64,000 bases of DNA from Propionibacterium sp. GTDB taxonomy: Bacteria; Actinomycetota; Actinomycetes; Propionibacteriales; Propionibacteriaceae. How positions within the stretch are numbered: position 1 is the first letter of the stretch; every line of letters begins with the position of its first letter. The notes under the pieces were generated by a model. It searched no databases. It saw only the letters and a list, made by a program, of their open reading frames with translations, and was not told the origin of the DNA. Shown one piece after another: positions 1 to 64,000 of this stretch. The stretch lies in contig JAAYTZ010000060.1 in NCBI GenBank assembly GCA_012517965.1, forward strand, positions 1-64,000, in the 5' to 3' direction. A program made the position numbers and the translations under genes.

Positions 1-2425
1 AGGGCAGTGCGAACAACAGGACCCCAACGCCCGCCGTGAGCACCCATAGCAAGGTTCCAGGACGGCTGCGGAAGAACGGCCTGCGGGTACGTACCACCAG
101 CGCTATCACCAGTTCGGTGAGCAGCGACTCGATGAACCAGCCCGTCTGGAACTGGGCCTCGGTGGCTCGCAGCACCCACAGCAGGAGCCCGAAGGTCGCG
201 TAGTCGAAGACCGAACTGACCAAGCCGAACACGATCATGAAGCTGCGGATCATGCGGATGTTCCAGCGGTGCGGGCGCTCCATCATGTCGGCGTCGACGT
301 TGTCGCCGGCGATCCCGATCGCCGGGATGTCGGACAGGAAGTTGTTCAGCAGGACCTGTTTGGCCAGCAGGGGGAGGAACGGCAGGAACAGGGACGCGCC
401 AGCCATGCTGACCATGTTCCCGAAGTTGGCGCTGGTGGTCGTGAAGATGTACTTCAGGGTGTTGGCGAACGTGCGGCGTCCTTCCTCGATGCTGGCGCGG
501 AGCACGCCGAGATCCGGGCGGAGCAGGACGAAATCGGCCGCTTCCTTGGCGACATCCGCGGCCTGCTCGACGGAGATGCCGACATCGGCGGCATGCAGGG
601 CCGGTGCGTCGTTGATGCCGTCTCCCAGGAAGCCGACCACGTGGTTCCGCTTGCGGAGCGCGAGGATGATGCGTTCCTTCTGGTTGGGGTCGACCTCGGC
701 GAAGATCGTGGTCTGCTCCGCGACGTGACGCAGCGCCTCGTCGCCCAGGCCCGCCATCTCGTCGGCGGCGAGGACGCTGCCGGCGGGGAGCCCGACGGCC
801 TCGGCCAGGTGCCGGGCGACCAACCGATTGTCGCCGGTGATGATCTTCACCTGGACCCCCAGCCGGGCCAGCGACTCCAGGGTCTGTTGGGCGTCGGGCT
901 TGGGCGGATCGAAGAACAGCAGGAAGCCGACGAAGTCCAGGTCGCGTTCGTCGGCCTCGATCGTGTACCCGGCCTGGCGGGGGACGTCCCGGACCGCCAC
1001 GCCGAGGACGCGGTAGCCCTCGCGGCTCCAGGCGACGAACCGCGCGTCGATGGCGGCCAGACGTTCCCGATCGAGCGGAGCGGTGGCGCCGCCCACCCGC
1101 ACGCGGGTGCACACGGCGAGGACATGGTCGAGCGCGCCCTTGGTGATCAGCATCGGTCGGACGTCCGTGCCCGGGTCGGAGTCGACGACCACGCTCAACC
1201 GCTTCCGAGTGAAGTCGTAGGGGATCTCCTCCAGCTTGTCCATGCCCGTCGTGTCCGGATGCGGTTGCGCGAGGATCGCCTCGTCCAGGGGGTTCGGCAG
1301 GCCGGTCTGGAAGGCGGCGTTGAGGTAGGCCCAGCGCAGCACCTCGGGTGACGGCTGTCCGTCGACGTCCAGCGCTCCATCCAGCCCGACGACGCCCACG
1401 GTGAGGGTGCCGGTCTTGTCGGTGCACAGCGTGTCCATGCTGCCCAGGTTCTCGATGGCGTTGAGCTGGCGAACGATGACGCCGCGGCCCGCCATGGTCT
1501 GCGCCCCTCGGGCCAGGTTGACCGTCATGATCGCCGGCAGCAACTCGGGCGCGATCCCCACCGCCAGGGCGATCGCGAACAAGAGCGAGTCGATCGGCGG
1601 CTTGGCCAGGATCACGTTGATCGCGAACACACCCAGCACCAGCACCGTCATGATCCGGGTCAGCAACAGGCCGAACTTCCTGATGCCGCGTTCGAATTCG
1701 GTCTCGGGTGCACGCGCGGTCAACCGCTCGGCGATCTGGCCGTAGGCAGTCGCGGCGCCCGTCGACACGATCAACGCCCGCGCTGTGCCGCTCCGCACGC
1801 TCGTGCCCAGGAACACCATGTTGAGCCGCTCGGACAGCGTTGCCTGCGGCCCCACCGGACCAGGCCGCTTCTCGACCGGGAATGTCTCACCGGTCAGGAC
1901 CGCTTGGTTCACGAAGAAGTCGTTGGCCTCCAGCACGATCCCGTCGGCCGGGATCAGGCTGCCCGCGGCCAGCACCACCACATCGCCGGGCACGACCTCC
2001 TCCACCGGGACCGATCGCACCTCGCCGTCGCGCAGGACGTTGGCCTTGATCGCCGCCTGGGCGCGCAAGGCCTCGACCGCACGGCTGGCCGAATGCTCCT
2101 GCACGAAGCTCAGTCCGGCGCTGGCGACCACGATCGCGACCACGATGCCCGCGTCCGTCCACTCCCCGACCACGGCCGAAACCACGGCCGCGAAGACCAG
2201 GATCAGCACCAACGGGCTGGTGAACTGGGCCAGCAGCGATCGCCACGCAGAGCCGTGCCGGCGCGGCACCAACGCGTTCGCGCCGACCCGCTGAAGTCGG
2301 GCACCCGCCTCAGCCCCGCTCAGCCCCGCCGGCGACGACTCCACGGCGGCGAGCAGTTGCTCGACAGGCCGACTCCAGGGACTGTCCGGGCCTTGGTCGG
2401 TGAGCGACACCGCCCTCGCTGGCAT
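1..2425 (-). CDS. mgtA: Magnesium-translocating P-type ATPase (3' part beyond window)
   Basis: Membrane P-type ATPase that imports Mg2+ using ATP (P3B/MgtA family). The reading frame runs from an ATG at 2425 off the left edge, so about 808 residues are visible and the last transmembrane helices are missing; the family is usually 850-900 residues. The phosphorylation motif CTDKTGTLT is present with its Asp at residue 336 (codon at 1420-1418). Also visible are the TGE actuator motif (VLTGETFPVEK), the hinge GDGINDAP, and the family-typical stretch with FLPLLAKQ followed by DIPAIGIAGDNVD. The N-terminus carries a cation-ATPase N-domain. A TACGTT -10 box lies 6 nt upstream of the ATG with no Shine-Dalgarno sequence, so the mRNA is probably leaderless. 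It is divergent from nothing close: the next gene upstream, at 2842-2501, runs on the same strand. Confidence 0.93.
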   Translation of the reverse strand, partial: MPARAVSLTDQGPDSPWSRPVEQLLAAVESSPAGLSGAEAGARLQRVGANALVPRRHGSAWRSLLAQFTSPLVLILVFAAVVSAVVGEWTDAGIVVAIVVASAGLSFVQEHSASRAVEALRAQAAIKANVLRDGEVRSVPVEEVVPGDVVVLAAGSLIPADGIVLEANDFFVNQAVLTGETFPVEKRPGPVGPQATLSERLNMVFLGTSVRSGTARALIVSTGAATAYGQIAERLTARAPETEFERGIRKFGLLLTRIMTVLVLGVFAINVILAKPPIDSLLFAIALAVGIAPELLPAIMTVNLARGAQTMAGRGVIVRQLNAIENLGSMDTLCTDKTGTLTVGVVGLDGALDVDGQPSPEVLRWAYLNAAFQTGLPNPLDEAILAQPHPDTTGMDKLEEIPYDFTRKRLSVVVDSDPGTDVRPMLITKGALDHVLAVCTRVRVGGATAPLDRERLAAIDARFVAWSREGYRVLGVAVRDVPRQAGYTIEADERDLDFVGFLLFFDPPKPDAQQTLESLARLGVQVKIITGDNRLVARHLAEAVGLPAGSVLAADEMAGLGDEALRHVAEQTTIFAEVDPNQKERIILALRKRNHVVGFLGDGINDAPALHAADVGISVEQAADVAKEAADFVLLRPDLGVLRASIEEGRRTFANTLKYIFTTTSANFGNMVSMAGASLFLPFLPLLAKQVLLNNFLSDIPAIGIAGDNVDADMMERPHRWNIRMIRSFMIVFGLVSSVFDYATFGLLLWVLRATEAQFQTGWFIESLLTELVIALVVRTRRPFFRSRPGTLLWVLTAGVGVLLFALP

Positions 2426-2431
2426 GCCGCG

Positions 2432-2437
2432 AACGTA
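2432..2437 (-). promoter_or_regulatory. -10 box of mgtA, leaderless type
   Basis: TACGTT on the minus strand, 6 nt before the ATG at 2425. This matches TANNNT at the distance expected for a transcript that begins at the start codon. There is no purine-rich ribosome binding site between it and the ATG. Confidence 0.45.
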
Positions 2438-2500
2438 ACAGATGAGAGCCGCCGGCAGTGGGCCCACTGGCGGGCGAAGGAGGAATCCGGCCGGCTCGGA

Positions 2501-2842
2501 TCAGGGGGCTTCGTTGCCGCGGTTCTCCAGGAACGAGCGGTCGAAGTACTGCGGACGTTCCGGCGCCACGGCGTCCGGGTCGTCGACGTCGGTGCCCACC
2601 AGGGCGTCGGGGGAGTCGTCCCAGGCCGTGGGGTCGAAGGTGCGGTCGCGGTGGACGAGGGCGTCCCGGTCGAGCACCGGCACGCCGGTCGCGGTGAACG
2701 TGGGCGGGGTGGGCCTCTGGGCCGGCGTGGACGGGGCCACTCCTTCGTCCTCGGGGGGTTTCGGGCGCCGCCTGCCCCGCACCTTGACAGCCACCCACGC
2801 CCCGACCGACGCGAGGACCAAAGCGATGACCACGCTCTCCAC
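2501..2842 (-). CDS. Small single-pass membrane protein, function unknown
   Basis: 113 residues from a GTG at 2842, chosen because GGGAG lies 5 nt upstream and the frame then opens directly into a hydrophobic segment (VVIALVLASVGAWVAV, residues about 4-19). The membrane segment is followed by a basic stop-transfer patch (RGRRRPK) and an acidic, proline-rich C-terminal tail that includes a DDSPDAL..DVDDPDA stretch. This is an N-in, single-helix layout with a roughly 90-residue soluble tail. I do not recognise a family. It lies just upstream of mgtA on the same strand (75 bp gap), but nothing in it points to magnesium. Confidence 0.6.
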   Translation of the reverse strand: MESVVIALVLASVGAWVAVKVRGRRRPKPPEDEGVAPSTPAQRPTPPTFTATGVPVLDRDALVHRDRTFDPTAWDDSPDALVGTDVDDPDAVAPERPQYFDRSFLENRGNEAP

Positions 2843-3021
2843 AGCAGCTCCCGTCGACGGATGCCTCCACGGTAGCCGCTTCCCGGGTGCGGGTGCGCGC
2901 CCGGGGCACCTCCCGGTTCGCTGCGTTCGGTCGTCGTCGCGGGACGCCGCGTCCTCTGGCGGCCACATCGAGGCCTACCGGACGGCGACGGCTAGCCTTG
3001 CCCATGGCAGGAGAGGACGTG

Positions 3022-3261
3022 ATGGTCATGGTGGGAGCGAAGAAGCGCTGGAACGAGCTGTCGCCGGTGGCGCGCATCGCCATCGTGAAGCTGGCGGTGC
3101 TGGACGTCGGCCTGAAGTGCTGGGCCCTCGCGGATCTGGTGAACCGTCCCCAGAGCCAGGTCAAGGGTTCCAAGACCGCGTGGGCGATCGCGCTCACCCT
3201 CGTGAACTCCGCCGGTGTCCTGCCCGCCACGTACCTGGCCTGGGCCCGCTCACCCGACTGA
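3022..3261 (+). CDS. Small two-helix membrane protein (DUF5652/PLDc_N-like)
   Basis: 79 residues from the ATG at 3022, which has AGGAGAGG 5 nt upstream; an upstream ATG at 3004 and a GTG at 3019 are in frame but worse placed. Two hydrophobic stretches are visible: IAIVKLAVLDVGLKCWALADL and AWAIALTLVNSAGVLPATYLAW, with a charged linker (NRPQSQVKGSK) between them. The pattern of a second helix beginning K-x-AW and ending in P-x-x-Y-L resembles short membrane proteins of the DUF5652/PLDc_N type; this is a resemblance by eye only. It sits 32 bp upstream of the ABC exporter genes and could be co-transcribed with them. Confidence 0.6.
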   Translation: MVMVGAKKRWNELSPVARIAIVKLAVLDVGLKCWALADLVNRPQSQVKGSKTAWAIALTLVNSAGVLPATYLAWARSPD

Positions 3262-3293
3262 ACCCGTTTCCGTCGGGTGGCAGACTGGCCGGG

Positions 3294-4016
3294 ATGACTG
3301 AGGATGTCCTGGCGTCGGCCCACGTGCGCCTCGAGGGGGTGTCACGCCACTTCGGGGCGGGGGAGTCGCTGGTCGAGGTGCTCCACGACGTGTCGTTCTC
3401 GGTCGCCCGCGGAGCCCGCTGTGTGATCGTCGGCGCGTCGGGGTCGGGCAAGTCGACCCTGCTCAACGCGATCGGCGGGCTGGACCGTCCGGACGCGGGA
3501 AGGATCCTGGTCGACGGGCAGGACGTGACGGCCATGTCGCCGAAGGAACTGACCCGCTATCGCCGTCGCCACATCGGTTTCGTGTTTCAGTTCTACAACC
3601 TCGTGCCCGACCTCACGGTGCGCGAGAACATTCAGGTCACGGCCCACTTGGTCCGTCGGCCCCTGGACATCGACGACTTGCTGGTCCACCTGGGCCTGTA
3701 CGAGCACCGGAACAAGTTCCCCGCCCAGCTCTCGGGCGGGCAGCAGCAGCGGTGCGCGATCGCGCGCGCGCTCGTCAAGGGCTCCGACCTACTGCTGGCC
3801 GACGAGCCGACCGGGGCCTTGGACCGGCACACGTCCCAGCAGATGCTCGAGGTGCTGGACGACGTGCATCGGATCTACCGGGCGACGCTGGTGATGGTCA
3901 CGCACAACGAGGCGATCACCGGTCTGGCAGACCAGGTGATCGAACTCCGCGACGGACGCGTCGTCCGCGACGAGCTCAACCCCCATCCGCGTGCAGCCCG
4001 AGACCTCGACTGGTGA
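3294..4016 (+). CDS. ABC transporter ATP-binding protein (LolD/MacB-type)
   Basis: 240-residue nucleotide-binding subunit of an exporter of the MacB/LolD/FtsE class. Walker A is GASGSGKS (residues 47-54), the signature LSGGQQQR starts at residue 146, and Walker [12 protein letters not shown] has its catalytic DE at 170-171, followed by the switch His in VMVTHN. The start ATG at 3294 opens MTEDVLA, upstream of the conserved [10 protein letters not shown]. The stop codon overlaps the GTG of the permease by 4 bp, so the two products form one transporter. No substrate can be assigned: comparable modules handle lipoproteins, peptides or antibiotics. Confidence 0.93.
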
Positions 4017-6391
4017 ACGCCGCGGCCCTCGGTCTGACCCTGCGCCGCAGCTGGCGTGGCTTCCGTGCCGGCTGGGCACGCTGGAGCGCGATCGTCGTGT
4101 TGCTCACGGTCGGCCTGGGGGTGGTGGTCGGGCTGATCACCTCGGCCACCGCGACGCTGGGTGGCATCGACCAGGGCGCTCGCGCCGGGCAGTTGGCCGA
4201 CGGGACGGTCATCACCGAGATCCCCCTGACCTCCGCACAGCTGTCGGCCGCCGAAGAGGTGGGGGCGAGGATCGTGCCCACCCCGTACGTGGACGTGCCC
4301 GGGCGCTCGGCGGGCGCGGACACCACGGTGCGCGCGTTCCGCTCCGACCAGGCGGTCAGCCGGCCCACACTCGACGCCGGCGAACTGCCGGGCTGCTCCG
4401 ACGAGGTCATGGTGGAGAAGCTGCACGCGGCCGCCCATCGACTTCGGGTGGGGGACTCGGTGATCGTCGACGGCCGGCCCCTGCGGATCAGCGGGATCGG
4501 CAGCCTCCCCGACTACACGCTGGCGAGCCCACAACTCGGCCAGACCAGCGACCCCGCGCGGTTCGCCCTCATGGTGGTCTCCGGGAGCACGTACGACCGA
4601 CTGGCGGCGTCCCACCCGCGCGCGGTCGTCGCCGCCTACGGGTATGTGCTGGAGGGAGCCACGCACGAGCAGCTTCGCAAGCACCTGAGCCAGATCGTTC
4701 TCGAGCCCGACCGCGCCTCGAACCCCTATGTGGCCCAAGCCCTGGCGGCCGCCCGGCAGGCGGGGGTGCCGCTCAGCTACCCGGCGATGTCGCTGTTCCT
4801 CCCCGTCGACGACAACCCGCGCATCACCGGGGCCATCACGGACGCGCGCACGACCATGCTGGTGACAGTCGTGACCACGGTGCTCGTGATGCTGCTCGTC
4901 GCGTACGTGCTGGCGGAGTTCTCCCGCGACCGGATCGTGCGCGACGCCGTGGTGATCGGAACCCAGTCGGCCCTCGGGACGAGCGCGGGGGCGCTCCTGC
5001 GCTTCTACCTGGTGCTGCCGCTCGTGGTCACGACTGTGGGTGCGGTGCTGGGGGCGGTCCTGGGTCGAGCACTGGCGCCCTACCTGGGCATCATCACCGA
5101 CTACTACTCGTTCCCCGCGGTCCCCGTCGAGCCGTCGGCGCGCCTGGTGGCAGTGGCCGTCGCCGGCCCGGTCGCCCTGGTGGCCCTCGTTCACGTGGTC
5201 GTCCTCCGGGCCGCGCTCGACCGGCCGACGCAGGAGCTGCTGCGACCCCAGGTGAGCGGGGGGCCGTCCCTGCCGTTGCGCCTGGATTTCCTTCCCTTCC
5301 TGACGACGTTTCGGCTGCGGCAGGCGCTGCGGTCACTCGGCAGCTACCTGCTCATCGTGATGGGCCTGTTCCTGTGCATCCTGCTGCTGGTCTTCGGGCT
5401 GGGGATCCGCAGCGCGATGGACGCCTACCTGGCGCGGGCCGGCGCCGACCTGACGTTCGCGGACACGTACACGCTGCGGTTCCCCGACCTGAGCGCCGTG
5501 CCCGCCGGGGCACACGAGGCCGTCGCCGTTCCCATGCGGGTGCTCGACGACGACGGGCAACCGGGGACGACACTGACCGTGCTGGGCGTCCCGGAGGACA
5601 ACCCGTACTTCCCGGTTCCCCCGAGCACGCTCGGCGCCTACGACCTGGTGCTGTCCCGCGCGGCGGCCCACAAGTACCGACTGGGCGTCGGGGACGCGAT
5701 CACGCTCAGAGACTCCTCGCGGCTGAACTGGTCCTTCCGGGTCGTGGGCGTCGCCGACTACACCGCCACGGCGTTCGGCTTCACCACACCGGCCCACGCG
5801 CGGGCCCTGGTGGACCCTGGCGTCCTGGTCGCCGCCGAACGCATGAGCGCGGCGGGCGGGGGCGCGTCCCGGCCCTACTACAACGTGCTGCTGTCCGACC
5901 AGCCGCTCGACCTCGACCCCGATCGGGTGCTCAGCCACAGCACCCGGGAGGAGATGCTCGGCGGGGTCGTCAAGTTCAACGTGCTGCTGTCGCGCATCGT
6001 GACGCTGGTCACCTGGTCGTCGATGCTCATCATGGTGGTGGTGCTGTACGTGCTGATCCGCATGGTGGTGGCCCGCCAGCGGTACTCGATCTCGCTGCTC
6101 AAGGCGCTCGGCTACAGCGACCGCCAGGTGGGTCGGCTGTACCTCGACAACTACCTGTGGGTCGTCGTGGGCAGCGTCGCGGTGGCCGTGCCGGTCGCGG
6201 TGGCGATCATGAGCCAGGTCTGGCGGCTGATGACGGTGCACCTGCCGATCGGGATCCAGTTCCTCGTCACCCCCCGCGATGTCGCGTTGATGGCCGGCCT
6301 CGCCCTGGCCTCGTACGCGGTGGTGCGGCTCGCCACCTCCCGGGACACCCGGTCGGTGCCGGTGACGGAGGTGTTGAAAGTGCGGGAGTGA
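4013..6391 (+). CDS. ABC transporter permease with two FtsX domains
   Basis: 792 residues from a GTG that overlaps the end of the ATPase gene. The architecture is duplicated: an N-terminal membrane helix (SAIVVLLTVGLGVVVGLI, about residues 24-41), a large extracytoplasmic domain, three helices near residues 280-410, then a fourth helix after the linker (YLLIVMGLFLCILLLVFGLGI, near residue 445), a second extracytoplasmic domain, and three C-terminal helices ending in the SVPVTEVLKVRE tail typical of FtsX-type permeases. Each half therefore matches one FtsX/MacB_PCD unit. With the ATPase it would make a tripartite-free, Gram-positive-style exporter or mechanotransmission complex. Substrate unknown. 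Confidence 0.9.
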   Translation: MNAAALGLTLRRSWRGFRAGWARWSAIVVLLTVGLGVVVGLITSATATLGGIDQGARAGQLADGTVITEIPLTSAQLSAAEEVGARIVPTPYVDVPGRSAGADTTVRAFRSDQAVSRPTLDAGELPGCSDEVMVEKLHAAAHRLRVGDSVIVDGRPLRISGIGSLPDYTLASPQLGQTSDPARFALMVVSGSTYDRLAASHPRAVVAAYGYVLEGATHEQLRKHLSQIVLEPDRASNPYVAQALAAARQAGVPLSYPAMSLFLPVDDNPRITGAITDARTTMLVTVVTTVLVMLLVAYVLAEFSRDRIVRDAVVIGTQSALGTSAGALLRFYLVLPLVVTTVGAVLGAVLGRALAPYLGIITDYYSFPAVPVEPSARLVAVAVAGPVALVALVHVVVLRAALDRPTQELLRPQVSGGPSLPLRLDFLPFLTTFRLRQALRSLGSYLLIVMGLFLCILLLVFGLGIRSAMDAYLARAGADLTFADTYTLRFPDLSAVPAGAHEAVAVPMRVLDDDGQPGTTLTVLGVPEDNPYFPVPPSTLGAYDLVLSRAAAHKYRLGVGDAITLRDSSRLNWSFRVVGVADYTATAFGFTTPAHARALVDPGVLVAAERMSAAGGGASRPYYNVLLSDQPLDLDPDRVLSHSTREEMLGGVVKFNVLLSRIVTLVTWSSMLIMVVVLYVLIRMVVARQRYSISLLKALGYSDRQVGRLYLDNYLWVVVGSVAVAVPVAVAIMSQVWRLMTVHLPIGIQFLVTPRDVALMAGLALASYAVVRLATSRDTRSVPVTEVLKVRE

Positions 6392-6401
6392 GGCTTCCCG
6401 T

Positions 6402-6416
6402 CGCGGGATCGCCGCG
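6402..6416. terminator. Possible hairpin between convergent genes
   Basis: CGCGG-gatcg-CCGCG, a 5-bp G/C stem with a 5-nt loop, lying between the end of the permease gene and the end of the convergent methyltransferase gene. No T-tract follows on either strand, so its role as a terminator is only suggested by position. Confidence 0.3.
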
Positions 6417-6449
6417 ATGCTTCGACGGCTCGGGTGGTCGGCCTGTGGG

Positions 6450-7097
6450 TCAGGGGCCCACCGTGCTCGGTTTGACGGCCCGCACCTGCACGGCGTTGAC
6501 CGACCGCCCACGGAGCACGTGGCCCTCGGGGGTGGGGAAGCCCGCTGCGCGCACGAGGGCGAGCAGCGCGGCGAGGGTGAGGAACCGGCCCTGCCGCCCC
6601 CCCGACATCAGGCGCCAGCGGCGGAGCAGCCGGTAGGCCCCGATCGCCCGCTGGCGAACCGTCATCCCCTCGGTCGCGAAGTTGGCGATCAGCAGAACCC
6701 CGCCCGGCCGCAGCAGCCGGGCGGCCTCCGCGACGATCGCCCCCGGCTCCCGCACGATGTCCAGCACGTTGGCGATCAAGACGGCATCCGCGGACGCCGC
6801 AGGCAGGCCCGTCTCCCTGGCGTCCGCGAGTCGCAGGGACACGTGGGGATGGACGCCGAGGGTGCGCTCGGCCTCCTTCAGCATGGCCGGGGACGCGTCC
6901 ACGGCGACGACGCTCCGGCAGCGGGGAGCGTAGGCCCGCGTGAACCACCCGGTGCCGCACCCGAGCTCCACCACGTCCCCGTCGGGGAGTGCCCGAGCCG
7001 CCGCGGACCGCATCTCCTCCATCAGGTCCTGGCCGGCGACGTAGGCGTTGTCCGTTTCGTAGGTTGTCGCCATTCGGTCCCAGAAGCGTGCGGCCAC
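6450..7097 (-). CDS. Class I SAM-dependent methyltransferase
   Basis: 215 residues from a GTG at 7097, with GAGAGGGG about 8 nt upstream. The Rossmann-fold motifs are in order: motif I VVELGCGTGWFTRAYA (near residue 42), the acidic end of strand 2 VVAVDASPAML, then ADARETGLPAASADAVLIANVLDIV, and the post-motif LLRPGGVLLIANF. This is the UbiE/Methyltransf_11 layout. No substrate-specific region is recognisable. The gene is convergent with the FtsX permease and divergent from the NlpC/P60 gene, so it seems to be a single-gene unit. Confidence 0.85.
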   Translation of the reverse strand: MAARFWDRMATTYETDNAYVAGQDLMEEMRSAAARALPDGDVVELGCGTGWFTRAYAPRCRSVVAVDASPAMLKEAERTLGVHPHVSLRLADARETGLPAASADAVLIANVLDIVREPGAIVAEAARLLRPGGVLLIANFATEGMTVRQRAIGAYRLLRRWRLMSGGRQGRFLTLAALLALVRAAGFPTPEGHVLRGRSVNAVQVRAVKPSTVGP

Positions 7098-7234
7098 CGT
7101 GTCGCCCCTCTCTTGGGTCCTGCGTCCCCTGGTCCGGTGGCGCCCCGAGGACTATTCTCTGAACAACGACCACTCTGCGAGCCACGCCCCGCCAAGGAGT
7201 TGGCCGTGTCTTGGATCGAACGACGGGGGGATCC

Positions 7235-9193
7235 GTGACATCGACCGTCCGGCGCCGCGCAGCCTCGATCACGGCTGCCCTGGGCCTGTCTCTCGCCGTC
7301 GCGGCGGTGGGGCCGGCAGCGGCGGCTCCGGGAGCCGCGGCGTCCGACTTCGGCGCTCGCCAGCGGGGCACCGCGTTCAGCGCCCTCGCCGGCACGATCC
7401 CCTTCCTGACCGCCGGCGACGTTCCCGCCGACCCCGGCGCGGCGGGTCCGACGGAGACCCTCGGCGGCACCGCCGACGAGGTCCCTCCCGGCTCGCGGAT
7501 CGTCGTCGCCCCGGTGGCCATCACGCCCGACCCGCCGGCCGCGCCGAGTGCCGTGCTCCCCGAGTCCGCCGAGCAGGCGGACACCACCTACGTCAGCGGC
7601 CTCAGCCGCTCGGAGTTGGCCGCCCGGCTTGCCGGGGTCGTCGGGCTCGCCCGGTCGCTCGCCGGCGCCGACTACGTCTGGGGTGGCACGACGCCGGCGG
7701 GCTTCGACTGCTCGGGTTTCACGCGGTACGTCTACGATCAGGTCGCCATCGACATCCCCCGGTCGGCCGAGGAGCAGTACCACGCGCTGAACAAGATCAG
7801 CCGGTCGCAGGCGCTGCCGGGCGACCTCGTCTTCTTCCCGCGCTCGGACGGCTTCGTCTACCACGTCGCCATCTACCTGGGAGACGGACTGGTCGTCGAG
7901 GCGCGCAATCCGCGCGTCGGCGTCCTGATCGATCCGATCTGGGCCTCCAACGTGACGTTCGGCACCGTCCGCGACATCGGACGCCGACCCGGCGGTTACA
8001 TCACCGGACGCTACGACCCGACCCCCATCGCGGCGACGGTGGGCTTCGACATCCTGCCGTGGGCCGGCGACGACTACACCGGTGGCGTCTCGACCCGCTA
8101 CTCCGCGCTCAGCGACTCCACGCCCGCCGTGGCCGAGCCCTCGCCCACCGGACCGTCCCCCCAGCCGACGACGACGCCGACCGGCACGCCGACGTCCACG
8201 CCCAGTGCGACACCGACCAGCACTCCGAGCGTGACCCCGACGACCACCCCGCTGGAGCCGACGACCACCCCGACGGAGCCGACGACCACCCCGACGGAGC
8301 CGACGACCACCCCGGCGGAGCCGACGACCACCCCGGCGGAGCCGACGACCACCCCGAGTGCGACGCCGACGGTCACATCGGTGGAGCCGTCGCCGTCGGT
8401 GGAGCCGTCGCCGTCGGTGGAGCCGTCGCCGTCGGTGGAGCCGTCGCCGAGTGCGTCCGCGGAACCGACGCCCGAGCCCCAGGAGGTGGCCGCCACGAGT
8501 CTCCGGCTCGCCGGGGCCTGGGTGGACGCCGACGCCGACGCAGGCACCACGCTCCGGGCCGTCCTGGCGTCCGAGGGCTCGTCCTGCGTCGCCGGACGGG
8601 TCGTTTCGTTCGCGGTGTCGTCCGACGGCGCGACGTGGTCACGCGTCGGCGCGGCCGAAGCGTCGGAGGCGGGATCGGCCTCGGTGACCTGGAGTCACGC
8701 GGCGTCGCTCGTCGGCGTCCGGCTGCTCCGTGCCTCCACGGAGGCCACGGACGGCTGTGCGGCCGCGTCGGCGGGGGCCATGCTGGCCCTCGGCGACGGA
8801 ACCGAACTGCTCGTCGGGGCCGGCAGCACGTCGGCCGGGGCGCGCTTCGCGCTTCGGATCCCCGGTGACGATCCGGCGCAGGGGGAGTTCCGGTGGTCGT
8901 CGGGGTCCGTGCGCCTGACCGCCGACTCGGTGGCCGTGGCCGCGGTGGCCTGCCCCACCGGGTACACGGCCTGCGCCATCGTCCGCGGCGAGGGGGCCAC
9001 CGAACTGCTGGTGGACGGCGACTGGCAGCCGGGCGACACCGTCGCGTTCAAGGCCCTGATCCTCGACGGAGAGGACGCCGACGCGTTCGGCCTCCTGCGC
9101 GGGCCTTCGGCGACCGGGACGGAGTGGCCGGAGCCGGCGGAGCTGACGGCCGGGTCGATCGTCGCCGGACCCGCCTTCGAGCCTGCTTCGTAG
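7235..9193 (+). CDS. Secreted NlpC/P60 peptidoglycan endopeptidase with repeat linker
   Basis: 652 residues from a GTG at 7235 (G6 tract 5 nt upstream). A Sec signal peptide is clear: RRRAAS, then a hydrophobic core ITAALGLSLAVAAV, then AAAAPGA. The NlpC/P60 domain follows, with catalytic Cys159 in GFDCSGF, His210 in YHVAIYLGDG and the preceding YVWGGTTPAGF. Such enzymes cut D-gamma-glutamyl-diaminopimelate or related bonds in cell-wall peptides. A Thr/Pro/Glu/Ser linker made of five EPTTTPx and four VEPSPS units (about residues 300-410) leads to a roughly 240-residue C-terminal region rich in beta-branched residues and holding four cysteines (SSCVAG, DGCAAA, ACPTGYTACAIV). I could not identify that region; it may anchor the enzyme to the wall or bind a partner. 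Confidence 0.87.
   Translation: MTSTVRRRAASITAALGLSLAVAAVGPAAAAPGAAASDFGARQRGTAFSALAGTIPFLTAGDVPADPGAAGPTETLGGTADEVPPGSRIVVAPVAITPDPPAAPSAVLPESAEQADTTYVSGLSRSELAARLAGVVGLARSLAGADYVWGGTTPAGFDCSGFTRYVYDQVAIDIPRSAEEQYHALNKISRSQALPGDLVFFPRSDGFVYHVAIYLGDGLVVEARNPRVGVLIDPIWASNVTFGTVRDIGRRPGGYITGRYDPTPIAATVGFDILPWAGDDYTGGVSTRYSALSDSTPAVAEPSPTGPSPQPTTTPTGTPTSTPSATPTSTPSVTPTTTPLEPTTTPTEPTTTPTEPTTTPAEPTTTPAEPTTTPSATPTVTSVEPSPSVEPSPSVEPSPSVEPSPSASAEPTPEPQEVAATSLRLAGAWVDADADAGTTLRAVLASEGSSCVAGRVVSFAVSSDGATWSRVGAAEASEAGSASVTWSHAASLVGVRLLRASTEATDGCAAASAGAMLALGDGTELLVGAGSTSAGARFALRIPGDDPAQGEFRWSSGSVRLTADSVAVAAVACPTGYTACAIVRGEGATELLVDGDWQPGDTVAFKALILDGEDADAFGLLRGPSATGTEWPEPAELTAGSIVAGPAFEPAS
8255..8359 (+). 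repeat. Five 21-bp in-frame tandem repeats (EPTTTPx)
   Basis: The units begin gagccgacgaccaccccg and differ mainly in the last codon, giving EPTTTPT twice, EPTTTPA twice and EPTTTPS once. They lie in the linker of the NlpC/P60 protein, so a change in copy number would lengthen or shorten the linker without shifting the frame. Confidence 0.9.
8381..8452 (+). repeat. Four 18-bp in-frame tandem repeats (VEPSPS)
   Basis: The units gtggagccgtcgccgtcg are identical in three copies; the fourth ends in agt. They follow the EPTTTPx array in the same linker and are likewise frame-neutral to gain or loss. Confidence 0.9.
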
Positions 9194-9198
9194 CGGCC

Positions 9199-9229
9199 GA
9201 CCGGCGCTCCCGCCAGGGGAGCCCCGGTC
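9199..9229. terminator. Strong bidirectional hairpin terminator
   Basis: GACCGG/CCGGTC and GCTCCC/GGGAGC form a 13-bp stem with one C-C mismatch and the loop gccag. It lies 5 bp after the NlpC/P60 stop codon and about 20 bp after the end of the convergent glutathione peroxidase gene, where a shared terminator is expected. No T-tract. Confidence 0.7.
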
Positions 9230-9250
9230 AGCGACCCCCACCGGGGCAGG

Positions 9251-9727
9251 TCACAGGAGCGCCTTGATGTCCGCCTCGATGGCGGCCGGCTCGACGGTGG
9301 GCGCATAGCGCCGGACGACGCGCCCCTCGCGGTCGATCAGGAACTTGGTGAAGTTCCACTTGATCGCGTCGCCGAGCAGCCCGCCGGCCTCGCCGCGGAG
9401 CCACTTGTAGAGCGGATGCGCGTCCTTGCCGTTCACGTCGACCTTGGCGAACATCGGGAAAGTGACGCCGTAGTTGAGCCGGCAGAACTCGCCGATCTGC
9501 TCGGCCTCGTCGAACTCCTGGTGCGCGAACTGGTCGCAGGGGAAGCCGAGCACGACCAGACCGGCGTCCTTGTGCGTCTCGTAGAGCGTCTCCAGCCCCC
9601 CGAACTGGGGGGTGAAGCCGCACTTGGAGGCCGTGTTCACCACGAGGACCACCTTGCCCCGATAGGCGGCGAGCGGCTGGTCCTGGCCGGTGAGCGTGGC
9701 GGCGTTGAAGTCGTAGAGCGTGGTCAT
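9251..9727 (-). CDS. Glutathione peroxidase family thiol peroxidase
   Basis: 158 residues from the ATG at 9727, preceded by GGAGG. This is the family that reduces hydroperoxides; the bacterial Cys forms usually draw electrons from thioredoxin. The peroxidatic residue is Cys36 in [12 protein letters not shown], where animal enzymes carry selenocysteine. The second signature, [12 protein letters not shown], and the Trp of [10 protein letters not shown] complete the catalytic set. The length is normal for the family. It is the last gene of the minus-strand run, about 90 bp after the acyl carrier protein, but has its own ribosome binding site and no clear metabolic tie to it. Confidence 0.92.
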
Positions 9728-9818
9728 CGGTTTCCTCCGGGTCGGGATGGTCAGCGTAACGGGCCGGGCGGCCACTCCTCGACGGGGTCGATCGGGAGCG
9801 CGCGGCCGACCGGGCCCG

Positions 9819-10061
9819 TCACAGCCGCGCGCGCAGGTAGCCGACCACCTCGCCCAGCGTCGACAGTTGGGGATAGTCGGCCTCCGGGATCTCGACGCCC
9901 AGCCGGTCGTGGAGGCCCAGCAGGAACCGCAGCCAGTCCAGCGAGTCGAGGTCGACCTGGCGCCGCAGGGGACGCCGGTCGTCCAGATCGTCGGCGTCCA
10001 CTTCGGGGGCGATCCGCCGCAACTCGGCGACGACGGCGTCCCGCAGTTCGGTGTCGTCCAT
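9819..10061 (-). CDS. Acyl carrier protein
   Basis: 80 residues with the phosphopantetheine attachment serine at position 40 in DLDSLDW, a variant of the usual DSL. The four-helix ACP pattern and the acidic first and second helices ([24 protein letters not shown]) are clear. It carries acyl groups on a 4'-phosphopantetheine arm. It starts 10 bp after the end of the E2 gene, so it belongs to the 2-oxoacid dehydrogenase operon rather than to a fatty-acid-synthesis cluster. That placement, with Leu-Asp-Trp following the serine instead of the usual Leu-Asp-x-Val-Glu, suggests a dedicated rather than housekeeping ACP. Confidence 0.85.
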
Positions 10062-10071
10062 CTCGGTCTCC

Positions 10072-11274
10072 TCACAACTCGTCGGGACGTTGCAGCCAGT
10101 CGTGGAGCGCGGCCAGGAACAGGGCGCCGGTGTGGCCGTCGGTCACCCGGTGGTCCGCGGCGAGGCTGGCGGTCACCGTCGGCACGGCGGCCACGGCGCC
10201 GTCCACGACGAAAGGCCGCACGGCCAGGCGGCCGAAGCCCACCACCGCCACCTGGGGTGGGGTGATAATGCCGAACACCGTCTCGACGCCCTCCTCGCCC
10301 AGGTTGGTGACGGTGATCGTGGCGTCGCTCAGTTCCGAACTGCGCAGCGTCCAGCTGCGCGCCCGGGCCACGAGGTCGGTGAGCTCACGCATGAGCGTGT
10401 CCAGGTCCTTGGCGGCCACGTCGTGCAGCGCCGGTGCCACCAGCCCAGCCTGCTTCAGCGCGATCGCCACGCCGACGTGTGCCACCGGGGCAGGCCGGAA
10501 CGTGCCGTCGAGGAAGAACCCGTTGAGCCCCGGGACCTCCGCCAGGGCCCGCGCCACGGCCTTCAGCTGCACGACGGCCATCAGCACGCGCTCGGTGATG
10601 GGCCGGGCGGCGTTCCGCTCGGTCAGCCACGCCACGGCGCGTGCCAGCGGGATGGTCTCGGCCAGGTAGTAGTGCGGGATCTCCCGCTTGGATCGGCTCA
10701 TCGCCGCCGCGATCGCCTGCCGCATCAGCGCGGGCCGCTCCGCCGGCGACGCCGCCTCCAGCCGCTCCACCTCGGACGCCGTCGGCGCGGCGGTCCCCGG
10801 CTCCGGGGCGGCCCGTGCGGCGCCGGCGGCGTCCACGTCGGCCAGCGTGATCGCCCCACCGGGCCCGGTGCCCAAGACGCCGGTGAGGTCCAGGCCGAGT
10901 TCCGCGGCGCGCCGCCGCGCCGCGGGCGACACCCGCAGCCGGACGCCCCCCGCTCCGCTCGGCTCCCCGGTCGGCTCCCCGACCGGCTCCCCGACCGGCT
11001 CCTCGACCGGCTCCTCTGGCCCGGCGGGCATCTCCTCGCCCGGGGCGAGGATGGTGGCCATCACCGTTCCGACGTCGATGCGCTCGCCGGGCTCGGTGAG
11101 CAGCGCGCCGACGATCCCGTCAAACCAGATCTCCACGTCGATCGCGGCCTTGGAGGTGTCCACCACCGCGACGACCTGACCCTTGTGCACCACGTCGCCG
11201 GGCTTGACCAGCCACTCGATGAGCTTGCCGGAGTCCATGTCGGCGCCCAGCGACGGCAAGGTGAACTCACGCAC
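10072..11274 (-). CDS. Dihydrolipoamide acyltransferase (E2) of a 2-oxoacid dehydrogenase complex
   Basis: 400 residues from a GTG at 11274 with GGGAGG upstream. Domains in order: a lipoyl domain with Lys42 in [10 protein letters not shown]; a Pro/Glu/Gly linker containing four GEP-type steps; a peripheral-subunit-binding domain ([32 protein letters not shown]); and a C-terminal catalytic domain with the active-site motif DHRVTDG (His375, Asp379). E2 moves the acyl group from E1 via lipoamide to CoA, or possibly, given the adjacent ACP, to phosphopantetheine on ACP; the latter is my inference. The gene overlaps E1-beta by 8 bp. No E3 gene is present. Confidence 0.9.
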
Positions 11275-12235
11275 CGCACACCTCCCGCACCGCCGCGACG
11301 ATCCCGTCCACCGACGGCAGGGCGGCGTCCTCCAGGTGCTTGGCGTAGGGGATCGGCACCTCCGCGCTGCAGACGCGGCGCGGGGCGGCGTCCAGGTCGT
11401 AGAGGCACTCCTCGGCGAGGCCGGCGACGACCTCCCCGGCGAGGCTGCCGGTCTTCCAGCCTTCGTCCACGACGACGACCCGGTGCGTGCGCCGCACGCT
11501 GGCCGCGATCGCCTCCCGGTCGAGCGGCCGCAGCACGCGCAGGTCGAGCACCTCGGCGTCGATCCCCCCGGACGCCAGCGTGGCGGCGGCGGCCAGGGCC
11601 TTGGGCAGGCTGCCGCCGTAGGTGACGATGCTGACGTCGCTCCCGGGGCGCCGGACGGCGGCATGGGTGAGGTCGCAGGCCCAGTCGCCGACCTCCTCCT
11701 CGACGTTGTAGAGCCCGACGTGCTCGAAGATCACCACCGGGTCGGGTTCGGCGAGCGCCGCCGGCAGCATGCCGCGGGCGTCCGCGACGGTGGCCGGCGC
11801 CACCACCCGCAGCCCGGGCACGTGGGCGTACCAGTTCTCCAGGCTGTGGGAGTGCTGCGCGCCGAGCTGGCGCCCGGCCCCGGTGGCCATGCGGATCACG
11901 ACCGGCACGCTGAACTGCCCCCCGGACATGTGCCGGTACACCGCGGCCATGTTCACGATCTGGTCGAGCGCCAACAGGCTGAAGTTCACGGTCATGACCT
12001 CCACCACGGGACGCAGGCCGCCCAGCGCGGCGCCGACGCCCGCCCCCACGAACCCGAGCTCCGACAGGGGGGCGTCCCGGATCCGTTCCGGCCCGAACTC
12101 GTCGTAGAACCCCTTGGACACCGCGTAGGAGCCGCCGTAGCGGCCCACGTCCTCGCCCATCAGGAACACGCGCGGGTCGGCGACCAACGCCTCGTGCAGC
12201 GCCGCCCGGACCGCCTCCCGATACGACATCCTCAT
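11267..12235 (-). CDS. 2-oxoacid dehydrogenase E1 component, beta subunit
   Basis: 322 residues beginning MRMSYREAV; the ATG at 12235 has GGGAGG about 6 nt upstream and overlaps the E1-alpha stop codon. This is the transketolase-like pyrimidine-binding subunit with [19 protein letters not shown], the conserved [17 protein letters not shown] segment, and a C-terminal transketolase domain ([26 protein letters not shown]). With E1-alpha it forms the thiamine-diphosphate heterotetramer that decarboxylates a 2-oxoacid or acetoin. The sequence looks most like pyruvate/acetoin-type E1-beta rather than branched-chain type, but the substrate is not certain. Confidence 0.9.
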
Positions 12236-13229
12236 CGCGCACCTCCCGTCCCGGCGCCGGACGCCGGCGTGACAACGTCGGTCAGCAGGTCCGCGACCGG
12301 CTCCCAGTCGGACGCCTCGGCGAACGCCACCGCGTCGGCGACCTCGGCGTCGGCCGCGGCGTCCAGCGCCGCGAGGCGGGCGTCGTCGAGCGCCCCCGCC
12401 GCCCGCAGCCGGGCGGCCAGGCCCGGGATCGGGTCGCGCTGCTTCCAGGTCTCGACCTCGGCGGGTTCCCGGTACAGGTCGGGATCGAACATCGAGTGGG
12501 CGCGGAACCGGTAGGTGCGCAGTTCCAGGAACGCGGGCCCGCCCTCGTCCCGGACGGACGCCACCGCCTCGGACGCCGCCGCGTGGACGGCGAGCACATC
12601 CATGCCGTCGGCGCTCCAGACCGGCATGTTGTAGGAGGCGGCCTTGGCGGTCAGCTCGGTCTGCGACTGGTGGCGGGCCAGCGCGGTCCCCATGGCGTAC
12701 AGGTTGTTCTCGCACACGAACAGCACCGGCAGCTGCCACAGGGCCGCCAGGTTGGCCGACTCGTGGAACGCACCCTCGGCCATGGCGCCGTCGCCGAAGA
12801 AGCAGGCCGTCACGGCCGGACGCCGCAGCGTGCGGTCGGCCAGCGCGAGGCCGACCGCCAGCGGCAGGCCGCTGCCGACGATCGCCGTCCCGCCGTAGAA
12901 CCGCCGCGACGCGTCGAACAGGTGCATGGACCCGCCCCGGCCGCGGGCGCAGCCGGACGCCTTGCCGAACATCTCGGCCATGATCGCCCGCAGCGGGATG
13001 CCGCGGAGCAGCGCGTGCCCGTGCTCGCGGTAGGTGGCGACGACGTTGTCGGCCTCGGTGAGGGTCGGCAGGACGCCCGCGGCGCAGGCCTCCTCGCCGA
13101 TGTACAGGTGCAGGAACCCGCGGATCTTGGTCGCGCCGTAGAGCTCGGCGCACTTCTCCTCCATGCGGCGGACCCGCAGCATGTCGGTCAACAGCCGGAC
13201 GCCGAGCGCGGCGTCCGGGACGGGATCGG

Positions 13230-13233
<4 letters not shown>
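12232..13233 (-). CDS. 2-oxoacid dehydrogenase E1 component, alpha subunit
   Basis: 333 residues; thiamine-diphosphate-binding subunit. Visible are the N-terminal [32 protein letters not shown], the GSMHLFD loop, the ThDP/Mg motif [20 protein letters not shown]...CENN, and the phosphorylation-loop equivalent [12 protein letters not shown]. These match the PdhA/AcoA group, which act on pyruvate or acetoin. The ATGA overlap with the acyl-CoA synthetase gene upstream and with E1-beta downstream puts it in the middle of a tightly packed operon: synthetase, E1-alpha, E1-beta, E2, ACP. Confidence 0.91.
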
Positions 13234-14993
<1,760 letters not shown>

Positions 14994-15182
14994 CCTGCAC
15001 CCCCGCGGTGATCTCCGGGCGAGGTACCCGGTGCCCCCATGATCCCGCGCGCGGCGCCGGCTGGGAATGGGTACCGGCGGCGAAGTTCGATCCCACCACC
15101 GCGGTCGCCCGAATCTGTGGACGCGGACGCGCGAGAGGAGTTGAATGCGCACGAGCTCACATCCATTCGGGAAAGGACCGCC

Positions 15183-17792
15183 ATGAGCGCGTCGCTCCAG
15201 GACTTCGCAGCCATCCCGACCGGCGACATGCCCGGCGACAGCGTGCAGATCGGCCAACAGCACCTCGACAAGGCCGAACGCATCTTCCCGCGCCTGCTGG
15301 AGCTGCTGGAGCCCGTGCTGGCCGCCAGCCCGCACCGGCGGGCGATCGTGGCGGTGCACGGCGGCTCCGGGGTCGGCAAGTCCGAGATCGGGTCGCTGCT
15401 GGGCGAGATGCTCCGTCGGGCCGGCCTCGGCGCCTACGTGATGTCCGGCGACAACTACCCGCGTCGCATCCCGGCCGCCAACGACGCCGAGCGGCTGCGG
15501 CGGTTCCGCACCGGCGGCGTCCAGGGCCTGGTGGCGTCCGGGCAGTACACGCCGGACGCCCGCGCGCAGCTCGCCGCGCTGCAGGCGTCCGGGGCGGACG
15601 CCGACGCCGGGCTGGTCGCCGAGCACCCCTGGCTGGCCGAGTACCTCAAGGCCGGACGCCGCGCGCTGGCGTCCTATCTCGGGACGAAGGAGGAGATCGA
15701 CTTCGACGAGGTCAACGGGATCTTCGCGGCGTTCAAGGGCGGGGCGGACACCATCCTGTTGAAGCGGATGGGCCGCGTCGAGGGCGACCTGTGGTACGAC
15801 CCGGTCGACTTCTCCGGGGTGAACGTCCTCGTCGTCGAGTGGACGCACGGAAACAACGACCTGCTGGAGGGCGTCGACGTCCCGATCCTGCTCAACTCGA
15901 CGCCGGAGGAGACGCTCGCCCACCGCCGCGCCCGCGCCCGGGACGGCGCCACCGACAGCCCCTTCACCATGCTCGTGCTGGCCCTCGAGCAGGCCAAGCT
16001 GCACTCCCAGGCCCACCGCGCCAAGATCATCGTGTCGAAGTCCGGTGAGCTGCTCGACTACGCGGCCTATCTCGAGCAGATGGGGGCCACCACCGGTGCC
16101 GGGCCCATGCTCAACGTGTACCCCGACAGCATCGGCGGCGATGTCGCCGGGCTGGTGGCGCTGCTGAGCGAGCCCGCCCTGGCGGACGCGTTCAGCTCGG
16201 TCTACGTGCTGCCCAGCCTCTTCAACACCGACCTCGACCGGGGCTTCTCGGTCATCGACTACTCACTCAACGACCTCTACGCGACCCCGGCGGACCTGGT
16301 CGCCCTGGCCGAGACCGGCGTCGACTTCAAGTTCGACTTCATCCTCAACCACGCCTCGGTTCTGTCGCCGCAGTTCTCCGACCTGCTGGCCAAGGGGGAC
16401 CGGTCGAGGTTCAAGGACTTCTTCATCGACTGGAACGCCTTCTGGGCCGGCCACGGCACCATGACCGAGGCGGGGTACGTCCAGCCCGATGCCGCTCTCA
16501 TCGCCGACATGTTCTTCCGCAAGCCGGGCCTGCCGATCCTGATGGTGCGGTTCCCCGACGGCACCGACCGGCCCTACTGGAACACCTTCTACCAGGAGGT
16601 GCGCTACCCGCGGCCCGACGCCCAGGACCTCATGGCCGCCACCGGCCTGCAGTATGCGTCGGCCGACGCGCTGGCGTCCGTGGTGAACGCGCAACTGGAC
16701 GCCGGCCGTGCGGCGTCCGAACTCGACCTGGGCCGGTTCGCCGCGCAGCGGGCGGCCGTCGTGGAGTACCTCGACTCCCGACGCAAGTACCTCGGCCAGA
16801 TGGACCTCAACATCAAGTCCCCGCTGGTGTGGGAGTTCTACGCCGACACCCTGGCCAAGCTCGCCGGCTACGGGGCGCGCATCGTCCGGCTGGACGCCTT
16901 CGCCTACGCCCCCAAGGAGCCCGGCGCGCGGAACTTCCTCAACGACCCCGGCACCTGGGACCTGCTCGACCGCGTCAAGGCGCTCGCCGACCGGCACGGC
17001 GTCGCGCTGCTGCCGGAGATCCACTCCCGCTACGAGGAGAAGATCCACGAGGTGATCGCCGCCAAGGGCTACCTGACGTACGACTTCTTCCTGCCCGGCC
17101 TGCTGATCCACGCGTTCGAGCAGGCGGACGCCACCAAGCTCAAGGCGTGGATCGCCGACCTGCTGGCGCAGCGGATCCGGACCGTCAACATGCTGGGCTG
17201 CCACGACGGCATCCCGCTCCTCGACCTCAAGGGCCTGCTCACCGACGACGAGATCGACCACGTCATCGCCACCGTCAAGGGCCGCGGCGGCCACGTCAAG
17301 GACCTGCACGGCGAGAAGAAGATGTACTACCAGGTCAACGCCACCTACTACAGCGCCCTCGGCGCCTCGGACGAGGCCCTGCTCCTCGCCCGGGCGATCC
17401 AGTTGTTCATGCCCGGCAAGCCGCAGATCTGGTACCTGGACCTGTTCGCCGGCGAGAACGACCTGGCGGCCGTCGAGAAGGCTGGCTCCGGCGGCCACAA
17501 GGAGATCAACCGGACGAACCTCACCGCGGCCGACGTCGCCGAGGGGCTCGGCAAACCCATCGTGCAGCGGCAGTTGGACCTACTCCGGTTCCGGAACACC
17601 TGCCCGGCGTTCGGGTTCGACGCCGCGTGCACCGTCGCGGACACCCCGGCGCACCGGATCGCGATCACCTGGACCCGCAACGGCCACACCGCCACCTTGG
17701 ACGCCGACCTGGCGGCGCAGTCCTTCGCCGTTCGGGCCACGGACGCCGAGGGTCGCGCGACCTTCGCCCTCACCCAGGGGCAGCCGGGGTGA
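15183..17792 (+). CDS. Fusion of a P-loop kinase domain and a GH13_18-type sucrose/glycoside phosphorylase
   Basis: 869 residues from the ATG at 15183 (GAAAGG 6 nt upstream). Residues 1-300 form a P-loop kinase-like domain with Walker A GGSGVGKS near residue 60, then [11 protein letters not shown] and [10 protein letters not shown], resembling uridine-kinase/adenylylsulfate-kinase folds. From about residue 308 ([16 protein letters not shown]) the protein is a GH13 subfamily-18 phosphorylase: DFILNHAS, nucleophile Asp571 in VRLDAFAY, acid/base Glu612 in LLPEIHSRY and Asp675 in [11 protein letters not shown] are all present. Such enzymes split sucrose, sucrose-6'-phosphate, glucosylglycerate or glucosylglycerol with phosphate to give glucose-1-phosphate. 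The acceptor is unknown; [13 protein letters not shown] resembles the non-sucrose members more than classic sucrose phosphorylase. The kinase might phosphorylate the released acceptor (inference). Confidence 0.85.
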
Positions 17793-17877
17793 TCGTCCGG
17801 GCGACGCTGGAGCGCCGGGAGCGACGGTCCTCCACGCGACGCTAGAGACGGCCCGGTCCCGGACGGAGCTGGGGTAA

Positions 17878-17899
17878 CGCGCGCCCCGGTTGGCGCGCG
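17878..17899. terminator. Perfect hairpin after the kinase-phosphorylase gene
   Basis: CGCGCGCC-ccggtt-GGCGCGCG: an 8-bp perfect G/C stem with a 6-nt loop, 86 bp after the stop codon and upstream of the TetR promoter region. It would end the phosphorylase transcript. No T-tract follows. Confidence 0.55.
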
Positions 17900-17913
17900 G
17901 GCCGATCATATGG

Positions 17914-17924
17914 GACACTATGTC
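17914..17924. promoter_or_regulatory. Possible TetR operator (GACA-N3-TGTC)
   Basis: GACActaTGTC is an 11-bp dyad located 30-40 bp before the TetR start codon, overlapping the A/T-richest stretch available for a -10 box. Autoregulation at such a site is common in the TetR family. Only one copy is seen, and the arms are short. Confidence 0.3.
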
Positions 17925-17953
17925 GCCAACCCAGAGTGACGAACGAGGACGGC

Positions 17954-18568
17954 ATGCCCAAGATCTCCGCCCCCACCGTGAAGGAGCACCGGCAGGCGAT
18001 CCTGACCAAGCTGGTGGACGCGGCCGAGGCCATCCTCCGCCAGGAGGGCATCGATGCGCTCACCGCGGGCGCGGTCACGGCCCAGGCAGGCATCGCGCGC
18101 AACAGCATCTACCGCTACGTCGACTCGGTCGACGATCTGCGTGGCCTGGTGCTGGGGCGTTACCTGCCCCGCTGGACGCAGGCGGTGGACGAGCGGGTGT
18201 CCGCGCTCACCGAGCCCCGCGAGCGGGTGCTGGAGTGGGTGCGAGCCAACCTGCAGCAGGCGGCCGTCAACGGCCACGGCTGGCTGATGGAGGTGGCCCG
18301 CTCCACACGGCTCGACAACGGCCTCCAGATGGATCTCGAGCATGCCCACGACACCCGCGACTTCCTCGCCGAGGGGCTCGCCGACCTCGGCTTGGTGAAC
18401 ATGCCGATCCGCGCGGAGATGATCCGGGCGGTGGTGGACGCGGGCTTCCGGTCGTTGGACTCCGGCGAGCCGCTGACCGACGTGACCCACTGGGCGGTGG
18501 TCGCGGTCGAGGCGATCATCGCCGCCTCCGAGGCGCGGGGTGACCGGCCCGGGGCCGTCGTCGGCTGA
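17954..18568 (+). CDS. TetR family transcriptional regulator
   Basis: 204 residues from the ATG at 17954 (GAGG 6 nt upstream; a GTG at 17936 is an in-frame alternative). The N-terminal helix-turn-helix reads ILTKLVDAAEAILRQEGIDALTAGAVTAQAGIARNSIYRYVDSVDDL, the classic TetR pattern ending in the IYRYV recognition helix. The C-terminal ligand-binding domain (residues 60-204) is all-helical and gives no hint of ligand. It follows the kinase-phosphorylase fusion gene in the same direction, but a hairpin separates them. A dyad lies in its own promoter region. Confidence 0.88.
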   Translation: MPKISAPTVKEHRQAILTKLVDAAEAILRQEGIDALTAGAVTAQAGIARNSIYRYVDSVDDLRGLVLGRYLPRWTQAVDERVSALTEPRERVLEWVRANLQQAAVNGHGWLMEVARSTRLDNGLQMDLEHAHDTRDFLAEGLADLGLVNMPIRAEMIRAVVDAGFRSLDSGEPLTDVTHWAVVAVEAIIAASEARGDRPGAVVG

Positions 18569-18578
18569 GGCCGGGAGC

Positions 18579-19430
<852 letters not shown>

Positions 19431-19535
19431 CTACTCGGACGCCCCCGGGCGCCGCCGGTCGGGCGAGCCGGGCGGCCGCTGAGAACGGCCTGTGGATCGT
19501 GACGCCGACGCGACCGCGATTCCTTTAGTGAGGGC

Positions 19536-20489
19536 ATGACGGACGAACTCGAACTCGACCCCACCGCCCCGCTGCGAGCCCGCAGCGTCGACGACCTGCT
19601 CGACCTGGTCCCCAGCCTCCTGGGCTTCCACCCCACCGAGTCCCTGGTCGCTGTGCTCATCGAGCGCGGCCGGGTGCAGGTCACCGCGCGCCTCGACCTG
19701 GCCGACGCCGGCGACGCCGGACGCCTGGCCGGCGCCTTCCAGCCCCTGTTGGCGCGGTTCCCCGGCGCGTCGTGGCTGCTGGCGGCCTACACCCCGGACG
19801 CGGACCAGGCCTGGGCCGCCCTGGACGCGGCGGACGCCCTGCTGCCGTGGGAGGCGGGGGTGTGGGTGGCCCACGTGGGCGTCGGCCGCTGGTTCGCCAC
19901 GCCGGACGATCCCGGCGTCCCGTACGACCCCGGCTGCAGCGCGCTCGCCGCCGAGGCCGCCTACCGGGGCATCCGGGTGCTGCCGGACCGCGGGGAGATC
20001 GCGCAGGCCTTGGAAGCGACGGCCGCGCCTGCCGACCTGGAGGCGGCGCTCGAACGCGTCATCGCGGTGCCGCCGGAGGCGACGGTGAGCCGGGCGCTGC
20101 GGTTGGCGGCGGCGAAGATGCGGGCGACCGAGCCCGTCGATCTGGAGGAGGCGGCGGTGCTGGCCGTGGCCGCCTTCAGCCCTCGCTTCGCCGAGGTGAT
20201 CGTCACCGGCATCGACCACGGCAACGTCGCCCAGGCGCGGGCGCTGTGGACGGAGGTGGTTCGGTCGACCACGGCGTTCGCCGGCTCCGCCGCGGCCGTG
20301 ATCCTGGGGGTGGCGGCCTGGGTGTCCGGCGACGGCGCGCTCCAGAACGTGTGCCTCGAGCGCGCCGAGCCGTACCTGGCCGACTCCTACTGGTTCCGCT
20401 TCCTCGACTTCGTGAGCCGGGTCGCGTTGCCGCCGACCGAGTGGGAGGGCGTCCGCCTCGACCTGCTGCGTGGGCTGGGCGCAGCCTAG
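19536..20489 (+). CDS. DUF4192 family protein
   Basis: 317 residues. The N-terminal RSVDDLLDLVPSLLGFHPTESLVAVLIERGRVQVTARLDL is the hallmark of the actinobacterial DUF4192 family, and the C-terminal part contains RALWTEVVRST, then a helix-rich AAVILGVAAWVSGDGALQNVCLERA repeat-like region. The biochemical role is unknown. The start ATG is preceded by GAGGG very close to the codon. A perfect 11-bp hairpin follows the stop codon, so transcription ends before the leuS leader. Confidence 0.85.
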   Translation: MTDELELDPTAPLRARSVDDLLDLVPSLLGFHPTESLVAVLIERGRVQVTARLDLADAGDAGRLAGAFQPLLARFPGASWLLAAYTPDADQAWAALDAADALLPWEAGVWVAHVGVGRWFATPDDPGVPYDPGCSALAAEAAYRGIRVLPDRGEIAQALEATAAPADLEAALERVIAVPPEATVSRALRLAAAKMRATEPVDLEEAAVLAVAAFSPRFAEVIVTGIDHGNVAQARALWTEVVRSTTAFAGSAAAVILGVAAWVSGDGALQNVCLERAEPYLADSYWFRFLDFVSRVALPPTEWEGVRLDLLRGLGAA

Positions 20490-20497
20490 GAGCCCTG

Positions 20498-20524
20498 GGT
20501 CCGGCCCCGGTCAGGGGCCGGACC
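20498..20524 (+). terminator. Terminator hairpin after the DUF4192 gene
   Basis: GGTCCGGCCCC-ggtca-GGGGCCGGACC: a perfect 11-bp stem with a 5-nt loop starting 9 bp after the stop codon. No T-tract, as is usual for actinobacterial hairpin terminators. It isolates the leuS promoter from read-through. Confidence 0.8.
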
Positions 20525-20534
20525 GGGGATGGTT

Positions 20535-20540
20535 TAGACT
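20535..20540 (+). promoter_or_regulatory. -10 box of the leuS leader transcript
   Basis: TAGACT (TANNNT) 6 nt before the ATG of the leader peptide. The spacing places the transcription start at or next to that ATG, making the leader peptide mRNA leaderless. Confidence 0.6.
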
Positions 20541-20546
20541 GCCGCC

Positions 20547-20588
20547 ATGGCTCGCTTCGCCCGCCCGGACTCGCGACTTCTTCGCTAG
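20547..20588 (+). CDS. Leader peptide of leuS (13 residues, two adjacent Leu codons)
   Basis: The short frame ATG...TAG encodes MARFARPDSRLLR. It contains two consecutive leucines written with CTT, a codon scarcely used in the neighbouring genes, immediately before the stop. It begins 6 nt after a TAGACT box and ends about 100 nt before leuS, with an RNA hairpin at 20588-20613 and an intrinsic terminator at 20615-20651 in between. This is the textbook arrangement for ribosome-mediated attenuation responding to charged tRNA-Leu. It is too short to be recognised by length criteria alone; the combination of features is the evidence. Confidence 0.7.
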   Translation: MARFARPDSRLLR

Positions 20589-20613
20589 CCGCGCACCGCT
20601 CAGGTGACGCGGC
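20588..20613 (+). promoter_or_regulatory. Leader RNA hairpin of the leuS attenuator
   Basis: GCCGCG/CGCGGC plus CACC/GGTG with the loop gctca and one bulged A (20607) form a 10-bp stem that begins at the stop codon of the leader peptide. It could act as the pause or competitor structure. I could not settle on a single antiterminator pairing by eye. Confidence 0.5.
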
Positions 20614-20614
20614 G

Positions 20615-20651
20615 GCCCCTGCATGCCCTCCCGGCACGCGAGGGGCTTTTT
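20615..20651 (+). terminator. Intrinsic terminator (attenuator) in the leuS leader
   Basis: GCCCCT at 20615 pairs with AGGGGC at 20641, extended inward by a GC-TGCC/GGCA-GC stem with one mismatch and a bulge, and followed directly by TTTTT. A T-tract is rare in this DNA, which strengthens the call. It lies 43 bp before the leuS ATG, inside the transcribed leader. Confidence 0.8.
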
Positions 20652-20693
20652 CATGCCGAGCCCGAAGCACCAACCGACCGAGGAGATTTCGCA

Positions 20694-23171
<2,478 letters not shown>

Positions 23172-23237
23172 CCGGGCCGCTCTCCGGGCGGGGCGTGCGC
23201 CTGGGGACAACTGACACGGGCCGCCCATTGTGGGGGC

Positions 23238-24110
23238 ATGACGCACACAGTGGGCGCCGCGGTCGGCGACACGGTCCGGCGGCGCCTGACCGAACTCCTG
23301 GGGCCGCCGGGCGTCGCGACTCCCGCGGCACCCGTGCGGCCCGCGGTGGCCGCCGCGCCGGAGCGCCGAACCGACCCGGGCGAACCCGGGGTGGAGCACG
23401 AGCCCGGGGTGGAGCGGGATGACCCGCCCGTGGCGCTGGAGCGTCCGACCGCTCCGGCGGAGCCCTCGGCCCCTCCGGGGCGTGGCGCCCGGCTCGCCCG
23501 GCGCGCGCTCGACTTCGGCCGGGAGCACCTGATCGTCGTCGCGATCATCGCCTTGGCCGGCTGCCTGTGGGCCGGGGTGTCCCTGACGCAGGCGCGCACC
23601 GTTCCGGTGACCGTGGCGAGCGCCGCCCCGTCGGGGCCGGCGGCGCCGGCGTCCACCCCGCCGCCGCAGGTGCAGGTGCACGTCCTGGGGGCGGTCCGCA
23701 GCCCGGGGGTGGTGCGGCTGCCACAGGGCAGCCGCGTCAACGACGCCCTCGCGGCAGCGGGCGGCCTCACGGCCCAGGCTCGGCCCGGTGACCTGAACCT
23801 CGCCGCCGTGGTGGCCGACGGCAGCCAGCTCATCGTCGGCACGCCGGACGACCCGGGCGGCCGGGTGCGCTCCGCCGGCGGCGGGGCGACCGGAGGGGCG
23901 GGCGGGGCGGAGGCGTCCGGGCTGGTCAACCTCAACACGGCGACGGCCGAGCAGCTCGACACCCTGCCCGGCGTCGGGCCGGTGACGGCCCAGGCCATCA
24001 TCGCCTGGCGCACCCAGCACGGCCGCTTCACCCGGGTGGCCGAGCTGCAGGAGGTGGACGGCATCGGGGCCAAGACCTACGGCGCGCTCGCGGACAAGGT
24101 GACGGTCTGA
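23238..24110 (+). CDS. comEA: Competence protein ComEA (DNA-binding, membrane-anchored)
   Basis: 290 residues. A Pro/Glu-rich cytoplasmic N-terminus (about 90 residues) leads to one membrane helix (LIVVAIIALAGCLWAGVSL), an SLBB domain (VQVHVLGAVRSPGVVRLPQGSRVNDALAAAGG) and a C-terminal pair of helix-hairpin-helix motifs (VNLNTATAEQLDTLPGVGPVTAQAIIAWR, ELQEVDGIGAKTYGAL). In competent bacteria ComEA binds incoming double-stranded DNA outside the membrane. The last base of its stop codon is the first base of the comEC start codon, so the two are translated together. Confidence 0.93.
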   Translation: MTHTVGAAVGDTVRRRLTELLGPPGVATPAAPVRPAVAAAPERRTDPGEPGVEHEPGVERDDPPVALERPTAPAEPSAPPGRGARLARRALDFGREHLIVVAIIALAGCLWAGVSLTQARTVPVTVASAAPSGPAAPASTPPPQVQVHVLGAVRSPGVVRLPQGSRVNDALAAAGGLTAQARPGDLNLAAVVADGSQLIVGTPDDPGGRVRSAGGGATGGAGGAEASGLVNLNTATAEQLDTLPGVGPVTAQAIIAWRTQHGRFTRVAELQEVDGIGAKTYGALADKVTV

Positions 24111-26422
24111 TGGACGCCGATCGGGTCGACCCGCGGCCCGTCGTCCTGGGGGCGGCCGCCTGGGCGGGCACCTGGGCCGCGACCTCGGGGGAGGCCGCCT
24201 GGTGGGCCGCCGGGGCGGGGCTGGCCGCCGTGCTCGGCACGGCCGCGGCGGTCCGCCGCTCGCGGGTCTGGGCGGCGGCCGCCCTCCTCGTGGCGGTGTG
24301 CCTGGCCCTCGGAGTTCTCCGGGTGACGCAACTGGCGCAGGTCCCGCTGGCGCGGCTGGCGGCCGAACGGGCGATCGTCGAGGTCGACGCGGTGCTGGCG
24401 GGCGGCTCGCGCGAGTTCGCCGCGGCGGGCACCCGGCCGGCGGCCTGGTTCTCCGGGGCGCGGGTGACCGCCTTCAGCGGGCGCGGCGCCACGTGGGCGT
24501 CCGGGGTTCCCGTCGCCCTCGGGGCGACCGGCGACGACGTGGCGGCCTGGCGGGGGCTCGCACCGGGCACCACCGTCCGGGTCACCGTGCAACTGGCCCC
24601 CGCCACGCCGGACAGCGGCCTCGCGGCCGAGGCGCGGGCCCGCGGCACACCGGTCGTGATCGCCCCGCCCGACGGGCTGTCGGCGGCGGTCGAGCGGGTG
24701 CGGGCCGGGCTCCGTGCGGCCTGCGCCGGGCTCCCGCCGGACGCCCGCGTGCTGGTTCCCGCCCTCGTGGTGGGCGACACCAGCGCGATGGACGCGGACC
24801 TGCGGTCCCGCTTCCAGACGACGGGCCTCACGCACCTGACCGCGGTGAGCGGCGCCAACCTGGTGTTGCTGCTGGCGTTCGTGCGCGGGACGCTGCTGGC
24901 GGCCGGGGTCCGCGGGCGCTGGCTGACGGCGGCGCTGGGGGCCACGGTGTTCGGTTTCGTGGCGCTGTGCCTGGGCGAACCGAGCGTGGTCCGCGCGGCC
25001 GCGATGGGCCTGGTGGGGCTGGTGGCGCTGGGCTCGGGGGGCCGGGGACGGCAGGGCGTGCGGTACCTGGCGGTCGCGGTGCTCGGACTGGTGCTGCTGG
25101 ACCCCTGGATCGCGCGGTCGCTGGGTTTCGCCCTCTCCGTCACCGCCTCCGCCGGGCTGCTGTGGTGGGCGGGCCGGTGGAGCGGCGTGCTGAGCCGGTG
25201 GTTGCCGGTCCCGATCGCCGAGGCCGTCTGCGTCCCGCTCGCCGCCCAACTGGCCACGCAGCCGATCGTGACGGCGATCTCGGGTCAGATCAGCGTGGCC
25301 GGGCTGTTGGCCAACGCCGTGGCGGGCCCGCTGGTCGGCCCGGCGACGGTGCTCGGCTTCGTGGCCGCCGGCGTCGCGGTCCTCTCGGTTCCGCTGGCCT
25401 CGGGCTTCGCCTGGCTGGCCGGCTGGTGTGCGCAGGGTCTGTGCTGGATCGCCCGGCTGGGCGACGCGCTGCCCGGGGCGGCGATCCCGTGGCCGGCGTC
25501 CTGGTGGGCGGTCGTCCTGGTGGCGGTGGTCTGTCTGCTGGTGGCGTCGCTGGTGCCGCTGGTCTTCGCGCGACGCGGGCTCACCGTCGCGCTGGCCGTG
25601 GCCCTCGTGGCCACGCTCGCCCGGACGCCGGCCCCGCCGGGGTGGCCGCCGGCCCGATGGTCGGTCGTGGTGTGCGACGTGGGGCAGGGGGACGCCACCG
25701 TCTTCCGGGCCGGCCCCGGGGAGGCCGTGCTGGTGGACGCCGGCCCGGACCCCCGGCTGCTGGGCCGCTGCCTGGACCAGCTCGGCGTTCGCCGGGTGCC
25801 GCTGGCGGTGGTCACCCACCTGCATGCCGACCACGTGACCGGGCTGGCCGCGCTCGCGGGGCGCGGCGTCGCGACGGTGCTCACCTCACCGGCGCGGACG
25901 CCGGCGTCCGGCGACGCGGCCGTACGCACCCTGGTGGCCGCCGGGTCGACGCGGGCGACGGCCGAGGCCGGGGCGTCCTGGACGGCGGGGGCGGTGCGGG
26001 TGGACGTGCTGGCCGTCCCGATCCTCGAGGACGTCGGCATCGCCGACGAGGGCGAGTCGTCGGCCGAGAACGACGGGTCGCTGCTGCTGCGGGTCGACGT
26101 CGACGGGCTGACCGTGTTGCTCGCCGGCGACGCCGAGGACACCGGCCAGGAGCGGCTGCTGCGGCTCCAGCCCCTGCTGGACGTGGACGTGCTGCTCGTC
26201 CCCCACCACGGGAGCGCCCGCCAGTCCGCCGCGTTCCTGAGGGCGGCGGCCCCCGCGATCGCCCTGGTGTCGGTGGGGGAGGACAACGACTACGGCCATC
26301 CGGCGGGCCGAACGCTGCGGCTGGTGGGCGAGACCACCCGCACGATCCTGCGCACCGACGAGCACGGCTCGATCGCGCTCGCCCGCACGCCGGCCGGCTG
26401 GTCGGTCACCACCCAGCGATGA
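24110..26422 (+). CDS. comEC: DNA uptake channel ComEC/Rec2 with metallo-beta-lactamase domain
   Basis: 770 residues. Several N-terminal helices and an OB-like soluble segment precede the competence domain (LTHLTAVSGANLVLLLAFVRG; CLGEPSVVRAAAMGLVGL), which forms the membrane channel. From about residue 515 comes a metallo-beta-lactamase domain: VVVCDVGQGDATVFRAG, the metal motif HLHADH at residues 570-575, DGSLLLRVDVDGLTVLLAGDAE, and VDVLLVPHHGS. The HxHxDH motif is complete, so the nuclease-like domain is probably active. Natural transformation in this organism is possible, but assembly pilus genes are not in the window. Confidence 0.94.
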   Translation: MDADRVDPRPVVLGAAAWAGTWAATSGEAAWWAAGAGLAAVLGTAAAVRRSRVWAAAALLVAVCLALGVLRVTQLAQVPLARLAAERAIVEVDAVLAGGSREFAAAGTRPAAWFSGARVTAFSGRGATWASGVPVALGATGDDVAAWRGLAPGTTVRVTVQLAPATPDSGLAAEARARGTPVVIAPPDGLSAAVERVRAGLRAACAGLPPDARVLVPALVVGDTSAMDADLRSRFQTTGLTHLTAVSGANLVLLLAFVRGTLLAAGVRGRWLTAALGATVFGFVALCLGEPSVVRAAAMGLVGLVALGSGGRGRQGVRYLAVAVLGLVLLDPWIARSLGFALSVTASAGLLWWAGRWSGVLSRWLPVPIAEAVCVPLAAQLATQPIVTAISGQISVAGLLANAVAGPLVGPATVLGFVAAGVAVLSVPLASGFAWLAGWCAQGLCWIARLGDALPGAAIPWPASWWAVVLVAVVCLLVASLVPLVFARRGLTVALAVALVATLARTPAPPGWPPARWSVVVCDVGQGDATVFRAGPGEAVLVDAGPDPRLLGRCLDQLGVRRVPLAVVTHLHADHVTGLAALAGRGVATVLTSPARTPASGDAAVRTLVAAGSTRATAEAGASWTAGAVRVDVLAVPILEDVGIADEGESSAENDGSLLLRVDVDGLTVLLAGDAEDTGQERLLRLQPLLDVDVLLVPHHGSARQSAAFLRAAAPAIALVSVGEDNDYGHPAGRTLRLVGETTRTILRTDEHGSIALARTPAGWSVTTQR

Positions 26423-26431
26423 GCGGCGAGC

Positions 26432-26746
26432 TCAGGCCGTGCGGCCCCGGCCGCAGGTGCAGTCGGGACACTGGCAGTCGGTGCACTCGCACGGCCCGCC
26501 GGTGTGGCAGCCGCAGAGGTGCGCCTCGACCACGCCGATCACCCGGGGCGCCAGGTCGGGCGCCGCCAACGAGGCGAGACGCAGCTCCCGGGTCATCGTC
26601 CGGGCCTCGTCGAACCAGGCGGCGCAGTCGGGGCAGCGACGGAGGTGCGCGGCCACCGCGTCGGCCGTCGCGGCGGAGGTCTCGCCGTCCAGCAGGGCCG
26701 ACAGTGCCGCACGCCACCGTCGCGGCTGCCGGCACGTTCCCGTCAT
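26432..26746 (-). CDS. Zinc-finger anti-sigma factor with cysteine-rich C-terminal tail
   Basis: 104 residues from the ATG at 26746. The zf-HC2 (ZAS) motif is HLRRCPDC, i.e. H-x3-C-x2-C, following a helical segment that would pack on the sigma factor (RRWRAALSALLDGETSAATADAVAAHL). The last 27 residues hold eight cysteines and one histidine in the pattern CGCH-x4-CEC-x2-CQC-x2-CTC, which looks metal-binding. No membrane helix is present, so it would be a cytoplasmic anti-sigma factor. It is transcribed divergently from the SigC-like sigma gene, with only 30 bp between the start codons, and ends 10 bp from the convergent comEC stop codon. A TACCCT -10 box lies 6 nt before the ATG and no ribosome binding site is seen. 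Confidence 0.8.
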   Translation of the reverse strand: MTGTCRQPRRWRAALSALLDGETSAATADAVAAHLRRCPDCAAWFDEARTMTRELRLASLAAPDLAPRVIGVVEAHLCGCHTGGPCECTDCQCPDCTCGRGRTA

Positions 26747-26776
26747 GGCAGGAGGGTACCGGCTACGATCCGGCTC
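26747..26776. promoter_or_regulatory. 30-bp divergent promoter region between anti-sigma and sigma genes
   Basis: On the minus strand TACCCT (26758-26753) sits 6 nt from the anti-sigma ATG; on the plus strand TACGAT (26764-26769) sits 7 nt from the sigma GTG. The two -10 boxes are 5 bp apart, so each -35 region lies inside the other gene's promoter or coding start, and two polymerases could not bind at once. Both transcripts would be leaderless. Confidence 0.5.
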
Positions 26777-27367
26777 GTGGTCCCCGTCACCGTCCGCCGC
26801 ACCCAGGACGCCGCGGCAACGGCGCTCGCGCTCGCCGCCGGTGCCGGCGACCGATCGGCGCTGGCGGAGTTCATCCGGGTCACGCACCGCGACGTGTGGC
26901 GCTTCCTCGCTCACCTCACCGACCCGGACTCCGCCGACGACCTCACCCAGGAGTGCTACCTGCGCGCGATGGACGCCTTGCCGACCTTCCGCGGGGACGC
27001 CCCCGTGCGGCCCTGGCTGCTCACCATCGCCCGTCGCTGCGTCGCGGACGCCCACCGGCGCGCCGCCGTCCGGCCGCGGGTCGTCGTCGGCGACCTCGAT
27101 CCCGATCGCTGTCCCCGCTCGCTCCCCGACGCCTCCGGAGCCGTCGAGATCCGCGGCATGCTGGCCTCGCTGGACGCCGACCGCCGCGAGGCGCTCGTCC
27201 TGACCCAGCTCGTGGGCTTCAGCTACGCGGAGGCCGCTCGGGTCGTCGGCGTCCCCGTCGGCACCATCCGGTCCCGCGTCGCCCGGGCGCGGGCCCAACT
27301 CGTGGCCGAGTGGTCGGACGCCTCGCAGGAGACCCTGGACGTCGTCGGCGTCCTGCGGGCCGGCTGA
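26777..27367 (+). CDS. ECF sigma factor, SigC-like
   Basis: 196 residues from a GTG at 26777. Region 2 is FIRVTHRDVWRFLAHLTDPDSADDLTQECYLRAMDAL, with the core-binding DLTQE and the -10-recognition segment GDAPVRPWLLTIARRCVADAHRR; region 4 is LDADRREALVLTQLVGFSYAEAARVVGVPVGTIRSRVARARAQL. From memory the order of residues closely follows mycobacterial SigC (ALALAAGAG..., DVWRF, SADDLTQE, LLTQLLGLSYA). Such factors redirect RNA polymerase to a small regulon; in corynebacteria the related sigma-C is tied to copper shortage and respiratory genes. It is divergent from a zinc-finger anti-sigma gene and upstream of modAB. Confidence 0.88.
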   Translation: MVPVTVRRTQDAAATALALAAGAGDRSALAEFIRVTHRDVWRFLAHLTDPDSADDLTQECYLRAMDALPTFRGDAPVRPWLLTIARRCVADAHRRAAVRPRVVVGDLDPDRCPRSLPDASGAVEIRGMLASLDADRREALVLTQLVGFSYAEAARVVGVPVGTIRSRVARARAQLVAEWSDASQETLDVVGVLRAG

Positions 27368-27393
27368 GCGGACGCCACGGCCGACCGGGCCGG

Positions 27394-27425
27394 CCCGGGA
27401 ACTTTCCGGGTGATTCGAGCGACCA
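27394..27425 (+). promoter_or_regulatory. Putative ECF-type promoter upstream of modA
   Basis: GGGAAC (27397-27402), 17-nt spacer, CGACCA (27420-27425). A GGAAC -35 with a CGxC-type -10 at 16-17 nt is the general ECF pattern. The -35 lies inside a 17-bp near-palindrome, CCCGGGAA-c-TTTCCGGG (27394-27410), which could also bind a regulator. The site is 38 bp before the modA ATG and 27 bp after the sigma gene. Confidence 0.4.
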
Positions 27426-27462
27426 GTGAGTGAGTCGTCCGCGTCGTGAGGAGCGCCGTCCC

Positions 27463-28305
27463 ATGTGGTCTCGTCGTACCGTCCTGTCCGTTCTCGCCGT
27501 CCTGCCGCTGGCGGGCTGCACGTCGACCGCCCCGGCCGCACCCGCCTCGCCTGCGGCGTCCGGCGGGTCGGCCGCGGCCTCGGGTGCCCCGTCGGCCGCC
27601 GGCACGCCGGTGGTGGTGTACGCGCCGGGCGCGCTCGCCGCCCACACGAAGACCATCGCCGCCGCCTACGCGGCCGCGGGCCTCGGGACCGTCAGCTTCG
27701 AGGTGGGGCACACGCCGGTGCAGCGCGAGCAGCTCGCCCAGGGCGCCACCCCCGACGTCTGGATCGCCGCCAGCCCCACCGACATGCAGACCGCGGCCGA
27801 CAAGGGCCTGGTCAAGGCGGACGCCGTCGAGCAACTCGCCACCACCCGACTGGTGGTTGTCGTCGCGCCTGGCAATCCGGGGAAGGTCACCGCCTTGACG
27901 GACCTGGCTCGGCCCGGGGTCAAGGTGCTGCTCGCGGTCGAGACCCTGCCCATCTGGACGACCACCAAGAAGACCTTCGACAAGGTCGAGGCCACCACCC
28001 CGGGCTTCACCGCGGCGGTGCTGGCCAACACGGTGTCCCGCGAACTGGGCGTGTCCGCGATCGTCCAGAAGGTGCAACTGGGCGAGGCCGACGCCGGCGT
28101 GGTCTTCGTGACCGACGTCCCCGCCGGCTCGCCGGTCGGCACCGTGGCGGTGCCCGACGACGTCAACACCACTCTCTCGCTGTCGCTCGCCCCAGTGACG
28201 GCGGGCAAGAACCCGGCCGGGGCGGCGTCCTTCATCGAGTTCATGACGCGCGGGCAGGGCAAGAGCGTGCTCACGCAGGCCGGCTACCTGCCGCCGGCGG
28301 CGTGA
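27463..28305 (+). CDS. modA: Molybdate-binding lipoprotein of an ABC transporter (ModA)
   Basis: 280 residues from the ATG at 27463 (GAGGAG 9 nt upstream). The N-terminus is a lipoprotein signal with lipobox LAGC (Cys19). The body matches the ModA family: VVVYAPGALAAHTKTIAAAYAA, GATPDVWIAASPTDMQTAADKGLV, then ARPGVKVLLAVETLPIWTTTKK and GEADAGVVFVTDV. It captures molybdate (or tungstate) outside the membrane for import by ModB. Molybdate is the most likely ligand but relatives bind other oxyanions. A GTGA overlap joins it to modB. No modC ATPase follows. Confidence 0.85.
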   Translation: MWSRRTVLSVLAVLPLAGCTSTAPAAPASPAASGGSAAASGAPSAAGTPVVVYAPGALAAHTKTIAAAYAAAGLGTVSFEVGHTPVQREQLAQGATPDVWIAASPTDMQTAADKGLVKADAVEQLATTRLVVVVAPGNPGKVTALTDLARPGVKVLLAVETLPIWTTTKKTFDKVEATTPGFTAAVLANTVSRELGVSAIVQKVQLGEADAGVVFVTDVPAGSPVGTVAVPDDVNTTLSLSLAPVTAGKNPAGAASFIEFMTRGQGKSVLTQAGYLPPAA

Positions 28306-29090
28306 CGCGGGCGACGGACGGGTGGCCGTTCGCGGTTCCGGCGGTCCTGCTCGTCGCGTTGCTCGCCCTGCCCGTCGCGGGCCTGAGCTGGGTCGCGCTG
28401 ACCGGCGACCTGGCCGGGTACCTGGCCGATCCCCAGGTCCACGCCGCCGTTCGGCTGTCGCTGCTGACCACGGCGGTGGCGATGGTCGTCATCGTCGCGA
28501 CGGGACTGCCGCTGGCGTACCTGCTGGCCCGCCATCGCTTCCCGGGCCGAGGTGTCGTCCAACTGCTGGTCGACATCCCGATCGTGCTACCGCCGATGGT
28601 CGCCGGGATCGCACTGCTCGAGGTGTTCGGGCGCAACGGCTGGCTGGGGGCCCCGCTGGCGGCGCTCGGGGTGGGGCTGCCCTTCACGACGGCGGCCGTG
28701 GTGGTCTCGCAGGTGTTCGTCGCCGGCCCGTTCTTCGTCCGCTCCGCGCGGGTCGGTTTCGCCTCGATCGACCCTCAGCTCGCCGAGGCCGCCCGGGTCG
28801 ACGGTGCCACCGAGCTGCGGATGTTCGCCCACATCATGGTGCCCGCCGCCCGGCGGGCGATCCTCGCCGGCCTGGTGCTGGCCTGGGCGCGGGCGCTCGG
28901 CGAGTTCGGCGCCACCCTCTTCTTCGCCGGCAACCGCGAGGGCGTCACCCAGACGATGCCGCTGGCGATCTTCATCGGGTTCGAGTCGAACCTGGCGCTC
29001 GCGGTCGGGTTGTCGTTCGTGCTGCTGGTGGCCAGCGTCGGCGTCCTGTTGGCCTTGCGCCTGCTGGGCGACGACGCCCCCGAGCGGTGA
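28302..29090 (+). CDS. modB: Molybdate ABC transporter permease (ModB)
   Basis: 262 residues from a GTG overlapping the modA stop codon. Six hydrophobic segments typical of BPD_transp_1 permeases are visible, and the cytoplasmic EAA loop reads EAARVDGATELRMFAHIMVPAARRAI, where the ATPase would dock. The segment VDIPIVLPPMVAGIALLEVFGRNGWLGAPL is typical of ModB/CysT-type permeases. With no ATPase gene next to it, it must share one encoded elsewhere or modC lies at another locus. Confidence 0.88.
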   Translation: MTRATDGWPFAVPAVLLVALLALPVAGLSWVALTGDLAGYLADPQVHAAVRLSLLTTAVAMVVIVATGLPLAYLLARHRFPGRGVVQLLVDIPIVLPPMVAGIALLEVFGRNGWLGAPLAALGVGLPFTTAAVVVSQVFVAGPFFVRSARVGFASIDPQLAEAARVDGATELRMFAHIMVPAARRAILAGLVLAWARALGEFGATLFFAGNREGVTQTMPLAIFIGFESNLALAVGLSFVLLVASVGVLLALRLLGDDAPER

Positions 29091-29105
29091 GCCGGCCGGG
29101 CGGGC

Positions 29106-29678
29106 TCAGGGCAGTTCGCTGTAGTCGACCAGGGTCCAGACGCGGTCGCCGAGGTCGAGGCAGGTGACCAGTCCGCGCCGGGGATCGAGGTAGAGGCTGC
29201 CGCCCCGGCCCACGGGCTGGCCGTCGACCACCTCCCCGCCCACGGGGGCCAGGTCGAGCAGGGCCGGCCCGTGGTCGCCCTCGGTCACGTGCACCGGGCG
29301 AAAGCGATCGCCGGGCCGGCCCCACACCGGCAACAGCTCCGGCCGCAGCAGCCCGACCGCAGGATGCACCCACCCCCGCGTCTCGGTCGTCGCCCGGGGC
29401 CGGGCGCCCGCGAGGCTGACGTGCCAGGACGCCAGCCCGTCGGGCCCGTACGACCACTCGACCAGCGCCGTCCGGGCCGACCAGCGCCCCGCGGCCCCGG
29501 CCGCCACCTCGATCAGTTGTTCGCCGTCGTCGACCCGCGCCACCGCCCGTCGCCGCGCCCCGGCCTCGGCCAGCCGCGCCAGCAGCCCGTCGATGACGGC
29601 GCGGACGCCGGCGTCGGGCTCGGCGGGCCGCACGTAGGGCGTCCGGTCGGGGTCGTCGGGGCGGTCCGACGGTTCCAT
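29106..29678 (-). CDS. Hypothetical protein
   Basis: 190 residues with no signal peptide or membrane helix. The N-terminus is acidic (EPSDRPDDPDRTPYVRPAEPD), followed by a helical segment (AVIDGLLARLAEAGARRRAVARV) and a beta-rich remainder with regularly spaced tryptophans (VEWSYGPDGLASWHVSL, LLPVWGRPGDRF, DRVWTLVDYSELP). Codon use matches the neighbours. I do not recognise a family. It is convergent with modB (16 bp between stops) and divergent from holA. Confidence 0.65.
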   Translation of the reverse strand: MEPSDRPDDPDRTPYVRPAEPDAGVRAVIDGLLARLAEAGARRRAVARVDDGEQLIEVAAGAAGRWSARTALVEWSYGPDGLASWHVSLAGARPRATTETRGWVHPAVGLLRPELLPVWGRPGDRFRPVHVTEGDHGPALLDLAPVGGEVVDGQPVGRGGSLYLDPRRGLVTCLDLGDRVWTLVDYSELP

Positions 29679-29755
29679 GGCCCCTCCTCCCGCGCGGTTG
29701 ACCGGATGGTAGCGCCCGACGGCGGGTTGTCGGCGGGGCCTGGCATGCTGAGCCC

Positions 29756-30748
29756 ATGGATCAGCCGCCCCGCTTCGGCCGCGTCGTGCTCGTCAGCGGC
29801 CCGGAGGCGGTGCTGGCCGAGCGGGCCGTCGCCCGGCTCGTCGGCGAGGCCCGCCGCGAGCGGCCCGCGGCGTCCCTCAGGCAGGTGGACGCCGCCACGC
29901 TCGACCTGGGCGGGCTGACGGAGGTGACGGGGGGTTCGCTGTTCGCCACCGATCAGATCGTCGTCATCGACGGGCTGGACAACCTGGCTCCCGAGTTGAC
30001 CGACGCCGTGGTGGGCCTGGCCACCCACCCCGTCGACGAACTGGCGCTCACGCTCGTGCACCCCGGCGGGGTGAAGGGCAAGGGGCTGCTCGACCGGCTG
30101 AAGAAGGCGCGGGTCGAGGTCGTCGACTGCCCGACGATCAAGGCCTGGGAGCTGCCGCAGTTCGCGATCAGCGAGGCCCGGGCCGCCGGCGGGCGCCTCG
30201 ACCAGGGCACGGCCGCCACCCTCGTCGAGGCGCTGGGGCCGGACGTGCGCGGCATCGTCGGCGCGGTGCGGCAGCTGCTCGCCGACTCCGAGGACGGCTC
30301 GATCACGGACGCCGTCGCGCGCCGCTACTTCGCGGGCCGGGCCGACGTGACCAGTTTCACGGTGGCCGACTCGGTGCTGGCCGGGCGGCGCGACGAGGCG
30401 CTCGGCCAGTTGCGGTGGGCGCTCGACAGCGGGGTGGCTCCGGTGCTGATCTGCTCGGCCATGGCCGCGGCGCTGCGGAACCTGGGGAGGTACCTGGACG
30501 CCCGGGACGCCCGGATCCGCGACGCGGACCTGGCCCGCACGATCGGCGTCCCGCCCTGGAAGATCAAGGACCTGGCGCGCGCCGCCCACGACTGGACGCC
30601 GAACGGCCTGGCCGAGTCGATCCAGGTGGTGGCCCGCGTCGACGCGGAGATCAAGGGGGCGGCCGCCGATCCCGGGTTCGCGCTGGAGCAGTTGGTGATC
30701 CGGGTCGCCGGGTTGCGCGGGCGGCGGCCGGAGCCCGCCCGGCGCTGA
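29756..30748 (+). CDS. holA: DNA polymerase III, delta subunit
   Basis: 330 residues. The clamp-loader delta subunit opens the beta clamp for loading on DNA. The N-terminal AAA-like domain carries VVLVSGPEAVLAERAVARLV in place of a functional Walker A, as is normal for delta, then GGSLFATDQIVVIDGLDNL and the DCPTIKAWELPQF region; the C-terminal collar has VPPWKIKDLARAAHDW. In related genomes holA follows comEC directly; here a 3.3-kb block separates them. It is convergent with rpsT across a strong hairpin. Confidence 0.92.
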   Translation: MDQPPRFGRVVLVSGPEAVLAERAVARLVGEARRERPAASLRQVDAATLDLGGLTEVTGGSLFATDQIVVIDGLDNLAPELTDAVVGLATHPVDELALTLVHPGGVKGKGLLDRLKKARVEVVDCPTIKAWELPQFAISEARAAGGRLDQGTAATLVEALGPDVRGIVGAVRQLLADSEDGSITDAVARRYFAGRADVTSFTVADSVLAGRRDEALGQLRWALDSGVAPVLICSAMAAALRNLGRYLDARDARIRDADLARTIGVPPWKIKDLARAAHDWTPNGLAESIQVVARVDAEIKGAAADPGFALEQLVIRVAGLRGRRPEPARR

Positions 30749-30777
30749 GCGACTCGGGCCGGGTGGCGACAGCACAA

Positions 30778-30810
30778 CGTCGCCCCGGGACCGTCGGGTC
30801 CGGGGCGACG
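30778..30810. terminator. Bidirectional terminator between holA and rpsT
   Basis: CGTCGCCCCGG pairs perfectly with CCGGGGCGACG (11 bp) around an 11-nt loop that can close two further pairs. It sits between two convergent stop codons (30748 and 30821) and can serve both transcripts. Confidence 0.8.
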
Positions 30811-30820
30811 CGGAGTCGGA

Positions 30821-31081
30821 TCAGAGCGCGGCGGCCTTGGTGGCGATGGCCGACTTGCGGTTCGCCGCCTGGTTGCGGTGGATGACGCCCTTGGCGGCGG
30901 CCCGGTCGAGGGCCCGGCACGCCACGCGCGCGGCCTCCTGCGCCTTCTCGACGTCGCCAGCCTCGACGGCCTCGCGGAACTTCCGGACGTGGGTACGCAG
31001 GGCCGACTTCACGGCCTTGTTGCGCAGGCGCGCCTTCTCGTTGGTGAGGATCCGCTTCTTCTGGGACTTGATGTTCGCCAC
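30821..31081 (-). CDS. rpsT: 30S ribosomal protein S20
   Basis: 86 residues from a GTG at 31081 (GAAGG about 10 nt upstream). S20 binds 16S rRNA early in 30S assembly. The sequence [25 protein letters not shown] and the C-terminal [19 protein letters not shown] are diagnostic, and the protein is strongly basic and helical throughout. A plausible sigma-A promoter (31144-31172, minus strand) lies about 60 bp upstream. It is divergent from lepA. Confidence 0.96.
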
Positions 31082-31143
31082 TGAGAGTGCCTTCGGGTTC
31101 GAGTCGTCGTACGGGGGTGCGCCCCCCAAGGGCGCGATTGGAC

Positions 31144-31172
31144 AGCTTACCAGCGGCGGCGGGGGGTCCCAA
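31144..31172 (-). promoter_or_regulatory. Sigma-A-type promoter of rpsT
   Basis: On the minus strand TTGGGA (31172-31167), a 17-nt spacer, then TAAGCT (31149-31144). Both hexamers are near consensus and the spacing is optimal, predicting a 5' untranslated region of about 55 nt before the GTG. Confidence 0.6.
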
Positions 31173-31262
31173 ATCAGTCGGACGCCGCCCTGAAGGGTCC
31201 GGTCGCGGCCGGTGGGCCGCCGTGAGAAGATACCTCGTCTCATCCGACGCCGCCCGAGGTAG

Positions 31263-33101
31263 ATGAATTTGAGCTCTTCGCAGCCCGGTCACACCGACCC
31301 CGACCGCATCCGGAACTTCTGCATCATCGCGCACATCGACCACGGCAAGTCCACCCTGGCCGACCGCATGCTGCAGCTCACCGGCGTCGTCGACGAGCGC
31401 TCGATGCGCGCGCAGTACCTCGACCGCATGGACATCGAGCGCGAGCGCGGCATCACCATCAAGAGTCAGGCGGTCCGCCTGCCGTGGCGGGTGGGGGAGC
31501 GCGACCTGGTCCTCAACATGATCGACACCCCCGGGCACGTCGACTTCACCTACGAGGTGTCGCGGTCGCTGGCGGCCTGCGAGGGGGCGATCCTGCTGGT
31601 GGACGCCGCCCAGGGCATCGAGGCGCAGACGCTCGCGAACCTGTACCTGGCGATGGGGGCCGACCTGCACATCATCCCGGTGCTGAACAAGATCGACCTG
31701 CCCAGCGCCCAGCCCGACAAGTACGCCGCCGAGCTCGCGCACCTGGTCGGGTGCGAGCCCGAGGACGTGTTCCGGGTCAGCGCCAAGACCGGCGAGGGCG
31801 TCCGCGAGCTGCTGGACGCGATCGTCGCCAAGATCCCCGCGCCGACCGGTGACCCGGCGGCACCGGCCCGGGCGCTGATCTTCGATTCCGTCTACGACAC
31901 CTACCGGGGCGTGGTCACGTACGTGCGCGTGGTGGACGGCCAGCTCCGGCACCGCGAGCGGATCCTCATGATGAGCACCAAGGCCACCCATGAGGTGCTC
32001 GAGATCGGTGTCATCAGCCCCGAGCCGGTCGAGTCACGGGGCCTGGGCGTCGGCGAGGTCGGCTACCTGATCACGGGCGTGAAGGACGTGCGGCAGAGCC
32101 GCGTCGGTGACACGGTCACGCTCGCAGCCAAGCCCGCCGCGAAGGCCCTGGCCGGCTACCGGCATCCGCGCCCGATGGTCTACGCCGGCATCTATCCGAT
32201 CGATGGCGCCGACTTCCCCGAGCTGCGCGAGGCGCTGGAGAAGCTGCAACTCAACGACGCCGCCCTCACCTTCGAGCCCGAGACCTCGGGGGCGCTGGGC
32301 TTCGGTTTCCGGGTCGGCTTCCTCGGGCTGCTTCACATGGAGATCGTCCGGGAGCGGCTCGAACGGGAGTTCCGGCTCGACCTGATCTCGACCGCCCCGA
32401 ACGTCGTGTACCGGGTGGTCATGGAGGACGGCACGGAGCACACCGTGACCAACCCCAGCGAGTACCCCGAGGGGAAGGTCGCCGAGGTCTGGGAGCCGGT
32501 GGTCAGGGCGACGATCCTCACCCCCACCGACTTCATCGGGACGGTGATGGAGCTGTGCCAGAGCCGGCGCGGCATGCAGACCGGCATGGATTACCTGTCC
32601 GAGGACCGCGTCGAGATCCGGTACACCCTGCCGCTGGCCGAGATCGTCTTCGACTTCTTCGACGCGCTGAAGTCTCGCACCAAGGGCTACGCCAGCCTCG
32701 ACTACGACGAGGCCGGCGAGCAGGCGTCCGAGCTGGTCAAGGTCGACATCCTGCTGCACGGCGAACCGGTGGACGCCTTCAGTTCGATCGTCCACAAGGA
32801 CGCCGCCTACGCCTACGGGCTGGCGATGGCCAAGAAGCTCAAGGAACTGATCCCGCGCCAGCAGTTCGAGGTGCCGATCCAGGCCGCCATCGGGGCGCGG
32901 GTCATCGCCCGCGAAACCGTCCGGGCGATGCGCAAGGATGTGCTCGCGAAGTGCTACGGCGGCGACATCACCCGCAAGCGCAAGCTGCTGGAGAAGCAGA
33001 AGGAGGGCAAGAAGCGGATGAAGATGGTTGGCCGCGTCGAGGTACCCCAGGAGGCGTTCGTGGCCGCCCTCTCCACCGGTGAAGCCCGGGAGACCAAGTA
33101 G
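31263..33101 (+). CDS. lepA: Elongation factor 4 (back-translocating GTPase)
   Basis: 612 residues. Ribosomal GTPase that can reverse or remodel translocated ribosomes. The G1 motif AHIDHGKST is followed by the switch sequence [12 protein letters not shown]3 DTPGHVDF and G4 NKID. The C-terminal LepA-specific domain is complete ([23 protein letters not shown], followed by [12 protein letters not shown]). The length is standard. The stop codon is 16 bp before the start of the DsbA-like gene, so the two could share a transcript. Confidence 0.97.
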
Positions 33102-33117
33102 AAGCGAAGGGATCACC

Positions 33118-33912
33118 ATGACCGCACCGCAGCCACGCCCGGGCTCGGAGTCGCCCGCCGCCGCGATCGAGAGGCTGGAGCGGCGCTTGGGCGTCGTGCG
33201 CGCGCTGGCCGCCGTGGCGGCGGCGCTGGGGCTGGTGGCGGTGGCGCTCGCCGCGTTCGCGCTCGCGCGGCCCACCCCGGTCGCCCCCCAGCCCACCGCG
33301 TCGGCGACCGCCACGGTGGCCCCCACGACCCTGCAGATGATCAGGACGGGCAAGCCCGCGGACGCCGGGGTGGCGCCCAGCGGCGCCATCGTGCTGGGGG
33401 CGCCCGGGAAGGGGTACCCGGTGCTCGACATCTACGAGGACTTCCAGTGCCCGGCCTGCGCCAGCGTCGAAAGGACCTTCGGGCCCCAGGTGGACGCGCT
33501 GCTGGCCGACGGCCGCATCGAGGTGCGGTACCACATGATGTCGTTCCTGGACGGCATGCTCCGCAACGACTCCTCGGTGCGCGCCGCGGCCGGCGGCTTC
33601 TGCGCCCATGAGCAGGGCAAGTTCGCGGCGTGGCACGGCACGTTGTTCGCGAACCACCCCCAGACCGAGGGGGACGGCTGGACCGACGCACAACTCGCCG
33701 ACTTCGCGAAGGCTGCCGGGCTCGACGTGACCGCCTGGTCGTCGTGCGTCGCCTCGAACAAGTACGCCCAGCAGGTCACCGACGCGAACGAACTATCCCT
33801 GGCGGGCGGGGTCAACGCCACCCCGACGTACAAGCTCAACGGCACCAAGCTCGACCTTCAGAAGGTCGTCAACCTCGGCGGGCTCGGCAAGGTCGTGGAC
33901 GCCAACCGCTGA
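33118..33912 (+). CDS. Membrane-anchored DsbA-like thiol-disulfide protein
   Basis: 264 residues from the ATG at 33118 (GAAGGG upstream). One N-terminal membrane helix (ALAAVAAALGLVAVALAAFAL, residues about 25-45) anchors a thioredoxin-fold domain of the Thioredoxin_4/DsbA class. The active site is CPAC (Cys111, Cys114) in DIYEDFQCPACASVERTF, and the cis-Pro loop is GVNATPTYKLNG. Two further cysteines (GGFCAHEQ, WSSCVAS) are visible. Such proteins introduce or shuffle disulfides in exported proteins. Partner VKOR/DsbB is not in the window. Confidence 0.88.
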   Translation: MTAPQPRPGSESPAAAIERLERRLGVVRALAAVAAALGLVAVALAAFALARPTPVAPQPTASATATVAPTTLQMIRTGKPADAGVAPSGAIVLGAPGKGYPVLDIYEDFQCPACASVERTFGPQVDALLADGRIEVRYHMMSFLDGMLRNDSSVRAAAGGFCAHEQGKFAAWHGTLFANHPQTEGDGWTDAQLADFAKAAGLDVTAWSSCVASNKYAQQVTDANELSLAGGVNATPTYKLNGTKLDLQKVVNLGGLGKVVDANR

Positions 33913-33915
33913 GCG

Positions 33916-34533
33916 CTACCGGACGGGCGCCGTCCGCCGGCGGCGTTCGGCGGTGCGGTGCAGCAGCCACGCCGCCAGGACGCCTCCGGCCGCGCCGCCC
34001 AGGTGCCCCTGCCACGACACGTGCGCGGAGGTCGGCAGGACACCCCACAGGATGCCGCCGTACACGGCGAACACCGCCACGGCGAGCAGGATCTGGCGGG
34101 CGTCGCGGCTGAACAGGCCGCGGCTCAGCAGGTAGGTCAGCCAGCCGAAGACCAGACCGGACGCGCCGATCGTCACCGAGTCCGGCGGCGACAACAGCCA
34201 GACCGTAGCCCCGGACGCCGTGACCGCGGTGAACGTCGACACCACCCAGCGCTTCAGGCTGGACAGCAGGATGACGGTCCCGAGCAGGAAGAACGGCGCC
34301 GAGTTGCCGATCAGGTGCCCCCAGTCGTCGTGAAGGAGGGGGGCCGTGTAGATCTGCGGCAGTTCGGCCGGGTCGCGCGGGCTGACGCCGAACTGCTCCA
34401 ACGCCGACCCGGTCACGGTGTCGACCAACTCCAGCGCCCACAGGAAAGCCAGGAGCACCCCCATGACCAGCGCGGCGGCCGGCAGCGTGAAGCGTTCGCC
34501 GCGGCGGGGCAGGGCCGGGAGTTCGATCCTCAT
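33916..34533 (-). CDS. Rhomboid family intramembrane serine protease
   Basis: 205 residues from the ATG at 34533 (upstream in-frame starts lack support). Six hydrophobic helices. The rhomboid core is intact: DDWGHLIGNSAPFFLLG, catalytic Ser125 in TIGASGLVFGW, and His177 in SWQGHLGGAAGG. It cleaves transmembrane helices of client proteins; substrates are unknown. It is convergent with the DsbA-like gene, with 3 bp between the stop codons, and divergent from the phosphorylase at 34583. Confidence 0.9.
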   Translation of the reverse strand: MRIELPALPRRGERFTLPAAALVMGVLLAFLWALELVDTVTGSALEQFGVSPRDPAELPQIYTAPLLHDDWGHLIGNSAPFFLLGTVILLSSLKRWVVSTFTAVTASGATVWLLSPPDSVTIGASGLVFGWLTYLLSRGLFSRDARQILLAVAVFAVYGGILWGVLPTSAHVSWQGHLGGAAGGVLAAWLLHRTAERRRRTAPVR

Positions 34534-34569
34534 GCGGCCAGTGTGCCAGGGGCCCCGGAGGGGCCCGGC

Positions 34570-34575
34570 TAGCAT
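34570..34575 (+). promoter_or_regulatory. -10 box of the MTAP-type gene, leaderless type
   Basis: TAGCAT followed by 7 nt and the ATG at 34583. It decides the start: the ATG at 34574 lies inside the -10 box and would not be transcribed. Confidence 0.5.
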
Positions 34576-34582
34576 GCGGGGC

Positions 34583-35395
34583 ATGCGTGCGGACATCGGC
34601 ATCATCGGCGGCTCAGGGTTCTACTCGTTCTTCTCCGAGGCGGAGCGCGTCGAGGTGACGACCCCGTTCGGGGCGCCGACGGCCCCGCTGACGATCGGTG
34701 AGGTGTCCGGGCGGCGGGTGGCGTTCCTGCCCCGGCACGGCGAGCACCACCAGTTCCCGCCGCACCGGGTGAACTACCGGGCCAACCTCTGGGCGCTGCG
34801 GTCGGTCGGCGTCCGCCAGGTGCTGGCCCCCTGCGCGGTGGGGTCGCTCCAGGCCCGGCTCGGGCCCGGCGCGTTCGTCGTGCCCGACCAGGTCGTCGAC
34901 CGCACGTGGGGGCGTCCGCACACCGTCTACGGCGAGGTGGGGCCCGTGGTCCACGTGGGAATGGCGGACCCCTACTGCCCCAACGGGCGGGCCGCGCTGC
35001 TGGCGTCGGCGTCCGGGGACACCCCGCTGGTCGACGGCGGGACCCTCGTGGTGATCAACGGGCCGCGCTTCTCGACGCGCGCGGAGTCGCGCTGGCACTC
35101 CGCCGCCGGCTGGTCGGTCGTCGGCATGACCGGGATGCCCGAGGCGGCCATCGCGCGCGAGCTGGCGATGTGCTACTCGACCGTGTGTTGCGTCACCGAC
35201 GCCGACGCCGGCCTCGAGGGTGAGGAGGGCGTCACCCACCTCGACGTGCTGCAGGTGTTCGCCGACAACATCGAGCGGCTGAAGGCGCTGCTGCTGCGCA
35301 CGGTCGCGGCGCTGCCGGACGCCGAGGCGTCCGGGGCCTGCTCCTGCCGGCACGCTCTGGACGGGCTGACGCTCCCGTTCACCCTGCCCGGATGA
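34583..35395 (+). CDS. 5'-methylthioadenosine/purine nucleoside phosphorylase
   Basis: 270 residues. Splits methylthioadenosine or a purine nucleoside with phosphate to the free base and a (methylthio)ribose-1-phosphate. The N-terminal IGIIGGSGFYSF, FLPRHGEHHQFPPHRVNYRANLWALRSVGV and the signature VVINGPRFSTRAESRWH...VVGMTGMPEAAIARELAMCYSTVCCVTDADAG are those of the MTAP branch of PNP family 2. The C-terminus contains a short CSCRHAL motif. Whether it prefers MTA or inosine/guanosine cannot be told by eye. The stop codon overlaps hemW by 4 bp. Confidence 0.88.
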   Translation: MRADIGIIGGSGFYSFFSEAERVEVTTPFGAPTAPLTIGEVSGRRVAFLPRHGEHHQFPPHRVNYRANLWALRSVGVRQVLAPCAVGSLQARLGPGAFVVPDQVVDRTWGRPHTVYGEVGPVVHVGMADPYCPNGRAALLASASGDTPLVDGGTLVVINGPRFSTRAESRWHSAAGWSVVGMTGMPEAAIARELAMCYSTVCCVTDADAGLEGEEGVTHLDVLQVFADNIERLKALLLRTVAALPDAEASGACSCRHALDGLTLPFTLPG

Positions 35396-36606
35396 GCCCG
35401 TCCGCCCTGCCCGACGGCGACCCGGCCCCTCCGGACGGCGCGTTGCCGGCGGCGGCGCTCGCCGAACTGCCCGGTCGGGGCCTCGGCGCCTACGTGCACG
35501 TGCCGTTCTGCGCGTCCCGGTGCGGCTACTGCGACTTCAACACCTACTCCGCCGCCGATCTCGGCGGCGCCCCCGGAACCTCGCGGGCCGACTACCTCGA
35601 CGCCGTGGCGGCCGAGATCGGCCTCGCCCGCCGGGTGCTCGGGGACGCGGGCCCGTTGACGACGGTGTTCGTCGGGGGTGGGACGCCGACGCTGCTGGCC
35701 GCCGCCGAGTTGGGGGGCCTGCTCGGCCGCCTTCGCGACGCCTTCGGCCTGGCCCCGGACGCCGAGGTCACCACCGAGGCCAACCCCGACTCGGTGACGC
35801 CCGAGTCGCTGGCCGCCCTGGTGGCGGCCGGGTTCGACCGCATCTCGTTCGGGTTGCAGTCGGCGGTGCCGCACGTCCTGGCCGTCCTGGAGCGCACCCA
35901 CACGCCCGGCCGGGCCCTGGCCGCGGTGACGTGGGCGCGGGCGGCGGGCTTCCGCTCGGTCTCGCTCGACCTGATCTACGGGACGCCGGGGGAGTCCCTG
36001 GCCGACTGGCGGCGCACCCTGGACGCCGCCCTGGGCGCCGGCCCCGACCATGTCTCGGCGTACTCGCTGATCGTCGAGGAGGGGACGCCGCTGGCCCGCC
36101 GGATCCGCCGCGGCGAGCTGCCCGCGCCCGACGAGGACCTGCACGCCGACTTCTACGAGGCCGCCGACGAGGCGCTGACCGCGGCCGGCTACGGCTGGTA
36201 CGAGGTGTCGAACTGGGCGCGGCCCGGGCACGAGTGCCGGCACAACCTGGCCTACTGGACCGGCGAGCCCTGGTGGGGCTTCGGGCCGGGCGCCCACGGG
36301 CACGTGGGCGGCGTGCGCTGGTGGAACGTCAAGCACCCGCGGCGCTACTCCGAACTGCTGGCGGCCGGGCGGGCGCCGGCGGCCGGCCGGGAGACCCTCA
36401 CGGCGTCCGAGCGCCGCGTCGAGCGGGTGCTGCTGGAGGTGCGCCTCCGCGCGGGCCTGCCCCTGGACGTGCTGACGGACGCCGAACAGGCGCGAGTACC
36501 GACACTGGTCGCCGACGGCCTCGCGGTGGCCGACCACGGCCGCCTCACGCTCACCCGGCGCGGACGCCTGCTCGCCGACGCGGTCATCCGCGACCTGCTG
36601 GACTGA
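35392..36606 (+). CDS. hemW: Radical SAM heme chaperone HemW
   Basis: 404 residues. The radical SAM cluster motif is CASRCGYC (Cys40, Cys44, Cys47) with the following Phe (CDF). This lone CxxxCxxC, without the extra N-terminal cysteine of true HemN, marks the HemW chaperone rather than coproporphyrinogen dehydrogenase. The TIM-barrel motifs VFVGGGTPTLL, TTEANPDSVTPESL and RISFGLQS are intact, as is the C-terminal domain with HNLAYWTGEPWWGFGPGAHG. It binds heme and passes it to respiratory enzymes. ATGA overlap with the preceding phosphorylase gene. Confidence 0.9.
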   Translation: MSPSALPDGDPAPPDGALPAAALAELPGRGLGAYVHVPFCASRCGYCDFNTYSAADLGGAPGTSRADYLDAVAAEIGLARRVLGDAGPLTTVFVGGGTPTLLAAAELGGLLGRLRDAFGLAPDAEVTTEANPDSVTPESLAALVAAGFDRISFGLQSAVPHVLAVLERTHTPGRALAAVTWARAAGFRSVSLDLIYGTPGESLADWRRTLDAALGAGPDHVSAYSLIVEEGTPLARRIRRGELPAPDEDLHADFYEAADEALTAAGYGWYEVSNWARPGHECRHNLAYWTGEPWWGFGPGAHGHVGGVRWWNVKHPRRYSELLAAGRAPAAGRETLTASERRVERVLLEVRLRAGLPLDVLTDAEQARVPTLVADGLAVADHGRLTLTRRGRLLADAVIRDLLD

Positions 36607-36708
36607 TCGGTGGTCGCGATCGTCGGGGGTGGCCCGTCTCGTCGCCGACCGGACGCCGTGGCCCGCCGTGGCCCCCGGGTGGCGCCTGTTGTTGTCGGCG
36701 ACCTCGTC

Positions 36709-36714
36709 TAAGGT
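36709..36714 (+). promoter_or_regulatory. -10 box of the DUF3097 gene, leaderless type
   Basis: TAAGGT, 6 nt before the GTG at 36721. A TTG-rich stretch (ttgttgtcgg) lies about 17-20 bp upstream and may supply the -35. No ribosome binding site. Confidence 0.5.
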
Positions 36715-36720
36715 GCCAGC

Positions 36721-37581
36721 GTGAATCGTTACGCGGGCGACGTGCTGGGTCGGGGCTGGCAGCAGGCCGGACGCCGCACAGCCGTGCCGACCCCCGTCGA
36801 GCGGGACCTGGTGCTCGAGGAGCCCACCTCCGGCTTCGTCGGCGCCGTCGTCGGCTGGGAGAACGGGTTGGTGGTGCTGGAGGACCGCCGGGGCAAGCGG
36901 CGTTCGTTCCCGTTCGGCCCCAACTTCTGGCTCGACGGCGCACCGGTCGACCTGAGGCCACCCGTCCGGGCGCGGACCGCCCGCGACGCCGCCCAGCAGT
37001 ACAACCGGACGCACACGGCGTCCGGCTCGCGGATCGGCCCGGCCGAGGCGGCCCGGGTCGCCCTGCCGAGTCGCCTCTACGTCGAGGGCCGCCACGACGC
37101 CGAACTCGTCGAGAAGGTCTGGGGCGCCGACCTGCGCCACGTCGGCGTGGTCGTCGAATACCTCGGCGGCATCGACGACCTGCCCGCCATCGTGGCGGAG
37201 TTCGCCCCCGAGCGGGGCCGCCGCCTCGGCGTCCTGGTCGACCACCTGGTGCCCGGCACCAAGGAGGCGCGGATCGCCGAGCGGGTCACCGGCGCGCACG
37301 TCCTGGTCACGGGGCACTCCTACGTCGACGTGTGGGCCACCGTGAAGCCGGAACGACTCGGCCTGCGTGCCTGGCCGGACGTTCCCCGCGGCCAGGACTG
37401 GAAGAAGGGCGTGTGCGCCGCCCTCGGCTGGCCCCACGCCACGCAGGCCGACATCGCCCGCGCCTGGCAGCACATCCTGCGGCAGGTGACGAGCTGGCGC
37501 GACCTCGACCAGCGCCTCCTGACCGAGGTCGAGCGGCTCATCGACTTCGTCACCGAGGACCACCTCGACCGGGAGTCCTGA
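36721..37581 (+). CDS. DUF3097 family protein
   Basis: 286 residues. The conserved actinobacterial DUF3097 family; role unknown. Highlights are SGFVGAVVGWENGLVVLEDRRGKRRSFPFGPNFWLDGAPVDL, then LYVEGRHDAELVEKVWGADLRHVGVVVEYLGGIDDLPAIV, which has the appearance of a TOPRIM-like core (glutamate in the first strand, VLVDHLVPGTKE later), and ITGHSYVDVWATVKP-like text. A nucleic-acid-related role is therefore conceivable but is only inference. The GTG start is probably leaderless. The IMPase-family gene begins 1 bp after its stop codon. Confidence 0.85.
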   Translation: MNRYAGDVLGRGWQQAGRRTAVPTPVERDLVLEEPTSGFVGAVVGWENGLVVLEDRRGKRRSFPFGPNFWLDGAPVDLRPPVRARTARDAAQQYNRTHTASGSRIGPAEAARVALPSRLYVEGRHDAELVEKVWGADLRHVGVVVEYLGGIDDLPAIVAEFAPERGRRLGVLVDHLVPGTKEARIAERVTGAHVLVTGHSYVDVWATVKPERLGLRAWPDVPRGQDWKKGVCAALGWPHATQADIARAWQHILRQVTSWRDLDQRLLTEVERLIDFVTEDHLDRES

Positions 37582-37582
37582 G

Positions 37583-38368
37583 GTGCGGACGGACGCCGTC
37601 ACCGATCTCATCCGCGACGTCGCCGCCCGGCTGATCCTGCCCCGGTTCGGTCACCTGCGCCCCGATCAGGTGGTCGCCAAGGCGCCCGGGGACCTCGTCA
37701 CGGTGGCCGACCGCGAGGCCGAACTGGAGCTGGCGCGCGTCCTGGCCGCCCACCACCCCGGGGCGCTGATCGTCGGGGAGGAGGCGGCCTTCGCCGACCC
37801 GCGGCTCGTCGCGGACGTGCCGGACGCCGAGCAGGCCTGGCTCATCGACCCGCTGGACGGCACGGCCAATTTCGCCGGCGGGCGGCCCGACTTCGGGGTG
37901 ATGGTGGCCGAGGTGCGCAACGGCGAGGTCGTCCGGGGCTGGATCTGGCAGCCGGTTCACCGCCGGTTGTTGGTCGCCGAGCACGGCGCGGGCGTCGAGT
38001 GCGACGGCGTTTCCCTGCCGCGCCTGCCCGACCCGCAGGACCCGATCCGGGGTGCCGTCCCGCGGCGGCTGCGCCGCGAGCCCGTGCCCGGGTTCGACCT
38101 CCGGTCCTCCTCGCACAGCTGCGCGGTCGACTACCCCGCCCTGCTGCTGGGCGACCTGGACCTCGTCGCCTTCCGGCACACCCAGGCGTGGGATCACGCC
38201 GCGGGCGTCCTGATGGTGACCGAGCTGGGGGGGTTCGCCGCGGCTCATCCGGGCATCCCCTGGCGGCCCGGCGTCCGGGGCCCCGTGCTGCTGTCGGCCT
38301 CGTCGGCCGAGCTTTGGCGGCACGCGGACGCCGCGCTCGTCACCGAGCGCGTCCTGGCGGGCGGCTGA
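37583..38368 (+). CDS. Inositol monophosphatase family phosphatase
   Basis: 261 residues. Mg2+-dependent phosphatase fold: metal-site Glu in IVGEEA, the DPLDGTANF signature, and the C-terminal WDHAAG motif are present, so the active site is complete. Members dephosphorylate myo-inositol-1-phosphate, histidinol-phosphate, fructose-1,6-bisphosphate or PAP; the sequence does not decide between them. Spacing to DUF3097 (1 bp) implies translation coupling. The DeoR-type gene that follows has its own promoter. Confidence 0.87.
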   Translation: MRTDAVTDLIRDVAARLILPRFGHLRPDQVVAKAPGDLVTVADREAELELARVLAAHHPGALIVGEEAAFADPRLVADVPDAEQAWLIDPLDGTANFAGGRPDFGVMVAEVRNGEVVRGWIWQPVHRRLLVAEHGAGVECDGVSLPRLPDPQDPIRGAVPRRLRREPVPGFDLRSSSHSCAVDYPALLLGDLDLVAFRHTQAWDHAAGVLMVTELGGFAAAHPGIPWRPGVRGPVLLSASSAELWRHADAALVTERVLAGG

Positions 38369-38410
38369 CGAGACCCGAAGACTCCCGGTCACACTCCCAC
38401 GTCCGGTTGG

Positions 38411-38439
38411 TTACGAGTGTGTGGGTCTGTTGATAGGTT
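38411..38439 (+). promoter_or_regulatory. Promoter of the DeoR-type regulator gene
   Basis: TTACGA (38411-38416), a 17-nt spacer, and TAGGTT (38434-38439), 5 nt before the ATG at 38445. The layout predicts a leaderless transcript. Confidence 0.45.
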
Positions 38440-38444
38440 GGCGC

Positions 38445-39239
38445 ATGGCCAAGGACGCTCGAGTCGACGACGCGAAGCTCTACCCGCAGGAACGACACGC
38501 CCGAATCCTGGAACTGGTCGCGACCAGGGGCCGCGTCGAGGTCACGACGCTGGCCGAGGAACTCGACGTCACCACCGAAACCATCCGCCGCGACCTGACC
38601 AAGCTCGTCCGGCAGGGGCTCGTGCGCCGGGTCCACGGCGGGGCGATCCACGTCGAGCGGCTGGGCTACGAGCCGACGCTCAGCGTGCGGGGCGAGCGGT
38701 TCGCCGCCGAGAAGGAGCGGATCGCGCGAGCCGCCCGCGATCTGCTTCCCGACGGGGGGTCGGTGCTGCTCGACGCCGGGACGACCACGATGGCGCTGGC
38801 CCGGCTGCTGCCGCAGGACCGGGCCCTGACGGTGGTGACCAACTCGATCCCGGCGGCCACGCTGCTCGCCACCATGCCCAAGGTCGACTTCTACCTCCTC
38901 GGCGGTCGCGTCCGGAGCCGCACCGCGGCGGCGGTCGGGCGGTGGGCGTCCGCGGCCCTGGCCGATCTGGCCATCGACGTCGCGTTCATCGGCACCAACG
39001 GCCTCACCGTGGAGCACGGCCTGACGACCCCCAACCTCGACGAGGCCAACACCAAGGCCGCCATGATCGCCGCGTCGCGGCGGGTCGTCCTGTTGAGCGA
39101 CCACTCCAAGGTCGGTGCCGTGCAGTTCTGCAAGTTCGGCGACATCGCCCAGTTGGACGCGATCGTCACCGACACGGGTCTGGACGAGGAGACCGCCGAG
39201 CGGCTCGCGCAGCGCGGCCCGGACGTCCTCCGGGTCTGA
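38445..39239 (+). CDS. DeoR/GlpR family transcriptional regulator
   Basis: 264 residues from the ATG at 38445. The N-terminal winged helix-turn-helix (ERHARILELVATRGRVEVTTLAEELDVTTETIRRDLTKLVRQGLVRRVHGGAI) is diagnostic of DeoR. The C-terminal sensor is a sugar-phosphate isomerase-like fold with LLDAGTTTMALARLL, VTNSIPAATLLA, LLGGRVR and DVAFIGTNGL, which normally binds a phosphorylated sugar. The target genes are not adjacent: upstream is an IMPase-family gene and downstream a holin-like gene. A hairpin follows the stop codon. Confidence 0.9.
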   Translation: MAKDARVDDAKLYPQERHARILELVATRGRVEVTTLAEELDVTTETIRRDLTKLVRQGLVRRVHGGAIHVERLGYEPTLSVRGERFAAEKERIARAARDLLPDGGSVLLDAGTTTMALARLLPQDRALTVVTNSIPAATLLATMPKVDFYLLGGRVRSRTAAAVGRWASAALADLAIDVAFIGTNGLTVEHGLTTPNLDEANTKAAMIAASRRVVLLSDHSKVGAVQFCKFGDIAQLDAIVTDTGLDEETAERLAQRGPDVLRV

Positions 39240-39240
39240 G

Positions 39241-39266
39241 CGTCCCCGCGGGCCGCCTGCGGGACG
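39241..39266 (+). terminator. Hairpin terminator after the DeoR-type gene
   Basis: CGTCCC-(c)-GC pairs with GC-GGGACG (8 bp with one bulged C) around a 9-nt loop, beginning 2 bp after the stop codon. Confidence 0.6.
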
Positions 39267-39318
39267 GGCCGGGGGTCTCCACGATGGCGGGCGGGGCCGG
39301 ATCGGGGAGGATGCTGCC

Positions 39319-39702
39319 ATGAAGTTGGTGCTCCGCGTCATCGCCACCGCCGTCGCCGTGGCGGTGGCCGCCTTCGTCGTGCCGGGCGTGTCGGTGCAGG
39401 GGCCCACCCCCTCGGCACGTCTCCTGACGCTGATCGTGGTCGCCGCGGTGATCGGCCTCATCAACGCGTTCGTCAAGCCCCTCGTGGTCGGCCTGTCGAG
39501 CTGCCTGATCCTGTTGACGTTCGGGCTGTTCCTGCTGGTGGTCAACGCCTTGATGCTCATGTTGGCCGCCTGGGTCGCGCAGAGCCTCGGCTTCGGCTTC
39601 TTCGTCAGCGGGTTCTGGGCCGCCCTCATCGCCTCGCTGATCGTCAGCCTCGTCAGCGGCATCATGAACGGCCTCCTGGGCACCGACCGCCGGGAGGCCT
39701 GA
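39319..39702 (+). CDS. Phage-holin-family-like membrane protein (YvlD/Phage_holin_4_2 type)
   Basis: 127 residues from the ATG at 39319 with GGGGAGG 8 nt upstream. Four hydrophobic helices: LVLRVIATAVAVAVAAFVVPGV, LLTLIVVAAVIGLINAFV, LILLTFGLFLLVVNALMLMLAAWVA and FFVSGFWAALIASLIVSLVSGIMNGLL. The INAFVKPLV segment after helix 2 and the four-helix layout are those of the widespread bacterial family named after phage holins; chromosomal members are not lysis proteins and their role is unclear. No phage genes are near. Confidence 0.85.
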   Translation: MKLVLRVIATAVAVAVAAFVVPGVSVQGPTPSARLLTLIVVAAVIGLINAFVKPLVVGLSSCLILLTFGLFLLVVNALMLMLAAWVAQSLGFGFFVSGFWAALIASLIVSLVSGIMNGLLGTDRREA

Positions 39703-39724
39703 GCCGGACGCCGCCGGGCCGGCT
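39702..39724. terminator. Possible hairpin between convergent genes
   Basis: AGCCGG-N11-CCGGCT, a perfect 6-bp stem spanning the stop codons of the holin-like gene (39702) and the convergent MBL hydrolase gene (39723). Position suggests a shared terminator; no T-tract. Confidence 0.4.
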
Positions 39725-40403
39725 ACGGCGCCGCGGCCGCGAGCCACGCCCGCTGGGCGGCCACGAAGGCCCGATCGACCGGACGCCCGTGGCCCGGCAC
39801 CACGGTGGTCGCCGGCCCGCAGCGCCGGAGCAGGCGATCCAAAGCCCGGAGCCAGCCCGGCAGCGAGGTGTCCAGCTCGATCGACGGCGGCCCGGCCTCC
39901 TCGACGAGGTCGCCGGCGAACACCAGGTCGGCGTCCGGCACGATCACGACGCTGTCGCCCGGGGTGTGCGCCGGGCCGAGGTGGGTGATCCCGACCGGTC
40001 GGCCGCCCAGGTCGAGGGCCGCCCTGCGGCGGAACGCGCGGCCGGGCCGGGCGAGGTCGGCCCGGCTCAGGCCCATCTCGGCCAGTTCCCGCGCCAGCCC
40101 CGCGTGCCGCAGGACCGAGCCGGGGATGCTCCGGTGCCCGTAGGTGGCGACGTCGGCGAAGGCGGCGAGCCCGAACAGGTGGTCGTAGTGGTGGTGGGTC
40201 ACGACTGCGGCCACCACCGGAACGCCGGCGGTCGCCTCGGCGGCCGCCCGGATCGCGCGCCCCTGGCTGGGGCACGACCCGGTGTCGACCACGAGGCACC
40301 CCGTGCCACCCGCGACCAGCCCGACCGTGACGGACGCCGGCTCGGCCCGCGCCCACCACACCCGGTCGCCGAGCGGCGCGAACCCGGTGAGGCTGACGTC
40401 CAT
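39723..40403 (-). CDS. MBL-fold metallo-hydrolase
   Basis: 226 residues. Metallo-beta-lactamase fold with the metal motif THHHYDH (HxHxDH type), then [27 protein letters not shown] and a C-terminal [10 protein letters not shown]. The site is complete for two zinc ions. The overall look is that of broad MBL hydrolases related to glyoxalase II or lactonases; no substrate can be named. Divergent from hrcA across 113 bp that includes the CIRCE element. Confidence 0.86.
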
Positions 40404-40450
40404 GCCGCCACCCTAGCCCGGTGGCCGACCCACCCCCCGCACGGGGTAAG

Positions 40451-40477
40451 CTGGCACTCGGCACCGCTGAGTGCCAG
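40451..40477 (+). promoter_or_regulatory. CIRCE operator of hrcA-dnaJ
   Basis: CTGGCACTC, 9-nt spacer, GAGTGCCAG. This is a perfect 9-bp inverted repeat with the exact N9 spacing of CIRCE (consensus TTAGCACTC-N9-GAGTGCTAA), shifted towards G/C in the outer two or three positions. It lies 40 bp before the hrcA ATG and overlaps a TAAGCT -10-like box (40447-40452), so HrcA binding would block its own promoter. Confidence 0.92.
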
Positions 40478-40516
40478 CCGCGGCGCGCCCGAAACGACCG
40501 GCCAGGAGGTGACCCC

Positions 40517-41530
40517 ATGGACGACCGCAAGCTCGCGATCCTGCGGGCCATCGTGACGGACTACGTGAGCTCGCGCGAGCCGGTGGGCTCGCGGGCCCTG
40601 GTCGAGCGGCACAACCTTCAGGTCTCCCCGGCCACCGTGCGCAACGACATGGCCGTGCTGGAGGAGGAGGGCTACATCACCCAGCCCCACACCAGCGCCG
40701 GCCGCATCCCCACCGACAAGGGTTATCGCCTGTTCGTGGACCGGCTGGCGCAGGTCAAGCCGCTGAGCGCCGCCGAGAAGCGGGCCATCTCCACCTTCAT
40801 GGCGGGCGCCCTCGACCTGGACGACGTCGTCCGCCGCACGGTTCGTCTCCTGGCGCAGCTGACCCAGCAGGTGGCGATCGTGCAGTACCCGGTGGTGTCC
40901 CGGGCGACGATCCGGCACGTGGAGGTCGTCCAACTCTCCGACGAACGGGCCCTGGTGATCGTCGTCAGCAGTTCCGGCCGCATCGAGCAGCGTCTGATCG
41001 AGCTGGCCGGTGTGTTGGAGAACGAACTCGACGAGCTGCGCGCCCGGGTCAACGCGGCGCTCGTGGGGCTGACCGCCGCGCAGGCGCTGGACCGGCTGGG
41101 CGGCGTCCTCGACGAGCTGCCGCCGGCCCTGGCCGGGCCGGCCGACGTGGTCGTGGCGGCCCTGCTCGAGATGATGGCCGCCGACCCCTCGGCGCGGGTG
41201 ATGGTCGGCGGCGTCCCCAACCTGACCCGGTTCGGGGACCAGTTCGAGACGACCGTCAAGCCCGTCCTGGAGGCGCTCGAGGAGCAGGTGGTCCTGCTCC
41301 GCCTGCTGGGCGAGGCGTCCAGTTCGGTCGACGTCACCGTCCGGATCGGCCACGAGAACCCCTACGAGCCGTTGCAGTCGACGTCCGTCGTCGCCGCGGC
41401 GTATGGTCTGGACGCCGATGTGTGGGCGACGCTCGGCATCGTCGGGCCCACCCGGATGGACTACCCCTCCACCATGGCCTCCGTGCGGGCCGTCGCACGG
41501 TACGTCGGCCGGTTCCTGGCAGAAGGATGA
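40517..41530 (+). CDS. hrcA: Heat-inducible transcription repressor HrcA
   Basis: 337 residues from the ATG at 40517 (AGGAGGTGA 7 nt upstream). The N-terminal winged helix ([72 protein letters not shown]) is diagnostic; the C-terminal GAF-like dimerisation domain ends in [28 protein letters not shown]. HrcA needs GroEL to bind CIRCE, thereby sensing free chaperonin. dnaJ starts 3 bp after its stop codon. Confidence 0.97.
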
Positions 41531-41533
41531 CGC

Positions 41534-42700
41534 GTGAGCGCTGACTACTACGAGATCCTGGGCGTGCCCCGCGACGCCTCCGCCGATCAGGTCAAGAAGG
41601 CCTATCGCAAGCTCGCGATGAAGCACCACCCCGACGTCTCGGACGCCCCCGACGCCGCCGAGAAGTTCAAGCAGATCCAGGAGGCCTACGAGGTTCTCCA
41701 CGACCCGCAGAAGCGGTCGATCTACGACCGGGGCGGCGACCCGATGGGCTCCGGGGCCGGGGGCATGGGCGGCTTCGGCTTCCCCGGCGGGGCCGGCTTC
41801 GACATGGGCGACCTGTTCGGCGCGATGTTCGGGCAGGCGTCCTCCCGGGGGCCGCGGTCCCGCGTCCGGCGCGGGCAGGACGCCCTCGTGCGGCTGGCGT
41901 TGACGTTGGCCGAGGCGTCCTTCGGGGCGACCAAGCCGATCACCGTCGACACCGCGGTGATCTGCCCGTCCTGCCACGGGTCGGGCAGCAAGGACGGCAC
42001 CCAGCCGGTCCAGTGCACGACGTGCCACGGCCAGGGGGACGTGACGACGGTGCAGCGGAGCTTCCTGGGCGACATCCGCACCGTGCAGCCGTGCCCCAAC
42101 TGCCGGGGATACGGCACGATCATCCAGCACCCCTGCGGCGAGTGCTCCGGCGAGGGTCGCGTCCGCTCCACCCGCACGATCAACGTGAAGATCCCGCCGG
42201 GCGTCTCGACCGGCAACCGCGTCCATCTCGACTCCCAGGGGGAGGTCGGCCCCGGCGGCGGGCCGGCCGGCGACCTCTACGTCGAGATCACGGTGCTGCC
42301 GCACGAGACGTTCAAGCGGCAGGGCGACGACCTCGAGATGGTGGTCCGGCTGCCGATGACCGCCGCCGCGCTCGGCACCGACATCGATCTCGCCACCCTC
42401 GAGGCGGAGCGGGAGGGTGTCACCCCCGAGGACGCCCACGTGCGGGTCCACGTCCCGGCGGGCACCCAGTCCGGCACCCGGCTGGTCGTGGCCGGACGCG
42501 GCGTGCCGCGCCTGCGCGGCGGGGGCCGGGGCGATCTCGGCGTTACGCTTCTGGTGCAGACACCGAAGCACCTCGACGACGCCCAGCGCGACCTGCTCCG
42601 CCAACTGGCCGAGCTGCGCGGGGAGACCCGGACCGAGGTCTCGGTCGACCGCGCACGCAAGGGCGTCTTCGATCGCATCAAGGACGCGTTCACGGGATGA
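41534..42700 (+). CDS. dnaJ: Molecular chaperone DnaJ
   Basis: 388 residues from a GTG. The J-domain carries HPD at about residues 34-36 ([12 protein letters not shown]) and stimulates DnaK's ATPase. A Gly/Phe region ([14 protein letters not shown]) and a four-repeat zinc domain follow ([32 protein letters not shown]), then the two beta-barrel client domains. The gene is under CIRCE/HrcA control with hrcA, so it is the heat-shock DnaJ paralogue of actinobacteria that is not linked to dnaK-grpE. Confidence 0.96.
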
Positions 42701-42710
42701 GGTCCGCCAC

Positions 42711-43460
42711 ATGACAGACGCGCTGTTCCTCGCCGAGCTCGACGACCCGCGCCCCGGCGACGAGATCGCCCTGGCCGGCGACGAGGGTCGCCACGCGGTC
42801 GCGGTGCGCCGGATCCGGGTCGGCGAACGCATCCTGCTGGCCGACGGGGTCGGCACCGCGGTGCGCGGCCCCGTGCTGACCACCGACAAGAGCAGCCTGA
42901 CGATGCGCGTCGAGGAGGTGCTGCACACGCCCGCGGACGCCCTCCGGTTCGTCGCGGCCCAGGCCCTCGCCAAGGGGGATCGCGCCGAACTCGCGGTGGA
43001 GATGCTGACCGAGATCGGCGTCGACGAGGTGGTGCCGTGGCAGGCCGCCCGCTCGATCGTGAAGTGGGTGCCCGACCGCGCCGAGCGGCATCTGGCGCGC
43101 TGGCGGGCGTCCGCGCGGGAGGCCACCAAGCAGTCGCGCCGCTTCCGGGTGCCGGTCGTCACGGTCCCGATGTCGACCCGCGAGCTGGCGTTGCGCATCC
43201 CGGAGACGGCGCTGACCCTGATCCTGCACGAGTCGGCGACCCGGAAGCTGACCGACGTCCAGCTGCCCGAGCGCGGCGACGTCATGATCGTCGTCGGGCC
43301 CGAGGGGGGCATCGCCCCCGAGGAGCTCGACGAACTGACCGCCGCCGGCGGCGTCCCGGTGCGGATCAGCGAGGGCGTGCTGCGCACCTCCACCGCCGGC
43401 GTCGTCGCGCTCGCCGAACTACACGCGGTCGAGCAGCTGGCGCTGGCCGGCAAGCTCTGA
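42711..43460 (+). CDS. rsmE: 16S rRNA (uracil(1498)-N3)-methyltransferase
   Basis: 249 residues from the ATG at 42711, 10 bp after dnaJ. SPOUT-fold methyltransferase that modifies U1498 of 16S rRNA. An N-terminal PUA-like domain (HAVAVRRIRVGERILLADG) precedes the knot region with QALAKGDRAELAVEMLTEIGVDEVVPWQAARS, ASAREATKQSRRFRVPVV, and the cofactor loop VVGPEGGIAPEELD...LRTSTAGVVAL. All are standard. tgt begins 1 bp after the stop codon. Confidence 0.94.
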   Translation: MTDALFLAELDDPRPGDEIALAGDEGRHAVAVRRIRVGERILLADGVGTAVRGPVLTTDKSSLTMRVEEVLHTPADALRFVAAQALAKGDRAELAVEMLTEIGVDEVVPWQAARSIVKWVPDRAERHLARWRASAREATKQSRRFRVPVVTVPMSTRELALRIPETALTLILHESATRKLTDVQLPERGDVMIVVGPEGGIAPEELDELTAAGGVPVRISEGVLRTSTAGVVALAELHAVEQLALAGKL

Positions 43461-43461
43461 C

Positions 43462-44721
43462 GTGGGGGAGCGCACCGCGTTCTCGTTCCGCGTCGGTACC
43501 CGGCTCCCGCACGGCCACGGGCGCACCGGGGTGATCTCCACGCCGCACGGCGAGATCCGCACCCCGGCGTTCATCGTCGTCGGCACCAAGGCGACCGTGA
43601 AGTCGCTGCTGCCCGAGACCGTGGCCGCCGTGGGGGCCCAGGCCGTGCTGGCCAACGCCTACCACCTCTACCTGCAGCCCGGCTCCGACCTGGTGGACGC
43701 CCACGGCGGGCTGGGCGCGTTCATGAACTGGCCGGGCCCGACGTTCACCGATTCGGGCGGCTTCCAGGTGATGAGCCAAGGGGTGGGGTTCAAGAAGGTC
43801 CTGGCCATGGACACCGCCGGGCTCGCGGCGTCCGACGTGATCGCCCGGGCCGGCGAGCGGAGGGCGACCGTCGACGAGGACGGTGTGACCTTCAAGTCGT
43901 TCCTCAACGGCGACCGGCACCGGTTCACCCCCGAGATCAGCATGCGGGTGCAGCACGAACTGGGCGCCGACATCATGTTCGCGTTCGACGAGCTGACCAC
44001 GCTCCTCGACGAGCGGGCCTACCAGGAGGACTCCGTCGAGCGGACCCACCGCTGGGCCGCACGCTGCCTGCGCGCCCACGCCGAGCTGACCGCGGCCTGC
44101 GCCCACCGGCCCTACCAGGCGCTGTTCGGGGTGGTCCAGGGCGCCCAGTACGAGGATCTCCGCCGGCGGGCCTGCCGCGGGCTGGCGTCCCTCGAGGTCG
44201 AGGGTCACCGCTTCGACGGCTACGGCCTGGGCGGCGCGCTCGAGAAGGAGAACCTGGGCACGATCGTGGGCTGGTGCGCCGAGGAACTGCCCGAGGACAA
44301 GCCCCGGCACCTGCTGGGCATCTCGGAGCCCGACGACGTCTTCGCCGCCGTCGAGGCGGGGGCGGACACCTTCGACTGCGTGAACCCGTCCCGGGTCGCC
44401 CGCAACGGTGCGATCTACACCGCCGACGGCCGCTACAACCTGCTGACGGCCGCCAACCGCCGGGCCCTGGCGCCGCTGGAGGACGGCTGCGACTGCTACA
44501 CCTGCACGCACTACACGCGCTCCTACGTGCATCACCTGTTCAAGGCCCGGGAGATGCTGGCGGCGACGCTGGCCACGATCCACAACGAGCGGTTCACCGT
44601 GCGCCTCGTGGACGCGATCCGCGACGCGATCGAGGCGGGCACCTTCGCCGCCTTCCGCGCCGAGTTCCTGGGGCGCTTCTACGCCCGCCGGACGCCTGCG
44701 GTGCGGGCCGCCGGAGGCTAG
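43462..44721 (+). CDS. tgt: Queuine/preQ1 tRNA-ribosyltransferase
   Basis: 419 residues from a GTG. Exchanges guanine-34 of GUN tRNAs for preQ1 or queuine. Catalytic Asp97 is in FTDSGGFQVMS and the nucleophile Asp176 in FAFDELTTLLDE. The zinc site is C343-x-C345-xx-C348 (DCDCYTCTHY-type) plus a His in SYVHHLF. The length is slightly above the bacterial norm. The stop codon shares the palindrome CTAG with the stop of the convergent thioesterase gene. Confidence 0.95.
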   Translation: MGERTAFSFRVGTRLPHGHGRTGVISTPHGEIRTPAFIVVGTKATVKSLLPETVAAVGAQAVLANAYHLYLQPGSDLVDAHGGLGAFMNWPGPTFTDSGGFQVMSQGVGFKKVLAMDTAGLAASDVIARAGERRATVDEDGVTFKSFLNGDRHRFTPEISMRVQHELGADIMFAFDELTTLLDERAYQEDSVERTHRWAARCLRAHAELTAACAHRPYQALFGVVQGAQYEDLRRRACRGLASLEVEGHRFDGYGLGGALEKENLGTIVGWCAEELPEDKPRHLLGISEPDDVFAAVEAGADTFDCVNPSRVARNGAIYTADGRYNLLTAANRRALAPLEDGCDCYTCTHYTRSYVHHLFKAREMLAATLATIHNERFTVRLVDAIRDAIEAGTFAAFRAEFLGRFYARRTPAVRAAGG

Positions 44722-45143
44722 CCCGCGCGGGGGACCAGGGCGGCCCGCAGGTGGTCGGGCCAGGGGAGGGCCCGCTCCGCGCCCGCGGGCACGTGGGCGG
44801 CGACGACCCGGCCGGACGCCGCCCGGCGCCGGGGCTCCCCGGCGTGCGCCTCGCCCCAGACCTCGAACGCGAACGTCACCGAGGACCGCCCGACCCGTTC
44901 GCAGACCACGGTCACCGTGACCTCCTGGCCGAACGCCAGGGGGGCGGTGAAGTCGACCTCCTGCCGCACCCGGGGGGCGGCGCTGAAGTAATCCTCGAGG
45001 ATCCCGGCGTCGCGGATGAGGCGGTGCTCGGCCTGCTCGACCAGCCGCATGATCAGCGAGTGGTGGTGGTGGCCGGAGGCGTCGGTGTCCACCCACTCGA
45101 CGCGCCGGGTCAAGGTGGCCGTGCTGGGTCGTTGCTGCTCCAT
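44718..45143 (-). CDS. 4HBT-family acyl-CoA thioesterase
   Basis: 141 residues from the ATG at 45143. Hotdog-fold thioesterase: VEWVDTDASGHHHHSLIMRLVEQAEHRLIRD contains the Asp of the 4HBT catalytic loop and an unusual run of four histidines, followed by FTAPLAFGQEVTVTVVCERVGRSSVTFAFEVWGEAHAG. Such enzymes hydrolyse acyl-CoA thioesters; chain length is not predictable here. It is convergent with tgt with overlapping stop codons and divergent from xdhA. Confidence 0.83.
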   Translation of the reverse strand: MEQQRPSTATLTRRVEWVDTDASGHHHHSLIMRLVEQAEHRLIRDAGILEDYFSAAPRVRQEVDFTAPLAFGQEVTVTVVCERVGRSSVTFAFEVWGEAHAGEPRRRAASGRVVAAHVPAGAERALPWPDHLRAALVPRAG

Positions 45144-45292
45144 GGGCGCCCATTGTGACGCACGCGGCGATCGGGACCGGCGCCGGCCGGGCGTCCGCTT
45201 CGGCGTCGGCACTTGTCCTTCCCGAGCCGGGCAGCGAGGATCGGGCCATCGGGAGCGCCGCGACCGGCCGCCCGCGAGTCGCCAGGAGGGAC

Positions 45293-46699
45293 ATGTCGAA
45301 CGAGATCCGGTTCCGGGTGAACGGTCGGGAGGAGACCTTCGAGCTCACCGACCCCCGCACGAGCCTGCTCAACTGCCTGCGTTCGCTCGGCTGGACGGGA
45401 GTGCGCGAGGCGTGCGGCGAGGGGGAGTGCGGCGCCTGCACGGTGCTGGTCGCCACCCCGGACGCCGACGGCGGCAGCCGCTGGACGGCCGTCGACTCCT
45501 GCCTCGTGCCGGCCGCGGAGTTGGCCGGCCAGGAGGTGCTCACCAGCCAGGGCCTCGGGACGCCGACCGCCCTGCACCCCGTCCAGGCCGCGCTGGCCGG
45601 GGGCGGCGGCTCGCAGTGCGGCTACTGCACCTCGGGGTTCGTCACCGCGATCTCGGCCGAGTACTACCGGCCGGGACGGGCCGCCGGTGAGTTCGACCGC
45701 GCCTCGCTCGACGGCACGCTGTGCCGCTGCACCGGCTACCGGCCGATCCGGGACGCCGCCGACGCCCTGGCGGCCCCCGCCGCCGCCGACGCCCTGGCGC
45801 TGCGGCTGCGGGCCCCCGCCCCGGCCAGGCAGGCGGTCGACGTCACGACCCCCGGCGGTCGCTTCGTGCGGCCCGCGACCCTGGCCGAGGCGCTGGCGTT
45901 CCTGCGGGCGCACCCCGAGGCCGTCGTGCTGGCCGGCGGCACCGACGTCGGCGTCGGCATCGGGCTGCTGCACCAGCCCGCGGAGCTGATTCTCGACATC
46001 GCCGGGCTGCCCGAGTTGAGCGGGGTCACCCTGGGGGAGGGCGCCGTCGAGATCGGGGCCGGGGTTCCGCTCGCCGACCTGCCGCGCCGGCTCGGCGGCC
46101 GCCTGCCGCTCCTCGACGACCTGGTGCCGCTGTTCGCCTCCACCCAGATCCGCAACCGGGCCACCCTCGGCGGCAATCTCGGCACGGCGTCCCCGATCGG
46201 CGACGGCCCGCCCGTCCTGCTGGCGTTGGACGCCGACCTGGTGCTCGCGGACGCCGACGGCGAGCGGCGCGTGCCGCTGCGCGACTACTTCACCGGGTAT
46301 CGCACCACGGTGCGGCGTCCCGACGAGCTCATCACGCGGATCGTCGTGGGTGCCCCCGGGCTGCTGCACGCCTTCCACAAGATCGCCAAGCGCCGCCACG
46401 ACGACATCTCGTCGGTCGCGGTGGCCTACGACCTGGTCCTCGCGGGCGGGGTGGTCGAACGCGTCCGCATCGGCCTCGGCGGGGTGGCCGCGACGCCGCT
46501 GCGGGCGTACGCCACGGAGGAGGCGCTGACCGGCCGGCCCTGGACGGCCGAGACGGCCCGCGCGGCCAGCCGGGTGTTGGCCGGTGAGGGAACGCCGCTC
46601 GACGACCACCGGGCCAGCGCCGCCTACCGGCGGGAGATGCTCGCCACCTCGCTGGTGCGCTTCCAGCGCGACAATCCGGGCACCGGGAAGGGGAACTGA
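45293..46699 (+). CDS. xdhA: Xanthine dehydrogenase, FeS/FAD subunit
   Basis: 468 residues from the ATG at 45293 (AGGAGGG). The N-terminal plant-type [2Fe-2S] ferredoxin domain has CGEGECGACTVLV, and the second [2Fe-2S] domain has QCGYCTSGFV and CRCTGYRPIRDA. From about residue 185 the FAD domain follows: VVLAGGTDVGVGI, LFASTQIRNRATLGGNLGTASPIGD, and the C-terminal CO-dehydrogenase flavoprotein domain. It accepts electrons from the molybdenum subunit. This fused small subunit with a separate molybdenum subunit is the XdhAB arrangement. The start of xdhB is 1 bp after its stop codon. Confidence 0.93.
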   Translation: MSNEIRFRVNGREETFELTDPRTSLLNCLRSLGWTGVREACGEGECGACTVLVATPDADGGSRWTAVDSCLVPAAELAGQEVLTSQGLGTPTALHPVQAALAGGGGSQCGYCTSGFVTAISAEYYRPGRAAGEFDRASLDGTLCRCTGYRPIRDAADALAAPAAADALALRLRAPAPARQAVDVTTPGGRFVRPATLAEALAFLRAHPEAVVLAGGTDVGVGIGLLHQPAELILDIAGLPELSGVTLGEGAVEIGAGVPLADLPRRLGGRLPLLDDLVPLFASTQIRNRATLGGNLGTASPIGDGPPVLLALDADLVLADADGERRVPLRDYFTGYRTTVRRPDELITRIVVGAPGLLHAFHKIAKRRHDDISSVAVAYDLVLAGGVVERVRIGLGGVAATPLRAYATEEALTGRPWTAETARAASRVLAGEGTPLDDHRASAAYRREMLATSLVRFQRDNPGTGKGN

Positions 46700-46700
46700 C

Positions 46701-49130
46701 ATGGCCGACACGACCGACTGGGATTCCGCTGTCGTCGAGCCCGCTCCGACCGAGGACCGGCTGCCGGCCGAGGCCCGGACGGTCGGCCTCCACCACGGCG
46801 CCGCCCCGCAGCGGCCCACGGCGCTGGTGGGCACCGACGTCCCCCACGACAACGCGATCAGCCACGTCACGGGCACGGTCCAGTACACCGAGGACCTGGC
46901 GGCCGGCCTCGTCGGCGTCCTGCACGCGTGGCCGGTGCAGGCCCCCATCGCCCGAGGCCGGATCGTCGCGGTGGACGCCGCGCCGGCCCTGGCGGCCCCG
47001 GGCGTGGTCCGGGTGCTCACGATCGACGACATCCCGGGCACCAACCAGATCGCGTTCGCCGGCGACCAGCCGCTCATCCACCCCGAGGTGGTCCACGAGG
47101 GGCAGGCCGTGGCCTGGGTGCTGGCCGAGACCAGGCAGCAGGCCATCGACGGTGCGCTGGCGGTGCGGGTCGAGTACGAGCAGCTGCCGGCCGTGCTGAC
47201 CCTGGACGAGGCCATCGCCGCCGACGAGTGGCTGTTCGAGCCGATGCACCTGCTGACGGGCGACGCCGCCGCCGCGCTGGCGTCCGCCACTCACGTGTTC
47301 GCCGGCACCACGGAGTTCGGCGGCCAGGAGCACCTCTACTTCGAGTGCCAGACGGCGCTGGCCCAGGTCGACTCCGAGGGGCAGGTGGTCGTGCACTCGT
47401 CCACGCAGGCCCCGGCGTCCACCCAGGGGGCCGTGGCCGCCGTGCTGGGCGTGCCGCTGCATCAGGTGACGGTCGAGTCGCTGCGGATGGGCGGCGCGTT
47501 CGGCGGCAAGGAGACCCAGGCCGATCCCGTGGCCGCCGTCGCGGCCCTCGGCTCGGTGCTGACGCGGCGTCCGGTGCTGGTGCGGCTCGACCGCGCCGCC
47601 GACTCGACGCTGACCGGCAAGCGGCACCCGGGCCGCGCCGAGTGGCGGATCGGCTTCGACGCCGACCTGCGGATCGTCGGGTTGACCGCCGACCTCGTGC
47701 TGGACGGCGGCTGGTGCGCCGACCTGTCGCAGGCGGTCGTCGCCCGGGCGCTGTGCCACATCGACAACGCCTACCTGATCCCGGCCGCCGACGTGCTGGG
47801 GCGCGCGGCGCGCACCAACAAGACCTCGCAGACCGCGTTCCGCGGCTTCGGGGGCCCCCAGGGCATGTTCGTGATCGAGGACATCATGGGCCGGGCCGCG
47901 CTCCGGCTGGGGGTCGCCCCGGACGAACTGCGGCGCCGGAACTTCTACCGGCCCGGCGAGCGCACCCCCTACCAGCAGGAGGTCAACGCCGCCGACCGCC
48001 TCGGTCTCGTCTGGGACCAGGCCCGCGCCGACGCCGGCTACGAGCGGCTGCGGCGGGAGGTGGACGCCTTCAACGCCGCCCACGAGCACACCAAGCGCGG
48101 GCTGGCCGTCACGCCGGTCAAGTTCGGGGTGTCGTTCAACCAGACGTTCCTCAACCAGGCCGGAGCGCTCGTGCACGTGTACCGGGACGGCACCGTGCTG
48201 GTCAGCCACGGCGGCACCGAGATGGGGCAGGGGCTCCACACCAAGATGCTGATGGTCGCGGCCGAGGAGCTCGGCGTCCCGCTGCGGTCGGTGCGGCTGG
48301 CGCCGACGCGCACCGACAAGGTGCCCAACTCGTCGGCCACCTCGGCGTCCACGGGCGCGGACCTCAACGGCTACGCCGTCGCGGACGCCTGCGCGCAGAT
48401 CGTCGCCCGGCTGCGCCCCGTCGCGGCCGAACTCCTCGATACGGACGCCGGGGGCGTCACGTTCGCCGACGGGATCGTCTCCGGCGGCGGCCGGACCAGG
48501 CCGTGGGCGGAGGTCGTTGAGGCCGCCTACGTGCGCCGCGTCCAGCTCTGGAGCTCCGGCTTCTACTCGACGCCGGGCCTGTCCTGGAACGCTGCCGGCG
48601 GGGTGCGCGGGACGCCGTTCAAGTACTTCGTGTACGACGCCGGCGTCACCCAGGTGGAGGTCGACGGCGACACCGGCGCCTACCGGTGGCTCAGCGCCGA
48701 CCTGGCCTGCGACGCCGGTGACTCGCTGGCGCCGCTGCTGGACATCGGCCAGATCGAGGGTGCCTACGTGCAGGGGGTCGGCTGGCTGACCCAGGAGGAA
48801 CTGCTCTGGGACACCTCCGACGACCCCGCCCGCCGCGGCCGCCTCGCCACCCGCGCGTTCAGCACCTACAAGATCCCCGGGCTGCTGGACATCCCCGAGC
48901 GGTTCGGCGTCCGGCTGATGACCGGCTTCGGGGGCGACGGGTCGATCCACGGCTCGAAGGCCGTCGGGGAGCCGCCGCTGATGCTGGCGTTCAGCGCGTT
49001 CGAGGCGCTGCGGGACGCGGTCGCCGCGTTCGGTCCGGCCGGTCACGAGGTGGTCCTGCGGGCCCCGGCCACGCCGGAGGTCGTCTACTGGGCGATCCGG
49101 GACGCCCGGGCGGCGGGCGGGGCCGGCTGA
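46701..49130 (+). CDS. xdhB: Xanthine dehydrogenase, molybdopterin-binding subunit
   Basis: 809 residues. Oxidises hypoxanthine and xanthine to urate at a molybdenum cofactor. Molybdopterin-contact motifs are in order: GGAFGGKET, AFRGFGGPQ, FGVSFNQTFLNQ, GGTEMGQGL and GSKAVGEPPLML, where Glu757 is the catalytic base. The motif pattern and xdhA partner support xanthine dehydrogenase rather than aldehyde or CO dehydrogenase. Neither XdhC (cofactor insertion) nor purine-catabolism genes follow. Molybdenum supply may involve modAB at 27.5-29.1 kb. Confidence 0.93.
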   Translation: MADTTDWDSAVVEPAPTEDRLPAEARTVGLHHGAAPQRPTALVGTDVPHDNAISHVTGTVQYTEDLAAGLVGVLHAWPVQAPIARGRIVAVDAAPALAAPGVVRVLTIDDIPGTNQIAFAGDQPLIHPEVVHEGQAVAWVLAETRQQAIDGALAVRVEYEQLPAVLTLDEAIAADEWLFEPMHLLTGDAAAALASATHVFAGTTEFGGQEHLYFECQTALAQVDSEGQVVVHSSTQAPASTQGAVAAVLGVPLHQVTVESLRMGGAFGGKETQADPVAAVAALGSVLTRRPVLVRLDRAADSTLTGKRHPGRAEWRIGFDADLRIVGLTADLVLDGGWCADLSQAVVARALCHIDNAYLIPAADVLGRAARTNKTSQTAFRGFGGPQGMFVIEDIMGRAALRLGVAPDELRRRNFYRPGERTPYQQEVNAADRLGLVWDQARADAGYERLRREVDAFNAAHEHTKRGLAVTPVKFGVSFNQTFLNQAGALVHVYRDGTVLVSHGGTEMGQGLHTKMLMVAAEELGVPLRSVRLAPTRTDKVPNSSATSASTGADLNGYAVADACAQIVARLRPVAAELLDTDAGGVTFADGIVSGGGRTRPWAEVVEAAYVRRVQLWSSGFYSTPGLSWNAAGGVRGTPFKYFVYDAGVTQVEVDGDTGAYRWLSADLACDAGDSLAPLLDIGQIEGAYVQGVGWLTQEELLWDTSDDPARRGRLATRAFSTYKIPGLLDIPERFGVRLMTGFGGDGSIHGSKAVGEPPLMLAFSAFEALRDAVAAFGPAGHEVVLRAPATPEVVYWAIRDARAAGGAG

Positions 49131-49167
49131 CGCCGCGCGGGCGGGCCCGGGCGTGCTAGACAGGAGC

Positions 49168-49806
49168 ATGAGCTTCGAAGGCGTCCGGGCCGCGCTGGCC
49201 CTCACCCCCGACCTGGTGGCCCGGAGCGTCCGCTCCGTCACCCCGGACGCCGTCCGGCGCCTCGCGCCGGGGGTGCGGGCGCTGTGCTTCGACATCGACG
49301 GCACGATCACCGACTACCACGCCCCCGCGATCGAGCCGCCGGACGCCGAGCACCTGCGGTCGTTCCGGGAGGCCGGGTTCCGCACGTTCGTGATCAGCAA
49401 CTGCTACGGCGAACGCGTCGAGCAGGTGCACCGGCTGTTCGACCCGCTGGTGACGGCGGTGTTCACCCCCGTCGACTGCGTGGACCCGGCCGTGCCCGGC
49501 GACCATGCGAGCCGGCATCGCAAGCCGGCCCCCGACATGGTGCTGCTGGCCGCCGCCCGCGCCGGCGGGGCGGACGACCCGGTCCGGCCCGACGAGGTGC
49601 TGGTCGTGGGCGACCAGCTGCTCAAGGACGTGGCCGCCGCCCGGGCCGCGGGGGCGCGTGCGCTGCTCGTGCCGCGGCTGGGCCAAAGCGACCACCTCGG
49701 CGTCCGGCTGTTCCAGCGCCCGCTGGAGGCGGTGCTGCGCCGGCTGCGCGGGCTGCCGGTGCGCCGACCCGACTGGCCCGACGGGCTCGCCCGGCCGCGC
49801 TCCTGA
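49168..49806 (+). CDS. HAD-superfamily phosphatase
   Basis: 212 residues from the ATG at 49168 (a GTG at 49153 is an in-frame alternative). HAD motif I is FDIDGTITDYH, motif II lies in TFVISNCYG, motif III is the Lys of RKPAPDMVL, and motif IV is VLVVGDQLLKDVAAA. The combination resembles YqeG/IIIA-type phosphatases (one cap-less domain). Substrate unknown. An N-terminal 35-residue helix (ALALTPDLVARSVRSVTPDAVRRL) precedes the core, as in YqeG-like proteins that act on phospholipid phosphates. Same direction as xdhB (37 bp gap) but with no functional link. Confidence 0.82.
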   Translation: MSFEGVRAALALTPDLVARSVRSVTPDAVRRLAPGVRALCFDIDGTITDYHAPAIEPPDAEHLRSFREAGFRTFVISNCYGERVEQVHRLFDPLVTAVFTPVDCVDPAVPGDHASRHRKPAPDMVLLAAARAGGADDPVRPDEVLVVGDQLLKDVAAARAAGARALLVPRLGQSDHLGVRLFQRPLEAVLRRLRGLPVRRPDWPDGLARPRS

Positions 49807-49817
49807 CGCCGGGCGGC

Positions 49818-50450
49818 TCAGGCGCCGCGCTTGGCCGCCAGCAGGGCGTCGATCGCGCGCTGCTCGCCGACGAGGCGGACGTCGGCGTGCTGCTCCCGCC
49901 CGAACGCGAAGAGCAGCAGCTCCGAGGGGCGACCGACGAGGGTCACCGTCGCCGAGCCCGCCTTGACCCGCAGCGGCGCGGCGTCCGAGCCGGCCTGCTC
50001 CAGGACGACGCCGACATCCCCGCCCCTGAACAGAAGCCGGCCGACCAGGCCCAGCCGCCTCCACAACGCCACCTCGAGGTCCGGCGGGACGAGCCGCTTC
50101 GGCAGCCCGTTGGCGCGTCGGACGTCCTCGGTGTGGATGAGGTACTCGACGGTGTTCACCGCCTCGTCCGCGGCCGGCACCAGAGTGATCGGGGTGCGGG
50201 GGGTGTCGGCGAGCCGGGTGGCCAGTTCGACGAACCCCATCCGCTGCTTCACCTTGGCCATCTCGCCCTCGGCGAGGTGCTCGAACCGCTTCGAAGCGAT
50301 GCCGAGCAGGGCCGTCGGGTTGTGCTCGCGCACCCAGCAGTGCGCCGCCAGGTCGTGGGCGGTCCAGCCCTCGCACAGCGTGGGGGCTGAGGGCCCGACC
50401 TCCAGGAGGGCGTCCGAGAAGGCACGGCGTTGAAGCGGGGCGTGGCGCAT
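49818..50450 (-). CDS. TIGR03085-like DinB/maleylpyruvate-isomerase-fold protein
   Basis: 210 residues. The N-terminal LQRRAFSDALLEVGPSAPTLCEGWTAHDLAAHCWVREHNPTALLG is typical of the mycothiol-dependent maleylpyruvate isomerase N-domain (W-x-x-x-DL-x-x-H metal motif), and a second His in NTVEYLIHTEDVRRANG completes a DinB-like metal site. This matches the actinobacterial TIGR03085 family of metal-binding proteins, whose reaction is not known; a thiol- (mycothiol-) transferase is plausible. The ATG has a TAGGCT -10 box 6 nt upstream. Divergent from trpE. Confidence 0.8.
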   Translation of the reverse strand: MRHAPLQRRAFSDALLEVGPSAPTLCEGWTAHDLAAHCWVREHNPTALLGIASKRFEHLAEGEMAKVKQRMGFVELATRLADTPRTPITLVPAADEAVNTVEYLIHTEDVRRANGLPKRLVPPDLEVALWRRLGLVGRLLFRGGDVGVVLEQAGSDAAPLRVKAGSATVTLVGRPSELLLFAFGREQHADVRLVGEQRAIDALLAAKRGA

Positions 50451-50456
50451 GCCGGA

Positions 50457-50462
50457 AGCCTA
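50457..50462 (-). promoter_or_regulatory. -10 box of the TIGR03085-like gene, leaderless type
   Basis: TAGGCT on the minus strand, 6 nt before the ATG at 50450. No ribosome binding site precedes the start. Confidence 0.45.
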
Positions 50463-50500
50463 GTGGTCGGGCGCCACGCGGGGCCGCCGGGCCCGGGTGT

Positions 50501-50506
50501 CACAAT
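50501..50506 (+). promoter_or_regulatory. Possible -10 box of trpE
   Basis: CACAAT, 7 nt before the GTG at 50514. It argues for the GTG start and a leaderless transcript, and against the ATG at 50505, which lies within the box. No room exists for a trp leader peptide. Confidence 0.35.
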
Positions 50507-50513
50507 GGCGCCC

Positions 50514-52034
50514 GTGACCGACCTCGTCATCACCCCCGACCTCGATGGCTTCCGGCGGCAGGCGTCCGTCGCCGGCTGCCGCGTGGTCTCCGTGCACACC
50601 CGGCTCCTCGCCGACGACTTCACCCCCGTTGGCCTCTACCACCAGCTGTGCGGCGACCGGACGGGCACCTTCCTGTTCGAGTCGGCCGACAACGGACAGT
50701 GGTCGCGCTACTCGTTCGTGGGCGTCCACGCCGCGGCGACGCTGACCGAACGCGACGGCCGCGCGGTGTGGACCTTCCCGGGCCGCGAGGTCGTCGGGCT
50801 GCCGCACGACGGCGACCCGCTCGAGGTGCTCGCCCGGACCCTCCGGCTCCTGGACACCCCGCGGCAGCCCGGCCTGCCGCCCATGGCGTCGGGCCTGGTG
50901 GGCTACCTGGGCTACGACGTCGTCCGCCGCCTCGAACACCTGCCGGACGCCCCGCCCGACGACCTGCACCTGCCGGAGCTCGTGATGATGCTCGTCACGG
51001 ACCTAGCGGTGCTCGACCACCACACCGGCGAGGTGCTCCTGATCGCCAATGCGATCAACTTCGACGACTCCGACGCCCGCGTTGACGACGCCCACGCGGA
51101 CGCCGTCGCCCGCCTGCACGCGATGGCCGACCGGCTGTGCGCGCCGGCGCCGCCCCTGGTCGCCGTGCAGTCGCCGCCGGCGGAGCCCCCGGCCGTCGTG
51201 CGGCAGCGCACCGGCGCCGCGTTCGAACAGGTCGTCCGGGACGCGGTCGAGGAGATCCGCGCCGGCGAGGCCTTCCAGATCGTCGCGTCCCAGCGCTTCG
51301 AGCTGCCGTGCGCCGCGGACGCCCTCGACGTCTACCGCGTGCTGCGCCGCGCGAACCCGAGCCCCTACCTCTACCTGCTGCGGCTGGACGGGTTCTCGGT
51401 CGTCGGGTCGAGCCCGGAGGCGCTGGTCACGGTCGAGAACGGGCACGCGGTCACCCGGCCCATCGCCGGGACGCGGCCGCGCGGCGCCACCCCCGAGCAG
51501 GACGTCGCGCTGGAGCGGGACCTGCTCGCCGACCCGAAGGAGCGCGCCGAGCACCTGATGCTGGTCGACCTGGGCCGCAACGACCTCGGGCGCGTCTGCC
51601 GGCCCGGCACCGTCGAGGTCGTCGAGTTCATGAAGGTGCGCCGCTACAGCCACGTCATGCACCTGGAGGCGGCCGTCGTCGGCACCCTGCGCCCGGGGGT
51701 GTCCGCCCTGGAGGCCACCCTGGCCTGCTTCCCGGCCGGCACGCTCTCCGGCGCCCCCAAGGTGCGCGCCATGGAGATCATCGACCGGCTCGAGGTCAGC
51801 CGACGGGGGCTCTACGGCGGCGTCGTCGGCTACTTCGACTTCGCGGGCGACTCCGACGTGGCCATCGCGATCCGGACCGCGGTGCTGGCGGGCGGCCGGG
51901 CCTACGTCCAGGCCGGCGCGGGCATCGTCGCGGACTCGGTGCCGGCGAACGAGGACGCCGAGACCCGCAACAAGGCCATGGCCGCGCTGCGGGCCGTCCA
52001 GGCCGCCGCGGGGCTGGCCCGGCTGCGCGGGTGA
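50514..52034 (+). CDS. trpE: Anthranilate synthase component I
   Basis: 506 residues from the GTG at 50514. Converts chorismate and ammonia to anthranilate with TrpG. The feedback-binding motif is FLFESADNGQWSRYSFVG (the LLES-type element); the catalytic chorismate-binding domain has EAFQIVASQRF, GSSPEALV, PIAGTRPRG, LVDLGRNDLGRV, AGTLSGAPKVRAMEIID and ADSVPANEDAE. These distinguish it from PabB by overall context in a trp operon. trpG and trpD are not in the window, so the operon is split. A short HGxxPAAW-like gene follows. Confidence 0.94.
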   Translation: MTDLVITPDLDGFRRQASVAGCRVVSVHTRLLADDFTPVGLYHQLCGDRTGTFLFESADNGQWSRYSFVGVHAAATLTERDGRAVWTFPGREVVGLPHDGDPLEVLARTLRLLDTPRQPGLPPMASGLVGYLGYDVVRRLEHLPDAPPDDLHLPELVMMLVTDLAVLDHHTGEVLLIANAINFDDSDARVDDAHADAVARLHAMADRLCAPAPPLVAVQSPPAEPPAVVRQRTGAAFEQVVRDAVEEIRAGEAFQIVASQRFELPCAADALDVYRVLRRANPSPYLYLLRLDGFSVVGSSPEALVTVENGHAVTRPIAGTRPRGATPEQDVALERDLLADPKERAEHLMLVDLGRNDLGRVCRPGTVEVVEFMKVRRYSHVMHLEAAVVGTLRPGVSALEATLACFPAGTLSGAPKVRAMEIIDRLEVSRRGLYGGVVGYFDFAGDSDVAIAIRTAVLAGGRAYVQAGAGIVADSVPANEDAETRNKAMAALRAVQAAAGLARLRG

Positions 52035-52138
52035 CCGCTCGCGTTCCCCCCGCCGCGCCGAGGGTGGAGTCGGCGTCCCCCATCTGGAAAGCTAAGCTCG
52101 ATGCGGGCCCCGGGCCCACGAGCGGGAAGGACCAGGAC

Positions 52139-52444
52139 ATGACGCACAGCCACGATCAGGGTCACCACGTCGTCGAGTACAACGGCCAGAAACTCGATCG
52201 CAGCGCCTACCTGCCCCTGGTGCACCACGGCAACACCCGGGCCGCCTGGGTCGGCAGCATCGTCGCGTTCGTCGGGTTCCTCGTCGCCGGCGTCGCGTTC
52301 GTGCTCCCCGGGGGCATCAACTGGACGGTCATGTGGATCGGGTTCGGCATCGTGGCCCTGAGCGCCGTCGTCGGCCTCGTGCTGCGCAACCTCGGCCACG
52401 GCGCCCGCGAGGACCTGCTGACCGCCCGCGCAGGCGAGCGCTGA
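52139..52444 (+). CDS. HGxxPAAW-like small membrane protein of the trp operon
   Basis: 101 residues. The motif HHGNTRAAWVGS corresponds to the HGxxPAAW signature of small actinobacterial membrane proteins encoded between trpE and trpC, with Arg in place of Pro. Two helices follow (IVAFVGFLVAGVAFVLPGG and WTVMWIGFGIVALSAVVGLVL). The N-terminus is histidine-rich (MTHSHDQGHHVVEYNG). Its role in tryptophan biosynthesis is unknown. GGAAGG lies 8 nt upstream. The trpC GTG starts immediately after its stop codon. Confidence 0.85.
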   Translation: MTHSHDQGHHVVEYNGQKLDRSAYLPLVHHGNTRAAWVGSIVAFVGFLVAGVAFVLPGGINWTVMWIGFGIVALSAVVGLVLRNLGHGAREDLLTARAGER

Positions 52445-53242
52445 GTGGGCGTCCTCGACGGCATCGTCGCCGGCGTCCGGGCCGATCTCGCCGAGCGCGA
52501 GGCTGCGTTGCCGCTGCGCGTCCTGATGGACGCCGTCGCGCAGCTCCCGCCGACGCGGGACCCGATGCCCCGGTTCCGCGCCCCGGACCTGGCGGTGATC
52601 GCCGAGGTGAAGCGTTCCAGCCCCTCCAAGGGCGCGCTCGCGGCCATCGACGACCCGGCCGCGCTGGCCCGCTCCTATGAGGCCGGCGGGGCGGCCGCCA
52701 TCTCGGTGCTCACCGAGCGGCGTCGTTTCGGCGGGACGCTGGAGGATCTGGTGGCCGTGCGGTCGGCGGTCGGCGTCCCGGTCCTGCGCAAGGACTTCAT
52801 CGTCACCGACTACCAGCTCTACGAGGCCCGGGTGGCCGGCGCCGACCTGGCGCTGCTGATCGTGGCCGCCCTCGACGACGACCTCCTCCGGCACCTGCTG
52901 GAGCTGTGCCGCCGGCTGATGCTCACCCCCCTGGTCGAGGTGCACACCCCGGAGGAGACCCGGCGGGCGGTCGCCACCGGCGCTCCGCTCATCGGGGTCA
53001 ACAACCGCGATCTCCAGACGCTCGCGGTGGACCTGGCCCAGTTCGAGCGGCTGGCCGGGCTGATCCCGGCCGACCGGGTGAAGGTCGCCGAGTCCGGCAT
53101 CCTGGGCGTGGCGGACGTCGAGCGCGTCGCCGCCGCCGGTGCCGACGTCGTCCTCGTCGGGGAGGCGCTGGTCAGGTCGGGGGACCCCGCGCGGGCCGTG
53201 GCAGACTTCACTGCGGCGGGGACGGCGGCCCGGAGGGGCTGA
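52445..53242 (+). CDS. trpC: Indole-3-glycerol phosphate synthase
   Basis: 265 residues from a GTG that directly abuts the preceding stop codon. TIM-barrel enzyme forming indole-3-glycerol phosphate from CdRP. The phosphate/catalytic motifs [13 protein letters not shown] (catalytic Lys), [40 protein letters not shown] and [12 protein letters not shown] are all intact and in the normal order. Confidence 0.96.
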
Positions 53243-53299
53243 CCGGACCGCCGGCGTCCCATGCGGTGTGGGGCGCGACCCCGAGTGAGAGAGAGCGCC

Positions 53300-54535
53300 G
53301 TGTCCCTTCCCGACGCCGGTGGCCACTACGACATCTTCGGCGGCAAGTACGTGCCCGAGGCGCTGCACGCCGCGCTGGACCAGTTGGACCGCGCCTACAC
53401 CGCGGCGCTGGCCGATCCCGCGTTCGGGGCCGAACTCGGCCGCTTGTTGCGCGACTACGCCGGGCGGCCCAGCCCGATCACCGAGCTGCCGAAGCTGTCA
53501 CGCCACGCCGGCAACGCCCGGCTGCTGGCCAAGCGGGAGGACCTGAACCACACCGGCTCCCACAAGATCAACAACGTGCTCGGGCAGGCGCTGCTGACCC
53601 GCCGGATGGGCAAGAACCGGGTCATCGCCGAGACGGGCGCCGGCCAGCACGGGGTCGCGGCGGCCACCGCCGCGGCTCTGCTCGGGCTCGAGTGCCGCGT
53701 CTACATGGGGCGGGTCGACACCGACCGGCAGGCCCTCAACGTGGCCCGCATGCAACTGCTGGGCGCCGAGGTGATCGCGGTCGAGTCCGGGTCGATGACG
53801 CTGAAAGACGCGATGAACGAGGCGATGCGCGAGTGGGTCGCCACCGTCGACCACACCCATTACCTGATCGGCTCGGTCGCGGGCCCGCACCCCTTCCCCA
53901 AGGTCGTCAAGGGCTTCCAACGCGTCATCAGCGACGAGGCCCGTGCCCAGTTGCTCGAGCGGGACGGCCGGCTCCCGGACGCCGTCGCCGCGTGCGTCGG
54001 CGGCGGGTCGAACGCGATGGGCATGTTCGCGGCGTTCGTCGACGACCCCGACGTCCGCCTGTGCGGCTTCGAGGCGGCCGGCGAGGGTGTCGAGACCGGA
54101 CGCCACGCCGCCTCGATCACCGGCGGGAGCGTGGGCGTCCTGCACGGCATGCGCACCTACGTCCTCCAGGACGCCGACGGGCAGACCCTGGACTCCCACT
54201 CGATCTCGGCCGGCCTGGACTACCCGGGCGTCGGACCGGAGCACGCCTACCTGGCCGCCACGGGCCGGGCGACGTACGAGCCGGTCACCGACGCCGAGGC
54301 CATGGAGGCGTTCCGGTTGCTGACCCGCGAGGAGGGGATCATGCCGGCGATCGAGTCCGCGCACGCGGTGGCCGGGGCGCTGCGTCTCGGCCGCCGCCTG
54401 GCCGAAGAACAGCCGGACCTGCGGCCCACGATCTGCATCTGCCTGTCGGGGCGCGGCGACAAGGACACCGACACCGCCTTGAAGTACTTCGGCCTGGACG
54501 GCACCCCGGACGCTGTCGTGGGGGGTGGCTTCTGA
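53300..54535 (+). CDS. trpB: Tryptophan synthase, beta chain
   Basis: 411 residues from a GTG at 53300. Condenses indole with serine. The PLP lysine is Lys89 in [20 protein letters not shown], the glycine loop [12 protein letters not shown] and the C-terminal SGRGDKD are present, all typical of TrpB1. Its length and N-terminal GGKYVPEAL agree with the subunit that pairs with TrpA. It overlaps trpA by one base. Confidence 0.97.
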
Positions 54536-55365
54536 TGACGGACGCCGGACGATCCGGTCAGGCGTTCCTGCGGGCGAGGTCCGAGGGGCGCGGGGCGCTG
54601 GTCGGCTACCTGACGCTGGGCTACCCCGACGTGCCCACGTCCTACCGGGCGATGGCCGCGATCTGCGGCGACGCCGACGCCCCCGGTGTCGACCTGGTCG
54701 AGATCGGGCTGCCCTACTCCGATCCGATCCTGGACGGCCCGGTGATCCAGCGGTCCGGGACGCAGGCGCTGCAGCGCGGCGTCCGCACCCGGGACGTCTT
54801 CGGCGCCGTCGAGGCCGTTGCCGCCACCGGGACGCCCGCGGTCTGCATGACCTACTGGAACCTCGTCGACCGGTACGGCGTGGACGCCTTCGCGCGCGAC
54901 CTCGCCAACGCCGGCGGCTGCGGCCTCATCACCCCGGACCTCACCCCGGACGAGGCCGGCGCGTGGCTGGCCGCCTCCGACGCGTACGGCCTCGACCGGA
55001 TCTTCCTGGTCGCGCCGAGCTCGACCGACGACCGCATCGTCTCGACGACGCGGGCGTGCCGGGGCTGGGTGTACGCCACCGCCGTGATGGGGGTGACCGG
55101 CACCCGAGCGCAGACGTCCGACCTGGCCCCGGAGCTCGTCCGCCGCGTCCGGGCGCTGGCGCCGGACACCCTGGTCGGTGTGGGCCTGGGCATCTCGACG
55201 GGGGCGCAGGCCCGCGAGGTCACCTCGTACGCGGACGCCGCGATCGTCGGGTCGGCGCTCATCAAGGAACTCATCGCGGCGGAGGACGCCGGAAGGCCCG
55301 GCGACCTGTCGGGGCTGCGCCGCGTGGTCGCCGACCTGGCCGACGGCGTCCGGGGGGGCCGATGA
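54535..55365 (+). CDS. trpA: Tryptophan synthase, alpha chain
   Basis: 276 residues. Cleaves indole-3-glycerol phosphate to indole and glyceraldehyde-3-phosphate. The catalytic Glu lies in VEIGLPYSDPILDGPVIQ and the catalytic Asp region in GLITPDLTPDEAGAW; the phosphate loop VGLGISTGAQA and VGSALIKEL are present. Tandem with trpB allows indole channelling. The stop codon overlaps lgt by 4 bp. Confidence 0.96.
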   Translation: MTDAGRSGQAFLRARSEGRGALVGYLTLGYPDVPTSYRAMAAICGDADAPGVDLVEIGLPYSDPILDGPVIQRSGTQALQRGVRTRDVFGAVEAVAATGTPAVCMTYWNLVDRYGVDAFARDLANAGGCGLITPDLTPDEAGAWLAASDAYGLDRIFLVAPSSTDDRIVSTTRACRGWVYATAVMGVTGTRAQTSDLAPELVRRVRALAPDTLVGVGLGISTGAQAREVTSYADAAIVGSALIKELIAAEDAGRPGDLSGLRRVVADLADGVRGGR

Positions 55366-56210
55366 TCGGCCTCGCCATCCCGAGCCCGCCGTTCAACAGC
55401 TTCCAGCTCGGGCCGCTGACGATCCACGTCTACGCCCTCACCATGCTGACCGGCTTCGCCGCCGCGTTCCTGATCGGGCGCCACCGCTGGGTGGCCCGCG
55501 GCGGCACCGCCGAGGTCTGGGAGAACATCGTCCTGGTCGCGATCCCCTCCGGCCTGGTCGGCGCACGCATCTACCACGTGCTCACCCACTGGGGCGACTA
55601 TTTCGGGCCCGGCAACCTCAACCCGTTCGCGATCTGGGAGGGCGGCATCGCGATGTTCGGCTCGTTGCTCGGCGGCTTCGTCGGCGCCGCCATCGCGTGC
55701 CGGATCTGGGGGGCCCGCCTCTGGGCGTTCGCGGACGCCGTCGCGCCCGGCATCCTCGTCGCCCAGGCCATCGGGCGGCTCGGCAACTGGTTCAACCAGG
55801 AGCTGTTCGGCTACCCGTCCACCGCGCCCTGGGCGGTGGAGATCGACCTCGCCCACCGGCCGCCGGGCCTGGAGCAGTACGCCACGTTCGAGCCGACCTT
55901 CCTCTACGAGCTGCTGTTGAACCTGCTCGCCGCGGCGGTGCTGCTCGCCGTCGACCGGCGGCTCCGCCTCGGCCACGGTGCGGGCTTCGCCCTCTACCTC
56001 GCTTTGTATGGGGCGATCCGGTTCGTGATCGAGGGGATGCGCACCGACTTCTCGTACTACCTGGGCCCGCTGCGCACCAACCAGGTGACGGCCCTGCTGG
56101 TGTCCGTCGGGGGGCTGGTGGCGTTCCTGCTGCTGCGGAGGTTCCGGCCCGGCCGTGAGGACCCCGTGGAGCGGCCGCGTCCCGTGCCGGAGCCCGCTCC
56201 GGCGGGGTGA
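55362..56210 (+). CDS. lgt: Prolipoprotein diacylglyceryl transferase
   Basis: 282 residues. Membrane enzyme that attaches diacylglycerol to the lipobox cysteine of prolipoproteins. Seven hydrophobic helices. The Lgt motifs are clear: [11 protein letters not shown] (contains the essential Arg and His-x-x-Thr region), [19 protein letters not shown], and the signature [16 protein letters not shown], followed by [13 protein letters not shown]. The C-terminal tail is Pro/Arg-rich and short compared with mycobacterial Lgt. Its ATGA overlap with trpA places it at the end of the trp operon, a location shared by other actinobacteria. Confidence 0.95.
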
Positions 56211-56293
56211 CGGTTCGGCCGCACGCGCGCGGCGGGGGAGTCCGGCGGAGTGCGGCAGAATGGACGCCGTTCGTCGCCTCGAAAGGAAGACCC

Positions 56294-58318
56294 GTGTCCC
56301 TCTCCATCACCCTGGTGCGTCCCGACTCGCGCGAGCAGAGGGTCGTCGAGGCCGGCACCACGGGGCTCGACCTGTTCGGCCGGGACGCAGCGATCGTCGC
56401 GATGAAGGTCAACGGAGAGCTGCGTGACCTCCGTGCCGAGGTCGCCGACGGCGCCGAGGTGGCACCGGTCGAGGCGACCAGCCCCGACGGGCTGCACGTG
56501 ATCCGTCACTCGGCCGCCCACATCACGGCGCAGGCCGTGCAGCGGGTGTTCCCCGGCACGCAGCTCGGCATCGGCCCCGCCATCGAGAACGGCTTCTACT
56601 ACGACTTCAAGGTGGAGCGGCCGTTCACCCCCGAGGACCTGACCGCCATCGAGCGCGAGATCAAGCAGATCGTCCGGGAACGGCAGCCGTTCCAGCGCCG
56701 GGTGCTGGCCGACGAGGAGGCGGCGTCCGAGTTCGCGGGCGAGCCGTTCAAGATGGAGCTCGTCGCGCTCAAGGGCAAGCCGCAGGACGCCGAGACCGCC
56801 GGTGAGGTCGGCGGCGCCGAACTGACCGTCTACGAGAACGTCCGCCGCGACGGTTCCGTGGCGTGGCGGGACCTGTGCAAGGGCCCCCACCTCCCCGACA
56901 CCGGCTACCTCAAGGCCATCAGCCTCACCCGCACCTCGGCGGCCTACTGGCGCGGCAACCAGGCCAACCCTCAGCTTCAGCGCGTCTACGGCACCGCCTG
57001 GGCGTCCCTGGAGGACCTGAAGGCCTACCAGCACCGCGTCGAGGAGGCCATCAAGCGCGACCACCGCAAGCTGGGCACCGAACTCGACCTGTTCAGCTTC
57101 CCCGAGGAGATCGGCTCGGGCCTGAGCGTCTTCCACCCCAAGGGCGGGCTGATCCGAATGGAGATGGAGGACTACTCCCGCCGGCGGCACCTCGCCGACG
57201 ACTACCAGTTCGTCAACACCCCGCACATCACCAAGGGCACGCTGTACGAGATCTCCGGCCACCTCGACTTTTACCGCGAGGGCATGTACCCGTGCATGCA
57301 CATGGACGAGGAGCGCGACGAGACCGGCGCCGTCACCAAGCAGGGCGCCGACTACTACCTCAAGCCGATGAACTGCCCGATGCACAACCTGATCTACCGC
57401 AGCCGGCAGCGGTCCTACCGCGAGTTGCCGCTGCGCCTGTTCGAGTTCGGCACCGTGTACCGCAACGAGAAGTCGGGCGTCGTGCAGGGCCTGACCCGGG
57501 CGCGCGGCTTCACCCAGGACGACGCCCACATCTACTGCACCCGCGAGCAGATGAAGGACGAGCTGACCCGGCTGCTCAACTTCGTGTTGAGCCTGCTCAA
57601 GGACTACGGCCTGGACGACTTCTACCTGGAGTTGTCGACGCGCAACCCGGCCAAGAGCATCGGCGACGAGCAGACCTGGGAGGAGGCCACCCGGACGCTG
57701 GCGGAGGTCGCCGAGGCGTCCGGCCTGGCCCTGGTGCCCGACCCCGAGGGGGCGGCGTTCTACGGCCCGAAGGTCTCCGTCCAGGCCAAGGACGCCATCG
57801 GGCGCACGTGGCAGATGTCGACCATCCAGCTCGACTTCTTCATGCCCGAGCGGTTCGAGCTGGAGTACACCGCCCCCGACGGGAGCCGCCAGCGGCCCGT
57901 CATGATCCACCGGGCCCTGTTCGGCTCGATCGAACGGTTCTTCGGCGTCCTCACCGAGCACTACGCGGGGGCGTTCCCGGCGTGGCTGTCCCCGGTGCAG
58001 GCGCTGGGCATCCCGGTCGCCGACGAGCACGTGGCGCACCTGGAGGACGTGGCCGCCCGCCTGCGCGCGGCGGGCGTCCGGGTCGAACTGGACCGCTCGG
58101 ACGACCGGTTCGGCAAGAAGATCCGCAACGCGGCCAAGCAGAAGGTGCCGTTCGTGCTGATCGCCGGCGGCGAGGACGTCGCCAACGGCGCGGTCTCGTT
58201 CCGGTTCCGGGACGGTTCGCAGCGCAACGGGGTCCCGGTGGCGGACGCCGTCGCCCTGGTCGCCGACTGGGTCGCGTCCCGCCGCAACGACAACCCGACC
58301 GCGCCCCGGGAGGAGTGA
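56294..58318 (+). CDS. thrS: Threonyl-tRNA synthetase
   Basis: 674 residues from a GTG at 56294 (GAAAGGAAG upstream). Class II synthetase. The TGS domain covers roughly residues 1-60 ([27 protein letters not shown]), followed by the editing domain with [12 protein letters not shown], the catalytic core with zinc-binding Cys361 in PMNCPMH, motif 2 [28 protein letters not shown], motif 3 and the C-terminal anticodon domain ending DNPTAPREE. No T-box element is visible upstream. The HIT-family gene starts 1 bp after the stop codon. Confidence 0.97.
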
Positions 58319-58319
58319 C

Positions 58320-58892
58320 GTGACCGATCCGGCAGCGAAGGAGCAGGTCCGCCTCGAGTTCGCCGAGCAGGCGGCCGGGGTGCCGGACGCCTTCCAGCGG
58401 CTCTGGACGCCGCACCGCATGGTCTACGTCGGCGGGGAGGCGAAGCCAGCCGATGCCTCGGCCGACGAGTGCCCGTTCTGCCGCGCACCGCGCGGGTCGG
58501 ACGCCGACGGCCTGATCGTCCACCGGTCGCGGTATGTCTACGCGCTGCTGAACCTGTTCCCCTACAACCCGGGGCACTTGCTGATCCTCCCGTACCGGCA
58601 CGTGCCGGACTACACCGACCTCTCGGCCGCCGAGCGGGCCGACTTCGGCGAGGTCACCAAGGAGGCGATCGAGGTGCTGCGGGCGGTGTCGCGGCCGGCG
58701 GGGTTCAACCTCGGCATCAACCAGGGCGCGGTCGCCGGGGCCGGCATCACCGCGCACCTTCACCAGCACGTCGTCCCGCGCTGGCAGGGCGACATGAACT
58801 TCCTGCCGGTCATCGGCCGCACCAAGGCGCTGCCCCAACTGTTGGCCGACACGCGGGAGTTGCTGGCGGCGGAGTGGGCCCGGCGCGCCTGA
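58320..58892 (+). CDS. HIT-family protein (Ap4A phosphorylase-like)
   Basis: 190 residues from a GTG. The histidine triad is HLHQHVVPRW (His146, His148, His150), and the N-terminal CPFCRAPRGSDADGLIVHRSRYVYALLNLFPYNPGHLLILPYRHV carries a CxxC that can bind zinc. The pattern is that of actinobacterial diadenosine-tetraphosphate phosphorylases next to thrS. Substrate is therefore Ap4A or a related dinucleotide by family analogy. Confidence 0.88.
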   Translation: MTDPAAKEQVRLEFAEQAAGVPDAFQRLWTPHRMVYVGGEAKPADASADECPFCRAPRGSDADGLIVHRSRYVYALLNLFPYNPGHLLILPYRHVPDYTDLSAAERADFGEVTKEAIEVLRAVSRPAGFNLGINQGAVAGAGITAHLHQHVVPRWQGDMNFLPVIGRTKALPQLLADTRELLAAEWARRA

Positions 58893-58965
58893 GCGCGGTC
58901 TCGCCGGGGCCCGCGACCCACTAGGCTACGGGCGTCTGAGCGGTACCGAACCACAGGAGGCTGCA

Positions 58966-59349
58966 GTGTTCCCCGAGGATCTGCGCTACACCGAGAAGCA
59001 CGAGTGGCTGCGCGCCGGGAACGGCGACACGGTGCGGGTGGGCATCACCTCGTACGCGGCCGATGCCCTGGGCGACATCGTGTACGTCTCCCTGCCCCAG
59101 GTCGGCGAGGAGGTGGCCCAGGACGACGGCTGCGCGGAGGTCGAGTCGACCAAGAGCGTCTCCGACGTCTACGCGCCGGTCTCCGGGGTCGTCACCGCGG
59201 TCAACCCCCTGCTCGACGGGGCGCCGGAGACGGTGAACACCGACCCCTACGGGGACGGGTGGATGTTCGAGATCGAGATGTCCGACCCGGCGCAGCTCGA
59301 CGACCTGCTCGACTCGGACGCCTACGCGCAACTCGTCGGTGAAGCCTGA
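58966..59349 (+). CDS. gcvH: Glycine cleavage system H protein
   Basis: 127 residues from a GTG with AGGAGG upstream. Carries the aminomethyl group on lipoate at Lys63 (VESTKSVSDVYAPVSG). The N-terminal RYTEKHEWL and the C-terminal DGWMFEIEMSDPAQLDDLL are diagnostic. It works with GcvP (start at 61909) and with GcvT/Lpd encoded elsewhere. A TAGGCT box (58922-58927) may be the -10 of its promoter. Confidence 0.95.
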   Translation: MFPEDLRYTEKHEWLRAGNGDTVRVGITSYAADALGDIVYVSLPQVGEEVAQDDGCAEVESTKSVSDVYAPVSGVVTAVNPLLDGAPETVNTDPYGDGWMFEIEMSDPAQLDDLLDSDAYAQLVGEA

Positions 59350-59425
59350 CCCTCGGGTGAAGGGTTAGGCTGAACGTCGGGCGCCCGCCGGGCGTCCAAC
59401 CACGACCAGGTGAGAAAGGGGACCG

Positions 59426-59911
59426 ATGACCTGCCCCGAATGCGGCCAGCAACTGCCGGACTCTGTCAACTTCTGCAGCAACTGCGGCGCGGCACTGAAA
59501 TCGCAGTCCGGTGACACGACGCGCGTCATCCCCGCGATCCCCACCGAGGAGCGGGTCGAGCTCGCCGACGATCAGCTGGCCGTCCTGAGCGACGTCCCCC
59601 GCGGCACCCCGGTGCTGCTGGTGGTCCGGGGGCCGAACGAGGGCACGAAGTACGTCCTGGACGCCGACACGGTGACCGTCGGTCGGCATCCGCAGTCGGA
59701 CATCTTCCTCGACGACGTCACGGTCTCCCGGCACCACGCCAAGCTGAGCCAACGGCTCGGCCACACCTGGATCGCCGACCTGAACAGCCTCAACGGCACC
59801 TACGTCAACCGGGCCCTCATCGAGGGCGAGTCCCCACTGCGGCTCGGCGACGAGGTCCAGGTCGGCAAGTTCCGACTGATGTATCTGGTGGATCCAGCCG
59901 GGCAGGACTAA
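59426..59911 (+). CDS. garA: FHA-domain regulator GarA/OdhI with zinc ribbon
   Basis: 161 residues. The N-terminus is a zinc ribbon (CPECGQQLPDSVNFCSNCG), followed by a TT motif (Thr31, Thr32 in SGDTTRVIP) matching the phosphorylation switch of GarA/OdhI, then an FHA domain (VTVGRHPQSDIFLDDVTVSRHHAKL ... DLNSLNGTYVNRALIEG). In mycobacteria and corynebacteria the unphosphorylated form inhibits 2-oxoglutarate dehydrogenase and the phosphorylated form folds on itself. The position after gcvH and before ftsR is that of garA. The zinc ribbon is an N-terminal addition not found, as far as I recall, in mycobacterial GarA. A 15-bp palindrome lies in the 5' region (59381-59395). Confidence 0.87.
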   Translation: MTCPECGQQLPDSVNFCSNCGAALKSQSGDTTRVIPAIPTEERVELADDQLAVLSDVPRGTPVLLVVRGPNEGTKYVLDADTVTVGRHPQSDIFLDDVTVSRHHAKLSQRLGHTWIADLNSLNGTYVNRALIEGESPLRLGDEVQVGKFRLMYLVDPAGQD

Positions 59912-60610
59912 ATGCCCCCGGATCGGCGCAGCATCGGCCAGGTCCTCAAGATCCTGGCCGCGGACTTCCCCGACATCTCGATCTCGAAGATCCGGTTCCT
60001 CGAGAGCGAGGGGTTGCTGTCGCCCGAGCGGGCCCCCTCCGGCTACCGTCGCTACGCGGAGTCGGACATCGAGCGTCTCCGCTACATCCTCGACGTGCAG
60101 AAGAACCACTACCTGCCGCTGAAGGTCATCCGGGAGCACCTGGACCTGATGGACCGGGGCCTGGAGCCGCCGAAGCTGGACGCGCCGGCCCCCGACGGGG
60201 CGGCGGCGCCGGGGGCGTCCGGGGGCGGGGAGGCTCCCGCCGTCGCCGCGAAGCGGCCGATCCACGTGACGCGGCGCGAGTTGCTCCGGATCAGCGGGCT
60301 GAGCGAGGCGTCCCTCACCGAACTCGAGCGGTACTCGCTGGTGGTGCCGCGCCGCGGCACGATCTTCTACGGCCGGGACGCCCTCACGGTCGCCGTCGTG
60401 GCGCGCAAGTTGGCCGCCTACGGCATGGACGCGCGTCACCTGCGCGCCGTCAAGCAGGCCGTCGAGCGCGAGGTGGGCCTCATCGACCAGACCGTCACCA
60501 CGAACATCCGGCGCGGCCAGGCGTCCCGCCAGGCCGCCCTCGAGGTCATGCAGTTGATCATGCACGCGCACGCCGCGATCCTGCGTCAGTCCGTCTCCTC
60601 CTCGATGTGA
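59912..60610 (+). CDS. ftsR: MerR-family regulator FtsR
   Basis: 232 residues. The N-terminal MerR helix-turn-helix (SIGQVLKILAADFPDISISKIRFLESEGLLSPERAPSGYRRYAESDIERLRYILDVQKNHYLPLKVIREHLD) is followed by a Pro/Ala/Gly linker and a second helix-rich domain with RRELLRISGLSEASLTELERYSLVVP. This match to the Rv1828/FtsR layout, and its place directly after garA, support FtsR, an activator of ftsZ in corynebacteria. The gene starts immediately after the garA stop codon. Confidence 0.88.
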   Translation: MPPDRRSIGQVLKILAADFPDISISKIRFLESEGLLSPERAPSGYRRYAESDIERLRYILDVQKNHYLPLKVIREHLDLMDRGLEPPKLDAPAPDGAAAPGASGGGEAPAVAAKRPIHVTRRELLRISGLSEASLTELERYSLVVPRRGTIFYGRDALTVAVVARKLAAYGMDARHLRAVKQAVEREVGLIDQTVTTNIRRGQASRQAALEVMQLIMHAHAAILRQSVSSSM

Positions 60611-60614
60611 CGCG

Positions 60615-61118
60615 ATGATCCAGGTGCTGTTCGGCGAGGTGCGGGTGACGCTGCTGGCGGACGCCCCCGTCCTGGTGCTGCGTGAGGCCGGCGGCCCGCG
60701 CCGGCTGCCGATCTGGATCACCGCCGCCGCCGGAGCGGCCATCCTCTCGGCGCTGGAGCCGGAGGATGCCGACCACCCGTCGACCCACGACCTGCTCCTG
60801 GAGGTCCTGGCGACGCAGAACGTCGTGATCGAGGCGCTGCGGATCGTAGGCTGCCAGGACGGCGTCTACGTCGCCGAACTCGACCTCAACGCGACCGCGG
60901 TCACCTGCCGCGTGTCGGACGGCGTGGCGTTGGCGCTCCGCTCGGGCGCCCCGATGTACGTGTCCGCCGAGCTGCTGGCCGAGTGCGGCGTCCACGGCGA
61001 AGGAGGGCCCGACGACACGCTGCCCGAGGCCGACGAGGTCGAGCAGTTCCGCGCCTTCCTCGCGAACGTCAACGCAGACGACTTCGACCGGAAGGGTCCG
61101 CACGAGCCGACCCCCTGA
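60615..61118 (+). CDS. DUF151 bifunctional-nuclease-family protein
   Basis: 167 residues. The DUF151 (BFN) pattern is clear: APVLVLREAGGPRRLPIWITAAAGAAILSALE, STHDLLLEVLATQNVVIEALRIVG, GVYVAELDL, and SDGVALALRSGAPMYVSAELL. Plant homologues degrade RNA and DNA; the bacterial role is less clear. It corresponds to Rv1829 in the conserved neighbourhood. Four bases separate it from ftsR. Confidence 0.9.
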   Translation: MIQVLFGEVRVTLLADAPVLVLREAGGPRRLPIWITAAAGAAILSALEPEDADHPSTHDLLLEVLATQNVVIEALRIVGCQDGVYVAELDLNATAVTCRVSDGVALALRSGAPMYVSAELLAECGVHGEGGPDDTLPEADEVEQFRAFLANVNADDFDRKGPHEPTP

Positions 61119-61148
61119 CCCCCAACCCTGAGGAACAACTTCAGACTT

Positions 61149-61165
61149 GAGGGTGCGGCGCCCTC
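61149..61165. promoter_or_regulatory. 17-bp palindrome upstream of the second MerR gene
   Basis: GAGGGTGC-g-GCGCCCTC: eight pairs (one T-G) around one central base. It lies 90 bp before the GTG of the MerR gene and upstream of a TTCGAC-N19-TACAGT promoter-like pair (61194-61224). MerR-type operators are dyads in this size range, so it is a candidate autoregulatory site. Confidence 0.4.
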
Positions 61166-61254
61166 GCGGGCGGCGTGTCGGGCGGGACGGTGCTTCGACG
61201 GGGCTACCGTCGGGAACGTACAGTCGAGCCAGCGACGGCGGGAGTGAGGCAGCA

Positions 61255-61818
61255 GTGAACCAGCAGGCGCAGCCCGAGCAGCCCTCGATGTCGGCACAGG
61301 AGGCCCTGTTCGAGGGCGACTTCTCGCCGCTGCCCGAGGATCTCGGCTTCCGGGGTCCGGTCGCCTGCAGCGCCGCCGGCATCAGCTACCGCCAACTCGA
61401 CTACTGGGCCCGCACGGGCCTGGTGGTGCCCGGCATCCGGCCGGCCGGCGGCTCGGGCACTCAGCGGCTCTACAGCTTCCGCGACATCCTGATGCTCAAG
61501 GTCGTCAAGCGCCTCCTGGACGCCGGCATCTCGCTCCAGCAGATCCGCACGGCGATCGACCACCTGCGCGCCCGCGGCGTCCAGGATCTGACGCAGGTCA
61601 CGCTGATGAGCGACGGCGTCTCGGTGTACGAGTGCGTGTCGAACGAGGAGATCATCGACCTCGTCCGGGGCGGCCAGGGCGTCTTCGCCATCGCGCTGGG
61701 GGGCGTGTGGCACGAGCTTGAGGGCAGCCTGTCCCAGTTGCCGACCGAGCGGGCCGAGGCCGAGGAGATCCCCGCCGACGAACTGGCCCTGCGGCGGCGC
61801 ACCCGCCACGCCGGCTGA
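61255..61818 (+). CDS. MerR-family transcriptional regulator (Rv1830/McdR type)
   Basis: 187 residues from the GTG at 61255. The winged helix-turn-helix reads CSAAGISYRQLDYWARTGLVVPGIRPAGGSGTQRLYSFRDILMLKVVKRLLDAGISLQQIRTAI, the pattern of the second MerR in the gcvH-garA region. A short C-terminal effector-like domain (VQDLTQVTLMSDGVSVYECVSNEEIIDLVRGGQGVFAIALGGVWHELEG) follows. The mycobacterial equivalent affects cell division. The N-terminus is glutamine-rich (NQQAQPEQPSMSAQEALFEGDFSPLP). Confidence 0.88.
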   Translation: MNQQAQPEQPSMSAQEALFEGDFSPLPEDLGFRGPVACSAAGISYRQLDYWARTGLVVPGIRPAGGSGTQRLYSFRDILMLKVVKRLLDAGISLQQIRTAIDHLRARGVQDLTQVTLMSDGVSVYECVSNEEIIDLVRGGQGVFAIALGGVWHELEGSLSQLPTERAEAEEIPADELALRRRTRHAG

Positions 61819-61840
61819 GGCGGGGGCAGGCCCGACCGGC

Positions 61841-61846
61841 TAGATT
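61841..61846 (+). promoter_or_regulatory. -10 box of gcvP
   Basis: TAGATT, 62 bp before the gcvP ATG, giving a 5' untranslated region of about 55 nt. That region contains GTCCC-gagggcc-GGGAC but no recognisable glycine riboswitch. Confidence 0.45.
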
Positions 61847-61908
61847 GGCCAGCATCCGCGGCCGACGTCCCGAGGGCCGGGACCGGGGACGCCGCGGGGG
61901 AGCGGACC

Positions 61909-64000
61909 ATGGATGTCTTCGAACGCCGGCACCTGGGACCTGACGACTCCGACCGGGCACGCATGCTGGCGGCCCTGGGGCTGGGCAGCCTCGACGAACT
62001 CGCCGCCGTGACGGTGCCGTCCACCATCCGGCTGGCGGAGCCGCTGCAGTTGCCCCCGGCGCTGACCGAGAGCGCCGCCCAACAGCGCCTCGCCGAGCTG
62101 GCGGGCCTCAACCGGCCCGGCCGCGCCATGATCGGGCTCGGCTACCACGGCACGGTCACCCCGGCCGTCATCCGGCGCAACGTGCTGGAGAACCCCGCGT
62201 GGTACACCGCCTACACGCCCTACCAGCCCGAGATCAGCCAGGGCCGGCTCGAGGCCCTGCTCAACTTCCAGACCGCGGTGGCGGACCTGACCGGCCTGCC
62301 GACCGCCGGCGCCAGCCTCCTCGACGAGGCGACCGCCGTCGCGGAGGCGGTGGCGCTCGCGCAGCGCGCCAACCGCAAGGGCCGGGTCGTCCTGCTGGAC
62401 GCGGGGTTGCTGCCGCAGAGCGCCGCGGTCGTCCGCACGCGGGCGCTGGCCACCGGGGCCGAGGTCGTCGCGGCGGCCGACCTGGTCGAGGGGCTGCAGC
62501 GGCACGACGCCGTCGCCGTCGTGGTGCAGACGCCGGACGCCGACGGGCGAGTCCGGCCGCTCGACGAGCTGCGGGCGATCGCCGCCAAGGCCCACGAGAA
62601 CGGGGCGATGGTGATCGCGGCCGCCGACCCGCTGGCGTTGACCCTGCTCACGCCGCCGGGGGAGTGGGGCGCCGACATCGCGGTCGGCTCGACCCAGCGG
62701 TTCGGCGTCCCGCTGTTCTACGGCGGGCCGCACGCCGGCTACATCTGCGTCCGCGACGGCCTGGAACGGCAACTGCCGGGCCGGGTGGTCGGGGTCTCGC
62801 GGGACACCGCCGGGACGCCCGCGCTGCGGCTGGCCCTGCAGACGCGCGAGCAGCACATCCGCCGCGAGAAGGCGACCTCGAACATCTGCACGGCCCAGGT
62901 GCTGCTGGCGGTCGTGGCGTCGTTCTACGCCGTCTACCACGGCCCGGACGGGCTGCGCGGGATCGCCGCCGGCATCCACGACGCGACGCGCCGACTGGCG
63001 GCGAACCTCGCCGCCCACGGCCACCCCCCCGAGCACGACGCCTTCTTCGACACGCTTACGGTGCGGGTGCCCGGCGCGGCGGCCGAGGTGGTGGCCGCCG
63101 CCCGCGCCTCGGGCGTCCAGCTGCGGCTCGTGGACGCCGACCGGGTCGGCGTCAGCGTGGGGGAGGATGCCACCCCGGCCGACCTGCACGCGGTCGTGGC
63201 CGCCTTCGGCGGGGTGTGGGACACCGACGGGCGCTGGGGCGGGCTCGGCCAGCCGGAGCGCACGTCGGCCTACCTGACCCACCCCGTCTTCCATCGGTAC
63301 CGCTCGGAGACCGAGCTGATGCGGTACCTGCGGACGCTGGCCGACCGGGACTTCGCCCTCGACCGCGGCATGATCCCGCTGGGCTCCTGCACCCTGAAGC
63401 TGAACTCGGCGGCGTCCCTGGAGCCGATCAGCTACCCGGGCTTCGCCAACCTGCACCCCTTCGTGCCCACGGCGGACGCCGAGGGCTACAGCGCCCTCCT
63501 CGACGATCTCGAGCGGTGGCTGTGCGCGATCACCGGCTACGACCGGATCAGCCTGCAGCCCAACGCCGGCAGCCAGGGCGAGTTCGCCGGCCTCATGGCC
63601 GTGCGTTCCTACCATCGCGCGCGCGGCGACGACGCCCGGGACGTCTGCCTGATCCCGGCGTCGGCGCACGGCACCAACGCGGCCTCGGCGGCCATGGCCG
63701 GGCTGCGGGTCGTAGTCGTCGGGACCGCCGCCGACGGCTCGGTCGACGTGGACGACCTGACGGCCAAGATCGAGCAGCATCGCGAGCGGCTCGCCGTCAT
63801 GATGCTGACCTACCCGTCCACCCACGGCGTCTTCGAGAGCCGGATCACCGAGGTGTGCGACCTCGTCCACGCGGCCGGTGGGCAGGTGTACGTCGACGGC
63901 GCCAACATGAACGCCCTCATGGGCCTCGCCCAGCCGGGCCGGTTCGGGGCCGACGTCAGCCACTTCAACCTGCACAAGACCTTCGCCATCCCGCACGGAG
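61909..64000 (+). CDS. gcvP: Glycine dehydrogenase (P protein), 3' part beyond window
   Basis: About 697 residues are visible of the usual 950. P protein decarboxylates glycine with PLP and passes the aminomethyl group to GcvH. The N-terminal [73 protein letters not shown]-like region ([10 protein letters not shown]), [31 protein letters not shown] and [14 protein letters not shown] are diagnostic. The PLP-binding Lys690 lies in [12 protein letters not shown], a few residues before the window ends. The single long chain is the fused type, not split GcvPA/GcvPB. Confidence 0.96.

Follow-up and report, generated by a model that had tools for sequence, protein, structure and literature searches.

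The window analysed here, a stretch of 64,000 nucleotides from Propionibacterium sp., carries a gene in which an intact P-loop kinase is fused to an intact GH13_18 phosphorylase. The fusion is real, and its product is quite probably a bifunctional sucrose-catabolic enzyme: judged mainly by homology, the kinase would make sucrose-6F-phosphate and the phosphorylase would split it, and both activities, the 6F regiochemistry and the physiological role are to be taken as predictions. The overall layout of the gene is as follows.

15183..17792, + strand: whole gene, 869 amino acids plus stop; sucrose-kinase-like domain and GH13_18 sucrose-6F-phosphate phosphorylase domain
15169..15177, + strand: putative ribosome-binding site GGGAAAGGA, preceding the ATG at 15183 (role proposed from the sequence)
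15204..16094, + strand: kinase domain, residues about 8-304, delimited by homology to the C-terminal domain of the Agathobacter rectalis AgaSK-type protein and by the AlphaFold model of the whole protein
16071..16100, + strand: short interdomain junction, about residues 297-306
16101..17780, + strand: GH13_18 phosphorylase domain, residues about 307-866; closest solved structure 6s9u

The initial annotation, made from the letters alone, had described a single 869-residue frame holding both domains, and this description was borne out. Translation of 15183-17792 on the forward strand is uninterrupted over its 869 residues. A longer version of the same frame begins at 15039; the start at 15183 is the better one, since neither profile matches nor orthologs extend upstream of about residue 8. 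Full-length kinase-phosphorylase frames were found in 10 of the 57 genomes searched (the genome of the window included), those of the nine other genomes being 68-81% identical to the window protein. The fused frame is also present in 19 of 80 named loci, the best 80 of at least 516 relatives, among them Propioniciclava soli YIM S02567 (L045) and Propionibacterium sp. oral taxon 192 F0372 (L062); some of these contigs are shared with the 57-genome search. Joining of two frames by a sequencing error is ruled out by this recurrence in nine further genomes and in the 19 named loci, some of which are on the same contigs. In all 19 fused loci the profile matches of the two domains touch each other or lie at most 4 residues apart.

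An AlphaFold model of the whole fusion protein was built from 90 aligned rows (the window protein, 17 of the 19 fused proteins, 38 of the 53 separate kinases and 34 of the 61 separate phosphorylases) and reached a mean pLDDT of 89.3 and a pTM of 0.80; the mean pLDDT of a single-sequence model was 36.8. Family databases recognised the protein poorly. No Pfam family scored above cut-off, PHROG gave no match, and the best NCBIfam model, TIGR03852 (sucrose phosphorylase equivalog), reached 323.1 bits, below its cut-off of 334.4, with six other models giving weak matches. Such a score would fit a relative other than plain sucrose phosphorylase. With no Pfam family and a sub-threshold NCBIfam score, automatic annotation may therefore mislabel the fusion protein.

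The substrate specificity of the phosphorylase half can be approached through the features listed below, in which IcSPP denotes the sucrose-6F-phosphate phosphorylase (SPP) of Ilumatobacter coccineus (6S9U).

16605..16763, + strand: domain B insertion, about residues 475-527 (about 53 residues); missing from 6s9u and from the A. rectalis SPP, present in 81 of 84 relatives
16893..16895, + strand: Asp571, catalytic nucleophile, equivalent to IcSPP Asp223; 84 of 84 relatives
17016..17018, + strand: Glu612, acid/base, equivalent to IcSPP Glu264; 84 of 84 relatives
17205..17207, + strand: Asp675, transition-state stabiliser, equivalent to IcSPP Asp327; 84 of 84 relatives
17316..17333, + strand: loop A KKMYYQ (KxxYYQ), residues 712-717, signature of the strict SPP clade; full motif in 79 of 84 relatives
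17499..17501, + strand: Lys773, equivalent to IcSPP Lys434, ranked as the most important fructose-6-phosphate contact; 84 of 84 relatives

IcSPP proved to be the best solved relative of this half (6s9u, E 1.1e-175), and the AlphaFold model superimposes closely on it (Foldseek E 3.2e-59; VIA Z 50.0, rmsd 1.8 over 507 residues). Identity to the A. rectalis SPP was 55% in a split BLAST comparison. The Asp/Glu/Asp catalytic triad of the GH13 barrel is complete in the window protein, in both the alignment and the model; all three acids, like the Walker A motif described below, are located where the initial annotation had placed them. For IcSPP, sucrose-6F-phosphate was reported as the sole substrate, and the catalytic residues as well as those binding fructose-6-phosphate according to docking were named (PMC6720575). 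The window protein has the same amino acid at nine of the named positions: Arg446, Asp571, Glu612, Asp675, Lys706, Lys712, Tyr716, Gln717 and Lys773, where Lys712 and Tyr716 correspond to Lys373 and Tyr377 of IcSPP. All 84 relatives agree at eight of these positions, and Lys712 of loop A is kept in 79 of 84. The contacts predicted by docking (Arg152, Glu264, Lys364, Gln378 and Lys434 of IcSPP, corresponding to Arg446, Glu612, Lys706, Gln717 and Lys773) are all retained. Lys773 and loop A are the discriminating features, because Arg446 and Lys706 also align, by eye, in plain sucrose phosphorylase; the position of Lys773 is occupied by Arg, as read by eye, in the four other GH13_18 structures with alignments shown. 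The earlier remark that this active site differs from that of classic sucrose phosphorylase thus holds, owing to the KxxYYQ loop and Lys773. Since PMC7178133 gives KxxYYQ as the signature of the strict SPP clade, assignment of the phosphorylase half to this clade is strongly supported, with strictness for sucrose-6F-phosphate as the prediction that follows from homology.

These residues also bear on the substrate suggested initially, an internal compatible solute such as glucosylglycerate. A glucosylglycerate or glucosylglycerol phosphorylase coupled to an acceptor kinase would belong to the same GH13_18 subfamily, glycerate kinase or related genes often accompany glucosylglycerate phosphorylases (PMC7178133), and turnover of a compatible solute would agree with the lack of an adjacent transporter among ten neighbouring ORFs. 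According to PMC6720575, however, glucosylglycerate phosphorylases have Glu in loop A where others have Gln, and glucosylglycerol phosphorylases have a VGA motif there. Neither is found in the window protein, whose loop A reads KKMYYQ and so ends in YYQ, and this loop together with Lys773 and the other named strict-SPP residues places the enzyme in the strict SPP clade. We consider a glucosylglycerate or glucosylglycerol substrate very improbable.

The kinase half contains the following elements, the functional roles being proposed from conservation and fold.

15360..15383, + strand: Walker A motif GGSGVGKS, residues 60-67; Gly63, Gly65 and Lys66 the same in 74 of 74 kinases
15450..15461, + strand: DNYP motif, residues 90-93, candidate substrate-binding or catalytic loop; Asp90, Asn91 and Tyr92 in 74 of 74 kinases
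15501..15641, + strand: kinase insertion, about residues 107-153 (about 47 residues); not shared by the A. rectalis protein but found in 71 of 74 kinases
15837..15839, + strand: Glu219 of the EWTHG motif, candidate Walker-B-like acid; 74 of 74 kinases
15924..15944, + strand: Arg248, Arg251, Arg253 and Asp254, candidate lid; 74 of 74 kinases

Its relationship was indicated by a tblastn search of 72,556 plasmid records with the whole window protein. Among the 337 records matched, a single one, an Agathobacter rectalis plasmid, was covered over at least 80% of the query, the match spanning 97% of the window protein. On this plasmid the kinase half aligns to the C-terminal end of a gene annotated as 'alpha-galactosidase', and the phosphorylase half to the overlapping next gene. 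Judged from its length and the gene order, the A. rectalis galactosidase is of the AgaSK type. In a split BLAST against a two-protein database the kinase half was 35% identical to the C-terminal domain of this protein (E 5e-55). For the isolated kinase domain of the R. gnavus AgaSK, phosphorylation of sucrose with ATP was reported, with a Km of 1.0 mM (3.1 mM for the whole enzyme; PMC7688924). Given its homology to the sucrose kinase at the C-terminus of AgaSK enzymes from gut Lachnospiraceae, the kinase half most likely makes the substrate of the phosphorylase, and phosphorylation of sucrose is what we predict for it. The window kinase is nonetheless a distant homologue, and the low identity, together with the approximately 47 extra residues, counts against our preferred reading. 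Within the known group, identity between the enzymes of R. gnavus and E. rectale (= A. rectalis) is given as over 90% in one place of PMC7688924 and that between alpha-gal or sk genes from four loci as more than 60% elsewhere in it, and an identity of at least 44.2% is stated for the kinase genes in PMC6521584.

A degenerate nucleotide site in the N-terminal fold is ruled out, as eleven putative active-site residues, Lys66 among them, are constant in 74 of 74 aligned kinases, separate genes included. Gly60, Gly61 and Ser62 of the Walker A motif are the same in 73 of the 74 (one row is gapped there), and Ser67 is kept in 73 and replaced by Thr in one. For the kinase half of the window itself, neither Pfam nor NCBIfam gave a model above cut-off; all its matches to APS kinase and uridine kinase families lay under the curated thresholds. 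What is indicated is a general relation to P-loop kinases, APS kinases being nearest, at scores below cut-off for the window's own sequence. The missing family match might be taken to favor a regulatory role, with the N-terminal domain sensing nucleotides for the phosphorylase and catalysing nothing itself. This is hardly credible in view of the eleven constant residues, which are preserved also where the kinase is a gene of its own, and of a homologue reported as an active kinase. A third idea, that the N-terminal half is a known non-kinase module of ordinary sucrose phosphorylases, was likewise rejected as far as tested: the protein matches no PHROG, no Pfam or NCBIfam family corresponds to its N-terminal half above cut-off, and 14 GH13_18 chains align only from residue 294 onward. 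These alignments come from a structure comparison with the whole-protein model, the match list of which was filled by GH13 structures and thus bears almost entirely on the phosphorylase part.

The order of the two reactions would follow from the nature of the phosphorylase. In the first step, as we infer, the kinase domain would convert sucrose and ATP to sucrose-6F-phosphate and ADP. In the second, for which homology gives strong support, the GH13_18 domain would convert sucrose-6F-phosphate and Pi to alpha-glucose-1-phosphate and fructose-6-phosphate by double displacement, with Asp571 as the nucleophile and Glu612 as the acid/base. The net yield would be two hexose phosphates per ATP and no free hexose. 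The order of domains, kinase first and phosphorylase second, would match the order of reactions, and the fusion might hand a rare intermediate straight to the enzyme that consumes it, a form of channelling.

The initial annotation had assumed the opposite sequence of events, with the attached kinase capturing the acceptor released by phosphorolysis. In this version the kinase would phosphorylate a free acceptor, for instance glycerate, glycerol or fructose; in a related one it would act on the released fructose-6-phosphate, giving fructose-1,6-bisphosphate. A fusion of kinase and phosphorylase as such is compatible with either order, and a putative phosphofructokinase gene is present in the operon of the Thermoanaerobacterium thermosaccharolyticum SPP (PMC7178133). 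Two points argue against capture: the kinase has its homologue in a domain of a protein type shown to phosphorylate sucrose (PMC7688924), and, as predicted from the SPP residues, the acceptor would leave the phosphorylase already carrying a phosphate. We regard product capture as unlikely. Since the acceptor freed by such a phosphorylase would be fructose-6-phosphate, the mechanism first proposed is very probably to be reversed, phosphorylation preceding phosphorolysis.

Kinase and SPP are also associated well beyond the genus. When 84,980 species' genomes were scanned with the phosphorylase half, at least 516 relatives were obtained, and the best 80 loci, ranked by likeness to the window protein, were analysed. 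Among these best 80, the kinase was fused in 19, all Actinomycetota by record name or by the placement of the label in the tree; another 53 had a kinase of this type immediately upstream, encoded by its own gene in the same orientation, and in 3 a different P-loop kinase occupied the same upstream place. The suggestion that the halves might occur elsewhere as neighbouring single genes therefore proved correct. In one further locus (L105) a kinase piece, recognised by eye, is truncated at the contig end, so that a kinase accompanies SPP in 76 of the 80 (19 fused, 56 just upstream, 1 cut at the contig end). Two of the 80 SPP loci start less than 60 bases from a contig end, and no kinase was found in the 1.5 and 2.9 kb upstream of SPP in L058 and L064; the latter two loci speak against our reading. 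In the separate kinase-SPP pairs the edges of the open frames are about 220 bases apart or less. The pair was found in records of Actinomycetota, Bacillota, Bacteroidota and Pseudomonadota. Weaker kinase relatives lie directly upstream of a strict SPP gene in two actinobacterial loci (L035 and L036); those of L034 and L037 adjoin, by eye, other frames and not SPP.

A reverse search was made in 200 genomes of one family, the Lachnospiraceae, with the kinase of Oliverpabstia intestinalis as the query. The kinase was found in 18 genomes, one of which is that of the query itself, and SPP was present in all 18: fused in 4, as the next gene in 12, and beside a kinase of the AgaSK type in 2. These genomes changed the picture of how the fusion arose. 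In a first quick tree of 84 rows, the 20 fused rows formed one clade (SH-aLRT 95), which would suggest a single origin. This was overturned by a second quick tree, for which 16 Lachnospiraceae rows were added (one, L131, partial) and 16 earlier rows dropped to thin near-copies: the fused state changes four times on it, at least three of the changes being forced by well-supported branches, and the support of the actinobacterial clade is 83. The changes may be gains or losses. The fused form apparently exists in Actinomycetota and, separately, in Lachnospiraceae.

Such recurrence is relevant to a discrepancy with published work. The phosphorylation site of RgAgaSK was stated to be glucose C6, and RgSPP was found to be selective for the 6F isomer (PMC7688924); the glucose-C6 assignment is thus a further point against our reading. 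The two domains of the window protein might then not act in series, the kinase making sucrose-6-glucose-phosphate and the phosphorylase accepting either that isomer or imported sucrose-6F-phosphate, translocation of which was proposed in PMC6521584. Reports that RgSPP and IcSPP are selective or strict for the 6F isomer argue against the first of these variants. Moreover, kinase and SPP occur together in nearly all loci examined and are fused more than once on the tree, a recurrent pairing which is hard to square with independent action, because it would be pointless if the product of one domain were useless to the other. We consider a lack of coupling between the domains quite unlikely, and the recurrent fusion with SPP leads us to predict that the kinase makes the 6F isomer. 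According to PMC7688924, the RgAgaSK product was identified by HPAEC-PAD and mass spectrometry; the term 'NMR' does not occur in its main text.

The genomic surroundings offered few hints. A TetR gene follows downstream, as had been noted (17936-18565, Pfam TetR_N 3.1e-7). Among ten neighbouring ORFs given to Pfam, four were matched, to the E2 and E1 components of a 2-oxoacid dehydrogenase, TetR and leucyl-tRNA synthetase, and none to a transporter. The observation that no transporter is adjacent stands for the ORFs tested, and absence of one for sucrose is a point against our reading; as a pointer to an internal solute it carries little weight, because the fused genes of relatives also showed no repeated neighbour. 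In that survey, in which the neighbouring ORFs were called crudely by a script and frames of at least 900 aa were excluded beforehand, Pfam was run on 101 of 119 called ORFs from 17 of the 19 fused loci; no repeated partner gene was seen beside the fusion, the most frequent family being MFS_1 (6 of 101 ORFs). For 21 of 22 chosen loci with separate genes, Pfam was run on 115 of the 129 ORFs called around them (frames of at least 1100 aa excluded); ABC permeases and alpha/beta hydrolases were the most frequent neighbours (8 each), followed by periplasmic binding proteins (7) and LacI (6).

Replacement of an invertase by the fusion enzyme was also considered and rejected. The genome of the window gave no GH32 match, and over 57 genomes no inverse relation between GH32 and the fusion was seen: GH32 matches are present in 6 of 10 fusion carriers (three of them weak and partial) versus 25 of 47 non-carriers. 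The gene is not simply a stand-in for invertase, since GH32 is as common in carriers as in non-carriers. As separate observations, GH36 matches were found in 39 of the 57 genomes, and a survey for S6PP gave four partial matches in the genome of the window; neither survey was informative.

Kinase and phosphorylase domains of these kinds are known, and their association has already been noted in print: PMC7178133 linked SPP activity with a kinase domain, calling one possible source of the substrate unknown. The distribution of the SPP clade itself over several classes was stated in PMC6720575. We found no description of a kinase-SPP fusion in the literature searched, most subscription journals being outside that search. 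The AgaSK cluster was described as confined to a few Firmicutes (PMC7688924), and the kinase-SPP pair, spanning four phyla here, reaches beyond them. The fused kinase points to an intracellular source of sucrose-6F-phosphate for a little-known pathway. It also puts the published 6-glucose assignment to the test, as there would be no point in joining a kinase that makes the 6-glucose isomer to a phosphorylase that accepts the 6F isomer only. A one-pot catalyst, turning sucrose, ATP and phosphate into glucose-1-phosphate and fructose-6-phosphate, would be a practical use of the fusion enzyme. More tentatively, with the odds somewhat against all its parts holding together, the N-terminal family may comprise widespread disaccharide kinases that act on C6 of the fructosyl unit of sucrose and provide the missing source of sucrose-6F-phosphate in four or more phyla; the glucose-C6 assignment in print would then be wrong, and recurrent fusion with SPP would reflect a direct hand-over between active sites.

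Among known systems, the strict SPPs (EC 2.4.1.329, GH13_18; IcSPP, 6S9U, and RgSPP) share with the window protein the fold, the catalytic triad, the fructose-6-phosphate contacts and the KxxYYQ loop A; they were described as separate proteins, whereas the window protein has the N-terminal kinase and the domain B insertion of about 53 residues. The promiscuous SPP of T. thermosaccharolyticum (6S9V) belongs to GH13_18 and catalyzes the same reaction as that predicted here, but its loop A is GFDVHQ, its phosphate contacts are partly different, and its operon includes PTS genes besides the putative phosphofructokinase (PMC7178133). The AgaSK of R. gnavus E1, a GH36 alpha-galactosidase with a C-terminal sucrose kinase encoded beside an SPP gene, has a homologous kinase and makes up the same pair of enzymes, as compared through the A. 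rectalis protein. In that protein the galactosidase is the fusion partner of the kinase, and the published product is the 6-glucose isomer; in the window the partner is the phosphorylase, and the frame, fully occupied by kinase and GH13_18 domains, has no GH36 alpha-galactosidase. Separate kinase-SPP pairs are known from Clostridia, Bacteroidota and Alphaproteobacteria, including Clostridium sp. L2-50, in which galactosidase and kinase are genes of their own (PMC7688924). They show the domains of the window protein in the same order and on one strand, but as two genes instead of one.

At three Marinifilaceae loci (L066, L075 and L081), all among the best 80 of at least 516 relatives of the sucrose-6F-phosphate phosphorylase (SPP), the partner of the SPP gene was found to be a kinase of the other type, characterized by the DDYF motif; the window protein has DNYP. 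In the tree, the SPP genes of these loci fall inside the main SPP clade. It looks as if one kinase type had been replaced by the other. At two further loci of the same set, L058 and L064, no kinase was found just upstream of the SPP gene (over 1.5 and 2.9 kb, respectively), and these phosphorylases are possibly fed from a kinase or transport system encoded elsewhere.

Kinase relatives were also observed, by eye, beside other enzymes. The translation of L037 (G387 contig 40) shows ABC sugar permease-like frames on one side of a small P-loop kinase with a DNYY motif and, on the other, a joined beta-phosphoglucomutase-like/GH65-phosphorylase-like frame; the same kinase-first logic may perhaps be applied there to another disaccharide. 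At L034 (G399 contig 79), a kinase relative carries the motif DDYY, and the frame after it is GH13-like but does not seem to be an SPP.

Two features of the window concern the surroundings and the build of the fused kinase-SPP gene:
10072-13233, minus strand (opposite to the fused gene), 2-oxoacid dehydrogenase E2 and E1 genes
16605-16763, plus strand, domain B insertion of the phosphorylase, about 53 residues, present in 81 of 84 aligned relatives

The dehydrogenase genes are apparently ordinary neighbours, without relation to the fused gene. The domain B insertion is absent from both the Ilumatobacter coccineus SPP (IcSPP) and the A. rectalis enzyme.

Two Lachnospiraceae loci carry a GH36-like frame immediately 5' of the kinase and SPP, which are fused at L137 and separate genes at L140. 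This gene set is that of AgaSK, a GH36 alpha-galactosidase with a C-terminal sucrose-kinase domain, and its adjacent SPP gene, and differs in where the joins fall.
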